This document shows, one piece after another, positions 1 to 38,064 of a stretch of DNA of 38,064 bases. Each line of letters starts with the position of its first letter. Positions within the stretch are counted from its first letter, which is position 1. The position numbers were made by a program, and so were the translations under genes. Below the pieces are notes generated by a model. It did not search any database, was not told the DNA's origin, and saw only the letters and a list, made by a program, of their open reading frames with translations. Source of the stretch: a virus; IMG/VR virus record IMGVR_UViG_3300020176_000037, positions 1 to 38,064 of that record; one strand, 5' to 3'.

Positions 1-179
1 GGCTTGCAGCCCCAGCAACAACTGCGGTGATCGGGCCGAGGGCTGCGCTTAAGGCTGCACCTAAACCACGCGCACCAACAGCAGCTGCCTGGGCTCCGCT
101 ACCAAAGGCCTTAAATCCAGTACCTGCTGCCCGTGTTGTTCCGCCAGCATTTTTAACCGCAACCTCAAGCCCCTGCACC
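1..179. repeat. Terminal overlap, copy 1 (matches 37886-38064)
   Basis: The 179 bases match the last 179 bases of the window with seven substitutions, at positions 11, 12, 17, 38, 41, 53 and 107. In the tape measure reading frame six of the seven fall on third codon positions, and the other gives a Gly/Ala change. This is what a circular or circularly permuted genome assembled from two strain variants would give. A biological direct terminal repeat would normally be identical at both ends. Confidence 0.85.
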
Positions 180-253
180 TTTTTGGTCAGGTGCGCAATC
201 TTGGCATTGGCGTCTAAGGTTTCAACCTTAAACCTGAGGACGGATTCAGCCAC
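1..253 (-). CDS. Tape measure protein, N-terminal part (split by contig ends)
   Basis: This is the start of the tail length-determining protein whose remainder lies at the far end of the window. The minus frame runs from a GTG at 253 (25 bases after the end of the T frame, first in-frame start after a stop at 272-274) through AESVLRFKVETLDANAKI into the sequence shared with 37886-38064. Joined through the overlap the protein would be about 806 residues. An ATG is absent here, so GTG is inferred. The position directly after G/GT chaperones is the lambda G-T-H order. Confidence 0.8.
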   Translation of the reverse strand, partial: MAESVLRFKVETLDANAKIAHLTKKVQGLEVAVKNAGGTTRAAGTGFKAFGSGAQAAAVGARGLGAALSAALGPITAVVAGAAS

Positions 254-277
254 AAGCCACCCGGCGATAAGTCAATG

Positions 278-813
278 TTACCGCCGTCTGTGCTTAGCGC
301 GCTCCATCTCTTTTTCTTGCTCTTCGTTCTTCAACGAATAAAACGCAGCGAAATGAACAAGCTCCGCGTCGGTCAGTTCCGTGCGGAGCCTGCTTACTGT
401 CATGCCTAGTTCGCAGGCCAAGAAGAACTCAAAATAAGTCCACTTGTCCTGCTTCAGTCGTTTTTTGCGTCGTCAATGTCGCCGCTGTCGTCTGCCAAGC
501 CAAACAAGAACAGCTCAATGTCATTCAGCACAGACTCGGGCAGCTGACGCTGGAGCTTGTTTGCATCAGCAGCAGCGAAGGCCTTTGTGCCATCCTCAAG
601 CTCTGCAATCTGACAGAGCATCTGCGTGCTGATGTCTAGTGCCTCTTCACTTCCAGCGAGGGCAGCGGCTTTTTTGCGATCGGCGCGGGTGATGGGCTTG
701 AAGTAAAGATCGATGATCTTTTTGCCTTCCGCGTTCTTCAGTTCAAACTTACGACGCTGGTTGAGGTCAAACGCCCCAACCAGCAGATCAACGGTTCGAT
801 TTTGTGCAGGCAT
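278..813 (-). CDS. Tail assembly chaperone GT (product of -1 frameshift)
   Basis: This is the predicted fusion of the G-like protein with a downstream T frame through -1 ribosomal frameshifting on A AAA AAC at 466-460. After the slip the new frame continues with CGA CTG AAG and runs 60 codons to TAA at 280-278, giving about 178 residues in all. The T part is helical and charged, ends in HRRR, and has no good start of its own. In lambda and many siphoviruses G and GT form the spiral that loads the tape measure before tube assembly. The gene order here fits, because the tape measure starts just downstream. Confidence 0.8.
454..813 (-). CDS. Tail assembly chaperone G-like protein
   Basis: A 119-residue protein beginning MPAQNRTVDLLVGAF lies between the tail tube and the tape measure. 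It has the mixed charged character and a tail rich in Asp/Lys (GDIDDAKND) seen in G-type chaperones. The final codons GCA AAA AAC GAC TGA contain the slippery heptamer that produces GT. The role is inferred from position, size and the frameshift site; sequence similarity to lambda G is not obvious by eye. Confidence 0.8.
   Translation of the reverse strand: MPAQNRTVDLLVGAFDLNQRRKFELKNAEGKKIIDLYFKPITRADRKKAAALAGSEEALDISTQMLCQIAELEDGTKAFAAADANKLQRQLPESVLNDIELFLFGLADDSGDIDDAKND
460..466 (-). promoter_or_regulatory. Slippery heptamer A AAA AAC for -1 programmed frameshift
   Basis: On the minus strand the G frame reads GCA AAA AAC, so the X XXY YYZ heptamer is in the correct phase five codons before the G stop. 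The -1 frame beyond it stays open for 61 codons. Tail chaperone pairs are the classic place for this signal in siphoviruses. Confidence 0.85.
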
Positions 814-849
814 TTAGGCGACACTTTTGCCGCTTAAACTATAGCCTCA

Positions 850-1272
850 TCACTCAAGGTTGCCGGTGATGGTACCGCTGGTGATGAAGTTGCAGGTCAC
901 GATGTCAATTTCACCAACAGTGGAAGTGATTTCCATGTCAGTGATGATTCCGGCAAAGCTCACAGAATCGGTGCCTGAAGTCGTGCCAGTTGTGAACAGT
1001 TCAAACGTGGCGTCTGCAGTGTCTGCAGTCGTCAGAACGTCTTCGAGGAAACCAGCTTGGCCGGTGGCGTCAGGGTCATAGACCAGCTCAACAGTGCCGG
1101 AACCGCTGATCATGCTGCCAACAAAGCTGCGGAAGGTGTCGCCATGCTTGGAGACATCCAGAGTTTCTTTGGTGGTTGAAAGGCTCCAGCTGCGGGTGCC
1201 AACGATTGTGGCGTTGCTTGAGCCAGCGGCGTCAAATTGGACTGCGCCTTGTTCTCCGCGAAGGACGGCCAT
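850..1272 (-). CDS. Major tail tube protein
   Basis: A 140-residue, Thr/Ser/Gly-rich, beta-type protein (MAVLRGEQGAVQFDAAGSSN at the start). It lies between the tail terminator and the G/GT chaperones, the usual slot for the tube subunit. Length, composition and the alternating hydrophobic pattern fit the compact tube fold of siphovirus tube proteins. It would stack as hexameric rings around the tape measure. No recognisable Ig-like C-terminal extension is present. Confidence 0.8.
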   Translation of the reverse strand: MAVLRGEQGAVQFDAAGSSNATIVGTRSWSLSTTKETLDVSKHGDTFRSFVGSMISGSGTVELVYDPDATGQAGFLEDVLTTADTADATFELFTTGTTSGTDSVSFAGIITDMEITSTVGEIDIVTCNFITSGTITGNLE

Positions 1273-1274
1273 GG

Positions 1275-1700
1275 TCAGAGTTCCTCGATAAATTCAAAGG
1301 TCACACGGACCTGTGTTTGGAAGTAACCCTCGGGACTTGGCGAAGCCAAAGCCTCTGGGCCAGAAGGAGCGTCGAAGTAGACCCCCGACACGATAACTCG
1401 ATTATACAAATCCCGAATGCGTTTACCAATGACAAGGTTGGCTCCAGGGCCTACGCCTTTGGCGGAAAATATGTTCATCACGACAAGGCCGACAATCCGG
1501 TTTTGAGAGTCAGTTGTCAGGCCTTGGCCTAGATATTCGTTGGCCCCGAAAGTTGTCAGGCACTGCACCCATGAGCTGTTCGGCGTTGGCTCATACGCCA
1601 TGTTGTGGAAGACAACAGGGATGGCCGGACTGTTAGCAAGCTCAGTGGCAAGCCTGCCTTCGATCGTGGCCCTGATGGAGTTGAGATCAGCAGCAGCCAT
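1275..1700 (-). CDS. Tail terminator / tail completion protein
   Basis: A 141-residue protein with the pattern of the DUF4128/gpU-like family: an N-terminal helix (LNSIRATIEGRLATELA) and then strands including VVFHNMAYEP. It ends in QTQVRVTFEFIEEL, a typical last strand of tail completion proteins. It sits three bases before the tube gene and three after the gp10-like gene, the conserved order gp10-terminator-tube. It would cap the tail tube and form the joining surface to the head. Confidence 0.75.
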   Translation of the reverse strand: MAAADLNSIRATIEGRLATELANSPAIPVVFHNMAYEPTPNSSWVQCLTTFGANEYLGQGLTTDSQNRIVGLVVMNIFSAKGVGPGANLVIGKRIRDLYNRVIVSGVYFDAPSGPEALASPSPEGYFQTQVRVTFEFIEEL

Positions 1701-1703
1701 GCG

Positions 1704-2072
1704 TTACCTGTTCGCAATCTTGTTGTACTCGCGCTTTACCCATGACTCAAGCTCTTTGGCGATGAGATCAGGAAAGCCGGGAACCGTGTTTTGCCGCGTC
1801 CTGTATTCGCCCTTCCAAGATGGCGGCAGGTTCGTTCCGTAGATCACCGGCTCAGCGTATTCAACGTTGTTGATTACTTCGCCTTTCGCAGGATCAGACT
1901 GCCAAGCGTTTCGCAGTCGGCCCCCACCTTTAGGCTCGCCTTCGTAGACAACGCGGACAGGCGTTTTTTCTTTTAAGCGCTTCTCGGCCTCAAGCGTCGT
2001 GGCCGCAACCAAGATCCGCAGGCTCTCGCGGTAGTAGTCACCGATTTGGTCTAGCGGGATCTCGCGTGCCAT
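1704..2072 (-). CDS. HK97 gp10-like head-tail protein
   Basis: A 122-residue protein with an N-terminal helical stretch (LRILVAATTLEAEKRLKEKT) followed by TPVRVVYEGEPKGGGRLRNA and NNVEYAEPVIYGT. This is the characteristic layout of HK97 gp10-family proteins (helix, glycine-rich turn, YA.....E/YGT motif). It belongs to the neck assembly set between the stopper and the tail terminator. The C-terminus is basic and helical. Confidence 0.8.
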   Translation of the reverse strand: MAREIPLDQIGDYYRESLRILVAATTLEAEKRLKEKTPVRVVYEGEPKGGGRLRNAWQSDPAKGEVINNVEYAEPVIYGTNLPPSWKGEYRTRQNTVPGFPDLIAKELESWVKREYNKIANR

Positions 2073-2074
2073 CG

Positions 2075-2431
2075 TTATGCCCTCAGGATCAGCTCATGAA
2101 TGATCGCAGTACCGTCCTGTTCCGTCGTCTCCACACGGATGATCTGATGAACAACGCTGCTAATAACGACGCGATCCTTCGTCTCAGGCGCGGTGGCAAG
2201 GTCATCAGCGGCAACCGTTAGACGCTTGTCCCCAGCCTGCACTAGCTCGTTCACCTCGCGCAGGTTCACATCCTCAAGGATGCCGGGCACCGTGGTGTCA
2301 TCCTCTGTTTCAGCGATAGTGCCGTCTGAAGTGTCATAAGCACCGGCAGTGACAATCCGCACGGTCACATCACCGCCGAACTGCTTCAGCACATTGCTTG
2401 CAACCCTCGCTAGCGAATCAGCAAGTGCCAT
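2075..2431 (-). CDS. Head closure / stopper-like protein
   Basis: A 118-residue protein starting at the ATG at 2431 (MALADSLARVASNVL); the frame is open to 2452, but ATG 2431 overlaps the upstream stop in a TGATG junction. The central part has LVQAGDKRLTVAADDL and DRVVISSVVHQIIRVET, beta-rich as in SPP1 gp16/HK97 gp7-like stoppers. Position between the connector genes and gp10 supports this. Identification is by context and fold character, not by a diagnostic motif. Confidence 0.6.
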   Translation of the reverse strand: MALADSLARVASNVLKQFGGDVTVRIVTAGAYDTSDGTIAETEDDTTVPGILEDVNLREVNELVQAGDKRLTVAADDLATAPETKDRVVISSVVHQIIRVETTEQDGTAIIHELILRA

Positions 2432-2661
2432 CAGAGGCGATAGGCAAGGCAAGCACCGCTGGTCAGCGTGATGCTTGTAATGATTCCGCAGATGTAGGTG
2501 TCAGCCACAAAGGTCTCACCGGCAAGGGTGTTACCGGTTGCGTTCTGCACAGTGATCGCATCAATCACCGTGTCTTCCTTGAAATAAATTTTGCTGAACC
2601 TGCCGGTGTGAGCAGCAGTGTCAGAAACAAACTCGAAGCCGCCTGAGAGATCTGCGTACAT
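2431..2661 (-). CDS. Small structural protein of unknown role (head-tail region)
   Basis: A 76-residue beta-rich protein (MYADLSGGFEFVSDTAAHTG to SGACLAYRL). It is tightly packed between two connector-type genes, with a TGATG overlap at 2431. It contains a GRFSKIYFKEDTVIDAITVQ segment that looks like a short beta-sandwich decoration or adaptor element. I do not recognise a family. A minor head or neck component is the reasonable guess from position. Confidence 0.6.
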   Translation of the reverse strand: MYADLSGGFEFVSDTAAHTGRFSKIYFKEDTVIDAITVQNATGNTLAGETFVADTYICGIITSITLTSGACLAYRL

Positions 2662-2663
2662 GG

Positions 2664-3224
2664 TCAGCTCCGTTTGATAGCGATGTTGCCTGGTCCACTA
2701 ATTCTAAGACCCGTCAAGTACCTTTCAAACATCGGCGGGACGTGATCAGCGCCAACAGCGCCGGACTTATCAGGCGTGACATCAAGGCTGCCGATCTTCA
2801 CGTTCTTGAAGTCGTTCAGGCCGCTCAAGCTGATCCCGTCCGTGTTGTTCTTCAGGTAGACAGCAAGCTCAATCTGAGCCCGCTTGATCTGATCCGGGAT
2901 CTCTTCGTCGGTGAAGTAATCCTCAGAGATACGAAACGGAAACCCGGTTGCGTAAGTGTTGACGTAGGTGTCTGGCTTGCGAACGCCCGTTCGAGGCCAT
3001 TGCAGTGCCTGGGTATCTGTTGCCCTTGCCCCTAGAAATCGCTCGCGGTCTAGGCGCTGTGCTGCCGCAGCAAGAGCCCGATTGCGATTGTCATCAGTGC
3101 CGGTGTCCCACTTGCTGACATCCGTGCTGTTGATCATCGCCTCGACGAAGGCATCAGCTTCCGCCAGGGTTATGTAGCTGTTGGCGTCTGCTCCGCCCGC
3201 TGTTGCGTCGATTGTTACGGCCAT
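2664..3224 (-). CDS. Head-tail connector (DnaT-like/gp6-type adaptor)
   Basis: A 186-residue protein with the N-terminal pattern ANSYITLAEADAFVEA and the RNRALAAAAQRLDRERFLG helix. It continues with ALQWPRTGV and EEIPDQIKRAQIELAVYL. This combination is typical of phage adaptor proteins annotated as DnaT-like or gp6-type, which attach under the portal. Context agrees: it is the first large gene after the capsid genes and before the stopper. Confidence 0.8.
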   Translation of the reverse strand: MAVTIDATAGGADANSYITLAEADAFVEAMINSTDVSKWDTGTDDNRNRALAAAAQRLDRERFLGARATDTQALQWPRTGVRKPDTYVNTYATGFPFRISEDYFTDEEIPDQIKRAQIELAVYLKNNTDGISLSGLNDFKNVKIGSLDVTPDKSGAVGADHVPPMFERYLTGLRISGPGNIAIKRS

Positions 3225-3330
3225 CGGGCGTCACAGTAGAAGTCTTTTTGGTCGGCTTTTTAGGAGCGGAGGCCGCCGCTTGTGCAGCAGCCTCACGTTC
3301 CTTCATCCGCCTAAAGGCGAAAAGACCCAT
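3154..3330 (-). CDS. Small basic protein overlapping the adaptor gene
   Basis: A 58-residue ORF from ATG 3330 (TGATG overlap with the decoration gene stop) to TGA 3154. It begins MGLFAFRRMKEREAAAQ, continues with KKPTKKT and ends in an Arg/Asn-rich tail (GRNNRRNSGRSRRQQ). Its last 71 bases overlap the next gene in another frame. The coupled start and the charged Ala/Lys composition favour a real gene. Function unknown; similar short Ala/Lys-rich proteins occur next to capsid genes of cyanophages, from memory. Confidence 0.55.
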   Translation of the reverse strand: MGLFAFRRMKEREAAAQAAASAPKKPTKKTSTVTPDGRNNRRNSGRSRRQQLHNPGGS

Positions 3331-3692
3331 CAGGAGCTAGCGCCCTTCAGAGCCACGAAGCTCAGCACAATGGCTTCGCTGGCAGTAGAGCCAACGTTGG
3401 CCACGGTGATCGCGAACGAGCCGTCAGCAATGCTGTTGGCTTGGACGAGATAAGAGCCGGCAGTACCGGCAGAGCTGTGGTTGACCACCACCACGTCAGT
3501 GGCAGCAATCTTGTCGTTGTTGACCGTGAAAGTCACCTCAGCAGCGCCAGCAAGCTCAGCGCCGTTCATGGTGATCTGGCCGGACTCTGTGTTGAGAGTC
3601 ACGGCAGTGGACTTGTTGGTGGCCTGGGTCACAGTGCCACCGCCGGTCGGGCCAATCAGAGAGCCCGCTGTTGCCTCAAAAATGGATGCCAT
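3330..3692 (-). CDS. Capsid decoration-type protein
   Basis: A 120-residue Thr/Ala/Val-rich protein immediately after the major capsid gene. It has a beta-sandwich-like pattern (EVTFTVNNDKIAATDVVVVN, GSFAITVANVG). A strong Shine-Dalgarno sequence (GAGGAGG, 3708-3702) lies nine bases before ATG 3692, which suits a product needed in large amounts. The role as head decoration is inferred from position, composition and RBS strength. Confidence 0.65.
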   Translation of the reverse strand: MASIFEATAGSLIGPTGGGTVTQATNKSTAVTLNTESGQITMNGAELAGAAEVTFTVNNDKIAATDVVVVNHSSAGTAGSYLVQANSIADGSFAITVANVGSTASEAIVLSFVALKGASS

Positions 3693-3706
3693 GGTTAGTT
3701 ACCTCC

Positions 3707-4729
3707 TCAGTCGAGTGCGCTGGTGGTGGTAATCCGCACGATGCCAATGTTGTTGGTTTCGTACACCTTGGTCCAGTTGCCCACGGTTTCCAGTTGTGCC
3801 CGCGTGGGGTTGGAAACGGAAGTGGAGAACGAAGAACCGATCGGGTGGTACACATAGTGCAGATCGATCGACATGGCATCGCTCTTAGCGAGGATGTCAC
3901 GGTCGGTCTCGGTTTGGAGGCCGAGTTGCTGGCCAGATCCGATGGCGCCCTGCGTGAACATGTAGGAAACATATTCGGTGGTGGCACCAGAGCCAGCAGT
4001 CTGCACATCAGCAGACACGATCACGCGCATTCCCATGAAGGTGGGAATGGCAACGTCACCGAAAGCGTTAGCCAACGAACCTTGGGTTGCGCTGGAGTCA
4101 GGCTGACCGTTGTTGTCATACACAAAATCAAGTGCACGGCGCTCCTTCAGGTCGTAATAGACCTTGGGGTGAACGCAGATTGCAGCCAGCTTGTCGCCTT
4201 GATCGCCCAGCAGGGATTGACCTTCGACGATCTGGCGGGCAGTCAGTTGGGTGGGGGTGTCGCCAGACGCGCCATCAACAGCCAAGGCTGCGAAAGAAGC
4301 GGAGCTGGTGTCACCAACAGCGCCAAAGATGCCAGCCAGGCAGGACAGCAGATCCTTCTGACGCTGGTTGGCGATGTAATCAGCAATCTTGTTGCCGATA
4401 GCAGCCATCGGGTCAGAACCGGCAGCCAAAGCAGCCAAGTCGCGTGACTCGAAAGCACGACCACGGTGCAGAACGACGCCGACTTGCTTGTCAGCTTCGA
4501 TCTTGCCGGGAGTCAGAGAAGAGCTATCCGTCAGACGCTCAAAGTCGCCTGACAGGTTTGCTTTATAGAAGGGGACCTGCACGTAGTCTCCCCCGTCTTC
4601 TGAGGCATTCAGTTCCGCCATCGGCTGAACCACACCGCTAGCCAAAAAGGCATCACGCTGAGTTGTCTGCTCAAGGATGTACGGCGTAAATACCTCAGGA
4701 ATGATGATGTCAGAGCGAAGAGTCGCCAT
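3707..4729 (-). CDS. Major capsid protein
   Basis: A 340-residue HK97-fold type coat protein. Visible pieces are MATLRSDIIIPEVFTPYILE at the N-terminus, GRAFESRDLAALAAGSDPM in the E-loop/spine region, and the ICVHPKVYYDLKERRALDF segment common in this coat family. It ends GIVRITTTSALD. It follows the scaffold gene, and AAGGAGG at 4743-4737 lies seven bases before ATG 4729. This near-perfect Shine-Dalgarno sequence fits the most abundant virion protein. No protease is encoded nearby; maturation with a separate scaffold is likely. Confidence 0.9.
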   Translation of the reverse strand: MATLRSDIIIPEVFTPYILEQTTQRDAFLASGVVQPMAELNASEDGGDYVQVPFYKANLSGDFERLTDSSSLTPGKIEADKQVGVVLHRGRAFESRDLAALAAGSDPMAAIGNKIADYIANQRQKDLLSCLAGIFGAVGDTSSASFAALAVDGASGDTPTQLTARQIVEGQSLLGDQGDKLAAICVHPKVYYDLKERRALDFVYDNNGQPDSSATQGSLANAFGDVAIPTFMGMRVIVSADVQTAGSGATTEYVSYMFTQGAIGSGQQLGLQTETDRDILAKSDAMSIDLHYVYHPIGSSFSTSVSNPTRAQLETVGNWTKVYETNNIGIVRITTTSALD

Positions 4730-4808
4730 GACAAAACCTCCTTGAAATGATGTTTACGGTGTGGGCGTAACCCGATTGGCTCTGCGTAGCTTTGCCTTGC
4801 CCAACATA

Positions 4809-5489
4809 TTAACGGTTAGCAGCAGCTTTCAACCTCTCGTACATATCCCGATCCGTGCGATAAAGCCGCGACTGTTCTGTGAGGTTGTAGGACTCTTTGG
4901 CGAAAGGATTCTTTGTGCCCGGTGGGATGTCACCACCTGTGCTGCGTCCTGAAGGCGCACCGCTGCCAACTGGCTTGGGTGCTTTCTGCATATAGCTGGG
5001 CAAAGTTTTGGCCCACTCGCCAATCGGCTTGCGCTCATAGCCATTGACGACAACAACCGTGCCATCAGATTCGCGCTCAATTTGGTCCGGCTTCAGCAAG
5101 TCCGCTTTGAATACGATGCTCGGATCATGCACAACATCGGCCAATGCTGTGTTCGCAGGTGCAATCAGCTCTAGCTCGCGGACTCGTGCTTCAAGCTCAG
5201 CAATCCGCTTGTCCTTGGCTTCAGCCGCCTCCCGAAACTGCTGCTCAAGAGCCTGACGCGCCTCGGTGTACTTGCCTTCTGATTCGAGTTTGTTCTGCTC
5301 AACGTTCCGTTTGAAGTCAAGCAGTTCCTGAACATCAACGCCGTCAGGGATTGTTTTTGCTTCTTTGAGCTTGCCGATCAGCTCGTAATTCTTTTTCTCT
5401 AACGCTTGGATGCTGTTCTTGAGTGCATCAAGCTCGGCATTGTTTGGAGCTGCGGGAGACGTAATCTCCAGATTTTGCTCTTCAGACAT
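4809..5489 (-). CDS. Scaffolding protein
   Basis: A 226-residue acidic, largely helical protein. Residues about 15-110 form a heptad-like coiled coil (ALKNSIQALEKKNYELIGKL, AEAKDKRIAELEARVRELEL). A low-complexity Pro/Gly linker (APKPVGSGAPSGRSTGGD) and a short charged helical C-terminus follow. This is the usual architecture of procapsid scaffolds with a C-terminal coat-binding helix. It directly precedes the major capsid gene in transcription order. Confidence 0.85.
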   Translation of the reverse strand: MSEEQNLEITSPAAPNNAELDALKNSIQALEKKNYELIGKLKEAKTIPDGVDVQELLDFKRNVEQNKLESEGKYTEARQALEQQFREAAEAKDKRIAELEARVRELELIAPANTALADVVHDPSIVFKADLLKPDQIERESDGTVVVVNGYERKPIGEWAKTLPSYMQKAPKPVGSGAPSGRSTGGDIPPGTKNPFAKESYNLTEQSRLYRTDRDMYERLKAAANR

Positions 5490-5510
5490 GAATAACCCGT
5501 AAGGTTGTTT

Positions 5511-5792
5511 TCAGCTCCACTTTACTTTGTCCGCCCAAAATGCGGCAGATGTCTTGCCCTTCGCGATGTTTTTCGCGTGGCGCTTCTTAAATGCAGCCCG
5601 CTTAGCTTTGTCCGCAGCACTCTCACCTTTGCGCGGACGTTTCGTGTCAGCACCCTGCGCGCCGAACCTAATGAGCCTCGGTTTGCCGTCTTCCTTAATG
5701 ACGACAGCGTGAGACTTGCCGCTCGGATGGTTCGGCGTACGAATGGGCTTGTCAAATCCCGCAAACGTATGGCCACCGCGTTTGATGCTCAT
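5511..5792 (-). CDS. Small basic virion-type protein
   Basis: A 93-residue protein rich in Lys/Arg: SGKSHAVVIKEDGKPRLIRF, then GADTKRPRKGESAADKAKRA and FKKRHAKNIAKGKTSAAFWA. The pattern GKxxxVVxxxxGKxxxIRFG...KAxxxFxxRHxKNIAKGKxSAAYWAxKVKW is familiar from short phage virion proteins in cyanophages and others. It may bind DNA or sit at the head vertex. It overlaps the preceding 51-residue gene in ATGA fashion and precedes the scaffold gene. Confidence 0.75.
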   Translation of the reverse strand: MSIKRGGHTFAGFDKPIRTPNHPSGKSHAVVIKEDGKPRLIRFGAQGADTKRPRKGESAADKAKRAAFKKRHAKNIAKGKTSAAFWADKVKWS

Positions 5793-5944
5793 TTACCTTT
5801 CCTGCTCATAGCCAAACGGTGCGCCTTAGTGAAGCTCATGCCCTCACGCATCTTGCGCTTCATAAAGTCCATGTGCGCCTTGGTGTGCCCGTGCGCCTCT
5901 TGGTGCCGCTTCAAAGCGTTCTTTTGGCGGGTTGTCAGCTTCAT
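5789..5944 (-). CDS. Very small Lys/His/Met-rich protein
   Basis: A 51-residue ORF from ATG 5944 to TGA 5789 (MKLTTRQKNALKRHQEAHGH to LAMSRKGK). Its stop overlaps the next start in TAAATGAGC, and its own start overlaps the end of the preceding gene, so it is coupled on both sides. It is strongly basic and helical, with repeats of K/R and H. Probably a virion or head-associated nucleic acid binding protein, by analogy with its neighbours; no family is assigned. Confidence 0.7.
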   Translation of the reverse strand: MKLTTRQKNALKRHQEAHGHTKAHMDFMKRKMREGMSFTKAHRLAMSRKGK

Positions 5945-6192
5945 CGCTTTTTGTTGTAGCGGGCATAGATCGCAGCATCAGCCGTGCGCGCCTTGTCGCC
6001 CCGCATATAACTGTTAACCCGACCCATGGCCCAAGCTGCCATCGGCACGTTCCGCGATCCGCTGGACAGGTAAGCGCCCTGACCTTTGCGGTAGACCTCC
6101 GCCAGCTCGCCGTAAAAGAACTTGGACTTCTCAGCCTTTTCTTTTAGAGACTTTTTTGTTGCGGCGCTTAGTGGTTTTCTTTTTGGTGCCAC
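5941..6192 (-). CDS. Small basic protein with AYLSSGSRNVPMAAWAMGR motif
   Basis: An 83-residue protein read from GTG 6192 (APKRKPLSAATKKSLKEKAE). The frame is open to 6303, but the upstream part overlaps the neighbouring gene and is unlike it. The core (YGELAEVYRKGQGAYLSSGS followed by RNVPMAAWAMGRVNSYMRG) is a conserved block I recognise from small cyanophage proteins of unknown function. The C-terminus is basic (YARYNKKR). It is part of the run of tiny basic genes before the scaffold. Confidence 0.7.
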   Translation of the reverse strand: MAPKRKPLSAATKKSLKEKAEKSKFFYGELAEVYRKGQGAYLSSGSRNVPMAAWAMGRVNSYMRGDKARTADAAIYARYNKKR

Positions 6193-6370
6193 CTTGCTCG
6201 GTCCTCGATGCGGAAACAGCTTTGATGTCGATGAACTCACCAGCCTTGTAGGCCTCGGCGGTTCGTTTGATCTCGCGGGCCTTGGCAGAGCGGTTCCGCG
6301 CACCTGAAAGGTACTTCTTAGGCAGGCCGGTGGCCTTGTCCTTCGGAACTCGCCGCAGCTTCCGTGCCAT
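6131..6370 (-). CDS. Small Lys/Arg-rich virion-type protein
   Basis: A 79-residue protein: MARKLRRVPKDKATGLPKKY, then LSGARNRSAKAREIKRTAEA, with a C-terminal KKKTTKRRNKKVSKRKG tail. The pattern VPKxYLxGAKNxxxREREIKxTAxxYK is seen in short structural proteins of several phage groups. The start ATG overlaps the preceding stop (TAATG at 6372-6368). Its end overlaps the following gene in another frame by 62 bases. Probably DNA- or capsid-associated. Confidence 0.75.
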   Translation of the reverse strand: MARKLRRVPKDKATGLPKKYLSGARNRSAKAREIKRTAEAYKAGEFIDIKAVSASRTEQGGTKKKTTKRRNKKVSKRKG

Positions 6371-6435
6371 TACTTCTTCTTGCCGCCCTTCTTCTTCTTT
6401 TTCTTGGGCTTACCCATCCCGTAATGTCCAGGCAT
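6370..6435 (-). CDS. 21-residue poly-lysine peptide gene
   Basis: A tiny ORF from ATG 6435 to TAA 6370, MPGHYGMGKPKKKKKKGGKK followed by a final K. It is coupled on both sides (TGATG in, TAATG out). The MPGHYG(M)...poly-K layout recurs in marine cyanophage genomes, from memory. It could act as a small DNA-condensing or packaging-related peptide; this is speculation. It is too short to be called automatically, but the tight coupling argues for translation. Confidence 0.6.
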   Translation of the reverse strand: MPGHYGMGKPKKKKKKGGKKK

Positions 6436-6545
6436 CAGTCAGCCTCCGAAGGTGCTTCCTTTTTAGCGGACTTTTTCTTGGCCGTCGCTTTGGGCTTGGC
6501 CTCGGCGCCTTGCGCCTTGAATTGGTACTTAGCAGGAAGAGTCAT
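6435..6545 (-). CDS. 36-residue Ala/Lys-rich protein
   Basis: ORF from ATG 6545 to TGA 6435 (MTLPAKYQFKAQGAEAKPKA, then TAKKKSAKKEAPSEAD). It starts four bases inside the end of the head morphogenesis gene and ends in a TGATG overlap with the next tiny gene. The Lys/Ala/Pro composition resembles histone-tail-like disordered sequence. Function unknown. Confidence 0.6.
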   Translation of the reverse strand: MTLPAKYQFKAQGAEAKPKATAKKKSAKKEAPSEAD

Positions 6546-7759
6546 AAGGGATAACGACGCTTGAGCTGTTCCAAGGTTAGCTCTGAGCCATCGCGGGCCA
6601 CAAACTTGCGGATGGCAACTGTCGGGCCAAACTTCTCAGTCAGTCGGTTGAAGTACGGGACCTTCGATGCACCAAGCACGTCGGCTTTGACTTCTTTGGG
6701 CTGCTTATCCAGCCACTCGCCATAAGTCTGATTGCTAGGCACAGTGTCACCACGTCTTGCACGGGATGGGCCAAAGGCAGTGTTAGGCCTGCGCAGTTCT
6801 GTCTGTGGTGGCCGCGAGATTCCCAGGCCGCTGTAATCAATGATCGGCACAGTGGTTGACCGGCAGTTGAAATGTTGCGGCGGTGTCGGCCCCTTTCCAT
6901 AAGCAAACTCACGCCCGTCCAAGGAACGACAGATCGGTGATGTCCTGCTGTCCAATGTCGCGACGTAGCGGTAACGCTTGGTCACGTCTTGGTTGGCCTT
7001 GTAAACCTGCTGGCTGGTTTCGTTGGCCACCTGATTGATGCTCGTCCGGATCAACGCCATCACCTGATTGTTGGCAACAGCAGTAACTTCGCCACCCGCC
7101 TGCGCAATCTGCCGCAAGCTGCCTGGCTGCCCAAAACGCAAACGACCTTTGAGCCGTCGCGCAATCTTGTCCGTTGACTCACCAGTTAACAGGCCATTGC
7201 GCACCGTCTTGGCGAACAGGTCGGCCTGCGACTCGGCCAGGCCTCTGAACGACTTCTCCAGCACCTTGCCGTTCGGCAGCGTCACGGTTGTGCCCTGAGC
7301 AGCCGTCAGGCTGAACGTCTGCGGTGCGCCAGTGACAGCAGCCTGCAGGTCATCGCTAAGTGACACCACGTTGATTTCGGTCGGGTCAATGGTTGCCACT
7401 GACTGCGCAAACTGCGGGCTGATCTGAATGCTGCGGATCTGCTCCCGCAGCTCAATCGGCAAAGCCTGCCGCAGCTCGTTGGCGACAAACTCCCCCTGCA
7501 GTTCCGCCAAGCCCTGCAGATCGTCAACCACTGAGAGCGTGCTGGCCCCTGCCCAGCCATCCAACGATTCTTTTAGTTGCGCGAGGATCGCCCGAAGCCG
7601 TGCAGCTTTTGCAGGCGCAGCAAGCTCATCAATGCCACGAAGCTGATCAACAGCGTCCAAAACAAGATCGTTGTATGTAACAGCAATGCGCTTGGCAACG
7701 CCGTTGCTAAATCGATTGAGATCGATGGCATTGCGGTACAGCTCCGATGGCGTGCTCAT
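6542..7759 (-). CDS. Head morphogenesis protein (Mu gpF / SPP1 gp7-like)
   Basis: A 405-residue minor head protein. The diagnostic C-terminal block is SRTSPICRSLDGREFAYG followed by PTPPQHFNCRSTTVPII, the Mu F-family motif with conserved Cys, His and Arg. Upstream is a helical region ending in ALIRTSINQVANETSQQVYK. In SPP1 and Mu these proteins travel inside the head and help portal incorporation or DNA delivery. It follows the portal and the 94-residue gene in the usual order. Confidence 0.9.
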   Translation of the reverse strand: MSTPSELYRNAIDLNRFSNGVAKRIAVTYNDLVLDAVDQLRGIDELAAPAKAARLRAILAQLKESLDGWAGASTLSVVDDLQGLAELQGEFVANELRQALPIELREQIRSIQISPQFAQSVATIDPTEINVVSLSDDLQAAVTGAPQTFSLTAAQGTTVTLPNGKVLEKSFRGLAESQADLFAKTVRNGLLTGESTDKIARRLKGRLRFGQPGSLRQIAQAGGEVTAVANNQVMALIRTSINQVANETSQQVYKANQDVTKRYRYVATLDSRTSPICRSLDGREFAYGKGPTPPQHFNCRSTTVPIIDYSGLGISRPPQTELRRPNTAFGPSRARRGDTVPSNQTYGEWLDKQPKEVKADVLGASKVPYFNRLTEKFGPTVAIRKFVARDGSELTLEQLKRRYPL

Positions 7760-8040
7760 GAGTCATAAATTCCCAGATATTGCGGGTCATCAATACAGGC
7801 CACCGACACGTCACAGCCAGCACGCAGCGCGTTACCGACAAGATCAGAAAACTCGGCGATGACATCTTGGTCATACAGGCCGATTGATGTTTCCGACACG
7901 CCGGAGATCTTGCCGTGCAAATACCAAGTAACCCGAATCACCGCGTAGGTCTGTTCTGTCAGCTCTTGCTTTGAGAAGAACAGCAGCCGGTTGATCGGCT
8001 CTTCCGGCTTGCGCTTGCGCAGATTATCCAGCCAACTCAT
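7756..8040 (-). CDS. Conserved small protein between portal and head morphogenesis genes
   Basis: A 94-residue protein, MSWLDNLRKRKPEEPINRLL to DDPQYLGIYDS, with a beta-alpha character (YAVIRVTWYLHGKISGVSET). It overlaps the portal gene end by 17 bases and the next start by four. I do not recognise a domain. The position suggests an accessory head protein, but nothing in the sequence fixes that. Confidence 0.7.
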   Translation of the reverse strand: MSWLDNLRKRKPEEPINRLLFFSKQELTEQTYAVIRVTWYLHGKISGVSETSIGLYDQDVIAEFSDLVGNALRAGCDVSVACIDDPQYLGIYDS

Positions 8041-9469
8041 CTTCAGCCTCCGGCTCTGCTTCTGGCATTGTGGCCTCTGTTTCAGGCGCAGGCTCGGGCT
8101 CAGGCTGCTCCATCTCGATCAGGCCGCCGGTCTGCGTGGCCTCGATCTCCTCTTCAACGTCGAACTCATCGCCCAGCACCTCACCAGCAGACAGCTGGTT
8201 GAGCAGTGTTTCCTGCGTAATGGTGCCTGCGGTGTAAAGCTGCAGCAGTGACTGGATCTCCTGCGGTTCGAGACGCTGACCCAGGAAGTCGCGGTTGATG
8301 AAGCTGCTGCCCGCTTGCGGCTGCTCCATGTACTGCGCGTGAAAGCTCAAGCAGTTATCGATCAGGTCTTGCATCTGCTGAGCAATCACCATCATGGTGC
8401 TGTCGCCTTGGCTGCGATCGATGCGCTTGGCCTCTGCTGTTTCTGCGCTGAGCTTTTGACCCAGCACAGCGGCCAGGCCTAGCTCGTTGATCTGACTGGC
8501 GATCTGGTCAAGCCTGCGGAACTGCGCGTCGTAGCTGTTGCCGCCCGGCTCGATGTATTCAGCCCGTGCAGCCTCGGGCAGTGCCATGGCTTCGCCTGGG
8601 CCTGCGCTGATCTCTTCCGCTGACTGCGGGAACCCGTAGATAGCCAGCATCGGGACGGCGCTGATGTGCAGCTGGTTGTCCAGGTCAGATTGAACCTGAT
8701 AGGCCTTGAGGTTCAGCTCAGCAATGTCTGCCAGTGGTGGCCGCGACTCAAGAACACCGACGCGGTTGGAGTAAGCAACAGCAAAGGGAATCTCGCTAAG
8801 GCTGGTGCTGCCTTCATCAATCAAAACAAAGTCGCCCTTGTCGTCCTTTTGGTGAATCTCAAAAGCGCCAGGTGTTAACACCCGTACCTGCTGCACCTGC
8901 TTCTCGCCGTAAAGGCCATCGGGCACGGTGATCGTTTCCATCAGCCGCAGCTGGGTTAGCTGTTGCTTGCCGCCGTTTACCTCAGAGCGCCATCCCAAGA
9001 TGTCGCGAGGCGTCACCGACACCCAGTAAGGCCTGCCGTTGTCGCCTGCCTTTGGCGCATCAACAAGAACACCGACGTGACCATAACGAATGCACTTGCG
9101 GGCCGTCTCGTAAGTCCAAACGTTCAGATCATTGCCCTGCAGATCAACGTCAAACAGCTGCTCAGTGACAACATCACTAACGTCTTCAAGCCGCACAGGC
9201 TTACGGGTCAACATCCCCGCCAACATCCGCTCCAGCCTGACGTAATAAGGCGCAAGCGTTGAACGCATCAGCCTGTTGTCATAAGCCTCGTCTAGTTCTC
9301 TTGGTTCTTGCGGAAGATATTTTCTGTGCCCTTTTCTGATTCCGTAAGTGCCCTGTAAAAGTGCTTCAATCAACAGCCAATGCGGCTCCATGTTGACGTA
9401 AGCCGTGTTCGGGCTTTCCACCGTCGTCACGTTGCCAACACGTTGGCGACCAGAAAAGCCTGAATACAC
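8024..9469 (-). CDS. Portal protein (DUF4055 family)
   Basis: A 481-residue protein with the DUF4055-type start: TVESPNTAYVNMEPHWLLIE, then RKGHRKYLPQEPRELDEAY and NRLMRSTLAPYYVRLERMLA. A strongly acidic, Glu/Pro-rich C-terminus (PEPEPAPETEATMPEAEPEA) follows. DUF4055 proteins are portal subunits that form the dodecameric DNA channel. Start is GTG at 9469 (VYSGFSGRQRVGN); ATG 9387 is possible but would remove conserved sequence. The order TerL-portal-MuF supports the call. Confidence 0.88.
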   Translation of the reverse strand: MYSGFSGRQRVGNVTTVESPNTAYVNMEPHWLLIEALLQGTYGIRKGHRKYLPQEPRELDEAYDNRLMRSTLAPYYVRLERMLAGMLTRKPVRLEDVSDVVTEQLFDVDLQGNDLNVWTYETARKCIRYGHVGVLVDAPKAGDNGRPYWVSVTPRDILGWRSEVNGGKQQLTQLRLMETITVPDGLYGEKQVQQVRVLTPGAFEIHQKDDKGDFVLIDEGSTSLSEIPFAVAYSNRVGVLESRPPLADIAELNLKAYQVQSDLDNQLHISAVPMLAIYGFPQSAEEISAGPGEAMALPEAARAEYIEPGGNSYDAQFRRLDQIASQINELGLAAVLGQKLSAETAEAKRIDRSQGDSTMMVIAQQMQDLIDNCLSFHAQYMEQPQAGSSFINRDFLGQRLEPQEIQSLLQLYTAGTITQETLLNQLSAGEVLGDEFDVEEEIEATQTGGLIEMEQPEPEPAPETEATMPEAEPEAEDELAG

Positions 9470-9495
9470 AGCTAAATCCCACCCATGCGATCAGT

Positions 9496-10845
9496 TTAGT
9501 AAAGCCTGATTCCAGTACCACGACCAGCACGGGCATTGAATGGGCTGAACTCTCTAACGACTAAGTAGCCAAAAGCATCGTTGAGGTGGTCATATCCGGC
9601 TTCTTTGTCTGGCTCACCCTTGCTGTTCCACGATTGCAGCTCAAGGCATTCGATCAATCGTTTGCACTTGTGAGAGATCTGGACTCTCACCTGGCCTTTG
9701 GAATTTTCCAGCAGGCCCTGAACAGCAAGAACCCGATCACGGACGGCAGGATTTGAGCGCGGCGATTGATTGCTGAACCCGTAGGACTCCAAGATCTGAA
9801 TGTCCGTTCGTGAGGCATTCGTGCTTCTGTTGCCGCCTGATGCGTCAGGGTAGACATAGATGCGACGGTCGGGAAATCGTCTTTGTATTTCTTGTGCCAA
9901 GGCGTCGGTGTCATGCGCACCGCTGATCTCGTCGATCAGGAGAAGCTGGTTTCCGAGACGGCAGCCGATCACCGCGTTGGTGTTTGTCACGTTGAAGTCG
10001 ATCCCGATTCTTAGGGGTTCGTTATCGACGTTTGGAAGTTCTGTGATGACGTGCTTGGCGCGGTCGAAGCGGTCGTAAACCTGACCAGTATTCAGGTTGA
10101 CGAAAACGCCGTCTAAATAAGCTTTGATCAACTGCTCTGGGTAGTTCTCCAGGAGCGAGTCAATAAACCCTTCAGGAAGGTAAGGGTTATCTGATGTTTT
10201 AGCGCGGATCAGCGCGGTGTCATCGCTGGCGTTCTTCTCGAACGTCTCGTAAGCCCAGCCGAAGCCTTCAGGCGTGGTGGCCGCATAGAACTGCTGCACG
10301 TTGCCATCGCGCAAACGGGCCAGGGCCATGCGCATGGCTTGGGTGGCGACGTTCTTGTTGGCGGTGTCTGCTTCATCGAAGCCGACTGCACAGAGGTTCT
10401 GGCCACGGATGCGGTTGGCCGTTTCCATCGTGCGCAGAAGGATGGTGTGGCTGCCTTCTGCGAAATGCAGGGTGTATTCCGGCAGCGGACTTACACGAAA
10501 GTCGTAGGGGATCTCCCACTTCTCCAACAGCTCATCCATGGTTCGCTGCAGGATGTCGCGCAGCATCGGTGCTATGGGTTCAAACAAGGCTGAAACATGG
10601 CCCACATTCATGGCTGCCATGTGAACGGATTTGCAAACCAGCCCGTAGGTTTTGCCTGCACCAAAGCCGCAGACCAAGCCAAGTTTGCGATGTTCTGTGT
10701 CCTCGCAAAAAGCCACCTGATGCGGCAGCATCCCTTCCTGAACGCGGGCTAGGGCTTCTGCTGCTGTGGGCTTCTCGAAGCCTTGGATGTCATCAACAAA
10801 ACCCAGCAGAGGTTCGTTGCTGGTGATGCCTGAGAGCAGTGGCAT
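9496..10845 (-). CDS. terL: Terminase large subunit
   Basis: A 449-residue packaging motor. The ATPase part has a Walker A-like GFGAGKTYGLVCKS at about residue 60 and Walker B CAVGFDEAD at about 155. The nuclease part has RIGIDFNVTNTNAVIG, YPDASGG and YDHLNDAFGYLVV, giving the three acidic positions of the RNase H-like fold. Its ATG overlaps the small subunit stop. The protein would cut concatemeric DNA and pump it into the head through the portal. Confidence 0.95.
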   Translation of the reverse strand: MPLLSGITSNEPLLGFVDDIQGFEKPTAAEALARVQEGMLPHQVAFCEDTEHRKLGLVCGFGAGKTYGLVCKSVHMAAMNVGHVSALFEPIAPMLRDILQRTMDELLEKWEIPYDFRVSPLPEYTLHFAEGSHTILLRTMETANRIRGQNLCAVGFDEADTANKNVATQAMRMALARLRDGNVQQFYAATTPEGFGWAYETFEKNASDDTALIRAKTSDNPYLPEGFIDSLLENYPEQLIKAYLDGVFVNLNTGQVYDRFDRAKHVITELPNVDNEPLRIGIDFNVTNTNAVIGCRLGNQLLLIDEISGAHDTDALAQEIQRRFPDRRIYVYPDASGGNRSTNASRTDIQILESYGFSNQSPRSNPAVRDRVLAVQGLLENSKGQVRVQISHKCKRLIECLELQSWNSKGEPDKEAGYDHLNDAFGYLVVREFSPFNARAGRGTGIRLY

Positions 10846-11165
10846 CAGATGTCAAAGCGCAGCAGCTTGGCCTGGGTCTCTAGCGCCTTGATTGCGGTCT
10901 GCAGATTGTCGTCACGCCCTGCGCGTTTTTCATATTGCACAAGACGAGAAATCGCAGCAGCTAACCATTCGGGCCGTTCAATCTCTGAGTCTTTAGCGAT
11001 CAGCTGTCTTGCGCGTGCCAAGTATTCATCAGCTTGGCGAGGTTGCACGCCCCACTCTTTCGCGGCGTATTGCACGATTTCAAAGCGCGAATGTGACTGC
11101 AACAACAACTTGTAGACAGTGTTTACGCGCTCTTCAATTTCTACGTTGGTTGACTTCTTTGCCAT
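10845..11165 (-). CDS. terS: Terminase small subunit
   Basis: A 106-residue helical protein immediately before terL. The N-terminal region KLLLQSHSRFEIVQYAAKEW followed by GVQPRQADEYLARARQLIAK looks like the helix-turn-helix DNA-recognition part of small terminases. A short oligomerisation tail follows (NLQTAIKALETQAKLLRFDI). It begins the late block on this strand. A short inverted repeat (CCCTG/CAGGG) lies just upstream of ATG; I see no clear promoter. Confidence 0.85.
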   Translation of the reverse strand: MAKKSTNVEIEERVNTVYKLLLQSHSRFEIVQYAAKEWGVQPRQADEYLARARQLIAKDSEIERPEWLAAAISRLVQYEKRAGRDDNLQTAIKALETQAKLLRFDI

Positions 11166-11201
11166 GCCCTGAAGTTAACAGGGGTTTAGCGCAAGGCTAG
11201 C

Positions 11202-11405
11202 TCAGGAGCGGTGGGGCTGATGTGCTTTGCGCCAATAATCAGAAAGGCGAACAACCTTGTCTTCAACAAGGTGCATCGAGCTGACGATCGCCTTAAAGTC
11301 CCCGACCATCACTTGGACGCATCCATCGGGGAGGGTGCGGATTTTGGGATTTGGCGTAGGCAGCTCTGAGGGCATTTTGGAACCTGAGATAGGCCTGGAG
11401 TTCAT
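11202..11405 (-). CDS. Small protein of unknown function
   Basis: A 67-residue ORF ending in VVRLSDYWRKAHQPHRS. The second half (KIRTLPDGCVQVMVGDFKAI, then VSSMHLVEDKVVRLSDYW) looks like a coded compact domain, whereas the first ten residues are low-quality. An internal ATG (MPSELPTPNP) could be the true start. It overlaps a second ORF at 11293-11442. It lies just upstream of the terminase genes. Function unknown. Confidence 0.55.
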   Translation of the reverse strand: MNSRPISGSKMPSELPTPNPKIRTLPDGCVQVMVGDFKAIVSSMHLVEDKVVRLSDYWRKAHQPHRS

Positions 11406-11442
11406 TGTGGCGCTGAAGAGCGCGGAGGGAATCTTGGTCCAT
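11293..11442 (-). CDS. Possible 49-residue helical protein overlapping the previous gene
   Basis: ORF from ATG 11442 to TAA 11293, starting MDQDSLRALQRHNELQAYLR. The first 30 residues look like a genuine amphipathic helix and the leader (CATCACAACTCAAAACT before ATG) resembles the CACAACCTCAA leaders of nearby early genes. It shares most of its length with the 67-residue ORF in another frame, so one may be spurious or the two may truly overlap. Confidence 0.35.
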   Translation of the reverse strand: MDQDSLRALQRHNELQAYLRFQNALRAAYAKSQNPHPPRWMRPSDGRGL

Positions 11443-11522
11443 AGTTTTGAGTTGTGATGTCGGGGGATGGATCGGACCTCAACCCGCCCTGCTTTTCCCT
11501 CCTGGGTGTTGTATGGCTTTCA

Positions 11523-11546
11523 GCCTGAGCGGGGGACAGCTCAGGC
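11523..11546. other. Perfect 8-bp inverted repeat, GCCTGAGC / GCTCAGGC
   Basis: Two perfect 8-base arms surround an 8-base loop (GGGGGACA on plus), in a gene-free stretch of about 125 bases (11443-11567). There is no T-run on either side, so it is not a standard intrinsic terminator. It could be an RNA hairpin in the minus transcript or a protein site. I see no convincing promoter or ORF in the rest of this gap. Confidence 0.4.
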
Positions 11547-11567
11547 ATCAGGCTCCCCGACTGGTGA

Positions 11568-11798
11568 TCATCCTGTTTGTGCTGGGCTGATGTGATCGAA
11601 CTCTTGCTGCAGCTCTTTGAGGCCACTGATGCCGAAATGATTCAAGCCATCCCAGTGCCAGCCCTCTTCCAGGTAGACAAAAAACGGCGGGTCAGGCCAA
11701 CCCTCTTCGGGGTCTCTTGCCATGTAAGGGCGTTCGTCCTCGATTGACGCAATGCCTGGGTGTTGTAGGGCTTCCGCCCAAGAACGTGGCTTTTTCAT
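11568..11798 (-). CDS. Small acidic/aromatic protein of unknown function
   Basis: A 76-residue protein, MKKPRSWAEALQHPGIASIE, then DPEEGWPDPPFFVYLEEGWH, rich in Trp, Pro and Glu. The start ATG overlaps the stop of the upstream gene in ATGA. It is the fourth gene of the minus-strand group 12554-11568, the operon driven by the promoter at 12604-12632. No family recognised; such small acidic early proteins often target host proteins, which is only an analogy. Confidence 0.65.
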   Translation of the reverse strand: MKKPRSWAEALQHPGIASIEDERPYMARDPEEGWPDPPFFVYLEEGWHWDGLNHFGISGLKELQQEFDHISPAQTG

Positions 11799-12037
11799 TT
11801 GACCGGCTCCACGGTGTAGGTGAAGCCAGCTTCAGTGGCGGCGTTCTTGAGGCTCTGCAGCTCGTCGTCGTCATAGGCCGGGTCAGCCCACTGCAGTTCG
11901 TTGTTCAGGAAGGCTTGGATCTCCCACTTGGGCTGGATGTCACGGTTGAGAACCATGAGGCTGTCGCGAGCTTCGAGTTCAGTTTGGTGACGCTCGAAGG
12001 ACTCGAACAGGTTGAGCCAGGTGTTGTGATTGTCCAT
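11795..12037 (-). CDS. Small acidic protein of unknown function
   Basis: An 80-residue protein, MDNHNTWLNLFESFERHQTE to ATEAGFTYTVEPVK. It contains an acidic DDDELQSLKNAATEAGF helix that ends in a beta strand. It starts three bases after the upstream stop (TGAACCATG) and overlaps the next gene by four bases. Part of the same small-gene operon. No recognised domain. Confidence 0.65.
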   Translation of the reverse strand: MDNHNTWLNLFESFERHQTELEARDSLMVLNRDIQPKWEIQAFLNNELQWADPAYDDDELQSLKNAATEAGFTYTVEPVK

Positions 12038-12040
12038 GGT

Positions 12041-12319
12041 TCAAAGATCCTCCTCGGTGTGCTTGATCTTCACGCTGACCTGACGCTCGGGGATGGCATC
12101 CAAGAACATGTCGTGAAGCTCGCCAAAGAGTTGGCGCTGGTATTCAAAAGTTTCGCTCCTTTTGATGTCCATGCCCCTGCTGACCGTAGTTCTACCTTTG
12201 CGGCGGTAAGTCCTAGTCCAAGATTGGTTGTAATTACGGTCGGCCTGCATTTCAGCCGTTTGAAAAGCCTTGGCGATCAAGTAGAGATCGGCAACGCTGC
12301 AGTCGATTTGAACTTGCAT
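12041..12319 (-). CDS. Early-region protein of unknown function with structured leader
   Basis: A 92-residue protein starting at ATG 12319 (MQVQIDCSVADLYLIAKAFQ). The frame is open to 12415, but the hairpin and stop of the previous gene place the true start here. It has Arg/Tyr-rich NQSWTRTYRRKGRTTVSRGM, then a helical QRQLFGELHDMFLDAIPERQ. The leader holds the longest GNRA hairpin of the family (12341-12358) and the ACCACCTCAACC segment before ATG, without a Shine-Dalgarno sequence. Function unknown. Confidence 0.65.
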   Translation of the reverse strand: MQVQIDCSVADLYLIAKAFQTAEMQADRNYNQSWTRTYRRKGRTTVSRGMDIKRSETFEYQRQLFGELHDMFLDAIPERQVSVKIKHTEEDL

Positions 12320-12340
12320 GGTTGAGGTGGTGATGGTGGT

Positions 12341-12358
12341 GGCCCTGTCTCCAGGGCC
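12341..12358 (-). promoter_or_regulatory. GNRA-tetraloop leader hairpin (GGCCCTG-GAGA-CAGGGCC)
   Basis: On the minus strand a perfect 7-bp stem is capped by GAGA. It lies in the 49-base gap between the 61-residue gene and ATG 12319. It is the only member of the family without its own operator-promoter and is probably internal to the operon. An ACC-rich, SD-less stretch leads to the start codon. Confidence 0.75.
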
Positions 12359-12368
12359 GTGGGTGTAA

Positions 12369-12554
12369 TCAGGCAACGGTGTCGATGAAGGCGTCAACAG
12401 CCTCAACACCATCAAGATCCATCAGACGGTTCAGAACAATGTCCAGAGCCTGGAAGGGCACCAGAGGCTGGTTGAACATCTGACGGTAAAGGCTGCGCAG
12501 GGTCTCGGAATCGAGGGTGGCAACGCGGGCGGTGAAGGCGGTGGCGACGGTCAT
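12369..12554 (-). CDS. 61-residue early protein of unknown function
   Basis: Read from ATG 12554 (MTVATAFTARVATLDSETLR); the open frame to 12632 runs through the promoter and leader and is not counted. Residues LRSLYRQMFNQPLVPFQALD and IVLNRLMDLDGVEAVDAFID are helical with a hydrophobic face, possibly a small helical bundle. It is the first gene behind the operator-promoter at 12604-12632, with a 43-base leader containing a GGGA-loop hairpin. Function unknown. Confidence 0.7.
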   Translation of the reverse strand: MTVATAFTARVATLDSETLRSLYRQMFNQPLVPFQALDIVLNRLMDLDGVEAVDAFIDTVA

Positions 12555-12574
12555 TGGTTTGAGGTGTTGAGTGT

Positions 12575-12594
12575 GGGAAGCGTCCCCGCCTCCC
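12575..12594 (-). promoter_or_regulatory. GNRA-tetraloop leader hairpin (GGGAGGCG-GGGA-CGCTTCCC)
   Basis: On the minus strand an 8-bp stem containing one G-U pair is capped by GGGA, a GNRA loop. It starts about +4 from the transcription start predicted by the promoter at 12604-12632. The sequence CACACTCAACACCTCAAACC separates it from ATG 12554, without Shine-Dalgarno. Confidence 0.75.
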
Positions 12595-12603
12595 GATGAA
12601 TTA

Positions 12604-12632
12604 AGTATGGCATACCAGAGGTGAGGGCGCAA
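12604..12632 (-). promoter_or_regulatory. Sigma70-type promoter with palindromic operator
   Basis: On the minus strand the -35 is TTGCGC (12632-12627), the spacer 17 bases, and the -10 CATACT (12609-12604). The palindrome GTATGGCATAC (12605-12615) covers the -10 and the end of the spacer, so bound protein would block RNA polymerase. It drives the 61-residue gene and the small genes behind it. Confidence 0.75.
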
Positions 12633-12644
12633 CCCCCCCCAGGA

Positions 12645-12890
12645 TCAATCGACGTAGAGGGGCTCCTCGTCATAGGCAGAGGGCTGCTCGCGGTAAGGAG
12701 ATTGGGTCCAGCCTTTGGTGCAACCACACTTGAGAGCGAAGGCCCAGTGCTCACGAGCAACGGCAGTGGTCAGCGTTTCGGTCTTCTCAAGCCCACCAAA
12801 AACGTTGACAGTCCAGATGGTGGTTTCATCGGTGCCAGCCTCGAAGATGAAGTTCTGAGAGCCGTTGGTCAGGGTGTGGATGGCGGTCAT
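12645..12890 (-). CDS. 81-residue early protein of unknown function
   Basis: MTAIHTLTNGSQNFIFEAGT, then TIWTVNVFGGLEKTETLTTA and REHWAFALKCGCTKG, ending YDEEPLYVD. The first part looks like a small antiparallel beta sheet. A CxC pair is present. It stands alone behind its own operator-promoter (12929-12957) with a 32-base leader holding a GAGA hairpin. No recognised family. Confidence 0.7.
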   Translation of the reverse strand: MTAIHTLTNGSQNFIFEAGTDETTIWTVNVFGGLEKTETLTTAVAREHWAFALKCGCTKGWTQSPYREQPSAYDEEPLYVD

Positions 12891-12907
12891 TGTGGTGTTG
12901 AGGTTGT

Positions 12908-12919
12908 GGGATCTCTCCC
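12908..12919 (-). promoter_or_regulatory. GNRA-tetraloop leader hairpin (GGGA-GAGA-TCCC)
   Basis: Minus-strand hairpin with a 4-bp stem and GAGA loop, starting about +4 from the predicted start of the 12929-12957 promoter. It is followed by CACAACCTCAACACCACA and ATG 12890. Confidence 0.75.
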
Positions 12920-12928
12920 GATGTCATA

Positions 12929-12957
12929 AGTATGGCATACCATCCGCAGATGGTCAA
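12929..12957 (-). promoter_or_regulatory. Sigma70-type promoter with palindromic operator
   Basis: Minus strand -35 TTGACC (12957-12952), 17-base spacer, -10 CATACT (12934-12929). Palindrome GTATGGCATAC at 12930-12940 overlaps the -10. The TGA inside the -35 is the stop codon of the 51-residue gene upstream. Confidence 0.8.
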
Positions 12958-13109
12958 CCTTCCAGGCGTTGAAGAGCTTTGCTCAGCCGGGCGTACATCT
13001 TGTCGTGCTGGGCCAGCTCTTCCTCGGACATGTAATCGGTGAACTCGGCCTCCATGCTGTTGAGCAAGATCAGGAGGTCGTCTTCTTTGAGGGTGAGGGT
13101 GGTGGTCAT
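12954..13109 (-). CDS. 51-residue acidic helical early protein
   Basis: ORF from ATG 13109 to TGA 12954: MTTTLTLKEDDLLILLNSME, then AEFTDYMSEEELAQHDKMYA and RLSKALQRLEG. It is strongly acidic and helical. It has its own operator-promoter and GAGA leader hairpin, like its neighbours. Its stop codon lies within the -35 of the next promoter. Such small acidic early proteins are common host-takeover candidates; function is unknown. Confidence 0.7.
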   Translation of the reverse strand: MTTTLTLKEDDLLILLNSMEAEFTDYMSEEELAQHDKMYARLSKALQRLEG

Positions 13110-13124
13110 TGTCTTGAGGGTTGT

Positions 13125-13136
13125 GCGGTCTCCCGC
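13125..13136 (-). promoter_or_regulatory. GNRA-tetraloop leader hairpin (GCGG-GAGA-CCGC)
   Basis: Minus-strand 4-bp stem with GAGA loop, about +4 from the start predicted by the promoter at 13146-13174. It is followed by ACAACCCTCAAGACA and ATG 13109, with no Shine-Dalgarno at normal distance. Confidence 0.75.
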
Positions 13137-13145
13137 TTGATCAAT

Positions 13146-13174
13146 AGTATGGCATACCAGGGGCTGGCTGGCAA
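13146..13174 (-). promoter_or_regulatory. Sigma70-type promoter with palindromic operator
   Basis: Minus strand -35 TTGCCA (13174-13169), 17-base spacer, -10 CATACT (13151-13146), with GTATGGCATAC at 13147-13157 overlapping the -10. Drives the 51-residue gene. Confidence 0.78.
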
Positions 13175-13191
13175 CCCCCGGACCTGGTGGA

Positions 13192-13788
13192 TCACTTCGG
13201 CTTGTTGGTGGAGTTATCGATCAGGTACTCCAGGCTGCTGGCGCTAGTGGTGCCGGTGTTGAACAGGCCGATCAGGTCGGATTCCTCCAGACCTTGCAGC
13301 ATGTCAATGCAACGCTTACGCCAAGCGATCAAATCGTTCAGGCGATCAACGCGGTCCTGGTCCTTGCCTGCCCATTCGGTCAGCCAGCCTTGGAAGAGAC
13401 CTAAGGACATTTTGAACTGGCGAAGCACTTGCTTAGGCGCCTTCTCAACGAACTGCTGGAGGCGCTTTTGCTGAGCAGCTTCCTGGGTGGCCTTGGCCTT
13501 AGCGCGACGCTCCACGTTGTGCTTGGGGAGGTTGCTGCAGTCGATGACGCGGCCGGTGGCTGTCTCGACAATCACGGTGTTGGAGTAGCCGCCGCACTGG
13601 CGGACGAGGCGCTGCAGATCGTTGCTGCCGGTGGTGTAGCTGCCACTTTTATTGATCGGGACGGCCAGGTGGCTGTAAGTCCTGACGCCTTCGCGCTTGG
13701 CCACGGTGCCGTTGCTGAGGGTGACGATGTAGCGGTGATGGTCGCCGTTGCGAAGCGCGCTGTACTTGACGGTTGCGGTGATGGTCAT
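13192..13788 (-). CDS. 198-residue early protein of unknown function
   Basis: MTITATVKYSALRNGDHHRY, then IVTLSNGTVAKREGVRTYSH: the first 75 residues are beta-rich and end near CSNLPKHNVERRAK. A long basic helix follows (KAKATQEAAQQKRLQQFVEK), then a helical region with FQGWLTEWAGKDQDRVDRLN. It is the largest gene with the shared operator-promoter and GAGA leader. The basic middle helix could contact nucleic acid, but this is only composition. No family recognised. Confidence 0.7.
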   Translation of the reverse strand: MTITATVKYSALRNGDHHRYIVTLSNGTVAKREGVRTYSHLAVPINKSGSYTTGSNDLQRLVRQCGGYSNTVIVETATGRVIDCSNLPKHNVERRAKAKATQEAAQQKRLQQFVEKAPKQVLRQFKMSLGLFQGWLTEWAGKDQDRVDRLNDLIAWRKRCIDMLQGLEESDLIGLFNTGTTSASSLEYLIDNSTNKPK

Positions 13789-13805
13789 TTGAGGTTTGAG
13801 GTTGT

Positions 13806-13817
13806 GCCGTCTCCGGC
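13806..13817 (-). promoter_or_regulatory. GNRA-tetraloop leader hairpin (GCCG-GAGA-CGGC)
   Basis: Minus-strand 4-bp stem with GAGA loop, about +5 from the start predicted by the promoter at 13828-13856. It is followed by ACAACCTCAAACCTCAA and ATG 13788. Confidence 0.75.
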
Positions 13818-13827
13818 TGATGCAATA

Positions 13828-13856
13828 AGTATGGCATACCAGAGGGAGGGCGTCAA
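13828..13856 (-). promoter_or_regulatory. Sigma70-type promoter with palindromic operator
   Basis: Minus strand -35 TTGACG (13856-13851), 17-base spacer, -10 CATACT (13833-13828). GTATGGCATAC at 13829-13839 overlaps the -10. The stop TGA of the upstream RHH gene is inside the -35. Confidence 0.8.
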
Positions 13857-14119
13857 CCCTCCGCTGCTAGCGCACAGATCACCGTGCAGATGATCGGCTC
13901 AAGCTGGTGTCTCGGTATCCCGCCGTACTGTCGGCTGACAGCGGTGATGGCACGGTCGATGCAGTCGCGGCCATTGCCCAGGGACGCGACGCGCTGCGGA
14001 TATAGGACACGCTCACGGATCAGCTCTTTGCGGGACATGCCGTGGGCGGCTGCCTCCATGTTCAGCCTGTTGCGTTCCTCAGGCGTGGCGTCAAATTCAA
14101 TGCGGCTCAGGTTGCTCAT
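13853..14119 (-). CDS. Ribbon-helix-helix-like DNA-binding protein
   Basis: An 88-residue protein: SRIEFDATPEERNRLNMEAA, then AHGMSRKELIRERVLYPQRV. A short strand, a helix, a GMSRKELIRE turn and a second helix form the RHH/CopG-type pattern. A second half of about 45 residues includes HQLEPIICTVICALAAEG. It lies directly upstream of the four operator-promoters, which makes it a candidate regulator of them. This is inference only. Its start overlaps the next upstream stop in TGATG. Confidence 0.65.
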   Translation of the reverse strand: MSNLSRIEFDATPEERNRLNMEAAAHGMSRKELIRERVLYPQRVASLGNGRDCIDRAITAVSRQYGGIPRHQLEPIICTVICALAAEG

Positions 14120-14346
14120 CAGAAGTCGAAGGGTTCAGGTTCGGGTGTTGTGGCTGGTGCTAGGTCTCGCGGGCTTGGCCCCGCTTCGACCTGCACAGCC
14201 TTGGGCTGATCGCGCAGCAGGTTGCGGTGGGTTTTGCTGATGCTGCCGGGTGGTGGCGTGTCGAGATCTTCCAGCGTCCAGTAACCCTTGGCGATGCCAT
14301 CGCGCAAGGTCTTGATGGTGCTGGTGATGTCCTGTAGTGGGTTCAT
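14119..14346 (-). CDS. 75-residue protein of unknown function
   Basis: MNPLQDITSTIKTLRDGIAK, then GYWTLEDLDTPPPGSISKTH, with a Pro-rich disordered C-terminus ending EPEPFDF. Acidic-aromatic tails of the form DDxPF/EPFDF are used by single-stranded DNA binding proteins and related replication factors to recruit partners. Here that is only a resemblance. Coupled by TGATG at both ends to neighbours in the 15343-13853 operon. Confidence 0.6.
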   Translation of the reverse strand: MNPLQDITSTIKTLRDGIAKGYWTLEDLDTPPPGSISKTHRNLLRDQPKAVQVEAGPSPRDLAPATTPEPEPFDF

Positions 14347-14636
14347 CAGTAGGGACGGCTGGCTTTGTATTCGGCGTCGGCTGCCGGATGCAGGACGAAC
14401 CTGCCGGGCATGATGCCTTCAACGGATGGGCAATAGGTGCAGTAGCGGCCCAGGTGATCAAAGCGGCCCATGCAGTACGGCGCAGCAGGGCGCACGCGGC
14501 CATCCATCTGATTCAGGGCTGATTCCATGTCGCCTGCGCGAATGGCCTTGAAATCGGGCATGGCCCCTTCCTTGGCATTCATGGGGACGACGGCGAAGAC
14601 AAAGTGCTCGGCGGCTTCAGGTTCAAACAGTTTCAT
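14346..14636 (-). CDS. 96-residue Cys-containing protein of unknown function
   Basis: Read from ATG 14636 (MKLFEPEAAEHFVFAVVPMN). The frame is open to 14699, but ATG 14636 shares its A with the upstream TGA. The central segment AAPYCMGRFDHLGRYCTYCP contains three Cys (C-x10-C-x2-C) and a His, which could bind a metal. No family recognised. Located between the fusion replication-type protein and two small genes. Confidence 0.6.
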   Translation of the reverse strand: MKLFEPEAAEHFVFAVVPMNAKEGAMPDFKAIRAGDMESALNQMDGRVRPAAPYCMGRFDHLGRYCTYCPSVEGIMPGRFVLHPAADAEYKASRPY

Positions 14637-15343
14637 CAGAGGAACATGGAGGACTTGGTGGGCGCGGGGGCGTTGTCTTCGAGGTAGACCGCGTAGCACT
14701 CATCCCGCAGCCAACGGAAGCAGTCAGGCAGCGGTGAGGCAAACTCCCCGACGCCTTGCCTTGATCGGATGTCCTCGATGGCACCGTCAATGGCACGCAT
14801 CAGGTCATCAGGTTGTAGCTCGTCGGGGACAAGCTGGCCCCACAGCTCCATGGCCTTGGGTTTGGACTGGCCGTTGGCGCGATGGCGGCAGCCCTGATAC
14901 CGCTTCCAGAAGGCCTCGAACTCAGGGGTGCCTTTGGTCTTCTTAGCGCGTGATTTACGCGCTTTTTCGACCTTAATTTCACTTTTAACAACTATATGTT
15001 TTTTTTCGTGGTCAGGTTCTTGGGCAGAAGACTGAACAGCCTCTGTCTGGTGCGGAGGTAACTGCTGCTCTTGAGGAGCTTCTGACTCGCCTTCAGGTTG
15101 CTTCAGCGAAGGCTTATTACCTGTGAGAGGGCGAAGGTTACCTTGTGGTGGTCCGGCGCCAGCAGAGCACGTGGCTAGGCTACTGGCGGAAATTTGAAAG
15201 TCAAGCCCCTGCATTTTGGAATCAATGAGATCCCTGATGACAGCTGACTTGTTGCGGAATGGTCTGACCTCAGAAGACAGCCAGTTGAGCTGTTCCTCTG
15301 TGATTCTGACGTTGATCTGTGGCACAAACGGTTGACGTTGCAT
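14636..15343 (-). CDS. RHH domain fused to replication/helicase-loader-like domain
   Basis: Residues from ATG 15343: PQINVRITEEQLNWLSSEVR then PFRNKSAVIRDLIDSKMQGL form a ribbon-helix-helix module. A long Gln/Pro/Glu/Lys-rich linker follows (about residues 65-140). The C-terminal domain, EFEAFWKRYQGCRHRANGQS, then KPKAMELWGQL and FASPLPDCFRWLRDECY, follows the F..FW..Y......K..A...W..L pattern of phage replication/helicase-loader proteins. It may recognise an origin and recruit the host helicase. The frame is open to 15376, but ATG 15343 puts the palindrome at 15344-15364 exactly in front of the start. Confidence 0.65.
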   Translation of the reverse strand: MQRQPFVPQINVRITEEQLNWLSSEVRPFRNKSAVIRDLIDSKMQGLDFQISASSLATCSAGAGPPQGNLRPLTGNKPSLKQPEGESEAPQEQQLPPHQTEAVQSSAQEPDHEKKHIVVKSEIKVEKARKSRAKKTKGTPEFEAFWKRYQGCRHRANGQSKPKAMELWGQLVPDELQPDDLMRAIDGAIEDIRSRQGVGEFASPLPDCFRWLRDECYAVYLEDNAPAPTKSSMFL

Positions 15344-15364
15344 CGCAAAGGTGCCACGTTTGCG
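15344..15364. promoter_or_regulatory. 21-bp palindrome between divergent genes (candidate operator or origin element)
   Basis: CGCAAA-g-GTG-c-CAC-g-TTTGCG is symmetric about 15354, except for one unmatched pair (g/g). It directly abuts ATG 15343 of the RHH fusion protein and contains the GTG 15351 start of the divergent nuclease. The position is typical for autoregulation or origin binding by a dimeric RHH protein. Confidence 0.6.
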
Positions 15365-16028
15365 ACGCATACGCAAGCCATTTGTGAGACAACCGCTAGA
15401 TCCCGTGCCAGGGCTGGAGTTTTACCCCCTGCAGCACAAATACAGGCTGAACGGAGAATGGCTGCCGTACAACGTCAGCACCGTGCTTTCCTTTGACATG
15501 TCGCCCACCCAGCGGGCGGCCATCGAGCGCACAAAGGATGGCCCTGATGGATGGGCAGAAAGAGGCCGGACGATCCACCGCGTTCTGTGTGAGGAGTTCC
15601 TGCGCGGCGAGGGTTCGATCTATGACGAGAAGTGGGCACCGTGGATTGAGCCGCTGCTTGATGAGCCGCTGTTCAAGGGCGTCCAAACACTGGCGACTGA
15701 ATACGCGGTCTGCGACAAGATCAAGCGAATCGGCGGCAGCTTTGATTTTTTACTAGCTACGACAGATCCCAACGACAAAAGGGTAATTCTGGGCGACCTG
15801 AAGACGGTCTCATCTAAAAAGGGAGTCTCCAGCCGACGCCCAGCAACTGCCCAGCTCCAGGCCTACAGGAGCTTTCTTTCTGTACACCAGCCATCGCTGG
15901 TCGTAACAGATCTGGTCACAGTGGTCTGCGGCCCTGAGCGCACGCGGATCATCAACTCAGATCCTGAAGGGTGGCAGGAGTGGGAGGACGCTTGGGGACG
16001 TTTCAACGCCACCATTCCTGATTTTTGA
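15351..16028 (+). CDS. PDDEXK (RecB/Cas4-type) nuclease
   Basis: A 225-residue protein. The core is GGSFDFLLATTD, then RVILGDLKTVSSKKG and PATAQLQAYRSFL. These supply the acidic residue before the hairpin, the D-x-K pair, and the Q-L-Q-A-Y helix that mark RecB-family PDDEXK nucleases of phage recombination systems. N-terminal FYPLQHKYRLNGEWLPYNVS TVLSF is the usual entry of such exonucleases. Start is GTG 15351, with GTG 15384 or 15408 as alternatives. It likely resects DNA ends together with the annealing protein at 19925. Confidence 0.82.
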   Translation: MPRLRRIRKPFVRQPLDPVPGLEFYPLQHKYRLNGEWLPYNVSTVLSFDMSPTQRAAIERTKDGPDGWAERGRTIHRVLCEEFLRGEGSIYDEKWAPWIEPLLDEPLFKGVQTLATEYAVCDKIKRIGGSFDFLLATTDPNDKRVILGDLKTVSSKKGVSSRRPATAQLQAYRSFLSVHQPSLVVTDLVTVVCGPERTRIINSDPEGWQEWEDAWGRFNATIPDF

Positions 16029-16264
16029 TGAAGTGCCCTGAATGCGGATGCTCTTGGATCAGCGTCCTCGAATCACGCCACACGAGCGAAAAGGCCATTA
16101 GCAGACGCCGCCAGTGCAAAGGCTGCAACCATGTATGGGCAACCGCAGAGGTCAGCGTTCCAGATACTGAGTGGGGTTACAAGAACATGGCCAGGTTCAA
16201 TGGCCGCGACAAGGCGGAGTTTGGCGTCAAGGCTCGAATGCTTGAGCGTCTCGCATCAGCGTGA
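16028..16264 (+). CDS. NrdR-like zinc-ribbon protein
   Basis: A 78-residue protein starting at ATG 16028 (TGATG overlap). MKCPECGCSWISVLESRHTS, then EKAISRRRQCKGCNHVWATA, has the C-x2-C...C-x2-C ribbon and the SRxTxExxIxRRRxC signature of the NrdR N-terminal domain. The ATP-cone of true NrdR is absent; instead 35 unrelated residues follow. NrdR represses ribonucleotide reductase genes in bacteria. A phage version lacking the cone could interfere with or mimic host regulation, or simply bind DNA. Confidence 0.75.
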   Translation: MKCPECGCSWISVLESRHTSEKAISRRRQCKGCNHVWATAEVSVPDTEWGYKNMARFNGRDKAEFGVKARMLERLASA

Positions 16265-16389
16265 ACTGGTCCGAGATCCTGCGCAAGGGGGGCGTGCCTG
16301 AGCCCCCCGGCTACATCGAGACCGTGGCCAAGGTCAGCGCGAGGCCCAAGAGGCAGAAGAAAAAGCCCAAGGGCAAGCGCAAGGCTTGA
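16261..16389 (+). CDS. 42-residue basic protein
   Basis: ORF from GTG 16261 to TGA 16389: NWSEILRKGGVPEPPGYIET, then VAKVSARPKRQKKKPKGKRK. It overlaps the previous stop by four bases (GTGA). A helix with LRKGGVPEPPGY followed by a highly basic tail resembles short conserved cyanophage peptides, from memory. Its stop codon forms part of the next promoter's -35. Function unknown. Confidence 0.6.
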   Translation: MNWSEILRKGGVPEPPGYIETVAKVSARPKRQKKKPKGKRKA

Positions 16390-16412
16390 CATGTGCCATT
16401 CCGTGCCAGAAT
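16386..16412 (+). promoter_or_regulatory. Promoter, consensus -35 with extended -10
   Basis: TTGACA at 16386-16391, a 15-base spacer and CAGAAT at 16407-16412 preceded by TGC (extended -10). The spacer and -10 hold a direct repeat GTGCCA (10-base period), but not the ATGGCATACCA operator. Start would be near 16419, in front of the hairpin at 16413-16439. The short spacer lowers confidence. Confidence 0.45.
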
Positions 16413-16452
16413 GGGCGTGACTCAGCCGCTGAGTCGCCCCCACTGTTACCCA
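16413..16452 (+). promoter_or_regulatory. Structured leader with CCCCCACYGTTACCCA box (copy 1)
   Basis: Stem GACTCAG/CTGAGTC with a CCG loop is extended by GGGC/GCCC (two-base bulge), spanning 16413-16439. The box CCCCCACTGTTACCCA at 16437-16452 follows. The same arrangement occurs at 17547-17575 before the next gene. ATG 16462 follows nine bases later with no Shine-Dalgarno. Confidence 0.6.
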
Positions 16453-16461
16453 ACAGATTCA

Positions 16462-17532
16462 ATGTCAGCCCTAAACGCCCGCCGGTATGACTTCCGGCAA
16501 GAGATGGACTTGCTCGCCCCCATCGTCGAGCGTGCCCGTGCCGCTCTTTCTGAAGAGCAAAAGATCAGCATTCAATCCGCCTGCCGTAACTACAAGTTCG
16601 CCAAGCGTGTTCAGTTTTCGCCAATGGGCGATCACCAGCATGTGATGACCATGCAAGATCTGTCAGATGTCGGCCTGAATGACCCTGGCATTCAAGGCAT
16701 CGACGCAAAGGCCATCGATCGCCTTTTGCTTGGTGACTACGGAATGATCGAGCACAAGCGGCTCAACATCGGCCGTGACTGCATCGGCAAGATTGGCGAA
16801 CGCCCACTGATCGTTTACTTCCAGCAAGACGAAGAAGACGAGCCCTCAAAGCCTTGCAATGCAGCTGGCCGCCACCGCAACTATGCGTGGCAGATCCTGA
16901 TGCACCTTTGCGATGTGGAATGGACCTTGGCCATGCAGCAGCCGATGTGGGTTGATAAGACGATTGCCCGGAACAAGGACGAAAGCACGATGCTGATGAC
17001 CCTTGCCAACGGCTCGCAGTCGCGCAAGCAACCACCAGCTGAGCTGAAGTCCTACGACCTGACGCGCCGCAACGTACGCATCGACGACTTAGAGCGATTG
17101 GTCAGCACCCGCCTCGCTGCCACCCAAAACCAGTTCGGCGATGTGATCGCTACCGGCGCAACCATGACCGTCGGCAGCGACTACACCGACCAAGCGGTTT
17201 ACATCTACGACCGCGTGAAGACCAGCTGGACCAAGGCCAGCCGCCTTAGCCCAGAGCACAAAAAGAAGATGGTCGATGCCTTCAAGACCGACTCGGGTGC
17301 GATCACAGATTTGATCAAAGACCTGGGCGATCATGTTGGCCCGTTCATCGACGCAGAATCAGAGCGCAACAGCGCCAAGACGATCCGCGAACGGGTCAAC
17401 GAGCGCACGACCGATCTGATCTGCAAGTTCTTCAGCCTGACACCAGGCGAGTGGTCCAACGACAAGGAAGCCGCGTCGAAGGCCTTGGCCAACCTCAGCA
17501 CCAAGCAACGTCAGCTTGAGGCTTTTGTCTGA
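16462..17532 (+). CDS. ParB-like domain candidate
   Basis: A 356-residue protein read from ATG 16462 (MSALNARRYDFRQEMDLLAP). I recognise no strong family match. Two segments parallel the ParB/sulfiredoxin-fold core: AAGRHRNYAWQIL resembles the GxRRxxAA box, and LANGSQSRKQPPAELKSY resembles the ENLQREDLNPLEEA box, at the expected distance. Other parts are IDRLLLGDYGMIEHKRLNIG and a helical C-terminus. It has its own leader, shared with the next gene. Phage ParB-like proteins may bind DNA, hydrolyse CTP or cut nucleic acid; which applies is open. Confidence 0.6.
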   Translation: MSALNARRYDFRQEMDLLAPIVERARAALSEEQKISIQSACRNYKFAKRVQFSPMGDHQHVMTMQDLSDVGLNDPGIQGIDAKAIDRLLLGDYGMIEHKRLNIGRDCIGKIGERPLIVYFQQDEEDEPSKPCNAAGRHRNYAWQILMHLCDVEWTLAMQQPMWVDKTIARNKDESTMLMTLANGSQSRKQPPAELKSYDLTRRNVRIDDLERLVSTRLAATQNQFGDVIATGATMTVGSDYTDQAVYIYDRVKTSWTKASRLSPEHKKKMVDAFKTDSGAITDLIKDLGDHVGPFIDAESERNSAKTIRERVNERTTDLICKFFSLTPGEWSNDKEAASKALANLSTKQRQLEAFV

Positions 17533-17546
17533 TAGGCGAAAAAAAT

Positions 17547-17575
17547 GGGGGACGCGAGTCCCCCACCGTTACCCA
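17547..17575 (+). promoter_or_regulatory. Structured leader with CCCCCACYGTTACCCA box (copy 2)
   Basis: Perfect hairpin GGGGGAC-GCGA-GTCCCCC (17547-17564), with a GNRA loop, runs directly into CCCCCACCGTTACCCA (17560-17575). ATG 17590 follows after 14 bases, with no Shine-Dalgarno. On the minus strand the same hairpin is followed by A then seven T (17546-17539), the form of an intrinsic terminator for antisense transcription. Confidence 0.65.
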
Positions 17576-17589
17576 CTTGCACCTTACCG

Positions 17590-18747
17590 ATGAATCAACT
17601 GACAAAGCCAGAGTCAGACGAAATTTGCAGCGCCTACCCGCAGGGCGTCTTGGATCAATACAACGCCACCGAGCTGAACCAAATCGACAAGGTTCAGCAG
17701 GCTGGGCAGATCATGTCCAAGTCCAAGCACATGCTGAACTGCGAAGTGATTCGCCTGAAGCTCCTGCTGGATGGACAAGATCAAGTCGAAGGATTATTGG
17801 CGACAGGCAATGGCGGTCAGCAGCCGTCTCGTTTTTGGGAAGGCGCTCGCGCCGGGCACTTTGGCGATGAAGTCAAATCATGGGCTGACAAAGACGACCG
17901 CAAGAAAGTCCAGCGATTGATTACAGCCAATGAAGCAGCTGCCAAACTGCTTGCCCCATGCGTGGCAAATGCCACGCATGACTTGCCTTTTGAGTTGGCA
18001 CGCAAACGCGGCATGGGGCAAACGGCCCTTTGCACTTATCAGAGATTGTTCCCTGAAGCGCGTGCAATGGCCGACCATTACTTCACGGTGACGGGCGAGC
18101 TGCGCAGCGACATGCTGCAAGAGTTTGAGCAAATCATTCGAGAGTTTCCGGAACGCACAGAGTTTGTTCTAAAAGGCATTACTGAACGCACGCTCGACGT
18201 GCCATCAAAATTCAAAGACCTGAAAGCTGAATGGAGAGCACAGGCAAGGGAACAAAAAGCAGCAGAAGAAGCGTTGGCACAAGCTGCCAAACTTGCAGCT
18301 GCTGAAAAGAAAGAAGAAGACTTGAATGATTACACCCCAGACGTTGACACTCCATCCAAGGTCGGCGATCAAGCTGCTGATGTAACTGCACGCAGAACAC
18401 CATCCCGCGCTTGGTATCAATCACAGGCTGGAAAGCAACAAGTCAGCGAAGTGGTGGGCAACCTTGATAAGCCCTTGCCTGATTTGATTGAAGGCTTGAT
18501 GGAGCTGAGCAATCAACTCAAAGACCAGTTTGCGCATTCCAGCGTTATGCCTAATTACGCAGAGTTTTGGGCTGGCTATGACCAGTTCTTCTATACGCCT
18601 TCAACGCATAGAGCGAAATGGGGCCGCAAACGAAGGCTTGGACGAATGCAGGATTTGCGTAAAAAGATGCTGGAAGTTGCTGGAGAGCTTGAGGTTTACA
18701 TCGCCTCAACCCAGCCTCCCGCAAACATCGAGTATCCGGAGGGCTGA
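17590..18747 (+). CDS. 385-residue helical protein of unknown function
   Basis: Read from ATG 17590 (MNQLTKPESDEICSAYPQGV). Mostly helical, with a Lys/Glu/Ala coiled coil at about 215-250 (AQAREQKAAEEALAQAAKLA). A basic GRKRRLGRMQDLRKKMLEVA segment lies near the C-terminus. It shares its leader motif with the ParB-like gene just upstream, which suggests a joint role. The segment ELARKRGMGQTALCTYQRLF could be a helix-turn-helix, but this is weak. No family recognised. Confidence 0.65.
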   Translation: MNQLTKPESDEICSAYPQGVLDQYNATELNQIDKVQQAGQIMSKSKHMLNCEVIRLKLLLDGQDQVEGLLATGNGGQQPSRFWEGARAGHFGDEVKSWADKDDRKKVQRLITANEAAAKLLAPCVANATHDLPFELARKRGMGQTALCTYQRLFPEARAMADHYFTVTGELRSDMLQEFEQIIREFPERTEFVLKGITERTLDVPSKFKDLKAEWRAQAREQKAAEEALAQAAKLAAAEKKEEDLNDYTPDVDTPSKVGDQAADVTARRTPSRAWYQSQAGKQQVSEVVGNLDKPLPDLIEGLMELSNQLKDQFAHSSVMPNYAEFWAGYDQFFYTPSTHRAKWGRKRRLGRMQDLRKKMLEVAGELEVYIASTQPPANIEYPEG

Positions 18748-18748
18748 C

Positions 18749-19084
18749 ATGGACGCCGATCAGTTCTCTCTGTTCAATCACCCGACAGCCCCGCACAACG
18801 GGACAGATACAAGCCGCGATGCAGCGGCCAGCATTGTTGATCAAGTCAACGGGATGTGTCGCGACGTGCTGCGTGCCATTCGTGAAGCAGAAGACGGCTT
18901 GACCTGTGACGAGGTTGAGCAGCTCCTGGGCATGAAGCATCAGACCGCAAGCGCCAGGATCAGGGACTTGACCAGCTGCCAACCTGCGCTGTTGGAGCAG
19001 CGTTTGGATGAAGCGACTGGCAAGTTTGTCCGCAGGGCGACACGCTCTGGGCGCACGGCACGGGTTTATTACGCAAAGGGTTGA
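18749..19084 (+). CDS. Winged-helix candidate regulator
   Basis: A 111-residue protein from ATG 18749 (MDADQFSLFNHPTAPHNGTD). CRDVLRAIREAEDGLTCDEV, then EQLLGMKHQTASARIRDLTS, followed by RSGRTARVYY matches a winged helix: helix, GLTxxEV turn, recognition helix with SARIRDL, and a wing with R-T-R-V-Y. Such proteins are common in phage recombination clusters. It is a second candidate for reading the operator family; the next operator-promoter begins on its own stop codon. Confidence 0.7.
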   Translation: MDADQFSLFNHPTAPHNGTDTSRDAAASIVDQVNGMCRDVLRAIREAEDGLTCDEVEQLLGMKHQTASARIRDLTSCQPALLEQRLDEATGKFVRRATRSGRTARVYYAKG

Positions 19085-19109
19085 CATGGCATACCACCCA
19101 CGCCATACT
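19081..19109 (+). promoter_or_regulatory. Consensus promoter with shared operator
   Basis: TTGACA (19081-19086), 17-base spacer, CATACT (19104-19109). ATGGCATACCA (19086-19096) overlaps the -35 end and spacer; GCCATACT recurs at the -10. The -35 contains the TGA stop of the upstream gene. Start near 19116. Confidence 0.8.
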
Positions 19110-19115
19110 GCTGCA

Positions 19116-19143
19116 CATGAGCCCTTTCTCTCGTTCGCTCATG
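19116..19143 (+). promoter_or_regulatory. 5'-end inverted repeat covering two start codons
   Basis: CATGAGC (19116-19122) pairs with GCTCATG (19137-19143) around a 14-base loop. The arms contain ATG 19117 and ATG 19141, the two possible starts of the next gene. The transcription start predicted from the promoter is at about 19116, so the hairpin would form at the very 5' end of the mRNA. It is not a GNRA hairpin. Confidence 0.5.
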
Positions 19144-19344
19144 ACTCGCAACAGCATCTACGATCGCAGCCCAGGTTTTTATGACCCTGAGCGCCGCGCA
19201 CCTAAGAGCAATGCCATTGTCATTGCAATCTTTTGTTTCCTGATGGGCGGTGCCTTTTGGTACTCCCTAGACACAACTTTGACGGACATGACCCAGCGTG
19301 ATTGCAACGCTGGCATTCAAAAAGCCTGCGATTCCCTTAAATGA
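19141..19344 (+). CDS. Small single-pass membrane protein
   Basis: A 67-residue protein from ATG 19141 (MTRNSIYDRSPGFYDPERRA). NAIVIAIFCFLMGGAFWYSL forms one membrane span, then a short outside segment with two Cys (DCNAGIQKACDSLK). ATG 19117 would add eight residues and be nearly leaderless. It is the first gene of the operator-controlled transcript from 19081. Function unknown; it may act at the host inner membrane early in infection. Confidence 0.65.
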   Translation: MTRNSIYDRSPGFYDPERRAPKSNAIVIAIFCFLMGGAFWYSLDTTLTDMTQRDCNAGIQKACDSLK

Positions 19345-19547
19345 AAAACGTGCAAATCGTTCTGGATCAAGATCGAGCCCACAAGCTCAGCAAGATCTCA
19401 GAGGCCACCAAAGGCAACATGACTAACGTCTCTGTCGCTGGTGAATTTATTGAGTTTGAGCAACCTAAACTCAGTGCATCAAAACTTGCTCAGGCTCTCC
19501 TGAACAGCGCCATTGACCGAGCATTCAGCCAGTTACCCCAGCAGTAA
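19341..19547 (+). CDS. 68-residue protein of unknown function
   Basis: MKNVQIVLDQDRAHKLSKIS, then EATKGNMTNVSVAGEFIEFE, ending NSAIDRAFSQLPQQ. A strand, a helix, a strand and a C-terminal helix can be seen; the layout could be RHH-related, but the motif is weak. ATGA overlap with the previous gene. The next gene (RusA) begins inside its end. Confidence 0.55.
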   Translation: MKNVQIVLDQDRAHKLSKISEATKGNMTNVSVAGEFIEFEQPKLSASKLAQALLNSAIDRAFSQLPQQ

Positions 19548-19980
19548 CTCGTTCACGTTCACTGTTCTCGGAAAGCCTGCCCCACAAGGGAGCAAGCGCC
19601 ACGTCGGTCGAGGCGTCATGGTCGAATCCTCCAAAAGGTGCAAGCCATGGCGTCAAGACGTGCGCATCACTGCTCTTGAAGCAAGGCCTGAAGGCTGGGC
19701 CGATTTGCTGGACAAACCGATCTTTGTCTCTGTCACTTTTGTTTTTGCACGGCCTAAAAATCACTTCCGCACGAATGGTGAGCTGAAACCCTCAGCGCCT
19801 GAACATTGCACCGCTCGTATTGGCGATGTCGATAAGTTGGCGAGATCGATCCTCGACAGCTGTGCCGACGGAGTTTTATACGCAGCAGATGAACAGGTCA
19901 TCAGCCTCATTGCCCACAAACGTTATGCCAACACCAGAGAACAACCCTGCGCCATCATCACCGTCACAGCCCTTCCCTAA
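19513..19980 (+). CDS. rusA: RusA-type Holliday junction resolvase
   Basis: A protein of about 155 residues: FTFTVLGKPAPQGSKRHVGR at the start, then GDVDKLARSILDSCADGVLY followed by AADEQVISLIAHKRY. The paired Asp of GDVDK, the following Lys, and the Asp of AADEQV match the catalytic acidic cluster of RusA. It would cut branched recombination or packaging intermediates. No ATG lies before the conserved part. TTG 19513, inside the previous gene, is taken as start with low certainty. Confidence 0.85.
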   Translation: MTEHSASYPSSNSFTFTVLGKPAPQGSKRHVGRGVMVESSKRCKPWRQDVRITALEARPEGWADLLDKPIFVSVTFVFARPKNHFRTNGELKPSAPEHCTARIGDVDKLARSILDSCADGVLYAADEQVISLIAHKRYANTREQPCAIITVTALP

Positions 19981-20629
19981 CCTTGGCGATGTCATCACCA
20001 CCGATGATGTCAGCCAAAAGGGTACGGGCAAATACACGGCGGATTACGTCAACTGGTGCCGCACGATGCACCTGCTGCATCTACACGCCCCAGGGTTTCA
20101 GTTTCATCTAGCTCATTACGTCGATAGTGGTCACGTTTGGAAAGCTCCGAACGGCACTGCTTACGTTGTTGGCTATTTCACCGGGCCTGATGGCCAGCGC
20201 ACTCCTGACTTCCCTCAGGCTGTCATGGACAACCGCAACAGTGCGATTGCCTTTGACAAGGTCAGCGCACGCGATCTGACAGACAGCCACCGCCGTTGCC
20301 TCTGCACTGCAGCAGCTGCACACTTTGGGCTTGCCTGGCAGTTGTGGGCACGCGAAGAGGTTGAAAATCCTCACCGCGAAGAGAAGAAGGCAAAGCCTGC
20401 AGCTGGGCCATCTGTTGCCGGTGTATCTAAAGAGGAACAGCCTCTTTCAGATAGCGAACGCAGCTTCCTGCTGCAGTGGATCGGCGACATGCCCCAAGAC
20501 AACCGCGAGGCTTTCTGTAGAGCGTTCCGCTCGAAGTTCAACCTGGCAGCCAACGCTAAGGTTGCTCCGGCAATCACAAGTAAAAAGCACGAGGCTTGGA
20601 TTCAAGCCGTCATGAATGAGTATGCCTGA
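19925..20629 (+). CDS. Sak3/DUF1071-like single-strand annealing protein
   Basis: A 234-residue protein from ATG 19925 (MPTPENNPAPSSPSQPFPNL). GTGKYTADYVNWCRTMHLLH, then FPQAVMDNRNSAIAFDKVSA and DLTDSHRRCLCTAAAAHFGL AWQLW, follow the DUF1071/Sak3 pattern (YxxxxxW, a Gly/aromatic VxG strand, PVMDxRNxAI, DxxxxxMRCLxKAxAxFGL). Such proteins anneal single-stranded DNA during phage recombination. The C-terminal 70 residues form a separate helical domain (SFLLQWIGDMPQDNREAFCR). Partner of the PDDEXK nuclease. Confidence 0.75.
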   Translation: MPTPENNPAPSSPSQPFPNLGDVITTDDVSQKGTGKYTADYVNWCRTMHLLHLHAPGFQFHLAHYVDSGHVWKAPNGTAYVVGYFTGPDGQRTPDFPQAVMDNRNSAIAFDKVSARDLTDSHRRCLCTAAAAHFGLAWQLWAREEVENPHREEKKAKPAAGPSVAGVSKEEQPLSDSERSFLLQWIGDMPQDNREAFCRAFRSKFNLAANAKVAPAITSKKHEAWIQAVMNEYA

Positions 20630-20801
20630 TGAAAAAACCACGCAAGCTAAGCAAGACGACAAACGTCGTGCTCAGCACTTTCAAGTTCGGCTGGACAAGC
20701 AGCTAGCCGAACAGCTGCAGCACTACGCCGAGCAACGCCACCAAGGCGTAATCAACGCCGCGCTGCAAACCATCATCCTCAAGTTCTTCAATCAAAAGTA
20801 A
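20616..20801 (+). CDS. Ribbon-helix-helix-like small protein
   Basis: A 61-residue protein: RAQHFQVRLDKQLAEQLQHY, then AEQRHQGVINAALQTIILKF. A single strand (HFQVRLD), a helix, a turn and a second helix make a minimal RHH fold. Start ATG 20616 (MSMPDEK) or ATG 20622. It overlaps the annealing gene end by 14 bases, and its stop overlaps the next start. A third RHH-type candidate regulator in this genome. Confidence 0.65.
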   Translation: MSMPDEKTTQAKQDDKRRAQHFQVRLDKQLAEQLQHYAEQRHQGVINAALQTIILKFFNQK

Positions 20802-21088
20802 TGCCTGACTTCGCACCCGACGCCTTCAACATCTGGGGCAACTTCAACAAAGACCAAAAAAAAGACGGCCACTACTGGGCAGCCATGGAGGTGCCTGTTT
20901 CTGAGCTGCGCAAGATGGTCGAATGGGTCAAGACCGCAGACCGCTGCGAGAATCAAAAAGGCGAGGAATGCGTGAAGCTCCGCGCCAACCTCATGCCGCG
21001 TCAAAGCCAAGCGGGCAACGATTATCTGCTGATGGCTCTCAGCGATGCCAAGCCCCGCCCAGCTGACAAATCAGGCGCTGACTTTTAA
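20801..21088 (+). CDS. 95-residue protein of unknown function
   Basis: MPDFAPDAFNIWGNFNKDQK, then HYWAAMEVPVSELRKMVEWV, KLRANLMPRQSQAGNDYLLM and ALSDAKPRPADKSGADF. The C-terminal stretch reads as a beta hairpin, and the placement after the annealing protein suggests a replication or recombination accessory, possibly OB-fold-like. I cannot confirm a family. It starts on the A of the previous TAA. Confidence 0.6.
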   Translation: MPDFAPDAFNIWGNFNKDQKKDGHYWAAMEVPVSELRKMVEWVKTADRCENQKGEECVKLRANLMPRQSQAGNDYLLMALSDAKPRPADKSGADF

Positions 21089-21110
21089 TCTTCATGTTGA
21101 ACGAGAAACT

Positions 21111-21138
21111 AGGAGCGCCCACACCGCGCTCCTTTTTT
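21111..21138 (+). terminator. Intrinsic terminator directly abutting a start codon
   Basis: AGGAGCGC / GCGCTCCT is a perfect 8-bp stem with a CCACACC loop, followed by five more T (21134-21138). ATG 21139 starts at the next base. It should end the transcript that began at 19081. Confidence 0.85.
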
Positions 21139-21300
21139 ATGAAGCCAACCATTAAGCAGGTCGAGAAAGACGGGCTGCTGGTGTGGGAGGTGAGCCACGG
21201 CGGAATGGTCCGGTATTTCCGCGAGGACTGGCGCGCGCGCTGGCATTACGAACAGTGCATCAGGCTGTATCGGTCAAGGCTCAACGGCAAATCTGGCTAA
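21139..21300 (+). CDS. 53-residue protein immediately after a terminator
   Basis: MKPTIKQVEKDGLLVWEVSH, then GGMVRYFREDWRARWHYEQC. A basic, aromatic beta-type protein resembling short single-domain proteins found in many cyanophages (strands VEKDGLLVWEV and GMVRYF). The frame is open to 21094, but that start lies before the terminator. Translation would require read-through of the terminator; no promoter is seen between the two. Confidence 0.55.
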   Translation: MKPTIKQVEKDGLLVWEVSHGGMVRYFREDWRARWHYEQCIRLYRSRLNGKSG

Positions 21301-21304
21301 GCCC

Positions 21305-21333
21305 TTGCCAATGGCATACCACCTGTGTATATT
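21305..21333 (+). promoter_or_regulatory. Promoter with shared operator
   Basis: TTGCCA (21305-21310), 17-base spacer, TATATT (21328-21333). ATGGCATACCA (21311-21321) directly follows the -35. Start near 21340, four to six bases before the GGGG-GAGA-CCCC hairpin. Confidence 0.82.
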
Positions 21334-21344
21334 GGAGGTGTTCA

Positions 21345-21378
21345 GGGGGAGACCCCACACCTCCCGCCCACAGGGCGG
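21345..21378 (+). promoter_or_regulatory. GNRA-tetraloop hairpin (GGGG-GAGA-CCCC) and second hairpin in leader
   Basis: GGGG-GAGA-CCCC at 21345-21356 is followed by CCGCCC-ACA-GGGCGG at 21364-21378. At DNA level GGAGGTGT (21334-21341) also pairs with ACACCTCC (21357-21364), but the first arm would lie mostly upstream of the predicted transcript start. ATG 21387 follows (CTTGAAA before it), without a Shine-Dalgarno sequence. Confidence 0.75.
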
Positions 21379-21386
21379 CCTTGAAA

Positions 21387-21635
21387 ATGAAGATCCTTTC
21401 TTCGACTGGCACTGCTTTCACCGAGGCTCAGCTGGAAGCAGCCTTTGACAAGGTGGCTGATCCTGCTGATTGGCGGAATCCCATCTATCAGGTGGTCGAT
21501 CGTGATGATGTGCATGTGACCGTGTGCGCCGTGCGCCACTTCACTGCTGCACCGATCGAGGTGATTGACCTTGAGTGGGGCGATGAGTTCATGATCAAGT
21601 CTCCGGGCTACCGTCTCGGACCGGCAGGAGCCTGA
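21387..21635 (+). CDS. 82-residue operator-controlled protein of unknown function
   Basis: MKILSSTGTAFTEAQLEAAF, then DKVADPADWRNPIYQVVDRD and DVHVTVCAVRHFTAAPIEVI. A small acidic alpha-beta protein. It is a single-gene transcript: operator-promoter 21305-21333, GNRA leader, and terminator 21635-21653. This arrangement is the same as for the small minus-strand genes at 12.4-13.8 kb. Function unknown. Confidence 0.7.
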   Translation: MKILSSTGTAFTEAQLEAAFDKVADPADWRNPIYQVVDRDDVHVTVCAVRHFTAAPIEVIDLEWGDEFMIKSPGYRLGPAGA

Positions 21636-21653
21636 GCCCTTCGGGGCTTTTTT
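21635..21653 (+). terminator. Intrinsic terminator, AGCCC-TTCG-GGGCT plus T-run
   Basis: A 5-bp G/C-rich stem with the stable TTCG loop is followed by five further T (21649-21653). It overlaps the TGA of the 82-residue gene. The opposite strand lacks a T-run, so it acts for the plus strand only. Confidence 0.85.
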
Positions 21654-21867
21654 AGTCCCAAGTGGCAATCTTGGCGTCAAGTTCCCCGATTCTGCCCACG
21701 GCTTGGCTGAGCAGTTTTGACTGGTGCCAGCTCTGCCTGACCAACGAAACGCAGAGCGTCTTCAATACTTCTTCATCTTGGCAGTTCTGCACTTCTCTGA
21801 CGCTGCGCTCAATCTCCAGCTCCTCGTGCAATGAGGGGGACACCTGCATCCAGTCTGCCCAGCCCAT
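21652..21867 (-). CDS. 71-residue helical protein at the end of the lysis-type cluster
   Basis: MGWADWMQVSPSLHEELEIE, then RSVREVQNCQDEEVLKTLCV and SLVRQSWHQSKLLSQAVGRI, ending LDAKIATWD. Acidic helical protein with a likely coiled coil, common as an unknown small protein in cyanophages. It starts 59 bases inside the previous gene. Could be a spanin-like or accessory protein, but it has no membrane or lipoprotein signal. Confidence 0.65.
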   Translation of the reverse strand: MGWADWMQVSPSLHEELEIERSVREVQNCQDEEVLKTLCVSLVRQSWHQSKLLSQAVGRIGELDAKIATWD

Positions 21868-22060
21868 CGGATTGTTTCAGAACCTTTCGTTCTGAATGGT
21901 ACGGCCCGCTTTTGTGCATGTCCATGGTGTCCCTGACCCATGGGACCAGCCATTGGTCAACCTGTGCGCATCGCTCCCAGTTCACCGGCTTGGCGCACTG
22001 AACGACAACAGTCGTCCAGAACGCGCTGATAAAAGCCCAAAGCCAATACCAGTCAGCCAC
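21809..22060 (-). CDS. Small membrane-anchored protein of the lysis-type cluster
   Basis: An 83-residue ORF from GTG 22060 overlapping the peptidase stop by eight bases (GTGGCTGA). ADWYWLWAFISAFWTTVVVQ is one hydrophobic N-terminal span, followed by a polar region with NWERCAQVDQWLVPWVRDTM. An i-spanin-like or signal-anchor role would fit the neighbourhood, but the sequence alone does not prove it. The C-terminal 20 residues overlap the next gene. Confidence 0.55.
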   Translation of the reverse strand: MADWYWLWAFISAFWTTVVVQCAKPVNWERCAQVDQWLVPWVRDTMDMHKSGPYHSERKVLKQSDGLGRLDAGVPLIARGAGD

Positions 22061-22760
22061 GGATGAAAATCATCCAGCCTGTGCCTGGGCCATCAACCAG
22101 CCACCTGTAATTGAACTCGGACTGGCGGACCCGCACCGACTTGCCAGACCTTGATTGGTCATGGCCGCCCCTCTCCATGAGCGGGTAGCCCATCGGATCG
22201 TGCATGACGTAATACTGATCACCAACTGGGCTGTGCTTGCCCTGATAGCCGGTGATCACGGACCAATGACCGCAGGCAGGGCCACCGCACATTGGTGGTT
22301 CGCCTCGGGTTAGGTCACCTTTGTCGTACCATCCGACCAAAACAGCGGATCCACGAGAGATGGCCTGTTCGATCATCTCCGGCGTGCCTTTCTGAGTGAA
22401 CTCCACATCCAAGCCCAAGGCCCGAAGCGTTTGGAGCTGGGCGTTAACACTTGTGGTGTCGCCGTAGTGGGCCAGGTGGTAGATGTACTCGTTATCTGAA
22501 TCGACCAGACCGGCGCTGGCTGCGAGCATGGCGGCGGCAGAGGCGAAACACTCACGCCAACCGTCTTGTCCGTTGTCGAGTTGCTGGAAGTAGGGGACGA
22601 AAACTTCTTGGTCAATGCCAGCAGCTCGCCAGGCCTCGAACCACTCGCTGTCTTCCTGAAGAAGCTCAGAAGGCATGGCCTCCTGTAGGGCTGCAACGCC
22701 AGCCAGGTGGTAGGGCGAGTCATCCCGGAAGTGCTGAAAGAAGGGCAGCAAACTGAGCAC
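22053..22760 (-). CDS. C39-like (papain-fold) peptidase, likely endolysin
   Basis: A 235-residue protein from GTG 22760 (LSLLPFFQHFRDDSPYHLAG). GQDGWRECFASAAAMLAASA holds the nucleophile Cys and preceding Gln; ACGHWSVITGY holds the His; YYVMHDPMGYP holds the Asp. This is the order of peptidase C39_2 proteins, which in phages often cut peptidoglycan cross-links. The frame is open to 22967, but that part covers two other small genes. The start lies two bases after the previous stop (TGAGCGTG). Adjacent to a holin. Confidence 0.75.
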   Translation of the reverse strand: MLSLLPFFQHFRDDSPYHLAGVAALQEAMPSELLQEDSEWFEAWRAAGIDQEVFVPYFQQLDNGQDGWRECFASAAAMLAASAGLVDSDNEYIYHLAHYGDTTSVNAQLQTLRALGLDVEFTQKGTPEMIEQAISRGSAVLVGWYDKGDLTRGEPPMCGGPACGHWSVITGYQGKHSPVGDQYYVMHDPMGYPLMERGGHDQSRSGKSVRVRQSEFNYRWLVDGPGTGWMIFIRG

Positions 22761-22762
22761 GC

Positions 22763-22918
22763 TCAGGGCACCGACAGACGGCCCGATGATGCCTGGCCAC
22801 AGGCGCTCTCGCCAGCTGTATATCCGGCGATGAAAACCAGCATTGAACTGCACAGCAGCAGCGTGACCGCGCCGCCTGCAACGATCCAACCCGTCAAGGA
22901 AAAGACGGACATTTTCAT
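22763..22918 (-). CDS. 51-residue single-span membrane protein
   Basis: ORF from ATG 22918 (ATGA overlap with the previous gene) to TGA 22763: MKMSVFSLTGWIVAGGAVTL, then LLCSSMLVFIAGYTAGESAC. One long hydrophobic segment follows a short N-terminus and leads to a small polar tail. Placement directly before the peptidase suggests a holin-like, antiholin-like or anchor role. A frameshift joining it to the peptidase as a signal anchor is possible but unsupported. Confidence 0.6.
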   Translation of the reverse strand: MKMSVFSLTGWIVAGGAVTLLLCSSMLVFIAGYTAGESACGQASSGRLSVP

Positions 22919-23088
22919 TTTTCAACTCTCGTCTCCGGATACATGGACTTGACCACAAAGGACACAACCTGGTCGTCGATTTGTGATTCGGTCGATTCTG
23001 AGTAGGCGGTCAAAAGATCGACCACTAATTTTTTTACGCCTTCCGATTGCAAGAAACGGAACAGGATTGGGCGGATCAGAAGCAGCAT
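22915..23088 (-). CDS. 57-residue conserved small protein
   Basis: ORF from ATG 23088 to TGA 22915: MLLLIRPILFRFLQSEGVKK, then LVVDLLTAYSESTESQIDDQ and VVSFVVKSMYPETRVEK. A hydrophobic N-terminus precedes two helices. I recall near-identical proteins beside lysis and tail genes of marine cyanophages. It is divergent from the holin with a 44-base gap, which must contain or overlap the promoters of both; no consensus promoter is clear there. Confidence 0.7.
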   Translation of the reverse strand: MLLLIRPILFRFLQSEGVKKLVVDLLTAYSESTESQIDDQVVSFVVKSMYPETRVEK

Positions 23089-23132
23089 GGTTAGGCCTGA
23101 TCGTTACCCTTAAAGCGTAGCTCTGTTGCGTT

Positions 23133-23411
23133 ATGGCAGAAACACCGCAGACAAAAACGGAAGAGCAAGAGGAACACGGCAGCGGACGCCTTGGCGATTT
23201 TGTCCGCATCACGATCATGTTGTGGGCCATGGGCATCATCACCGCCAACTATTTGGGATACTTCAAAGGCTCCATTGACGTGACTTTCAGCGCGTCTTTG
23301 TTGAGTTCAACGGCGGCCAGCTACGGTTTGACGATGAACCGAATGGGGAAGAAGAAGAAAGAAGAGAGCGTTATCGTTGATAACAGTAAAACCAACGCAG
23401 GCATCAAATGA
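23133..23411 (+). CDS. Holin-like two-span membrane protein
   Basis: A 92-residue protein: polar N-terminus MAETPQTKTEEQEEHGSGRL, a first span FVRITIMLWAMGIITANYLG, a second weaker span VTFSASLLSSTAASYGLTMN, and a basic cytoplasmic tail GKKKKEESVIVDNSK. This layout is typical of small holins in cyanophages. It faces the minus-strand peptidase operon and is followed by exported proteins. Confidence 0.65.
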   Translation: MAETPQTKTEEQEEHGSGRLGDFVRITIMLWAMGIITANYLGYFKGSIDVTFSASLLSSTAASYGLTMNRMGKKKKEESVIVDNSKTNAGIK

Positions 23412-23929
23412 CCCGCGCACTTTTGGTATTGGGCATCACTTTGCTGGCAGCCCCTGCCCATGCTGACCTGCGGCATGTGATGACCCAAAGCGCCCAGATC
23501 TCGGTGGATCAGGCCTACAGCTCAGCAACTCGTGGCGGCACGACCTACAGCAGCCAAGGAACGAACGTCACCCCATCAGTGACGGCTAGCGGCACAACGA
23601 CAAGTAATCGGATCGGCGGCCTGGACATGTCCACCATCACCAGCGGTGTGCCGGACATCGTGGACACGGACTATGACGTCACAACCCCTGGCTCGGCTTA
23701 TTCCATGACTGAGTCGCTCACCGTCGGCGACAGTATCCCTAGTTCCACCACGGTCACGAACGGCGTTGTGCCTTCTTTGCCAGCAATGATGACGACGATT
23801 ACCGGAGCCGGTGGCGAGACCGGATCCCTGGCGGCCACGGTGACCAGCTCAGGCCAAGCAACCGTGACGGCTGGCGACGCTGGGACCTCGGCCATCTTGT
23901 CCACCAAGATCGAGCTGGAAATTGACTAG
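23408..23929 (+). CDS. Exported Thr/Ser-rich protein
   Basis: A 173-residue protein with signal peptide TRALLVLGITLLAAPAHA cleaved before DLRHV. The mature part is rich in Thr/Ser/Gly and beta strands (SSATRGGTTYSSQGTNVTPS, TSSGQATVTAGDAGTSAILS). It overlaps the holin stop in AAATGACC. It would go to the periplasm or outer surface of an infected Gram-negative-type cell. Function unknown; a role in lysis, superinfection exclusion or virion association is possible. Confidence 0.65.
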   Translation: MTRALLVLGITLLAAPAHADLRHVMTQSAQISVDQAYSSATRGGTTYSSQGTNVTPSVTASGTTTSNRIGGLDMSTITSGVPDIVDTDYDVTTPGSAYSMTESLTVGDSIPSSTTVTNGVVPSLPAMMTTITGAGGETGSLAATVTSSGQATVTAGDAGTSAILSTKIELEID

Positions 23930-24353
23930 GGCTTGGCTGCTGGTTTTGCTGCTGCCTAGCTCAGCTATGGCCGCACCTATCGTTCCCCAGTTCACCCAGG
24001 GCCAGCTCAATTCGCGGGTCGAATCCACAACGGTGATTCAAGAATCCATCACCAGTTACAACTACCGAACCGGCTATAGCTATTCAGCTGCAGGCCATAA
24101 CGTCGAAACGGTGGGCGATGTGCCCATCTCTCCTGATGCCACCGTCACCAACAATCAGACCGTCGGTGGCGTGAACTTTTCTTGGACTAGCCCCCACCTT
24201 GAAACCAAGCCCCAATGGCAAGTCGTCAATCCTGGCGAAAGCTGGAGCATCACCGAATCGTTCATGGCTCCTGGCCTCGATGCAGTGACGCAGGTTCAAA
24301 GGACTATCACCACGGAAAGCGTCACCGAAAGCACCTCGGTGTTCTCGCAGTAA
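23922..24353 (+). CDS. Second exported beta-rich protein
   Basis: A 143-residue protein from TTG 23922 (overlaps the previous TAG): signal peptide TRAWLLVLLLPSSAMAAPIV, then QESITSYNYRTGYSYSAAGH and a SWSITESFMAPGLDAVTQVQ segment. It is homologous in style to the preceding protein (TTxSV, SYSxxGxNV and GESWSxTES versus GSAYSMTES), suggesting a gene duplication that diverged. TTG start is inferred because no ATG is available. Confidence 0.6.
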   Translation: MTRAWLLVLLLPSSAMAAPIVPQFTQGQLNSRVESTTVIQESITSYNYRTGYSYSAAGHNVETVGDVPISPDATVTNNQTVGGVNFSWTSPHLETKPQWQVVNPGESWSITESFMAPGLDAVTQVQRTITTESVTESTSVFSQ

Positions 24354-24985
24354 TCGCGGCGCTCGGCAGCCCTGCTTACGCCAACACAACAGTGGCAAAC
24401 CCTTCGAGCACATCCACAGGCTCGGTGGTCAACAACGCCTACCAAATGATGACGGGACCGCATCCGATCTACCGGATGTCGCAGGGGATTCAGTGCCCTG
24501 GGCCAACACTTACGGTGTCGCCATTCATCACGGGCAGCAGAAACTACGACCTGCCGTTTGAGTCAACAACCAAGACACCTGTTTATTCAACAGCAGACAG
24601 CAACGATGACGGCGAGCCTGACTCCCCAGGCAAGGTGCTCTACTACTCAGAGCTGCCACGTTTTGAGAAGGACCGACGCTCTCTGAACTACGGCATCACG
24701 GCCACCTTTTCTGTTCCGCTGGACCGTGGCTTGGCGGATCAATGTAAACGAGCTGTCAACACAAACATCAAACTGCAGGAGCAGTTGTTAGCAACCAAGC
24801 GCCTGGAGCACGAGCTTTTTAGGGCTCAGAAATGTGGGGAACTGGCCAAGGCGGGCGTGCAATTTACTGGCCAAATGTCAGTAGTGTGCAGTGACCTAAT
24901 CGTCACAGTGCCCCCGGTTGAGATGGTGCCTCACACACACGCTATTTCCGCGCCTTCCGCTGCGCCTGCTTCCTCAGGAAAGTAG
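24215..24985 (+). CDS. Third exported protein (start uncertain)
   Basis: The coding evidence starts near 24330: RKHLGVLAVIAALGSPAYA is a signal peptide, then about 200 residues including IYRMSQGIQCPGPTLTVSPF, LPRFEKDRRSLNYGITATFS and a C-terminal helix region with several Cys. The only standard start in frame is ATG 24215, which overlaps the previous gene by 139 bases and gives a 40-residue basic extension. A non-standard start or frameshifting from the previous gene is possible. Function unknown. The 3' end overlaps the convergent gene by 44 bases. Confidence 0.5.
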   Translation: MASRQSWRKLEHHRIVHGSWPRCSDAGSKDYHHGKRHRKHLGVLAVIAALGSPAYANTTVANPSSTSTGSVVNNAYQMMTGPHPIYRMSQGIQCPGPTLTVSPFITGSRNYDLPFESTTKTPVYSTADSNDDGEPDSPGKVLYYSELPRFEKDRRSLNYGITATFSVPLDRGLADQCKRAVNTNIKLQEQLLATKRLEHELFRAQKCGELAKAGVQFTGQMSVVCSDLIVTVPPVEMVPHTHAISAPSAAPASSGK

Positions 24986-25655
24986 AAGGCCGCGCCTCCT
25001 TCTTACGGGTCACAATCTCCTTTGCCTTGGTCAGCAGCTTTTTCACCACGGGCTTGATGATCCGCACCAAGAACGGCGTGCTGAGCGCGGCAGTGGTGGC
25101 CACCACCGCAATGCCTGCGGTCTGTGCTGCCTCGTAAGGCGACGGGATTGCCTTGGCCAGCTGCTCGGTGACAGGAACGTTGCGGTAGACCTCTTTGCAG
25201 ACGCCATCCACCAACTCGTAAGACTCCAAGATCTTGCGGCCATTGGGTGACAAGGTGCCCACCTCTACCGCATCTGCTGGCGGACACTTCACCTCCGGCT
25301 GCGGCTTCTCCTTTGGCGGTGGTGGCTTTGGGTCGGTTTTTTGTCCCGCTGGTGGCTGCTCTTGCTCATCGTTCTGTATCGGTGTCGGCTCAATGATTTG
25401 CAGCTTGCGCGGGTTCCAGTCCAGCGGAACGTAACTGGGCATCTCGCCTTCAGGGCAAGAGATGCCAACGCCGTTTGGGTCATCCCGCAGCAGGGATGGA
25501 TTGAGATGGGCGTCTCTGTGAACCCTGGCACATCCAGGCTTTTGGTATATCGGACGCGGCGCTAGGTTCTGTGTGACCGGCGGTGGGAATACATGCGGCT
25601 CAGGGATGGGCCGTATCTCAATCGTCGGGATCTCAATATCAGGAATGTCCGGCAT
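24942..25655 (-). CDS. Proline-rich membrane-associated protein
   Basis: A 237-residue protein: MPDIPDIEIPTIEIRPIPEP and more Pro/Ile repeats at the start, then QPPAGQKTDPKPPPPKEKPQ. A hydrophobic AQTAGIAVVATTAALSTPFL segment follows near residue 190, with a strongly basic C-terminus (TRKKEARPSTFLRKQAQRKA). Several Cys lie in the middle. The Pro-rich stretch could span the periplasm, as in TonB-like or spanin-like proteins; this is inference. The start codon overlaps the divergent gene's start (CATG). Confidence 0.6.
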   Translation of the reverse strand: MPDIPDIEIPTIEIRPIPEPHVFPPPVTQNLAPRPIYQKPGCARVHRDAHLNPSLLRDDPNGVGISCPEGEMPSYVPLDWNPRKLQIIEPTPIQNDEQEQPPAGQKTDPKPPPPKEKPQPEVKCPPADAVEVGTLSPNGRKILESYELVDGVCKEVYRNVPVTEQLAKAIPSPYEAAQTAGIAVVATTAALSTPFLVRIIKPVVKKLLTKAKEIVTRKKEARPSTFLRKQAQRKARK

Positions 25656-26007
25656 GAAGTCAGAGCGGTTTACAGCAGGTCAGCTGTGGATTGAGAGGAA
25701 CCGCAGGAGAGAGGGGCCGCCCATTGTTTACACCGTAATGAACGGGACCAGCGCCAGGCCGTTTACAGATACAAAGGCCATTTTGAAGTGGGTCAAGTGG
25801 CCCAAAGGTACGCCCACAGGTGACGCGCTACGCGATTGGCTTTCCTCGTTTGAGCAAAAACAAGAGGCACCCGCGCCAAAACTTGATTGGGACAAGATCA
25901 AAGCTGAAGGTTTTGGACCTGAAGCCCATGAAGAGAAGACCGTTGACCCAATCACCGGAGAGGAGATACCGGAAGACCCAATCACCGGCACCAAGATGGT
26001 TATTTGA
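25654..26007 (+). CDS. 117-residue protein of unknown function
   Basis: Read from ATG 25654 (MKSERFTAGQLWIERNRRRE). IVYTVMNGTSARPFTDTKAI, then LKWVKWPKGTPTGDALRDWL, and an acidic C-terminus with a direct repeat DPITGEEIPEDPITGTK. Compact alpha-beta N-terminal part. It is transcribed alone on the plus strand between minus genes, so its promoter must lie inside the divergent gene. Recalled as a common small gene beside tail fibres in cyanophages; function unknown. Confidence 0.6.
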   Translation: MKSERFTAGQLWIERNRRREGPPIVYTVMNGTSARPFTDTKAILKWVKWPKGTPTGDALRDWLSSFEQKQEAPAPKLDWDKIKAEGFGPEAHEEKTVDPITGEEIPEDPITGTKMVI

Positions 26008-26218
26008 AGGGAATGGCAGGCCCCGTGGCTTTGGGCAGCTCAGGAACTTCAGGGACAGGCACTTGGTCAAGGATCGTTTTTGTCAGCTCTAGCTTCAGCT
26101 CGCTGGCGTAGTTTTTGACCATCGATGGCACGCGCGTGTAAGCCATCACGCCCATGACGGCCATGGTGCCAGACATGACAAAGCCAAGAACACCCAGCAG
26201 GTTGTAGACCTTTTGCAT
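26000..26218 (-). CDS. Small single-span membrane protein
   Basis: A 72-residue protein: MQKVYNLLGVLGFVMSGTMA, then VMGVMAYTRVPSMVKNYASE, KTILDQVPVPEVPELPKATG. One N-terminal membrane span, an amphipathic helix and a Pro-rich tail. It lies after the terminator at 26231-26257 in transcription order, so it needs read-through or its own promoter. Function unknown. Confidence 0.65.
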   Translation of the reverse strand: MQKVYNLLGVLGFVMSGTMAVMGVMAYTRVPSMVKNYASELKLELTKTILDQVPVPEVPELPKATGPAIPFK

Positions 26219-26230
26219 AGCTTAGAAAGT

Positions 26231-26257
26231 AAACAAAAGGCCCCCTTTCGGGAGCCT
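26231..26257 (-). terminator. Intrinsic terminator after the porin-like gene
   Basis: Minus strand: AGGC-t-CCC-GAAA-GGG-g-GCCT, with an internal T/G mismatch and a GAAA loop, followed by TTTGTTT. It ends the tail and porin-like transcript 38 bases after the stop at 26295. Confidence 0.75.
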
Positions 26258-26294
26258 CTTGCTGACTTGTGTGAGGAGTCGTCTGAGTTATAGC

Positions 26295-26645
26295 TCAGAG
26301 GTCAAACTTGCCGCCAACTTTGAGGTTAAAGCTGGTATCGGAGTCGATAGTGGCAAACGACAGCTCGGTGTAGCCAGGGCCGAAGCCGTAGCCAGCCTTG
26401 CCGCTGATGCCCACCTCAGTGTCGGTGCCGGTATCAGGAACGCGGATCATGGGGCCAATTTGTGCGTATGCACCATTGCCCTCGATGCCCAGGTGCAGAT
26501 CCACGTCAACACCGCCAACGCCGTTGGAGCCGGTTGCGCCAACGTTAGCCTCGGGGTTGAAGTACACCGGAGCGGCGGAGACAGACAGGGGGGCCAATGC
26601 ACTGACCGCAAAAGCGGCGGCACCAGTCACAAAAGATTTGATCAT
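26295..26645 (-). CDS. Secreted porin-like beta-strand protein
   Basis: A 116-residue protein with signal peptide MIKSFVTGAAAFAVSALAPL followed by SVSAAPVYFNPEANVGATGS. Mature sequence alternates hydrophobic and polar residues (GGVDVDLHLGIEG, GYGFGPGYTELSFATI) and ends FNLKVGGKFDL, an outer membrane C-terminal Phe/Leu type end. Similar short proteins occur in Synechococcus and its phages, from memory. It is too small for a full porin barrel; it may insert in the outer membrane or coat the cell during infection. Confidence 0.65.
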   Translation of the reverse strand: MIKSFVTGAAAFAVSALAPLSVSAAPVYFNPEANVGATGSNGVGGVDVDLHLGIEGNGAYAQIGPMIRVPDTGTDTEVGISGKAGYGFGPGYTELSFATIDSDTSFNLKVGGKFDL

Positions 26646-26656
26646 TAGAAGAAGTT

Positions 26657-26782
26657 CTAACGTTTTCCCTGGCCACGGTACTTCTTACGGCCCTTTTTTG
26701 GGCGTGAGTGTTGACCATTTCCTTGCGTGGTCCGTTTCGGTTTACCGACAACAAATGTTTGACCGTTCAGTGACTTGGCCAT
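26657..26782 (-). CDS. 41-residue basic protein (MAKSLNGQ type)
   Basis: ORF from ATG 26782 to TAG 26657: MAKSLNGQTFVVGKPKRTTQ, then GNGQHSRPKKGRKKYRGQGK. A small, very basic Gly/Lys/Arg protein of a type I recall in many marine cyanophages, where it is listed as a virion or DNA-associated protein. Its ATG overlaps the previous stop. Role not established. Confidence 0.7.
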   Translation of the reverse strand: MAKSLNGQTFVVGKPKRTTQGNGQHSRPKKGRKKYRGQGKR

Positions 26783-26973
26783 TAGATGCCGTCGGTTGAC
26801 TCCAGCAAGGAATACTTTTCAGCCAAGCCGGTGAACAGGCCTCGCATTGGGTGCGAGATTTGATCCCGGCCGTCGAGGAAGTACAGCTCCTCGAGCCAAA
26901 GCGTCCGCGACATCATCGCCTGCACGTCCTCCGCACCAGGCTTAGCGGCGATCATCGGATCAGGGCGTTGCAT
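26782..26973 (-). CDS. 63-residue conserved small protein downstream of tail fibre
   Basis: Read from ATG 26973 (MQRPDPMIAAKPGAEDVQAM; TGATG overlap with previous stop). LWLEELYFLDGRDQISHPMR, then GLFTGLAEKYSLLE is a conserved pattern I associate with cyanophage genes beside the tail fibre. Helical and acidic. Function unknown; possibly a fibre chaperone, by position only. Confidence 0.65.
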   Translation of the reverse strand: MQRPDPMIAAKPGAEDVQAMMSRTLWLEELYFLDGRDQISHPMRGLFTGLAEKYSLLESTDGI

Positions 26974-27200
26974 CAAGAACCAGCAGTGATGGCAGCGTTC
27001 AGAGGTGCAAGATCTTGGGCGTTAGTCCAGTAATCCTTGGCGACCATGATCTGCAGATGCTCGACGTTGCGGGCAACACTTGCAGTTTGCTCATCGTCAC
27101 GGCTGTCCAGTGCCATCAGGTCAGTGATGACAGTGACTGAATCCAAGGCGGCATCGTAATGACGTTGGATCTCTTCAGCAGTAAGAGTTTCGTCGGGCAT
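26973..27200 (-). CDS. 75-residue conserved small helical protein
   Basis: MPDETLTAEEIQRHYDAALD, then SVTVITDLMALDSRDDEQTA and RNVEHLQIMVAKDYWTNAQD. Acidic helical protein directly after the tail fibre gene. In related phages a similar small gene precedes the MMQRP-type gene, so the pair is probably co-inherited. Function unknown. Confidence 0.65.
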   Translation of the reverse strand: MPDETLTAEEIQRHYDAALDSVTVITDLMALDSRDDEQTASVARNVEHLQIMVAKDYWTNAQDLAPLNAAITAGS

Positions 27201-27220
27201 TGTTCTGTGAGAAGTAGAGG

Positions 27221-29710
27221 TCAGATGCCTGCAGCATCAAGTCTAGCCTTGAGTGCCGCATTTTCTGCCGACAGTTCTTGCACCGCTTTCACCAGCGGCA
27301 TTACAAACATCTCATAGCTGATTCCTTGGATTCCTTCATTGTCTTCGGTCCAGCCAGCAAAGTCAGTGACACTGTGGTCGTCTAAAGCTTGCTTGACTTC
27401 TTGAGCAATAAAGCCATACATCTTGCTGGTGTAGTCAGCTTCCGTCTTGGCTGCGTCATAGCCAGGAAGACTTGAATCAAGCTCTGAGGGTGCTTTCCAC
27501 TTATAGGTAACAGTGCGGAGGTCATTGATAAAATCAAGGCCTAGATCGGTGTTGGTCTGAATGTCTTTTTTCAGCCGAATATCTGAATCACGACTCCATG
27601 ATGCGTTTGAAGTGAACTGGTTGTGAACGCGATTGCTTGCTTTGCCAAAAGTAAAAGTGTTATCGCCCTTATCTACAATGCCGACTCCAATGGTAATGCG
27701 GTGGCTGCCATCAACACTACCAACATCTGCGCCTTCGCCAATGCAAATATTGTTAGCCCCTGTAGTGCAGCCATCGCCTGCGGCATGACCTATAAAAGTG
27801 TTGCCATTGCCAGTTGTTACGGATGAACCTGCGTAATAGCCAACGGATGTGTTGTTGACTGCACTAGTAAGATCCTCTGAAGCTGCTCTTCCAACAGCAA
27901 CATTGCTGTCGCCACTGGTGCTATTCACCAAGGCGTTATTACCTACAGCCGTGTTATTAGAGGCAGTAGTGTTACTAGCCAGAGCGTTATAGCCTACCGC
28001 TGTGTTTTTCACGCCCGTTGTGGTGTCATAAAGAGCATCTGCACCAATAGCAGTGTTTTGGTCGCCCGATGTGCAGTCTGTAAGGGCTCTATAACCAACA
28101 GCAGTATTATTAGAAGCATTGGCTGCATCAAGTGCAAGCGCACCAACAGCTACATTCTTTGAGCCAGTGGTATTTGTATAAAGAGCCTCGTCACCAACAG
28201 CTGTATTGTCACCACCAGTAGTACTCGAAGTTAAAGCGTCAAATCCAACAGCAGTGTTGTTGCTAGCCGTCGTATTTGCATCAAGCGACCGCGAACCGAC
28301 AGCTGTATTTTGCGTGCCAGTAGTGTTAGCAGTTAAGGATTGATAGCCAATACCAGTGTTGTGATCTGCAGTAGTGTTTTGCTGAAGTGCGTATGTGCCA
28401 ACTGCAGTGCCTGTTGTCCCAGTCGTGTTATTGTCTAGGGTACCATAACCAACGGCAACATTTTCGTTTGCAGTTGTATTGGAACTGAGCGCGTTGTAGC
28501 CAATAGCTGTACTTCTTATGCCAGTTGTGTTACCAGTGAGTGCGTTATAACCAATAGCAACATGGCGACTCCCAGTAGTGTTTGCATCTAAGGCAAACTT
28601 GCCAACAGCAGTGTTTTCCGCGCCTGTTGTATTAGTTAGCAGAGCATTTTGACCGACAGCTACGTTGTCGGTGCCTGAAGTATTCGAGCCTAAGCAGCTT
28701 GCGCCGACACCTGTATTTCCGCCCGCTGTATTTGCAGTTAAGCAGTTAAATCCGACCGCAGTGCTGTTGCTCCCATCTGTATTTGCATCAAGGGCACTAG
28801 CGCCAACAGCAGTATTTGAATGGCCAGTTGTGTTTTCCTCTAGCGCTGAATTGCCGACAGCAGTGTTATTGCTTGCGGTGGTGTTTCTCTCTAGAGAAAG
28901 GTAACCAACAGCAGTGTTTTGAGATCCAGTGGTGTTTTGATCTAGGGCCTCAGTACCTATAGCAACGTTTTTGGTCCCAGTTGTCGTTCCAGATGCAGCC
29001 CCAGAGCCAACAGCAGTGTTGTTGTCTGCGGTGGACAGAGTTAAAGCATTGGCACCAACCGCAGTGCTGTTGCTTGTAGTTGTATTCGCATCGAGAGCAG
29101 CAGCGCCAACAGCAGTGTTATTGGTTCCACTGGTGTTTGTTAGTAGCGCATCCTTGCCACAAGCTGTGTTACTGCTGGCAGTGTTAGCTGCAAGAGCACC
29201 TTTGCCAACTGCAGTATTGCTGCTGCCTGTAGTAACTGCGCTTAAAGCGTCTTTACCTACGCCGGTATTAGCGTCACCCTCGGTGTTTGCGTCTAAAGAA
29301 TTATGGCCTACCGCAACATTATCATCACCAGTGGTATTAGCGGTTAAAGAATCATCACCAACAGCCGTATTGCGTGCGCCAGAAGTATTTGCATCTAATG
29401 CGCCTTTGCCGACAACGGTGTTCGTTGCAACGTCACCCGCTCCATTGCCAACAATGACGGAGTTAATGACTGCATCGGTGACCGACCGGGCCCCACCCGC
29501 CGTGGTCCCAACGTCAAGCCAACCATCGTTTGAGCTATTCCTGAGCTTGATGGTGTTGGTGTTGGTGTCAACCCAGATTTGATATGCGTAGGTCGTCCCA
29601 GGCTCAGATGAAGAGCTGTTCTGGCTGACGATTGCCGCTAGGGCGTTATTGAGATCTTGACGCACAGCCTGGCCTGTGCCGTTTGCAATCACATAATCGT
29701 GAGTAGCCAT
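27221..29710 (-). CDS. Tail fibre with YadA-head-like repeats and S74 chaperone domain
   Basis: An 829-residue protein. The N-terminus MATHDYVIANGTGQAVRQDL is the attachment part common to cyanophage fibres. From residue 97 to about 672 run some 34 copies of a 17-residue repeat (NTAVGxxALxxNTTGxx), the left-handed beta-roll of YadA-like adhesin heads. The C-terminus SDIRLKKDIQTNTDLGLDFI, with YGFIAQEVKQALDDH, is the S74 intramolecular chaperone that folds the trimer and cleaves itself off at a Ser (around RDSD). It should be the host-binding fibre. Confidence 0.9.
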   Translation of the reverse strand: MATHDYVIANGTGQAVRQDLNNALAAIVSQNSSSSEPGTTYAYQIWVDTNTNTIKLRNSSNDGWLDVGTTAGGARSVTDAVINSVIVGNGAGDVATNTVVGKGALDANTSGARNTAVGDDSLTANTTGDDNVAVGHNSLDANTEGDANTGVGKDALSAVTTGSSNTAVGKGALAANTASSNTACGKDALLTNTSGTNNTAVGAAALDANTTTSNSTAVGANALTLSTADNNTAVGSGAASGTTTGTKNVAIGTEALDQNTTGSQNTAVGYLSLERNTTASNNTAVGNSALEENTTGHSNTAVGASALDANTDGSNSTAVGFNCLTANTAGGNTGVGASCLGSNTSGTDNVAVGQNALLTNTTGAENTAVGKFALDANTTGSRHVAIGYNALTGNTTGIRSTAIGYNALSSNTTANENVAVGYGTLDNNTTGTTGTAVGTYALQQNTTADHNTGIGYQSLTANTTGTQNTAVGSRSLDANTTASNNTAVGFDALTSSTTGGDNTAVGDEALYTNTTGSKNVAVGALALDAANASNNTAVGYRALTDCTSGDQNTAIGADALYDTTTGVKNTAVGYNALASNTTASNNTAVGNNALVNSTSGDSNVAVGRAASEDLTSAVNNTSVGYYAGSSVTTGNGNTFIGHAAGDGCTTGANNICIGEGADVGSVDGSHRITIGVGIVDKGDNTFTFGKASNRVHNQFTSNASWSRDSDIRLKKDIQTNTDLGLDFINDLRTVTYKWKAPSELDSSLPGYDAAKTEADYTSKMYGFIAQEVKQALDDHSVTDFAGWTEDNEGIQGISYEMFVMPLVKAVQELSAENAALKARLDAAGI
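27695..29422 (-). repeat. About 34 tandem 51-bp coding repeats
   Basis: The repeats encode NTAVG-type 17-residue units, a few shortened to 16. DNA copies differ strongly while the protein motif is kept, so the array is old and under selection. It is not a CRISPR array. Confidence 0.85.
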
Positions 29711-29744
29711 GCCTCAGCCCGCTTTGGACAACAATGCTTTTATG

Positions 29745-32700
29745 TTAAACCGCTTTGCCGTAGCCCACAGCTTGGTAAATGAAGTTGCGATCCACGTTGG
29801 CATCACTGCTGTTCAGGATGTCCACATCAAAGCCAGTGGCGCTGACATTGCTGACGTTTAGCCGCTCACCGTTGCCGAGGTTCTGAACCGTTACCGCAAC
29901 ACTGGGCAGATAAGCGTTCGTTCCACCAAGCGATGCTGTGCCTGTGAAGAACGCCTTGTCGAAGGTCACGCTCTTGGTGCTGGTGCCTGAAGCGATAGTG
30001 CCGTTGCTGTTTTCTTGACGCCGCTGGAACGTTGCCTCGTAACCCAGCTCATCAACCAAAATGTTCTGACCCGTGTCGGAGCTGTTTAATTCTGCCTTGA
30101 ACTGGAACGCCCTGGCCTCAAATGTTCCAGAAATGAACTCCCGCCATGCGCCGTAAGTCGGTGAGCCTGACGGATCATCGTTGGTGCTTCTGAAGTACAG
30201 CTTGGCATTGACTGCATCAGCGTCTGTGCCATCGAAATCGTTCCAATCGTCCACGTTTGCCGTGCGCGAATCAATCAGGTCGTTAGGGAAGAATGCCCGC
30301 GTAACAAATCGGCGCTGCAGATCCAGCGAAAACCGTGCGCCAAGATCAAGAGCATTTACAAACTGATATTCAGCAGAAGAAAGAATGTCACCAAGCGTGT
30401 CAAGAGAGCTGATCTCGTCAAAATCCGTTTGATCATCTAACTCTTCGTCCCCGTCAATGATCAGCCCGTCTAAGCCCTCGTCATAGAAGCAATCGGTCTT
30501 GGTCCCTTGGAACGGTGGACTGTCCAAATCCTCTCTACGAGTTTCAATCGCAAGGCGTCCCAGAGTGTCTGGGAACTGCATGATGACGCTGGTTGCGTTC
30601 GTACTCTTGTTGCCTAGGTCGTCCTCAAACTTGGCAAATATCTCGCCAGCAACTAGCGGGACGACGGCTTCAGTTGAGTTACCCGCAACAGCAGGGATCA
30701 GATCAACAGAGTTAGGCCAAGTCGCCGTCCCGTCAGTTAGGTTGCTGTGCTTGATGTGAACAAGGCCGTTAACCTTCACGTCTAGGTCGACAGTTTGATC
30801 CCAGCGCAGGCGAGCACTGTTAGCACTGATTGGTTCGATCGACAGATTCTGCACATCAGCAGGCACTGCTGTCTTTCCAGCAAGCGTAAAAGTTGCCTTT
30901 GCAATAGTGCTTTGTTTGCCTAAGTAGTTCCGTGCAAGAACTTCAACCTTCAGCGTCCCAGCGCGTAATGCCCGGAGCGTGATTGATGGAGCAGTGCTAG
31001 CCACTGCCGTGAAATTGTCATCATCAATTTTGTACTGGACGAGGAAATCATTTACATTTATTCGATTGTGACTCCAGCTCAAATCAAAGCCGGTGTGAAC
31101 CGTTTGACCCTCTTGATATAAGAACTCAGTGCCTGCCAGAGCTTCTGGAGCTTCAGGCGTGCCAGAAAGATTGGTGATGTCTCGCGTCGTCAACGAAACA
31201 TTTTCTTCGATGGCATTGTAAATTGACTCGTTGTATTGAATCGCACTGACGCCATAAACTCCATCGCCCGTCTCCGCTACTGATAAGACACGAAACTTTT
31301 GAGACTCAATATCTGAGGTTTGAATTAGATAAACAGCTGCTGCATTTGGTGCCTCGCTGAAAGCGCCATCACTTGTGGTGTCATCAATGGTAATTTCCGC
31401 TCCAGAAATACTAGAAATAGGTCTAGTTTCAACTAAACCTGTAGGCAGCAAAACTGAAAGCGTGGGGCTATTGGAAAGGTTCACTGACAAATTTGTATCA
31501 CTATCGATCGTTACGACTGTTGTTGTTGCTGAGCTGACACGCCCACTTCTGCGTGTTCCACCGCGCATTGGGTCGGCAATATCAACAACCATCCCAGGGC
31601 GGAGAATAATGCCGCTATCGATTGCAACCGCAAACTCACAAGTCTCTGTCAGGTTCTGCTCGGACAACAACGTCCACTTGCCAAGACGATGGGCCTGCCC
31701 TTGGCTGTAACAACCAATAGCCTTGATGTCCTTTTTAATGATCCCGTACTTAGCAACAGCGGCATGATTTTCGACGTATTCATATTCAATATCTCCGCGA
31801 GTGTCGTAAGACTGCCAAGCCACAACAGCAACGGTGTGGCGTGATTTTTGCGCAGAACCTGAATAAGAGAATGTCCCTTCTACTACATTGGACGGACCAA
31901 GCAAATACTGTGCATCAGTTGGCTTATCCTGCAGAAGCACCAACGACCCAGAGCCATAATACGCAATACCCCGGAATACAGCAGTCAGCTGCTGAATGAC
32001 GTTGTAGACCTCATCGCGGTTGTTGATCAAAAGATTGAGGCTGAACCTAGGCTCTTGGCCGCCCTTGCCGTCATCGACAAGCGTGTTGCAATACTGACTA
32101 ATGGCAAAAAAGTCGTAGCGGTCGAGCGTGTCTTCTGGAACGCCTGCCCCATATCGTGTGTTGGTCAACAGGTCATAAAGGCACCAAGCTGGATCATTAG
32201 TCCAAACTGGACCGCCTGGTGCTCCTGAATCAGTACTGAGCTGACCGTTCCAAACCCCGCTATATGTGATTCTTCCGGGTATTCCATTTGAAATGTTTTC
32301 AGTAGCGCCAGTTGATACAACAAGCCTTGTTGTTGCACTTGTATCTATTTTTGCATTAGTCGGCACACCGATCTTAATGCCTCGTATTAGATATTTACGA
32401 GACGGGATACTGCCAAATTGACGAGAATCAAACCGCAGGCCAACAAGCGCAGAGTTTGGATAACGGAACTTTTCATCAATAATCTCGGTGTAGGCCTGAA
32501 AGAATGTTGAACTAGCGCGGCGTGTGCTGGTTTCGTCTGCACTGACGCGCACCATGCGAATGTCAACAGGGAAAGCACCGCTAAGCGTGATCATGTAATC
32601 ACGCTGATACTTTGCGCTGCTCTTGCCGCTGATCGTGTCTGAAATTACGTCGTTAAAACCACCGCCGTTGTACTGCACTTGAATCTTGATGCTGACAGTG

Positions 32701-33143
32701 TGGCCGGTGATGTCACCGTCATCCTCAACAATGCGAAGCGATGGGATCGTCAGAGTCACACGAACACGATCAACGTCAGTGTCTGTAATCGATCGAGTGA
32801 CAGGGCTGCTGTTAGTAACTTCAGAATTGACTGCCTGCTCGGATTGCGTTGACCCGAAATCGCCAGGAATGTGGGTTTGAGTTTGCGTCCCAATGCGCGT
32901 AACAATCGTAAAGTCGCTGAAATTATCTGAGCCGTCAGCGTTCTGTACTGGCGTGTCTTCCAAGAAAATACTCTTGTTGCCGTCTTCTAATCCTTGAATC
33001 TCGCCCTCGCTAATCAGATCAAGAACAGTGGCGAACTGTACTGACTGAAGAGTGTCGTCAGCCTCTGTTGGCGTATGCGAACCGCCGCCGCCTTTGCCGC
33101 CGCCGCCGCCGCCAGCACCAGCGATGTATTTAGTTTGCGTCAT
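29745..33143 (-). CDS. Tail tip / central fibre protein (lambda J-like)
   Basis: An 1132-residue protein with the J-type Gly-rich start (TQTKYIAGAGGGGGGKGGGG). SVQFATVLDLISEGEIQGLE follows, then the J core (AWCLYDLLTNTRYGAGVPED, DRYDFFAISQYCNTLVDDGK). Fibronectin III-like segments (ALAGTEFLYQEGQTVHTGFD, LSWSHNRINV) and a beta-rich C-terminus complete it. It forms the tail tip that contacts the receptor and opens for DNA exit. Order K-I-J matches lambda. It overlaps gene I by four bases. Confidence 0.9.
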   Translation of the reverse strand: MTQTKYIAGAGGGGGGKGGGGSHTPTEADDTLQSVQFATVLDLISEGEIQGLEDGNKSIFLEDTPVQNADGSDNFSDFTIVTRIGTQTQTHIPGDFGSTQSEQAVNSEVTNSSPVTRSITDTDVDRVRVTLTIPSLRIVEDDGDITGHTVSIKIQVQYNGGGFNDVISDTISGKSSAKYQRDYMITLSGAFPVDIRMVRVSADETSTRRASSTFFQAYTEIIDEKFRYPNSALVGLRFDSRQFGSIPSRKYLIRGIKIGVPTNAKIDTSATTRLVVSTGATENISNGIPGRITYSGVWNGQLSTDSGAPGGPVWTNDPAWCLYDLLTNTRYGAGVPEDTLDRYDFFAISQYCNTLVDDGKGGQEPRFSLNLLINNRDEVYNVIQQLTAVFRGIAYYGSGSLVLLQDKPTDAQYLLGPSNVVEGTFSYSGSAQKSRHTVAVVAWQSYDTRGDIEYEYVENHAAVAKYGIIKKDIKAIGCYSQGQAHRLGKWTLLSEQNLTETCEFAVAIDSGIILRPGMVVDIADPMRGGTRRSGRVSSATTTVVTIDSDTNLSVNLSNSPTLSVLLPTGLVETRPISSISGAEITIDDTTSDGAFSEAPNAAAVYLIQTSDIESQKFRVLSVAETGDGVYGVSAIQYNESIYNAIEENVSLTTRDITNLSGTPEAPEALAGTEFLYQEGQTVHTGFDLSWSHNRINVNDFLVQYKIDDDNFTAVASTAPSITLRALRAGTLKVEVLARNYLGKQSTIAKATFTLAGKTAVPADVQNLSIEPISANSARLRWDQTVDLDVKVNGLVHIKHSNLTDGTATWPNSVDLIPAVAGNSTEAVVPLVAGEIFAKFEDDLGNKSTNATSVIMQFPDTLGRLAIETRREDLDSPPFQGTKTDCFYDEGLDGLIIDGDEELDDQTDFDEISSLDTLGDILSSAEYQFVNALDLGARFSLDLQRRFVTRAFFPNDLIDSRTANVDDWNDFDGTDADAVNAKLYFRSTNDDPSGSPTYGAWREFISGTFEARAFQFKAELNSSDTGQNILVDELGYEATFQRRQENSNGTIASGTSTKSVTFDKAFFTGTASLGGTNAYLPSVAVTVQNLGNGERLNVSNVSATGFDVDILNSSDANVDRNFIYQAVGYGKAV

Positions 33144-33781
33144 GCCACTACCTCATCAACATCAAGACCGCTTGAAATAATTGCTGAGCCAACAAATACC
33201 CGCCCATACGCTATCGGCACCGGCAAGCCCTGCTTTGACGTATTAACGACATTTGAAAATGTAAACGATTCGAGCTGGACTGACTCATCGAGCTGTGTTG
33301 GTTGCGGCTGAGGAGAAATTGACTGACTAATTCCTAAAAACACCAAACCGACGCCGATATTTCCAGCAGCAGCCGCAAGACCTGCCGCAAGACCAGTTGC
33401 CCCAGGGACTACCGCGAACCCACCTTTCGCCGCGATAAATCCCACACCCGGAGCTGCAATAGCTATACCAATCAACGCAACTCCTGCCAAAATCGTACCA
33501 AGGCCACGGCCTGCACCCGCAATCACAGGTGTAATGCTAAAAACATCTTTTTCGCTCCAAGGCATTAACAACGGGCTTAAATCTTGCTCGGTTGCTTTTT
33601 CTTTGCTGACCGTTACCCGATAACCAACGCCATCTTTTTCGCTATCAATTAGCCACTTTTCAAGACCAGGGAAATTTACACATAAGGCTTTAATTGCCTG
33701 AGCCGGTGTTGCAGCCTCAAGCTCGAACCGGCATTGACCTAATTTCTTACGAAGTGCGCCGTAGACCTTAACGACTTTCAT
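33140..33781 (-). CDS. Tail assembly protein (lambda I-like)
   Basis: A 213-residue protein: KVYGALRKKLGQCRFELEAA, then TPAQAIKALCVNFPGLEKWL is the ubiquitin-like N-terminal domain of TAIL_I proteins. A Gly/Ala-rich hydrophobic section follows (GAGRGLGTILAGVALIGIAI). The C-terminus NTSKQGLPVPIAYGRVFVGS is the usual ending. Required for tip assembly in lambda. Overlaps gene K by 14 bases and gene J by four. Confidence 0.88.
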   Translation of the reverse strand: MKVVKVYGALRKKLGQCRFELEAATPAQAIKALCVNFPGLEKWLIDSEKDGVGYRVTVSKEKATEQDLSPLLMPWSEKDVFSITPVIAGAGRGLGTILAGVALIGIAIAAPGVGFIAAKGGFAVVPGATGLAAGLAAAAGNIGVGLVFLGISQSISPQPQPTQLDESVQLESFTFSNVVNTSKQGLPVPIAYGRVFVGSAIISSGLDVDEVVA

Positions 33782-34487
33782 GTCTCAAGGCGCAAGCAGT
33801 GCTCTTGCCATAGTAACTGCTGCCGAGGGTGTAAACATCCCTGCTCGACAGCCTTCCCTGCACATGATGCAAGATCTGGGAGTCTCCCAAGTAGATCGCA
33901 GCATGGTTTGGCAATGGCGAAACCAGCTGCATCAACAAGGCATCCCCAGGCTGCAACTCCTCAACTGGAATTTTGCGGAAGCCCTCAGAAGCAAAGTTGT
34001 CTAAATACAGGTTTTCACCTCGCTCCCAAAACTTGTCCTGTCGGTCATAGTCCTTGAGCTGTAAGCCCCATTCCCTTGCGTACCAGTCGCGGCAAAGGCT
34101 ATAGCAGTCCACCACACCGAACACAAACTCACGTCCCACATACGGAAGCTCAAAGCCCTCAGGCTCGCAGTAGCCCCAGCCTTCAGTGTTTGGGTTGACG
34201 ATGAACCACGGCAGACCGGACTTTTCGCACGCAACACGATCAGCCGGTGATGGAGCGGGATTGGTTTTGGGGTGACTGTGGACAACAGCAACCACCTCAC
34301 CCTTGTCTTCTACTTCATTCCAGCCGTCAAGAATGAAATGGGCGTCAGGGGTTTCAGCAATGTTGCGGCATGGAAAGTAACGCCGACGCCCTTTGACTAC
34401 AGCAACTAGACCACAGCTTTCACGCGGGAACTCATCTTTTGCGTGCTGAAGAATCTCAGCCTGCATTGTTGCTGTTAACTTCATCAT
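33768..34487 (-). CDS. Tail assembly peptidase: JAB/MPN plus NlpC/P60 (lambda K-like)
   Basis: A 239-residue two-domain protein. The JAMM part has an N-terminal Glu (FPRESCGLVAV) and HSHPKTNPAPSPADRVA, with the metal-binding His-x-His and Asp. The NlpC part has VDCYSLCRDWYAREWG (catalytic Cys) and NHAAIYLGDSQILHH (His). It is part of the tip assembly complex and may locally cut peptidoglycan at DNA entry. Both active-site sets look complete. Confidence 0.92.
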   Translation of the reverse strand: MMKLTATMQAEILQHAKDEFPRESCGLVAVVKGRRRYFPCRNIAETPDAHFILDGWNEVEDKGEVVAVVHSHPKTNPAPSPADRVACEKSGLPWFIVNPNTEGWGYCEPEGFELPYVGREFVFGVVDCYSLCRDWYAREWGLQLKDYDRQDKFWERGENLYLDNFASEGFRKIPVEELQPGDALLMQLVSPLPNHAAIYLGDSQILHHVQGRLSSRDVYTLGSSYYGKSTACALRHESR

Positions 34488-35377
34488 TTAGTCAACCCAG
34501 CTCCAGGAAACGATCCAAACGGCAACTCAGCGGTGTTGCCAAACCGCAGTTTGCAGCTAGCAACTCGCTTACCGCAGACATCTTCTGCTTCCGTGTCGAC
34601 TTCATTGCCGTCCACATCGTAATAGTCAGTGCCCGTATAGCTGCATTCGCTGCTGCGATACACCCATTGACAGACGTTGGCCACGATCTGACGCTTGGGC
34701 AGCTTTTGACCAGCAAGATCAAACTTGCTCGCTAACTCAAACGTTACGCTGTCTCGTGACTCTTTGGACTTCCGATCAATAAACCAACGCTCATCAGGAA
34801 ACTTGGCGTTGGGATCAGCCGTTGATTCACCGTCTAGAAACTTCTTTAATGTGCGGATCCGGCGAACCTCTGCACCGCCTAGATCATTTCCAGCAGTTGT
34901 GGCGTTGACTAGCAAAAGCAGCGTAGTCATAGTGCCATCCAGATTGCTGATTGCCAAGGTAGGGCGTGGCAGTGTTCCCGTGTTGGTCATTTCAAACCCG
35001 TCTGCCTTAACTGGAATCCGGGTGTAGGTGTTGCCATTGAAAACAACGTTGCCATCTATGTCAGCATTTGCACCAGCGTGAAAACGGTAAACATCCGTAC
35101 TGCCGTGCAGCGTGTTGTCTAAGTGAACCTCAAACAGCTCAATAATTGCGCTGGGGTTGAGCTTGGCCAGCTCCTCATACGCAGAGGCAATCGCCGTCCA
35201 AACACAAGTGTTATCGGTGATCGTGCTGCCAATATCTGTTGGCCAGCTGGGTTCAGATGCCGCTGATGTTCCAGCCGTCGTACAACGGAAGAACAGGCCA
35301 GACGCCTGCTCAGTTGTGGCACGTCGGATGTCACCGACAGAAAACGCGGTACTAGCGGCCCAAGCTGCAACTGCCAT
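34484..35377 (-). CDS. Minor tail protein L-like with N-terminal extra domain
   Basis: A 297-residue protein. Residues 1-70 form an added module (AWAASTAFSVGDIRRATTEQ, then SGLFFRCTTAGTSAASEPSW), of the W-x-G-x-Y-xxG/carbohydrate-binding type seen on phage tail proteins. The rest is gpL: EELAKLNPSAIIELFEVHLD, TRIPVKADGFEMTNTGTLPR, and four Cys (NVCQWVYRSSECSYTG, DVCGKRVASCKLRFG) that in lambda hold an iron-sulfur cluster. Position between M and K is canonical. Confidence 0.88.
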   Translation of the reverse strand: MAVAAWAASTAFSVGDIRRATTEQASGLFFRCTTAGTSAASEPSWPTDIGSTITDNTCVWTAIASAYEELAKLNPSAIIELFEVHLDNTLHGSTDVYRFHAGANADIDGNVVFNGNTYTRIPVKADGFEMTNTGTLPRPTLAISNLDGTMTTLLLLVNATTAGNDLGGAEVRRIRTLKKFLDGESTADPNAKFPDERWFIDRKSKESRDSVTFELASKFDLAGQKLPKRQIVANVCQWVYRSSECSYTGTDYYDVDGNEVDTEAEDVCGKRVASCKLRFGNTAELPFGSFPGAGLTK

Positions 35378-35718
35378 TACGGTTCAAAGACTTGGCGGAA
35401 CGTTGCCTGAATTGTGGCGCGATTCAAGTATGGAATCGACTTGCTCCACTCCTCACAAACAAATTTAAGAGCACTTCCCTCTCCAGGTGGAGTGAAATCA
35501 AAGTTTGCGTTGTCAGCTGCACGCGCATCTAAAAACGTTTCGATCGTATCAGCATCAGTCTCTGACACCTCAAACGTTAGGTTGAACACCTTGGGATTTT
35601 GCGACAGGCCATACGTCAGCCTGGCTTCGTAGCCATCACCGAACTGCACTTTCCGTACAGTCGGTGCGCTGTTTTTTTGAACGCCGTAAGTCGGCGTGAT
35701 TGACGGAAAAGTTGCCAT
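35377..35718 (-). CDS. Minor tail protein M-like
   Basis: A 113-residue protein: PSITPTYGVQKNSAPTVRKV, then QFGDGYEARLTYGLSQNPKV and FLDARAADNANFDFTPPGEG. This matches the Phage_min_tail (lambda M) family: FGDGYxxR, the WxL/FNLTFEVS strand, and FxWTPP-like end. It joins the tape measure to the tip complex. It starts one base overlapping the tape measure stop. Confidence 0.88.
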   Translation of the reverse strand: MATFPSITPTYGVQKNSAPTVRKVQFGDGYEARLTYGLSQNPKVFNLTFEVSETDADTIETFLDARAADNANFDFTPPGEGSALKFVCEEWSKSIPYLNRATIQATFRQVFEP

Positions 35719-38064
35719 CAGCTTGCGAGGAGACCGCCAGGACGTTTTTGCTTGATCAATTCCTGCTGGACAGCAACACCAATGACCTTGCCAAGTTGCG
35801 AGGCCTGATCAGCATTGCCTTCAACAGACGAACCAGAGGCATCCACGTTTACGGTTACGTTAGCCCCACCGAAACTTCCTGATGGCGCAATGCTGCCGGT
35901 ACGTCCAGGCGTGAACAGCTCAGGGCCACGCTCGCCAACCATGTAAGAGCGGCCACCCTGAACGGTGCCGCCAGAGGCCTTGCCACCGCCAAACAACTTG
36001 CCAAGGAACCCGCCAGTTTGACCAAGGGCACCAAAGGCTTGATTGATGCCCAAAGTGAGGAACTGCCTTCCGAGCTGCTTGACAATATCTAGGGCAGCCT
36101 CGCCAAGTGATTTAGTCCCTTCTATCGCTCCGATAATTGCATCTGTCACGTTGTCCTTAATCGCATCGCCCAACTTTTTGTACTTATCAGCAAGCTCATC
36201 AGCTGCTTTCTTGGCCTCATCGTCAAGTTTTTTCTGCTCTCTCTTTTCATTTGTGATTCTAAAATTTTCTCTAAAAAGATCTTTCAAGGCTTCTATTTTT
36301 TCGGGGCCGAGCAATGCAAATTGCTTCTCAATATCTTCTTCCTGGAACTTAAGCTCTAACAGCTCACGCGCTTCATCGGTTGCCGCTGCGTCAAGCTCGT
36401 TTTTTCTAGTAAGGCTTTGAACTAGCTTTGCTGCTGCCTCTTGTTGCTTTTCAAGTTCTGATTTTTTAGTCGTCGTCTTAGTTTTAGGCTTTGCAAGAGC
36501 ACCGTTGGTTTGTTGGATTGCATTTACTGCAGGCGCTTGCGTATCAATCTTGGGGGCTGCCACGCCAGACCCGGCATCAATCAAACCCATGATCATTTGT
36601 TTCCCGCCGCCTAAAACTCTGTCAATCAGGCCTTTTGCAAAACCAGGCAACATGTCATAGAGCCGACCTAACAATCTCGGGATCTGCATAATCAATCCGC
36701 CGATGCCTTCAATAATTGCAGTTCTTAATCCTTCAGTTGCCCTGACAACAAAGCCGATCGCGCCACCGATAACTTGGCCTATGGCTTTGCCAACCCCAAC
36801 CGCAACACGAGAAATCGTTTCTAAAACTCCTAAAAACCCTTGGAATCCTTGCTCAAGCTCAAAGGCAACGTTAACGCCTTGAATGCCAAGAGCATCGCTA
36901 ATTGCTGATCCAATCTCTCCAACAATGGCAAAGATTGCCCTAAACGGTGCCACAGCTAATTTCACAGCAGCGGCTAAAACTTCAACAGTTACGGCAGCAA
37001 CTTTGAACGTTTCTTTGATTACTGCACCTAATTCAGACTGATCCGAAAAAAGATTTTGGAAGGCTGTTGTCAGTCGCTTGAGTTGTCCGTCAATCGTATC
37101 GGATGCAGTAAACGCAGCTTTTGCCGCAGCTCCCTGAGCGTTCTTTTGATTCTCTAGCAGCTTGTTGAACTTCTCTGTGTCGTTAAGCAGCGCCAAAATT
37201 GACGGCCCGGCTTCTGTGCCAAACGCCTTAATAACAGTTCCAGCGTCTGCCCCTGATTTCTTGATCTTCTCAAGGGTTCCAGCCAGGCCATCGCTCTTAA
37301 GCGTTGAAGCATTGATCTGGACGCCAAAGGCCTCGAACTCTTTGCCGACCTTGCCCGCAGCAACCTGAGCAAAAGCAGTCTTGAGGGCCGTAAACGTAAC
37401 CTCTGCGCCTTGGCCGCCTGCTGTGATCTGAGCGACGGCAGCGTTCACCTCTTCAAGCGGGACACCTAGAGCAGCCGCAACGGGCGCAACCTTGGCGATG
37501 TTTGCCGCATATTCACCGATGACAATCTTGCCGTCGTTTTGAGTCTGAATGAACCCATCGACAAGTTTTGAGGCCTTGTCAGCTTCTAACCCGTAAGCGT
37601 TAAGGACAGAGGTCGTGGCATCTCCGACAGTGTTGATGTCACTGAATCCACCTGTCGCGCCTTGGCTAGCGGCCTTGAGAATCTTGGAGGCGTCCGCTGC
37701 ATTGTTAAAGCCAGCAGATGCAACGTCATAAGCTGCAGCCGTCAAATCCAAAACACTGGCTTGACCTGATAGCTCACGGCTTACCCCCTGCAATCGGCCC
37801 CGCAGTTCATCACTGTTAACACCTAGGGATCGAACCTTCGCCTCTGCGAAATCCTGTTGTCTAAGGACGTTAAAAACTTGGCCAAGGCTTGCAGCGGCAG
37901 CTACAACTGCGGTGATCGGGCCAAGAGCTGCGCTTAAAGCTGCACCTAAACCACGCGCACCAACAGCAGCTGCCTGGGCTCCGCTACCAAACGCCTTAAA
38001 TCCAGTACCTGCTGCCCGTGTTGTTCCGCCAGCATTTTTAACCGCAACCTCAAGCCCCTGCACC
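35718..38064 (-). CDS. Tape measure protein, main part (open at the window end)
   Basis: A 781-residue open frame running off the right edge and completed at 253-1. The TP901 core lies near the N-terminus (SGQASVLDLTAAAYDVASAG; FTALKTAFAQVAAGKVGKEF). Hydrophobic segments follow (VEVLAAAVKLAVAPFRAIFA; VGKAIGQVIGGAIGFVVRAT), then a charged coiled coil (NFRITNEKREQKKLDDEAKK) and a Gly-rich C-terminus. Length of about 806 residues would predict, at 1.5 angstrom per residue, a tail of roughly 120 nm. Confidence 0.92.
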   Translation of the reverse strand, partial: VQGLEVAVKNAGGTTRAAGTGFKAFGSGAQAAAVGARGLGAALSAALGPITAVVAAAASLGQVFNVLRQQDFAEAKVRSLGVNSDELRGRLQGVSRELSGQASVLDLTAAAYDVASAGFNNAADASKILKAASQGATGGFSDINTVGDATTSVLNAYGLEADKASKLVDGFIQTQNDGKIVIGEYAANIAKVAPVAAALGVPLEEVNAAVAQITAGGQGAEVTFTALKTAFAQVAAGKVGKEFEAFGVQINASTLKSDGLAGTLEKIKKSGADAGTVIKAFGTEAGPSILALLNDTEKFNKLLENQKNAQGAAAKAAFTASDTIDGQLKRLTTAFQNLFSDQSELGAVIKETFKVAAVTVEVLAAAVKLAVAPFRAIFAIVGEIGSAISDALGIQGVNVAFELEQGFQGFLGVLETISRVAVGVGKAIGQVIGGAIGFVVRATEGLRTAIIEGIGGLIMQIPRLLGRLYDMLPGFAKGLIDRVLGGGKQMIMGLIDAGSGVAAPKIDTQAPAVNAIQQTNGALAKPKTKTTTKKSELEKQQEAAAKLVQSLTRKNELDAAATDEARELLELKFQEEDIEKQFALLGPEKIEALKDLFRENFRITNEKREQKKLDDEAKKAADELADKYKKLGDAIKDNVTDAIIGAIEGTKSLGEAALDIVKQLGRQFLTLGINQAFGALGQTGGFLGKLFGGGKASGGTVQGGRSYMVGERGPELFTPGRTGSIAPSGSFGGANVTVNVDASGSSVEGNADQASQLGKVIGVAVQQELIKQKRPGGLLAS
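37886..38064. repeat. Terminal overlap, copy 2 (matches 1-179)
   Basis: This is the second copy of the contig-end overlap, about 96 % identical to 1-179. Reading continues without a break from the end of the window into position 180, which completes the N-terminus of the tape measure protein. Confidence 0.85.

Follow-up and report, generated by a model that had tools for sequence, protein, structure and literature searches.

Morons of lambdoid phages are accessory genes that carry their own promoter and are inserted in the phage genome. The PeSL elements of T4-like phages were reportedly described by Arbiol et al. in 2010 and Comeau et al. in 2014. In the passages that cite them, PeSLs (promoter early stem-loop) are composite promoter-terminator motifs of T4-like myoviruses, in which an intergenic promoter together with a stem-loop is proposed to shuffle genes between related phages (PMC4503421; PMC5931544). 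Archaeal viruses, according to the available excerpt, place diverse and mostly unrelated small genes behind a near-identical promoter region with a putative common repressor; these regulons have TATA/BRE promoters and the wHTH regulator Aca8, and some of their products are proven anti-CRISPRs (PMC11065993).

We analysed a 38,064-nucleotide stretch of viral DNA, referred to here as the window (IMG/VR record IMGVR_UViG_3300020176_000037, positions 1–38,064), of which an earlier note had singled out a row of four small genes as an array of exchangeable cassettes. The structural genes of the window (tail, portal, and terminase) are of the lambda-like siphovirus type, not those of a T4-like myovirus. 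We put the probability at roughly 75% that the locus is an exchangeable accessory cassette array in a lambda-like cyanosiphovirus, with one composite module per cassette; this reading, drawn from sequence comparisons, includes a presumed route of exchange and presumed roles for the hairpin and the products. Each module would combine a strong host-type promoter and an operator, to which a regulatory protein (most likely a phage repressor) would bind, with a GNRA hairpin right at the start of the mRNA, followed by an unstructured, A/C-rich leader devoid of a Shine-Dalgarno sequence. A stem-loop around the −35 box, overlapping the end of the previous gene, would often be part of the module as well.

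Unlike morons, the many genes of this locus stand in an array behind a common operator, hairpin, and leader. The PeSL appears to be the nearest concept, alike in function and, by description, in layout. Both unite a promoter and a stem-loop in one intergenic composite, the layouts being compared by description only, and comparative evidence ties the present module to the shuffling of neighbouring genes. Whereas PeSLs belong to T4-like myoviruses, the module resides in a lambda-like siphovirus and adds a shared operator and a 5′-UTR GNRA hairpin with a leader lacking a Shine-Dalgarno sequence, so that the operator, the GNRA leader, and the phage group seem to be the new elements. As in the archaeal anti-defence regulons, diverse small genes stand behind one conserved regulatory sequence. 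However, the excerpt on those regulons describes no 5′ hairpin module such as the one found here, and it reports proven anti-CRISPRs, of which there are none among the products of the present cassettes (PMC11065993). The array and its borders are composed as follows.

13853–14119, minus strand: left border gene, ribbon-helix-helix (RHH) protein of 88 residues with a conserved C-terminal part; candidate regulator
13789–13856, minus strand: control module of unit 4; −35 box TTGACG 13856–13851, operator 13828–13840, hairpin GCCGGAGACGGC 13817–13806, leader 13805–13789
13192–13788, minus strand: unit 4 gene, 198 residues, ATG at 13788
13110–13174, minus strand: control module of unit 3; −35 box TTGCCA 13174–13169, operator 13146–13158, hairpin GCGGGAGACCGC 13136–13125, leader 13124–13110
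12954–13109, minus strand: unit 3 gene, 51 residues, ATG at 13109
12891–12957, minus strand: control module of unit 2; −35 box TTGACC 12957–12952, operator 12929–12941, hairpin GGGAGAGATCCC 12919–12908, leader 12907–12891
12645–12890, minus strand: unit 2 gene, 81 residues, ATG at 12890
12555–12632, minus strand: control module of unit 1; −35 box TTGCGC, operator 12604–12616, hairpin GGGAGGCGGGGACGCTTCCC 12594–12575, leader 12574–12555
12369–12554, minus strand: unit 1 gene, 61 residues, ATG at 12554
12323–12372, minus strand: right border, operator-less GAGA-hairpin leader of the next gene, where identity between phages resumes

As the earlier note had proposed for 12369–13856, the four units (61, 81, 51, and 198 residues) share one architecture, and all lie on the minus strand. 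Their common order is TTG-N17-CATACT, 9–10 nt, a GNRA hairpin, an A/C-rich leader of 15–20 nt, and ATG, with the TTG-N17-CATACT spacing constant in all four; a promoter scan of the window flagged three of them. The −35 box of unit 2, TTGACC, overlaps the stop codon of unit 3. The operator GGTATGCCATAC occurs exactly at 12605–12616, 12930–12941, 13147–13158, and 13829–13840, a match count that none of 100 shuffles reached, and the 13-mer GGTATGCCATACT, which takes in the −10 box, was found in 4 copies against 0.001 expected in 38 kb. The claim that the leaders lack a Shine-Dalgarno sequence holds, none of the four units having a Shine-Dalgarno 4-mer there; the same is true for all five window cassettes and for 95% of 93 modules, whereas one is present in 36% of the other genes sampled from this phage. 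The proteins of the four units were likewise found to be unrelated when compared with each other, and they proved as unrecognisable as described, with no Pfam match and no convincing PHROG match. The gene beyond the array (12041–12322) has a GAGA-hairpin leader, GGCCCTG-GAGA-CAGGGCC at 12341–12358, with no operator, a hint that the hairpin serves a function independent of the promoter.

To follow the locus among relatives, we fetched and compared the regions from 15 virus records with portal proteins at 72–99% identity. In 13 of the 15 records, the left neighbour of the locus is the RHH gene; as for the two exceptions, one contig starts inside the locus (G011), and the other is without a detected RHH gene (G005). 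On the right side, the relatives carry the same small genes, then the terminase. Between these conserved flanks the sets of cassettes differ. The cassettes of G019, starting with MTTFLTTAQ, MTLIETTNN, MSMFGYPF (operator-less), and MNLSTFFAE, are all absent from the window, G014 has genes of 133 and 129 residues, and G021 has cassettes starting with MTAQERLAR and MTAFEIAFV. Exceptions are unit 1, shared with G011, and a homologue of unit 2 in G016. G009 represents an empty site, with no cassette and 79 nt from the stop codon of the RHH gene to the next gene. The turnover of genes between conserved leaders, which the earlier note had suggested looking for in related phages, is thus near-complete; neither the same genes in the same order among the relatives nor an assignment of all products to structural functions was found.

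Since the operator sits between or on the promoter hexamers, repression is its simplest reading, and a repressor likely acts at this predicted site. In some promoters, a second GGTATGCC or its reverse complement lies at 10–11, 19–22, or 33 bp; these distances are whole helical turns, the pattern to be anticipated when protein dimers line up along one side of the DNA. RHH dimers recognise short, tandemly arranged sites, which the tandem copies at 10–11 bp would fit, and the RHH gene, the best candidate for the regulator, is found in 25 of 30 module-bearing records and, where present, always directly before the array. It is therefore possible, as a refinement of the main reading that we hold with some reserve, that the RHH protein, like Aca or an antitoxin-type repressor, is the regulator of the operator. 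Yet the strand with which it is predicted to contact DNA exists in two versions, SRIEFDAT and VRVDLRLT, with the same operator, and operators are present in G005 and phage S-CBS3, where no RHH homologue was detected. A search with the RHH protein in annotated phage records gave no match. In promoters from five loci (L016, L028, L056, L083, and L094), the spacer between the −35 and −10 boxes holds two GGTATGCC copies at a distance of exactly 11 bp.

The hairpins of the window, GCCG-GAGA-CGGC, GCGG-GAGA-CCGC, GGGA-GAGA-TCCC, and GGGAGGCG-GGGA-CGCTTCCC, fold as had been claimed and are positioned where the mRNA is predicted to begin. The fetched loci contain 156 distinct operator sites, and 71 of these have a strict 4-bp GNRA hairpin within 45 nt downstream, versus 0.5 in shuffles. 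When sequences were chosen by GAGA at the expected distance, with pairing not required, the flanking pairs 1–4 form in 90–98% of them and the fifth pair in 32%. In a 29-row alignment, the four pairs are changed on both sides in 28 cells, and the covariation score of the hairpin is 0.68 versus 0.27, with none of 500 shuffles scoring as high. Judged by this covariation, the hairpin is a conserved RNA structure. It may stabilise or protect a short mRNA, or aid initiation independent of a Shine-Dalgarno sequence. Scans of the window revealed no known RNA family in Rfam and no tRNA. Upstream of the hairpin, a stem of at least 5 bp surrounds the −35 box in 27% of modules compared with 4% in shuffles, and the stop codon of the preceding gene often falls inside the TTGA of this box. 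Elsewhere in the window, at 17546–17589, an 8-bp GNRA hairpin without operator, TGGGGGAC-GCGA-GTCCCCCA, precedes a likely start codon at 17590; this further hairpin leader is a sign that the open reading frame at 17545 has been called too long.

A scan of IMG/VR with TTG-N13-GGTATGCCATACT returned at least 119 stretches, most of them with the same hairpin, leader, and start codon and some of them plain chance or coding matches; the module is present at at least about 100 IMG/VR loci. By clustering, at least 47 gene families stand behind 123 modules, and at least 39, mutually unrelated, behind 93 modules after stricter filtering. Because these loci were fetched with the exact operator, operator conservation is built into the set, and the diversity of hairpins, leaders, and genes is not. 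Among the matches listed, a single gene was found behind seven hairpins, homologues of unit 1 occur in L072 and L112 behind different hairpins, and a homologue of unit 3 occurs in L047 (dN 0.03, dS 0.17). The family of unit 2 is present in at least eight other loci, and a search for relatives of unit 4 in IMG/VR returned none. For units 1, 2, 3, and 5, comparison with homologues gives dN values well below dS, so that these are real genes. The relatives are metagenomic contigs, any single one of which may be chimaeric, though the pattern recurs in many.

Two observations concern individual loci of this collection. The unit 2 homologues of L032 and L106 differ abruptly at the C-terminus (EEPLYVD versus DDNRWEAELALAQG), as if the ends of genes had also recombined. 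In L030, L031, L049, L057, and L077, the operator-promoter lies directly before a conserved gene (MAVTATFVFARPKNHF...) that looks RusA-like. No hairpin is present there, and the ATG follows the −10 box at a distance of about 10 nt, which marks a regulon member with little or no leader.

The products of the cassettes have a median length of 74 residues. For 52 representatives, Pfam matches were obtained for three families, with one member each, and 14 PHROG matches were mostly to unnamed groups, one being a methyltransferase-like gene without operator. PADLOC, with a library of defence rather than anti-defence models, gave no convincing match. The structure model of unit 2 (pLDDT 77, moderate confidence) has a β4-α fold without a confident match in PDB and BFVD, and that of unit 4 (pLDDT 43.5) is unusable. 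As almost no product matches a known family, a role in host takeover or anti-defence is something we infer from small size, rapid turnover, and individual promoters; it is plausible, and the products would be accessory proteins made early and directed at the host or its defences. The anti-defence hypothesis gains from the parallel with the archaeal viruses, whose anti-defence genes are, as far as the excerpt goes, recognisable by a common early promoter region (PMC11065993). A competing view, which we regard as possible but not favoured, holds that the genes of the array are metabolic helpers or serve routine phage functions, either early ones or ones related to replication. The position of the locus between replication and packaging genes would agree with it, and so would the locus of G002, which has a methyltransferase-like gene and a putative PAPS reductase, so named from sequence resemblance. 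However, the median of 74 residues and the near lack of Pfam or PHROG matches speak against it, and near-complete turnover even at 99% identical portals is unusual for core functions.

The comparison with the nearest relative, G019 (portal 99% identical), locates the exchange. Identity to the window is 93% from 14997 to 13782, stops 6 nt past the start of unit 4 (13788), gives way to unrelated genes, and is 90% again from 12372, at the end of unit 1. Where two modules have a hairpin in common but different genes, the identical stretch breaks off somewhere from the hairpin to a few bases beyond the ATG, with 13–18 nt before the ATG as the commonest position. The spacer is more similar when the upstream gene is shared (0.64 versus 0.50 without sharing), and the leader when the downstream gene is shared (0.59 versus 0.42), these being descriptive means over non-independent pairs. 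Together with the breakpoints, these similarities place many crossovers inside the operator-hairpin block. At the level of sequence, the comparisons show that the module is conserved while the genes turn over, with breakpoints in or beside it.

Could the leaders be alike through shared functional constraint or gene conversion, the genes being exchanged by illegitimate recombination without involvement of the module? The operator, hairpin, and leader are probably functional and hence constrained, and the right flank, with its operator-less hairpin, turns over too. We nevertheless consider this explanation unlikely, given that the 39-nt leader of unit 4 is identical in L114, L117, and L088 and so precedes four unrelated genes, although the same phages do equally well with many other leaders, that the spacer tracks the upstream gene and the leader the downstream gene, and that the breakpoints are located at the module. 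An integron-like array, or one moved by a site-specific recombinase or transposon, would share the small exchangeable cassettes arranged head-to-tail, the empty site, and the relocated cassette, but is highly improbable in view of a promoter in every cassette, no integrase or transposase among the annotated genes of the window, and breakpoints varying from the hairpin to just past the ATG.

Exchange of cassettes at the module, our preferred reading, probably proceeds by Red-like recombination of the phage, for which the window encodes two candidate proteins.

15351–16028, plus strand: exonuclease-like gene, recombination; presumed role in cassette exchange
19820–20629, plus strand: Sak-like single-strand annealing protein; presumed role in cassette exchange

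The repeated module would offer short homology to the exonuclease and the annealing protein, and an incoming gene would join the array with common control in place from the outset. Both proteins occur in the window and in nearly all module-bearing relatives; of 16 module-bearing virus contigs checked, 15 gave a match to the Sak-like protein, a weak or partial one in five cases. The open reading frame of the annealing protein (19820–20629) probably starts near residue 50, as its PHROG match sets in at residue 52 and in-frame stops interrupt the aligned stretch in several relatives.

Cassette exchange at the module might, more broadly and with a little less than even odds in our estimate, make the module a universal docking address in this family of cyanosiphoviruses, where any gene arriving with the module joins a fixed array and is immediately subject to one phage repressor and a standard 5′ leader. 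The cassette pool would then be an undescribed shared reservoir of host-takeover and anti-defence proteins against picocyanobacteria, minable by the module sequence alone. The breakpoints indicate how phages may swap accessory genes singly while keeping correct expression. The operator and GNRA leader can serve as a sequence bait, which retrieved at least 39 families from viral metagenomes, almost none of them with a match in family databases; should their products target picocyanobacteria, it would open a direct route to host-takeover and anti-defence genes in very abundant marine phototrophs.

A further cassette lies outside the array.

21305–21386, plus strand: module of the fifth cassette; TTGCCA 21305–21310, operator copy 21309–21320, TATATT 21328–21333, hairpin GGGGGAGACCCC 21345–21356
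21387–21635, plus strand: gene of the fifth cassette, 82 residues

The earlier note had taken the gene at 21387 for a fifth cassette of the same kind placed elsewhere. Its hairpin and its separate location stand; its promoter differs (TTGCCA-N17-TATATT), and the operator is in the spacer. Among the matches listed, homologues in L016, L039, and L069 reside in the main array beside the RHH gene, with the same kind of leader, and in the window and L134 the gene is found on the opposite strand, in another transcription unit. By these positions, the fifth cassette relocates between phages. Together with the turnover, the empty site, and the identical leaders, this relocation gives good support to the original proposal of an exchangeable-cassette array. 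A search with the protein in annotated phage records gave no match. In the leader of the fifth cassette, the GNRA hairpin is followed by another one, CCGCYC-loop-GRGCGG (21357–21386), whose bases vary but still pair, as also observed in L034, L039, L060, and L069.

The nearest isolates by portal protein are KBS-S-2A (75%), S-H1, MED4-117, and MED4-184, phages of Synechococcus WH7803 and Prochlorococcus MED4, and on the basis of this kinship the host of the window virus is probably a picocyanobacterium. The module was not found in these four isolates. A search for hosts in genome contigs gave three matches, of which L125 and L127 look like chance matches and were set aside. The third, L126 (PAFU01000001.1, a marine MAG contig), has a genuine module together with the RHH gene and the terminase of this phage group; binned in a gammaproteobacterial MAG, it is probably a misbinned phage contig or a free phage in the sample. 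A module match in S-SZBM1 lies inside a coding gene and was taken as chance.

The only isolate found with the module, in one clear copy, is S-CBS3 (NC_015465.1, locus L132; host Synechococcus CB0202). Its gp38 is a small gene preceded by the same promoter, operator, and hairpin, but the hairpin loop is not GNRA, and no RHH homologue was found in this isolate. The annotated start of gp38 (25863–26129) falls inside the operator, and the module would place the start at 26075, resulting in a protein of 70 residues.

Follow-up and report, generated by a model that had tools for sequence, protein, structure and literature searches.

Gene organization of the peptidase locus

The window, by which we mean the whole stretch of DNA analyzed, corresponds to one IMG/VR record (38,064 bases) and comes from a lambda-like siphophage with genes for a tail fibre J, a minor tail L, and a tape measure protein. 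Judged by its relatives, the phage is probably a cyanophage, with marine cyanobacteria as its likely hosts, and its genome is probably almost complete; by gene order, the ends of the record would nearly join inside the tail genes. A DNA-level search of positions 13100-38000 against phages returned no match. Elsewhere in the window, an 829-residue spike or fibre protein carries many NTAVG-like repeats and a C-terminal S74 chaperone domain.

Five genes, encoding A57, B51, a C39-like peptidase, D83, and E71, run head to tail on one strand and overlap or nearly touch, and the gene for a membrane protein, hol92, points away from them (Table 1). A preliminary description of this DNA had proposed that the small genes are coupled to the peptidase gene by overlaps, and the ATGA, TGAGCGTG, and GTGGCTGA junctions are indeed present. 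A promoter scan was uninformative, with 1 match against 1.3 expected.

Table 1. Positions of the peptidase cassette and of other features of the window discussed in the text
Feature	Positions	Strand	Remarks
57-aa protein A57	22915-23088	-	ATG start
51-aa protein B51	22763-22918	-	ATG start; ATGA overlap
C39-like peptidase, 235 aa	22053-22760	-	GTG start; TGAGCGTG junction
83-aa protein D83	21809-22060	-	GTG start; GTGGCTGA junction
71-aa protein E71	21652-21867	-	Last gene of the run
92-aa membrane protein hol92	23133-23411	+	Divergent, 44 bases from the minus-strand run
304-aa peptidase frame, spurious	22053-22967	-	TTG start; covers the 51-aa gene
Wider cluster	23133-26645		hol92, F173, F143, G256 (+) converging on H237; I72, J116 (-)
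829-aa spike or fibre	27221-29710		NTAVG-like repeats; S74 domain
Minor tail protein	33768-34487		JAB and NlpC/P60 domains

Conservation and coding evidence

Related loci, which carry our own L numbers below, were collected in two scans of IMG/VR, one giving 59 loci and the other the best 80 of 420 confirmed ones (599 pattern matches), with contigs partly shared. Removal of 17 repeats left 116 peptidase loci including the window, with two contigs each present as two pieces; 105 of these have more than 600 bases of upstream sequence and were used, and 11 were set aside for too little upstream DNA. All 105 loci form one related group, and the peptidases of the 59-locus scan are 47 to 100% identical to that of the window over the matched part. 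An A57 gene lies upstream of the peptidase gene, on the same strand and within 450 bases, in 105 of 105 loci, and hol92 is divergent within 1,100 bases in just as many. B51 is an optional partner, present in 56 of the 105 loci and missing in 49, and in several lineages its absence is accompanied by a shortened spacing, with a gap of 64 or 19 bases versus 154.

Pairwise dN/dS ratios support the coding status of all six genes, in tests that are not independent because the loci are related and many pairs lie near saturation at synonymous sites. Pooled and median values are, respectively, 0.11 and 0.09 for the peptidase (101 sequences), 0.18 and 0.17 for hol92 (83 sequences), 0.19 and 0.22 for A57 (80 sequences), 0.40 and 0.34 for B51 (48 sequences), and 0.26 and 0.30 for D83, for which only 14 sequences were available; E71 has a median of 0.195 (58 sequences), its pooled value being saturated. 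The same measure bears on the longer peptidase frame, which the preliminary description had held to be spurious and to hide the two tiny upstream genes. Across 28 loci, the stretch upstream of the peptidase gives ratios of 0.84 and 0.82 when read in the peptidase frame versus 0.33 and 0.31 in the frame of B51, which favours the tiny genes and rejects a 304-residue peptidase.

Family and predicted fold of the peptidase

The peptidase matches PHROG 10051, an endolysin family, with an E value of 4.3e-42. Its score for the Pfam family C39_2 (PF13529) is 23.7 against a cut-off of 24, and relatives exceed that cut-off with scores of 27.5 and 40.9. A search of the PDB by sequence profile gave no match at E values up to 1. 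An AF2 model built from 44 sequences has a pLDDT of 81.5 and a pTM of 0.77, with residues 1 to 10 under 50, and its best fold match is the C39-like peptidase 3erv (Z 15.8 over 157 residues at 3.2 A). The model also matches 6mpz (Z 14.4), and other near folds are those of the PCAT and ComA leader peptidases, staphopains, toxins, and the pseudomurein endoisopeptidase PeiR (Z 14.3). Gln60, Cys71, His165, and Asp188 are invariant in all 44 rows of the alignment; after the papain enzymes, we take Gln60 to be the oxyanion residue and assign the roles of the other three, which gives a predicted active site. The fold is thus predicted to be of the C39/papain type, as the preliminary description had suggested from the sequence.

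Relatives of the peptidase were found by tblastn in 93 of 50,697 phage records, each of which bears the name Synechococcus phage or cyanophage, and a sister protein used as the query reached 105 phage records. Among the 40 of the 93 records that were listed, identity to the window peptidase is 29 to 40%, and the proteins go by the names lysozyme, endolysin, C39 family peptidase, and hypothetical or predicted protein. The proposal that an unusual enzyme here replaces the common lysis enzyme is not supported in that form, given these numbers and the existing label of PHROG 10051 as lysis/endolysin. By homology, the window enzyme is a C39-only form of a known kind of cyanophage endolysin and not a new kind of enzyme.

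A host origin of the peptidase was considered and rejected. A strict pattern scan of genome contigs returned 2 peptidase relatives among 249 pattern matches, both on contigs of metagenome-assembled genomes; one of these, L147, is likely a phage contig, because a divergent 88-residue frame lies upstream of its peptidase gene. A Cyanobium protein 60.3% identical to the peptidase of S-SRP02 has been reported (PMC8790148).

Isolate relatives were informative for their domain fusions, which Pfam identifies in five of the eight proteins examined. A glucosaminidase domain (PF01832, GH73) is joined to C39 in S-CBS1, S-EIVl, S-CRES2, and P-SS2 ORF098, the shorter gene model in a partial P-SS2 record being without it, and in ACG-2014f the C39 domain is joined to Phage_lysozyme (PF00959, GH24). 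The S-N03 protein has a C39 domain plus a remainder with no Pfam assignment, and the proteins of S-CBP2 and S-SRP02 consist of C39 alone.

Role of the peptidase

The best reading of the peptidase is that of an endopeptidase endolysin, and we judge the 235-residue protein to be probably the endolysin of this phage, given its predicted C39/papain fold, the invariant residues, and the fusion of its relatives to glycosidases. These fusions and the PHROG 10051 match also bear out the proposal that the locus encodes a probable cell-wall enzyme. As a papain-like (C39 clan) cysteine endopeptidase, it would cleave peptide bonds of the host's peptidoglycan when infection comes to its close, a substrate bond that we infer. 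Peptidase_C39_2 is included in a published table of endolysin domains (PMC5017753). Among 41 window proteins scanned, drawn from those other than the terminases, portal, and capsid, two were recognised as resembling wall hydrolases, namely the C39 protein and a minor tail protein in which JAB and NlpC/P60 domains occur.

Two other roles for the enzyme have to be weighed against that of an endolysin. It could be a peptidoglycan hydrolase of the virion, carried in the particle to open the wall at entry; in favour of this, very large phage proteins can contain the domain too, as the C39-like part of PHROG 10075, a family of 1205 positions, shows. The 235-residue peptidase, however, stands alone outside the tail operon of a phage that already has an NlpC/P60 tail protein, and its P-SS2 relative, the "Lysozyme" ORF098, averaged 0 peptides in three virion replicates in which the tape measure protein averaged 102 (PMC2784084, Table 2); we therefore regard a virion role as very unlikely. 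A protease that cleaves a phage or host protein, as a leader peptidase or in host takeover and with no role at the wall, is suggested by the PCAT and ComA leader peptidases among the nearest folds and by matches to Pfam C70/AvrRpt2, which are weak in the window peptidase and above the cut-off in several relatives. This role, too, appears unlikely, as two different kinds of peptidoglycan glycosidase are fused to the domain in the isolate proteins and no transporter was recognised among the scanned neighbours. Published accounts of C39 proteins beside other lysis enzymes count against the endolysin role: S-SRP02 has a C39 peptidase plus an amidase, and its authors hold the amidase responsible for lysis (PMC8790148), while a Shewanella phage is described with a C39 peptidase, alike by name, in addition to a putative endolysin (PMC6893657).

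A further alternative leaves the enzyme an endolysin and concerns only its neighbours, which may be unrelated to lysis and linked to it merely by descent within one phage group. Such a history would account for the origin of all 105 loci from one related group and for the scattering of the partner families among the eight C39-bearing isolates. PHROG 2738, the family of A57, occurs in two of them, at a distance from the peptidase gene of about 5 kb in S-N03 and 10 kb in ACG-2014f; PHROG 721, that of hol92, occurs in one (S-N03), as a weak match with two stops; and PHROG 703, that of D83, occurs in three, at about 4 kb in S-CRES2 when counted round the circle and at 28 to 50 kb in the other two. 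Because PHROG 2738 and PHROG 721 are found in so few of the eight, the enzyme does not require these partners. The gene order has nevertheless been kept while B51 and an additional coiled-coil gene (described below) come and go, and while a dCTP deaminase gene has been inserted in some loci; a form of A57 only 33 to 35% identical occupies the same place; and a relative of E71 lies two genes after the S-CBS1 endolysin. On balance, linkage by descent alone is possible but somewhat improbable.

Small partner proteins and the search for spanins

Transmembrane spans were assessed by Kyte-Doolittle hydropathy with a 19-residue window and a cut-off of 1.4. The single span that had been proposed for the 51-residue protein is clear in 44 of 44 distinct members of the B51 family, which has no confident match in searches of family profiles. 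The one proposed for the 83-residue protein is only borderline: D83 reaches 1.30 near its N terminus in the window, and 12 of 48 members pass. No span is found at this cut-off in A57 (0 of 64 members), a member of PHROG 2738 (E 3.1e-20) that is soluble or amphipathic by hydropathy, and E71 is soluble, with no span in 58 of 59 members.

The A57 gene is replaced in place by the divergent form in L006 (2951-3124), L007, L013, L014, and L018, and B51 is missing in these loci; the second scan also contains loci with similar sequences, L091 and L121 among them. D83 belongs to PHROG 703 (E 1.5e-16), a family found in 314 phage records at a loose limit of E 0.1 that adjoins mazG and primase/helicase genes in the cyanomyovirus S-RIM44. 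It is probably not specific to lysis, and a passenger role through co-transcription is likelier for it than that of a spanin. Some sister loci have a dCTP deaminase gene inserted ahead of E71, on the peptidase side; in L089 it is a 172-residue insert (4907-5425) that matches this enzyme, and L090 (1656-2174) looks alike. The idea that E71 is a mere passenger was not firmly upheld, because its relative, S-CBS1 gp26 (L001, 20163-20408), follows the S-CBS1 endolysin gp24 at a distance of two genes.

The preliminary description had raised the prospect of new spanin or antiholin types. Nothing observed here speaks for or against an antiholin, and the candidate B51 is absent from 49 of the 105 loci. 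No lipobox was detected in the first 40 residues of 12 window proteins around the cassette, and a stricter scan of window frames of at least 35 residues gave four sites that we judged spurious or inside the capsid gene. The missing lipobox led us to reject B51 and D83 as spanins, D83 also on account of its family's place beside mazG in S-RIM44. A different 83-residue protein, of PHROG 26178, looks on sequence features like an inner-membrane spanin, with an N-terminal hydrophobic segment followed by a coiled coil (by eye). Its gene is present in 34 of 105 loci (for example, L008, 1442-1693), lies between the hol92 and A57 genes in the loci read, and is absent from the window, where no partner lipoprotein for it was found.

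Proposed export of the peptidase

Read from its GTG start, the window peptidase shows neither a span at the cut-off nor an evident signal peptide; if it acts on the wall, it would therefore need a holin. We propose that a small membrane protein, for which hol92 is the first candidate and B51 the second, would open a lesion that lets the peptidase pass the inner membrane, and that A57 may help or time this lesion.

Sister loci without B51 suggest another arrangement. In 33 of 33 such loci, the motif LLPFF lies exactly 54 bases after the A57 stop, and in 32 of the 33 the peptidase frame stays open back to a possible start at position -17 or -18, counted in codons from the motif. The stretch so added is hydrophobic (15-residue mean of 1.98 to 2.84) and has a dN/dS ratio of 0.37 versus 0.71 and 1.36 in the other frames. 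These loci thus likely encode a membrane-anchored, periplasmic form of the peptidase, held outside the inner membrane; this form is likely rather than certain because all 33 loci also conserve a start at codon -4. Within the window group, the last 17 to 18 codons before LLPFF give 0.52 versus 0.65 and 1.33, values that do not discriminate between the frames, and a slightly earlier start of the peptidase is possible there.

A divergent candidate holin

The hol92 protein matches DUF6450 (E 4e-10) and PHROG 721 (E 3.6e-13). Its first hydrophobic stretch is a clear span (1.52), its second is weaker (0.94 in the window and 0.61 to 1.24 across 85 members), and its tail is basic, with a median net charge of +4 in 85 distinct members. 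Class II holins are described as having 65 to 95 residues and two spans (PMC12843271). At 92 residues, with a single clear span followed by a less hydrophobic stretch, hol92 is a plausible candidate for this class, and it shares the features of a charged C-terminal tail and proximity to an endolysin. Its constant divergent position in all 105 loci agrees with the divergent holin suggested by the preliminary description, and we put the likelihood that hol92 is the holin at slightly below even.

With the window hol92 as the query, tblastn found a single weak match in one phage record. Profiles, and the DUF6450 member of S-RIM44, reach the wider family, and the latter used as a query places it in 441 phage records. 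No mention of DUF6450 was found in the literature searched.

A wider cluster and a possible exit module

The hol92 gene is the first of an operon that continues with F173, F143, and G256, whose N termini resemble signal peptides by eye; the operon converges on H237, past which lies I72. The AF2 model of G256 is poor (pLDDT 60.4, pTM 0.32). Profile searches locate hol92, I72, H237, G256, F143, and F173 together in S-RIM44, where J116 is about 9 kb distant. In the T7-like phages S-RIP1 and SS120-1, they place hol92, F143, G256, and A57 in one neighbourhood, upstream of a packaging gene. I72 belongs to a PHROG named "plasmid stability", and the DUF6450 match in Syn1 extends into a "plasmid stability protein". 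For T4-like cyanophages, a hypothetical cluster of five genes that includes a "plasmid stability" protein has been described (Sullivan et al. 2010, PMC3037559). The hol92 gene and its window neighbours at 23408-26218 match the same families in S-RIM44, and we infer that the T4-GC cluster genes of that paper are those of the window cluster. Words beginning with holin, lysis, or lysozyme are absent from the main text of PMC3037559.

The cluster and the C39 gene are separable. No C39 gene was found in the stretches of S-RIM44, S-RIP1, and SS120-1 examined; S-RIM14 (KX349304) has both the DUF6450 and C39 families, about 126 kb apart; and S-PM2, reported to be without the cluster (PMC3037559), has a C39 relative. 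It is conceivable, if doubtful, that a pan-cyanophage exit module opens the inner and outer membranes of cyanobacteria, with hol92 as its holin. Such a module would comprise hol92, two or three exported proteins (F173, F143, and G256), H237, I72, and A57, and would do the work of the spanins not found in the window. The wall enzyme that works with it would vary from one phage group to another, being the C39 endolysin in this phage.

Relation to known systems

In the literature searched (titles and starts of abstracts), we found no description of the cassette, and the conserved partner set around the peptidase is undescribed there. Its interest lies in a compact arrangement that places a recognisable wall enzyme beside a cluster of membrane proteins common to myo- and podoviruses, and so narrows down which genes are worth testing for a part in lysis, in viruses whose hosts are important primary producers of the sea.

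The substrate of PeiR is the archaeal wall. By its entry title, PeiR acts on the cell wall, and it has a papain-type fold like that of the window model (143 residues at 3.4 A) at 16% identity, a resemblance in fold that need not imply one in function. The Bacillus anthracis C39-like peptidase 3erv also shares the fold, at 18% identity, but is a cellular protein. The closest known systems are the cyanophage C39 endolysins of PHROG 10051 (S-CBS1 gp24, the S-CBP2 "lysozyme", and P-SS2 ORF098), which have the same C39-like domain. Although S-CBS1, S-EIVl, S-CRES2, and P-SS2 add a glucosaminidase to this domain and ACG-2014f a phage lysozyme, the window protein has C39 only, as do the proteins of S-CBP2 and S-SRP02.
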